A stretch of DNA of 7,510 bases, from contig DAOVHI010000066.1 in NCBI GenBank assembly GCA_030671985.1, forward strand, positions 1-7,510. Reading direction: 5' to 3'. How positions within the stretch are numbered: position 1 is the stretch's first letter; every line of letters begins with the position of its first letter. The notes under the pieces were generated by a model. That model saw nothing but the letters and a program-made list of their open reading frames with translations, was not told the DNA's origin and ran no database searches. Positions 1 through 7,510 of this stretch are shown here, piece after piece. The DNA is from JAHJDO01 sp030671985 [NCBI: bacterium]. Lineage in GTDB: Bacteria > JAHJDO01. The position numbers and the translations under genes were made by a program.

Positions 1-1
1 C

Positions 2-1471
2 TATATGATTGTTGGATTTATTAGGTGGAATAGCGGAGATGGTGTAGTATCTTTTGATAGTCAGGAAGGAACGGGAGTATTGCCTCCGATATCTAATGAA
101 AATTTTAGTATGATCTGGGCATCTCATGATAAAGAAACTGAGAAAGTTGCTCAGAATAATGCGGAAGAACTTCTTCAATTTCTTGATGACACAGAACCTG
201 TTCTTGATTTAGTCCGAGTTCTGGAATCAATCAAAGATGAAGACGAAACTAAAGACAAGAATCTCTCAACGCTTCCTGAAAGTGAGTGGGGAGAGGAAGA
301 CACAAACTGGACACAACATATAATAAGTGAAGACTCAGAATCTTTTCCGCTGGATTTGGATAAATACGGACATACTTATATAGAGGGAAAGGTTAGCGAT
401 GAATATCTTCCTGCAACGACAGAAGTAGATATTAAGGTATATAGAGAAGGAGAGACAACTTCTGTATGGGAGAATACTCCAAAGACTAGTTTGCTTAAAC
501 CATACGCAGAACAGACTCCAGCGCCAGCAGGGTTCAGATATGAGGTTGGATTTGGGTCTGAGAATCCGGAACCGGGAGTATATGAGATAAAGGTTTTTGT
601 AGAAAACCCGGCAGAATTAAAATCACTGGTAAAGACAGTTAAGGTAAGGGTAGGAGGAATTTGGCAATGGATAGGAAGTCCAGGTACAGTAAACTCCTTA
701 ATGTCATATGATGGGAAGTTATATGCTAGCACGGACAATGGTGTATATTATTTTGACGATAATTGGGTGAAGATTAGTGAAATGGCAATTTGTGACATGC
801 AGGTATATGGGAATTATCTATATGGCTTTTTAAATTTTTACTCCTCTGGTGCTAAATCAAAAGTATATTGTTATAACGGCTCTACTTGGACAGAGGTTGG
901 ATTTTTTCATAGTACAATTAGGCGATTGGTAGTAGCAGGCGGAAATTTGTATGCTCTTTGGGGCTATGTATGGCGTTACCAAGGCGGTAGTAATTGGCAA
1001 CCTTGTAATTGGTATTGGTTTAGAGATTTATTTGAGCATAATGGTCAATTGTACGCAATATACGGGTGGGATTATACATATTTGTATTTATATAATGGAG
1101 AAAATTGGGTAATGGTATCTTTTCTTGGCAGAGATTCTTATAATGACAATACTGCAATTTTCCATGAGGGAAACTTACATATTGGAAGCACAGGGGTATG
1201 GCGATGGAACGGGCTACCTAGACCTAATGATGAATGGACATGCTTGACTGGTGAAGGCGGTTCTCCTGGAAGGATACAGAGCTTAATAGAATATAATGGA
1301 AAGTTACATGCTATAGATTATTATGGAGCATGGTGTTATGAATGTTCCGAAGGAGAAGACGCATGGGTGAATGATGGCTACAGTTTGTGTGGTACGCATA
1401 GAAAACGGCCAATGACTATTCACAATGGAAAGTTATATGCTGGTAGCTTATGGCGTTATGATGGGGATTAA
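2..1471 (+). CDS. C-terminal part of a probable alpha/beta-hydrolase (lipase-like) protein with beta-sandwich and seven-bladed beta-propeller; 5' end outside window
   Basis: The frame is open to the left edge (a Tyr codon precedes the ATG at 5), so this is probably a 5'-truncated gene; residues are numbered from that ATG. Residues 11-20 (GDGVVSFDSQ) and His41 (ASHDKE), followed by a short helix (AEELLQFLDD), resemble the acid and histidine parts of a serine-hydrolase triad in lipases. The nucleophile would lie upstream of the window. An acidic linker (about 60-115) leads to an Ig-like beta-sandwich (about 120-216). Residues 219-488 hold seven degenerate repeats of the form N/DGKLYA...VYxYNGxxWxxV, typical of beta-propeller blades and rich in Trp and Tyr. 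The last blade lacks its final W strand, which the segment IWQWIG (219-224) could supply. The protein is probably exported or cell-surface, but no signal peptide is visible here. The hydrolase call is inferred; the propeller call is firmer. Its substrate is unknown. Confidence 0.75.
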   Translation, partial: YMIVGFIRWNSGDGVVSFDSQEGTGVLPPISNENFSMIWASHDKETEKVAQNNAEELLQFLDDTEPVLDLVRVLESIKDEDETKDKNLSTLPESEWGEEDTNWTQHIISEDSESFPLDLDKYGHTYIEGKVSDEYLPATTEVDIKVYREGETTSVWENTPKTSLLKPYAEQTPAPAGFRYEVGFGSENPEPGVYEIKVFVENPAELKSLVKTVKVRVGGIWQWIGSPGTVNSLMSYDGKLYASTDNGVYYFDDNWVKISEMAICDMQVYGNYLYGFLNFYSSGAKSKVYCYNGSTWTEVGFFHSTIRRLVVAGGNLYALWGYVWRYQGGSNWQPCNWYWFRDLFEHNGQLYAIYGWDYTYLYLYNGENWVMVSFLGRDSYNDNTAIFHEGNLHIGSTGVWRWNGLPRPNDEWTCLTGEGGSPGRIQSLIEYNGKLHAIDYYGAWCYECSEGEDAWVNDGYSLCGTHRKRPMTIHNGKLYAGSLWRYDGD

Positions 1472-1676
1472 AAGGAAAATAGTACTTCTTGTGTTAAAGT
1501 AGACAAATGCAAAACCAGAACAAAAAGTGCTAAAAGAATTCAAGGGTGTCATTGCGAGAAGTGTAAGCGACGTGGCAATCTTAAAAAACGAGATTGCTTT
1601 ACTTCGTTCGCAATGGCAAGTGGTGAATAAGACGGATAAGTACTTGAAAATTCCGAAATCAGTAATTGATTGGAAA
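1472..1676. other. Gap between the propeller gene and lptA; repeat-bearing, no convincing gene
   Basis: This stretch holds the inverted repeat at 1547-1618 and otherwise AT-rich sequence. The lptA frame stays open back to a GTG at 1527, but translation there runs straight through the repeat and gives the tell-tale peptide VIARSVSDVAILKNEIALL. The opposite strand gives the equally familiar CHCERSKAISFFKIATS. Both are typical spurious translations of this repeat class. I see no clear sigma-70 promoter, no strong Shine-Dalgarno sequence and no hairpin followed by a T-run. How lptA is transcribed is therefore unclear; read-through from upstream is possible. Confidence 0.6.
1547..1618. repeat. Imperfect inverted repeat of the interspersed MITE/REP-like 'TGTCATTGCGA...CAATGGCA' class
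   Basis: The left arm begins TGTCATTGCGAGAAG and ends GGCAATCT. The right arm begins AGATTGC and ends TTCGCAATGGCA. The outer 11 bases pair apart from one mismatch, and the inner GGCAATCT pairs with AGATTGC around a short AT-rich loop, so the element can fold into a long hairpin. I recognise this pattern, whose two strands translate to peptides like CHCERSxAIS and VIARSxSDVAI, as a non-coding interspersed repeat present in many copies in a wide range of bacterial genomes. No transposase is present, so if mobile it would depend on one encoded elsewhere. It lies between the propeller gene and lptA. Copy number in this genome cannot be judged from one window. Confidence 0.85.
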
Positions 1677-2216
1677 TTGAAAATTAATAATTCTCTAAAA
1701 TTTAGTTTAAAAATATTTACTCTTATATCTCTCATTTACGTTATATGCGGAGCTTCATTCTCTATTCAAGCCGCTGAAAACAGTGAAATGCAGAAAACAA
1801 CAAGAATAACCAGTGACAGAATGGAAATGAATTGGAGCAAGAATGTGGCTGTTTTTATAGGGAATGCATTGCTTGTTGATGAAGACGGCAGGGTAGAAGC
1901 AGATAAAATCGAGGTTTTTTTAGCTGCCTCAGAGAAAGGTGAAAATCAGGAGGATATTGAAAAAGTCATTGCCATAGGGAATGTCAAAATTACAGCTCCC
2001 GAGAGAAGGACAAAATCGGGTAAAGCAGTATTCCATAAGAAAAAGGATGTTCTCATACTTACCGATAATCCTGAAGTGTGGCAGAAGGGAACCCGTTTTA
2101 CAGGAGGGAGAATTACCTTTGATCTAAAAAAAGACACTATGGTTATAGACAAAGACGTTCAGGGTTCTGTTGAATCTTCCAAGAAGAAAGGTAAAGATGA
2201 AAATATTACAGACTAA
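1677..2216 (+). CDS. lptA: LptA-like (OstA family) periplasmic lipopolysaccharide transport protein; start uncertain
   Basis: LptA forms the periplasmic bridge that carries lipopolysaccharide from the inner-membrane LptBFGC complex to LptD in the outer membrane. From the chosen TTG the product is 179 aa, close to E. coli LptA. Residues 1-33 look like a Sec signal peptide: a Lys-containing n-region, hydrophobic core IFTLISLIYVICGASF, and QAA before the mature part. The OstA beta-jellyroll follows: ITSDRMEMNW (44-53), VFIGNALLVDEDGRVEADKIEV (59-80, strand-rich), VIAIGNVKI (97-105), NPEVWQKGTRFTGGRITF (131-148), ending in a Lys-rich tail. GTG starts at 1527, 1620 and 1623 are possible. The first would place translated repeat ahead of the signal peptide, and the other two a long n-region. 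No good ribosome site supports any start, so the native start may have been lost or changed. The 3' end overlaps lptB. The family call is solid; the start is not. Confidence 0.82.
   Translation: MKINNSLKFSLKIFTLISLIYVICGASFSIQAAENSEMQKTTRITSDRMEMNWSKNVAVFIGNALLVDEDGRVEADKIEVFLAASEKGENQEDIEKVIAIGNVKITAPERRTKSGKAVFHKKKDVLILTDNPEVWQKGTRFTGGRITFDLKKDTMVIDKDVQGSVESSKKKGKDENITD
2186..2191 (+). promoter_or_regulatory. Ribosome binding site of lptB inside the 3' end of lptA
   Basis: GAAAGG lies 5 nt before the ATG at 2197. It favours that ATG over the in-frame TTG at 2170, which has no comparable site and would add nine residues not typical of LptB. Its position inside lptA suggests translational coupling. 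Confidence 0.6.
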
Positions 2217-2919
2217 AGATCTCATTAAAGACTACTCTCGCAAGAGGGTGGTAAATAATCTAAGTATCCGAATTTGCACCGGGGAAATTGTTGGATTGCT
2301 TGGACCGAATGGCGCAGGAAAAACAACTACTTTTTATATGATTGCTGGTCTTATAAAACCGGATGGAGGTAAAACCTTTTTTAGTGACGAAGATATAACA
2401 TCCTGTCCCATGTCAGAACGCGCAAGAAAAGGACTTGGATATCTATCTCAGGAGCCTTCAATCTTCAGAAAACTTACTGTTAGGGATAACATTTTTGCAA
2501 TATTAGAAACACTTCCTTTGACAAAAGAGGAGCGTGAAGAAAGATTAATTGAGTTACTTAGTGAGCTTAATATTTCTCATCTTAAAAATCGCAAAGCTTA
2601 TACACTGTCAGGAGGGGAAAAAAGAAGAGTAGAAATAGCAAGAGCCTTAGTAACCCGTCCATCTATTCTTTTGCTTGATGAACCATTTACAGGAATAGAT
2701 CCAATAGCTGTGTGTGATATACAGGACATTCTCAGAGATTTAAAGAAAAAGGGCTATGGCGTGCTTATTACAGATCACAGTGTCAGAGAAACATTAAACA
2801 TTACAGATCATGCTTATATCATTCATGACGGTCAAATCCTCACTGCAGGAACTCCCAAAGAGATATTATCACACAAAGGCGCTCGTAAGTCATACTTTGG
2901 GGAAGATTTTTCACTCTAA
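2197..2919 (+). CDS. lptB: LptB, ATPase subunit of the lipopolysaccharide export ABC transporter
   Basis: LptB is the cytoplasmic nucleotide-binding subunit that pairs with LptF/LptG and powers extraction of lipopolysaccharide from the inner membrane into the Lpt bridge. From the ATG at 2197 it is 240 aa, matching the usual length. Motifs in order: Walker A GPNGAGKTT (36-44), Q-loop Gln85 in YLSQEPSIF (82-90), signature LSGGE (137-141), Walker B ILLLDEP with catalytic Glu162, and switch His194 in ITDHSV. The stretch SQEPSIFRKLTVRDNI and the ending YFGEDFSL are characteristic of LptB rather than of generic ABC ATPases such as LivG/LivF. All catalytic residues are present. The gene overlaps the end of lptA by 20 nt, implying co-translation. 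The rpoN gene that often follows lptB in Gram-negatives is absent; the gene is followed by a long non-coding gap. LptF, LptG and LptC must be encoded elsewhere. Confidence 0.95.
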   Translation: MKILQTKDLIKDYSRKRVVNNLSIRICTGEIVGLLGPNGAGKTTTFYMIAGLIKPDGGKTFFSDEDITSCPMSERARKGLGYLSQEPSIFRKLTVRDNIFAILETLPLTKEEREERLIELLSELNISHLKNRKAYTLSGGEKRRVEIARALVTRPSILLLDEPFTGIDPIAVCDIQDILRDLKKKGYGVLITDHSVRETLNITDHAYIIHDGQILTAGTPKEILSHKGARKSYFGEDFSL

Positions 2920-3326
2920 TAAGCCGAGATACAGGCCGTCTAGGACAAAAAATACATGTCAGGCATACAAACGCACCTATTTAAGACGAATTCTGCTAAA
3001 AACACTCTATGAAATTTCAATTCTTAAAAACAGTCCATTAAGTCTAATAGTAGGGAAAATGCACAAATAGGAATTCTTGTTATAATTTTTTTATGCCAGC
3101 TCTATTTAGTTCTTATTTTTACGATCTGTTCATAATTTCATTTTTAAATTAGTATATTCTTGCTAAAAAAAAGACAGAGAGAGATTTTAATTATGGAATA
3201 ACAAGATAGTTCCCAGCATCTAACATATTGAAATTAGGCATGTTATGTATTTTGAGTTAAAACATTGCATTATGTTATTATTTTGCAGCGCGAACAAAAG
3301 CCACCTTCTTTAAATATATTTCCATT

Positions 3327-3354
3327 AGTTTACATAAGATATCTTATGCGACGT
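3327..3354 (-). other. dif: dif-like XerC/XerD recombination site (chromosome dimer resolution)
   Basis: Read on the - strand the site is an 11-bp left arm ACGTCGCATAA, a 6-bp spacer GATATC and an 11-bp right arm TTATGTAAACT. That is the 11-6-11 layout of dif. The right arm is identical, from memory, to the XerD-side arm of Bacillus subtilis dif and one or two changes from the E. coli arm TTATGTTAAAT. The left arm shares CGCATAA with the E. coli XerC arm GGTGCGCATAA. XerC and XerD would bind the arms and exchange strands at the spacer, activated by FtsK, to resolve chromosome dimers at the terminus. Supporting context: it lies in a gene-free gap and flanking genes on both sides point towards it. 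Alternatives are a Xer site used by an integrated element, or chance in AT-rich DNA, although the length of the match argues against chance. Confidence 0.72.
3333..3348. repeat. Perfect 16-bp palindrome at the core of the dif-like site
   Basis: CATAAGATATCTTATG reads the same on both strands. It consists of the inner five bases of both Xer arms plus a self-complementary spacer GATATC. Symmetric inner arms are normal for dif, but a fully symmetric spacer is not: the usual spacers, such as TGTATA in E. coli, are asymmetric. Confidence 0.9.
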
Positions 3355-3454
3355 TAAATGTCGGCGAAAAAAAGACGAAAAAGATGTTTTTTGCGGTTTG
3401 CGTATGGTTTACATCCAGATTCCAATTAAAAATGGATTTTTGAGGGCAATGGCG

Positions 3455-6400
3455 CTATAAACTTAGCCTAACTGCCTCTTGTCCAATAAGATGCCGCAAT
3501 TTGACAAGTAAGCCTTTTTTTGGAGATACATGGATTTTTGAATCCGCCAACATAGTTATCTCTCCTGATTGAGGGATTGCTACATGCAAATAAACAATAG
3601 ACTTTCCAGGATATTTAATTAATAAATCCTTTAATTTTTGAAGCATTTGCTCATCAAGTCCTGTACTTATGAGCCTGAGATGTATAGCCTTTGTCAGCTT
3701 TTCCTCTGTTTCTGAAAGTGGGATGATATTTGATGCAATTACTTTTGGCTGGTCCTCTCTGAGATCAAGCCTTCCTTTTATAAGTAACAATTTATCTACT
3801 TCAATAAGATTATCAAATTTCTTAAATACAGCAGGATAAACCAGAACACTTATCGTTCCCTGCATATCTTCCAGAGTGAACGTGCACATACGTTTTTTAT
3901 CCTTTCTGGTGAGAATCCTCTTCAATATATTTATTATGCCGCCTATATAAATCTCATCACCATCCTGATGCCCTGAAACAAGTGCATTTGACGCTGTTGT
4001 GAAGGATTTAAGGGTATCTTCATGCTTTGCTAACGGGTGTCCGCTAACATAGAAGCCCAGTACTTCTTTTTCGTATGCAAGCAGCTTATTTTCCGTCCAC
4101 TCCTCTACATTCGCAAACTTATAAACACTTTCACGAAATTCCTTTTGTGATTCAAATACATCAAAAAAGAGAGTCTGTCCTCTTTGGGTATCTTTTTGTA
4201 TTTGTTGTGCGACTTCAATTGCATGATCCAATGTATGCATAAGCTGAGCTCTTAGTCTGCCAAAATTAAACGTACCGGCCTTGATTAAACTTTCTATTAC
4301 TCTTCTGTTTGCTGTGCGCAGGTCAACACGTTCACAAAAATCATACAGAGATTTAAAATCGCCGTGCGCCTCTCTTACTTTAGCAATAGAATTGATAGCT
4401 GCTTCGCCAACGTTTTTTATTGCTGACAAACCAAAACGAATATTCTTCCCTTCCATTGTAAATTTGGCGTAGCTTTTATTAATATCAGGCTGTAATACCT
4501 CAATACCCATATCTTTGCACTCATTTATATACAATACGATCTTGTCCGTGTTTCGTAATTCACTGTTCAAGAGAGCTATCATGAAAGCAACGGGATAATT
4601 CGCCTTAAAATATGCCGTTTGGAAAGCAATCATTGCGTATGCAGCACTATGAGATTTGTTAAATCCATACCCTGCAAAATATGCTATTAAATCAAAGATT
4701 TTAGACGCAATTGGTTCTTTTACCCCTTTTTTAATAGATCCTGAGATAAACGCATTTCTTTGTTTATCATCCATTATCCCCTTTTTACCCATAATCCTGC
4801 GCAGTGTGTCCGCTTCACTCATAGAAAAACCGGCAAACTCGTTTGCTATTTTTATTACCTGTTCCTGATAAAGTATAACTCCGTACGTTTCCTTTAATAT
4901 GGGTTCCAAAATAGGATGATCATATTTTATAGGATCTTTACTATGTCTTCTCTTCACAAAAGTGTCTAACGCTCCTCCCTGCATTGGCCCAGGTCTGAAT
5001 AAAGAAACAAGAGGAATTAGATCATTAAAAGATTCAGGTCTCAATTTTCTTGAAAGGTCACGCATTCCGGAGCTTTCCAATTGGAACACGCCTATAGTTT
5101 TTCCTTCAGAAATCAGTGACGAAAAAGTGTTTTTATCATCTAAGGGCAATTTGTCAATTTCAATTTTTTTGTCATGATGCTGTTCTATAAGAGCAACGGT
5201 GTCCTGAATAACAGTCAATGTTTTAAGTCCAAGAAAATCTATTTTCAATAGACCTATTTTTTCCAGTGAGTTCATGCCGTATTGAGTGCTTATGTCTGCC
5301 TTATTGCTCTTGAATAATGGCGTAAAATCGGTAAGAGACCCTTCTGAAATAACAACTCCTGCGGCATGAGTTGAAACGTGTCTTGCCAGTCCTTCCAGAG
5401 ACTTAGCAATATCCATTAATGCCTTTACCTGTTCATTCTCTTCTATCAGCTTTGACAGCTCCTTTTGTGTCTCTATAGCGCTCTTTAGCGAAATATTAGG
5501 TCCAAGAGGAATCATTTTCGCAATTTTATCTACCTCTGCATAAGGCATATTTAAAACTCTGCCAACATCTCTTATAACTGCTTTAGCTGCCATTGTTCCA
5601 AACGTTGCAATCTGCGCTACATTTTCTCTCCCATATTTTTCTACGACATAATCTATTACTTCTCCACGTTTTTCATAACAAAAATCTATGTCTATATCCG
5701 GAAGGCTTACACGATCCGGATTTAAGAATCTCTCAAATATTAATCCATATTTAAGAGGGTCAATATTTGTAATACCCAGAGAATACGCAACCAAACTTCC
5801 TGCGGCTGAACCTCTGCCCGGACCAACTGCTATCTCTTTGTTTTTAGCGTATCGTATAAAATCCCACACTATAAGAAAATAACTTGCGTAATTCATTTTT
5901 CCTATAACACGCAGTTCATATTTAAGTCTGTCGGTTATTTCCTTAGTAACGTCTCCAAATCGTTTTTCACAACCTTCTTTGACCAATTTCTCAAGGTAGA
6001 TTTGAGGGTTACTTTCTTCTTTTGGGACATTGAAATGAGGAAGGTATTTCTTGGAAAAATCAAGTTCTAAATTGCATTTTTCTGCAATTTCAATTGTATT
6101 AAGAATCGCTTCAGGGGTTTCATTAAAGAGTTGTTTCATTTCATCAGGAGATTTAAAATAGAATTCCTCTACTGAAAAACGCATCCGCTTTGGATCATCC
6201 ATTGTTGTGCCTGTTTGAATGCACAATAATGCCTCATGTGAAAGAGCATCATGTTTTCTCATGTAATGGCAATCGTTTGCCGCCACTGTTGGAATATTCA
6301 GTGCTTTACCGAATGATATAAGTTCTCTACTAATCTTTAATTGTCCTTCAATGCCGTGGTTATGTAACTCCAGATAAAAATTGCCTTTCCCAAATATGTC

Positions 6401-6898
6401 CTGATATTCGGAAATAAGCTTTTCTGCACCATCCAACTGGTCGCTGAGTATAAGATGAGAAATTTCCCCTTTCATGCAGCCACTGAGACCTATTATGCCT
6501 TTTGAATGCTCCGATAAAACTTGTTTATCAATGCGAGGTTTATAATAAAATCCTTCAAGGTAAGCAATCGTTGCGAGTTTTATAAGGTTCTTATATCCGT
6601 CTTCATCAGCAGCAAGCAGTGTAAGATGGAAAGCAGCTTCTTTTATTCCATGCAACGCTCTTTCCTTCCTATTTCCCGGAGCAATATATGCTTCATATCC
6701 AATAATTGGCTTAATCCCCTGCTTCATTGCTTTATCATAAAATTCTATTGCTCCAAACATGTTTCCATGATCAGTAATGGCCAAAGCCGGCATTTTGAAC
6801 TCATGGGCAAGGGATATAATGTCATCCAGTCGGCATGCCCCGTCAAGCAGACTATATTGAGTATGATTATGAAGGTGAACAAAATTTGAATGTTTCAT
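3455..6898 (-). CDS. dnaE: DNA polymerase III alpha subunit, DnaE1 type
   Basis: This is the catalytic subunit of the replicative DNA polymerase. At 1147 aa it is full length (E. coli about 1160). The N-terminal PHP domain starts with HLHNHTQYSLLDG (8-20) and continues with TDHGN (42-46), GYEAY (67-71), FHLTLL (90-95), LSGC (138-141), ELHNH (177-181) and NDCH (208-211). The palm carries GPGRGSAAGSLVAYSLG (359-375) and PDIDIDF (400-406) with catalytic Asp403 and Asp405; the third Asp is Asp554 in KIDFLGLKTL. Fingers include FRPGPMQGGALD (634-645) and YGFNKSHSAAYA (744-755). A GQTLFF segment (907-912) sits where the beta-clamp-binding motif is expected. An OB-fold (about 982-1060) and a C-terminal domain follow. 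The ATG at 6896-6898 has AAGGA six bases upstream. The gene follows truA by 35 nt and probably shares its transcript. Confidence 0.97.
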   Translation of the reverse strand: MKHSNFVHLHNHTQYSLLDGACRLDDIISLAHEFKMPALAITDHGNMFGAIEFYDKAMKQGIKPIIGYEAYIAPGNRKERALHGIKEAAFHLTLLAADEDGYKNLIKLATIAYLEGFYYKPRIDKQVLSEHSKGIIGLSGCMKGEISHLILSDQLDGAEKLISEYQDIFGKGNFYLELHNHGIEGQLKISRELISFGKALNIPTVAANDCHYMRKHDALSHEALLCIQTGTTMDDPKRMRFSVEEFYFKSPDEMKQLFNETPEAILNTIEIAEKCNLELDFSKKYLPHFNVPKEESNPQIYLEKLVKEGCEKRFGDVTKEITDRLKYELRVIGKMNYASYFLIVWDFIRYAKNKEIAVGPGRGSAAGSLVAYSLGITNIDPLKYGLIFERFLNPDRVSLPDIDIDFCYEKRGEVIDYVVEKYGRENVAQIATFGTMAAKAVIRDVGRVLNMPYAEVDKIAKMIPLGPNISLKSAIETQKELSKLIEENEQVKALMDIAKSLEGLARHVSTHAAGVVISEGSLTDFTPLFKSNKADISTQYGMNSLEKIGLLKIDFLGLKTLTVIQDTVALIEQHHDKKIEIDKLPLDDKNTFSSLISEGKTIGVFQLESSGMRDLSRKLRPESFNDLIPLVSLFRPGPMQGGALDTFVKRRHSKDPIKYDHPILEPILKETYGVILYQEQVIKIANEFAGFSMSEADTLRRIMGKKGIMDDKQRNAFISGSIKKGVKEPIASKIFDLIAYFAGYGFNKSHSAAYAMIAFQTAYFKANYPVAFMIALLNSELRNTDKIVLYINECKDMGIEVLQPDINKSYAKFTMEGKNIRFGLSAIKNVGEAAINSIAKVREAHGDFKSLYDFCERVDLRTANRRVIESLIKAGTFNFGRLRAQLMHTLDHAIEVAQQIQKDTQRGQTLFFDVFESQKEFRESVYKFANVEEWTENKLLAYEKEVLGFYVSGHPLAKHEDTLKSFTTASNALVSGHQDGDEIYIGGIINILKRILTRKDKKRMCTFTLEDMQGTISVLVYPAVFKKFDNLIEVDKLLLIKGRLDLREDQPKVIASNIIPLSETEEKLTKAIHLRLISTGLDEQMLQKLKDLLIKYPGKSIVYLHVAIPQSGEITMLADSKIHVSPKKGLLVKLRHLIGQEAVRLSL

Positions 6899-6899
6899 G

Positions 6900-6931
6900 C
6901 TTAATCCTTAACTATTTAATACTTAATCCTT
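6900..6931 (-). repeat. Duplicated Shine-Dalgarno-like 10-mer ahead of dnaE
   Basis: AAGGATTAAG on the - strand occurs twice, at 6900-6909 and 6922-6931, in the truA-dnaE gap. The copy nearer dnaE places AAGGA six bases before the ATG and is probably the functional ribosome site. The other lies directly after the truA stop codon. It could be a small local duplication or chance in AT-rich sequence. Confidence 0.6.
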
Positions 6932-6933
6932 GG

Positions 6934-7510
6934 TTAATAATGCACATCAATAAGACACAATCCGCAGGCGGGAACTGTTTCTCTTGCAAGATTTCTATCC
7001 CTGCCGGCAAGAATCTCCTTAACATTTTGCGGTTCAATACGTCCCCTTCCTACATCAAGCAGCGTTCCAACAATAATTCTAACCATGTTATATAAAAACG
7101 CATTCGCTGCAATCTCAAAAATAACCGCTTTTCTTCTTAATTTTAAAAAATTTGCCGAATTAAAATCCTTTCTAGTGATTGAAATCCCTTTTATTGTGCG
7201 TATAGGATTATCATTATCTGTTTTCTTACACTGGAATGAACTAAAATTGTGTTTTCCAATTAGATACTCTGATCCTTTACACATCCCAGGCAAATTCAAT
7301 TTATACGGGTAACTATAGAAATTTGTTTGTCCGAAAACAGGTTTATTATGGTCATTACATACAACATAGCGATATACTCTCTCTCTAGCATCGAATCTTG
7401 GGTGAAAGTCCAAGGAAACAGGTTCTACGTCCATTACAGCGATATCTTGAGGCAGGATACTATTCAAAGCATCCTTAATTTGCGAAACCTTCATATTTTT
7501 TAACGCAACA
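6934..7510 (-). CDS. truA: tRNA pseudouridine(38-40) synthase TruA, C-terminal two thirds; 5' end outside window
   Basis: TruA converts uridines 38-40 of the tRNA anticodon arm to pseudouridine. The frame runs off the right edge of the window. Before the ATG at 7494 the codons read VALKN, and with what follows they match the TruA segment around KxALNSILPxDI, so that ATG is internal and the true start lies beyond 7510. The N-terminal half, including the catalytic-Asp motif (GRTDAGVHA in the family), is therefore not visible. What is present (numbered from that ATG) is family-typical: FHPRFDARERVYRYVV (30-45), YLIGKHNFSSF (77-87), PIRTIKGISI (96-105), and the strongly conserved NAFLYNMVRIIVGTLLDVGRG near 132-152, ending GLCLIDVHY. 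The stop codon is 35 nt before dnaE on the same strand, suggesting co-transcription. Nothing suggests a pseudogene. Confidence 0.93.
   Translation of the reverse strand, partial: VALKNMKVSQIKDALNSILPQDIAVMDVEPVSLDFHPRFDARERVYRYVVCNDHNKPVFGQTNFYSYPYKLNLPGMCKGSEYLIGKHNFSSFQCKKTDNDNPIRTIKGISITRKDFNSANFLKLRRKAVIFEIAANAFLYNMVRIIVGTLLDVGRGRIEPQNVKEILAGRDRNLARETVPACGLCLIDVHY

What the first reader, a model, noticed from the sequence alone, without database searches (positions are those of the whole stretch)
3327..3354. A dif-like chromosome dimer resolution site between lptB and dnaE
Seen: on the - strand, ACGTCGCATAA, GATATC and TTATGTAAACT in 11-6-11 order inside a 535-bp non-coding gap. Known: bacterial dif sites have this layout, with XerD arms TTATGTAAACT (B. 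subtilis) or TTATGTTAAAT (E. coli) and XerC arms ending CATAA in E. coli. Inference: this is the dif of this replicon, which would mark its replication terminus. Annotation pipelines rarely call dif, so it is probably unannotated.
Basis: partly seen in the sequence, partly recalled or inferred. Interest (0 to 1): 0.8.

Follow-up and report, generated by a model that had tools for sequence, protein, structure and literature searches.

The report
A chromosome dimer resolution site (dif)
This is an ordinary bacterial dif site, the short DNA mark where two fused chromosomes are cut apart before cell division, found in a little-known uncultured bacterial lineage; an unexplained conserved stretch of non-coding DNA beside it is the only unusual part.

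Summary
The 28-bp site at 3327-3354 reads exactly as described and is almost certainly this chromosome's dif. It scores 40.3 bits on a dif profile, against at most 16.6 in 20 Mb of random sequence, and is the only place in the 92%-complete, 1.25-Mb assembly within three arm mismatches. Three of four congeners have it once, beside dnaE; 26 of 28 bases are invariant against 43 of 100 on the dnaE side. The cumulative GC-skew peak is within 0.6 kb in the window and two congeners, but 22 kb away in G002. The assembly encodes XerC and FtsK with gamma domain; XerD was found in three congeners, not in this assembly. dif is known from many phyla, so this is a new member of a known kind.

One thing is unusual: about 144 bp on the XerD side (3147-3290) are conserved like dnaE itself and well above its four-fold sites (118 of 144 against 182 of 334 invariant), with no sign of an RNA fold, a convincing ORF or extra Xer half-sites. 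Its role is open: a regulated promoter or an accessory sequence are candidates.

The parts
3327..3354 (-). dif site, 28 bp
   Evidence: Exact sequence; only hit at up to 3 mismatches in own assembly; 40.3 bits on dif profile vs random maximum 16.6 in 20 Mb; 26/28 invariant in four congeneric genomes
3344..3354 (-). XerC-binding arm ACGTCGCATAA (assigned by likeness to the known dif layout)
   Evidence: the two variable bases of the site, 3353-3354, lie in this arm
3338..3343 (.). central region GATATC, itself a palindrome
   Evidence: 20 of the 28 positions of the site are palindromic
3327..3337 (-). XerD-binding arm TTATGTAAACT (assigned by likeness to the known dif layout)
   Evidence: invariant in the four genomes
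3147..3290 (.). conserved non-coding block of unknown role on the XerD side of dif (ends chosen by eye from the alignment)
   Evidence: 118/144 columns invariant in four genomes; 20/36 between block and dif; 43/100 on the other side of dif; 71/207 further left; dnaE four-fold sites 182/334. Longest invariant run 3232-3262
3252..3281 (+). promoter-like TTGAGT-18-TATTAT with TG before the second hexamer; both hexamers invariant in the four genomes; tentative
   Evidence: promoter-like matches are no commoner than chance in this region (2 found, 2.5 expected)
2170..2919 (+). lptB, reading towards the site
   Evidence: NCBIfam TIGR04406, 346.7 bits vs cut-off 240 (scanned from 2200)
3455..6898 (-). 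dnaE, reading towards the site
   Evidence: NCBIfam NF005298, 1511.2 bits vs cut-off 1260

Best explanation
This is the chromosomal dif site of the bacterium. After replication of a circular chromosome, crossing over between sisters can leave a dimer. XerC is expected to bind ACGTCGCATAA and XerD TTATGTAAACT; [quoted passage not shown] Shown here: the site, its uniqueness in the held assembly, its conservation in the genus, the convergent genes and local skew switch, XerC and FtsK genes in the assembly and a XerD gene in three congeners. Inferred from established knowledge of XerCD/dif/FtsK: binding, activation, recombination, and that the site marks the terminus.
For: Sequence and uniqueness. 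The arm pattern is found in 27 of 97 genomes searched, own included; 23 of these 27 are outside the genus; the reversed control has 0 of 97. In 10 of those 23 outside genomes, chosen for long contigs, 6 have the cumulative-skew maximum of the 40-kb stretch within 2 kb of the hit and 7 have positive skew on the left and negative on the right. Site beside dnaE in G002, G003 and G004. Skew maximum within 0.6 kb in the window, G003 and G004. Reading frames of 100 aa or more: left all + and right all - in the window and G004; left all + and right mostly - in G003. XerC passes its model (344.9 vs 335.15 bits) and has 88-89% identical orthologues in G002 and G003. XerD passes its model in G001, G002 and G003 (G003's again). 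FtsK has 4TM, alpha, motor and gamma domains. 9 of 28 bases are G or C and 20 of 28 positions palindromic, and the site is intergenic: features listed for proteobacterial dif in PMC2731167 (abstract and section 8 read).
Against: No XerD in this assembly: the best match to the G003 XerD is the assembly's XerC at 42% identity; the assembly's XerC also comes within 0.2 bits of the XerD cut-off. In G002 the skew peak of the 62-kb contig is 22 kb away, although the sign does turn locally at the site, and coding direction there is mixed. At four-fold sites the skew changes sign across the site in the window only, not in G002, G003 or G004, so part of the local switch may come from gene direction. 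G001 (62% complete) has no such site, only weaker ones. In 4 of the 10 outside genomes tested (G027, G051, G055, G075) the hit is not near the skew maximum. G004 was not searched for Xer genes, and FtsK was sought in the window's assembly only. No recombination was tested.
Confidence: 0.96

Rival explanations
1. It is a dif-like attachment or module site left by a mobile element that uses XerCD, not the chromosome's own dif.
For: Mobile elements that integrate through dif/Xer are known (PMC5357621, abstract passage seen). G001 has a contig with three weak dif-like sites around small genes.
Against: One copy in the assembly and no better candidate; no integrase among the five window proteins scanned; same place beside dnaE in four genomes.
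Confidence: 0.03
2. The 28 bp are part of a larger conserved regulatory or RNA-coding intergenic element and only look like dif.
For: The adjoining 144 bp are conserved as well.
Against: The arm pattern recurs in 23 genomes outside the genus; of the 15 outside genomes searched with the whole stretch, 14 have no match and G005 matches over the dif part only.
Confidence: 0.01

Closest known systems
dif of Bacillus subtilis and Escherichia coli (XerCD/dif/FtsK)
   Different: Central region is the palindrome GATATC; a 144-bp conserved block lies on the XerD side, which I know of for neither (recalled)
Thermococcales dif (XerA), PMC2958812 (passages seen)
   Same: dif with conserved AT-rich flanks; the authors do not rule out a protein partner that binds them
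   Different: Flanks there are about 23 bp and the recombinase is a single XerA
Plasmid cer and psi sites, PMC5357621 (passages seen)
   Same: An Xer core site next to accessory DNA of about 180 bp, comparable in length to the block; cer also carries a promoter for the Rcd RNA
   Different: Plasmid sites; here a 28-bp chromosomal dif with FtsK-gamma present, and the block is on the XerD side, whereas accessory DNA of cer/psi is on the XerC side (recalled)

Membership tests
Chromosomal dif of an XerCD system | 28-bp site with 11-bp XerC arm, 6-bp centre, 11-bp XerD arm | tested here: met
Chromosomal dif of an XerCD system | One copy per chromosome | tested here: met
   One in the 92%-complete assembly; one each in G002, G003, G004 at up to 3 mismatches; unassembled parts not seen
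Chromosomal dif of an XerCD system | In non-coding DNA | tested here: met
   535-bp gap between convergent lptB and dnaE
Chromosomal dif of an XerCD system | At the replication terminus / GC-skew switch | tested here: inconclusive
   Skew maximum within 0.6 kb in window, G003, G004; 22 kb away in G002; no ordered genome
Chromosomal dif of an XerCD system | XerC and XerD encoded | tested here: inconclusive
   Both in G002 and G003; XerC but no XerD found in the window's assembly
Chromosomal dif of an XerCD system | FtsK with gamma domain | tested here: met
   PF09397, 95.2 bits vs cut-off 30.6, in the window's assembly
Chromosomal dif of an XerCD system | FtsK-orienting octamers pointing to the site | not tested
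   Too little ordered sequence
Chromosomal dif of an XerCD system | XerC/XerD binding and recombination in vitro or in vivo | not testable with these tools
   -
cer/psi-type site with accessory sequences | Extra binding sites for Xer or accessory proteins next to the core | tested here: inconclusive
   XerD-like half-sites in the block no better than in shuffles (158 of 400 reach the best score); ArgR, PepA and ArcA sites not tested

The most novel reading that the evidence does not exclude
The conserved 144-bp block on the XerD side is a functional partner of a chromosomal dif in this lineage: either an accessory sequence on which a protein sets the direction or timing of XerCD recombination, or a regulated promoter whose transcript crosses dif, comparable to cer and its Rcd RNA on plasmids.
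Probability: 0.15. Interest if true: 0.6.

Novelty: new member of a known kind. Interest (0 to 1): 0.2.

Why it matters
A dif call points to the likely terminus of a lineage held only as fragmented assemblies and suggests that it uses the canonical XerCD/FtsK system. The phylum as held is five genomes of one genus. dif was predicted in 641 organisms of 16 phyla by 2011 (PMC3025954, abstract read), so another case is expected. The conserved flank is the part that could teach something: if it acts with dif, chromosomal dif sites would not always be self-sufficient 28-bp elements.

Tried and rejected
Structured RNA for the block: the G000 sequence 3140-3326 folds less well than shuffles on both strands (z 1.40 and 1.77; 185 and 197 of 200 shuffles fold at least as well). 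No Rfam family at gathering threshold; five matches far below their gathering scores, E 0.29 to 3.1. The consensus fold of the + strand, dif included, has 64 pairs, 3 with a two-sided change, from 4 sequences; the - strand alignment was made but not folded. Not supported, but four sequences are few.

Small protein in the block: two short frames keep start and stop in all four genomes (22 aa on +, 16 aa on -). By eye most changes in them alter the residue, so I judged them chance; no test was run.

Extra XerD half-sites in the block: rejected, scores no higher than dinucleotide shuffles.

Repeat element: the stretch 2925-3450 matches one place each in G000, G002, G003 and G004 (in two adjoining pieces in the last three). 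It matches nothing in G001 or in 14 of 15 genomes outside the genus; G005 matches over the dif part only.

dnaE-dif linkage as an old arrangement: of 80 dnaE loci from genome contigs only L035 has a dif over 22 bits, and its contig has the length and site position of G004's. Several of these loci hold little flank.

Baseline from other intergenic regions of the genus: tried with a 16.8-kb own contig, but it has almost no gaps, so dnaE four-fold sites and the neighbouring flanks are the yardstick. On a binomial view 118 of 144 is far above the four-fold rate (P 4e-12) but not above the dnaE average (P 0.11). The block's ends were chosen after seeing the alignment, which makes the first figure too small.

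A scan of viral contigs with DnaE found no relative. A paper search for dif, XerD and Omnitrophota together found 0 papers.

Full report
What is there. The + strand at 3327-3354 reads AGTTTACATAA-GATATC-TTATGCGACGT; its complement has the XerC-centre-XerD order ACGTCGCATAA-GATATC-TTATGTAAACT. It lies in the 535 bp between the stops of lptB (+) and dnaE (-). The window is the whole of contig C5 (7510 bases) in a 1,253,468-base, 152-contig assembly, 92% complete.

Is it more than chance? With the centre left free and up to three mismatches in 22 arm positions the assembly has one hit, this one, and the reversed pattern none. A looser pattern has 31 hits against 34 for its control, but only this site without a mismatch. 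A dif profile from 20 sites outside the genus gives 40.3 bits; the best of ten 2-Mb random sequences is 16.6. The profile's sites had been found with this site's own arms, so the fairer evidence is: of 97 genomes, own included, 27 have a hit, 23 of them outside the genus, and none has a hit to the reversed pattern.

Do such hits behave as dif? For 10 of the 23 outside genomes, chosen for long contigs, I took 20 kb on each side. In 6 of 10 the cumulative GC-skew maximum of the stretch lies within 2 kb of the hit (G011, G032, G033, G046, G057, G073). In 7 of 10 (these and G075) skew is positive on the left and negative on the right. G027, G051 and G055 fit neither test; G051's hit, with changes in both arms, is in my view a false one.

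In the genus. Four congeners are held, and with G000 they are all that is held of the phylum. G002, G003 and G004 have the site once, beside dnaE; G001, 62% complete, has only weaker ones. The left neighbour changes: lptB directly in G000 and G003, a - strand reading frame between lptB and the site in G002, no lptB match in the 6.3-kb G004 contig. The closest named record is 'bacterium isolate CSMAG_2459' (DnaE 89%), whose contig has the length and site position of G004's; the next records are mostly named Omnitrophota, at about 54% and below. I could not name the phylum.

Terminus. In the window, G003 and G004 the cumulative skew maximum is 564, 500 and 335 bp from the listed start of the site. 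In G002 it is 22 kb away on a 62-kb contig; there the sign does turn at the site (+0.06 at 26-28 kb, -0.14 to -0.21 at 28-34 kb) but turns back after 34 kb, and coding direction is mixed. At four-fold sites skew is +0.02 left and -0.15 right in the window, but negative on both sides in G002, G003 and G004. So gene direction explains part of the local switch, and an ordered genome is needed.

Machinery. XerC of the assembly (C136) passes the XerC model (344.9 vs 335.15 bits), while scoring 329.4 against 329.6 on the XerD model; it has 88-89% identical orthologues in G002 and G003. A separate XerD passes the XerD model at 360-371 bits in G001, G002 and G003 (G003's again), about 40% identical to XerC. 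G004 was not among the genomes. The window's assembly has no match to the G003 XerD better than its own XerC at 42%; a gap in the assembly is the likely reason, not shown. FtsK, sought in the window's assembly only, has the 4TM, alpha, motor and gamma domains.

How it most likely works. As standard XerCD/dif/FtsK dimer resolution: XerC and XerD bind the arms, FtsK gamma activates XerD at the septum, and one crossover between two dif copies yields monomers. The parts are shown by sequence; every step of the action is inferred from the known system. dif was predicted in 641 organisms of 16 phyla (PMC3025954, abstract and section 6 read). The features listed for proteobacterial dif, namely intergenic, low G+C, palindromic and near the skew maximum (PMC2731167, abstract and section 8 read), are met, except that the terminus is tested only locally.

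The unexpected part. On the XerD side, window 3147-3290, 118 of 144 columns are identical in G000, G002, G003 and G004. The comparison values are 182 of 334 four-fold sites of dnaE, 20 of 36 columns between block and dif, 43 of 100 between dif and dnaE, and 71 of 207 further left, gap columns counted as changed. On the dnaE side the low value comes mainly from G000; G002 and G003 are 96% identical there. The longest invariant run, 31 bases at 3232-3262, is longer than that of the dif site, 28 bases at 3325-3352. A 144-base stretch of dnaE has on average 112 and at best 126 invariant columns, so the block is about as constrained as an essential gene, not more. It stays with dif where the left neighbour differs and matches one place in each of the four genomes. 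It shows no structured RNA, no convincing ORF, no Rfam family and no excess of XerD half-sites. A promoter-like pair TTGAGT/TATTAT at 3252-3281 has both hexamers invariant and three changed positions between them, but such pairs are expected by chance in this region. A promoter with upstream control sites, or an accessory sequence for dif, are both open. Thermococcales dif sites also have conserved flanks, of about 23 bp (PMC2958812, passages seen), and plasmid cer has about 180 bp of accessory DNA and a promoter (PMC5357621, passages seen). I searched the paper library and saw in the listings no report of such a block at a bacterial chromosomal dif; I looked into five papers only (PMC3025954, PMC5357621, PMC2958812, PMC2731167, and passages of PMC9765430), so this is a limited search.

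Verdict. The site is a dif, an ordinary member of a known kind; the block beside it is the part worth a follow-up.

Noticed in passing
L196 (G001:C2, 5379 bp), sites at 39-66, 1839-1866 and 3695-3722: Three weak dif-like sites in the same orientation, about 1.8 kb apart, with small genes between them: a ParE-like toxin (PF15781) preceded by an 80-aa ORF without Pfam match, and an AbiEii-like nucleotidyltransferase. They could be Xer-site modules of the kind reported from Acinetobacter (PMC12907356, listing seen). Against: the two sites scored have 13.8 and 16.1 bits, which 2-Mb random sequences reach, and the search that found the third gave 1 reversed-control hit in G001 against 3.
   Followed up: partly
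L197 (G005:C62), 1321-1614 and 1758-1785: A dif-like site 143 bp from a short tyrosine recombinase reading frame of 97 aa, which matches only the C-terminal part of the XerD model.
   Followed up: no
G002, matches: 16 matches to the XerD model, three of them close together on contig C150, against 2 in G003; many tyrosine recombinases, perhaps of mobile elements.
   Followed up: no
G000:C42:3527-3967 and G000:C54:16692-16805: Two contig ends carry complementary parts of a tyrosine recombinase domain (profile positions 2-134 and 133-169): possibly one gene split by the assembly.
   Followed up: no
window 5-1471 (+): A 488-aa reading frame with no Pfam match at E 0.001, open at the contig's left end; no tblastn match on the dif contigs of G002, G003 and G004.
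   Followed up: no
L127 (G000:C54) 15904-16281: A 125-aa reading frame with several DNA-level relatives (about 72-81% identical) in each of G002, G003 and G004: a family multiplied in the genus.
   Followed up: no
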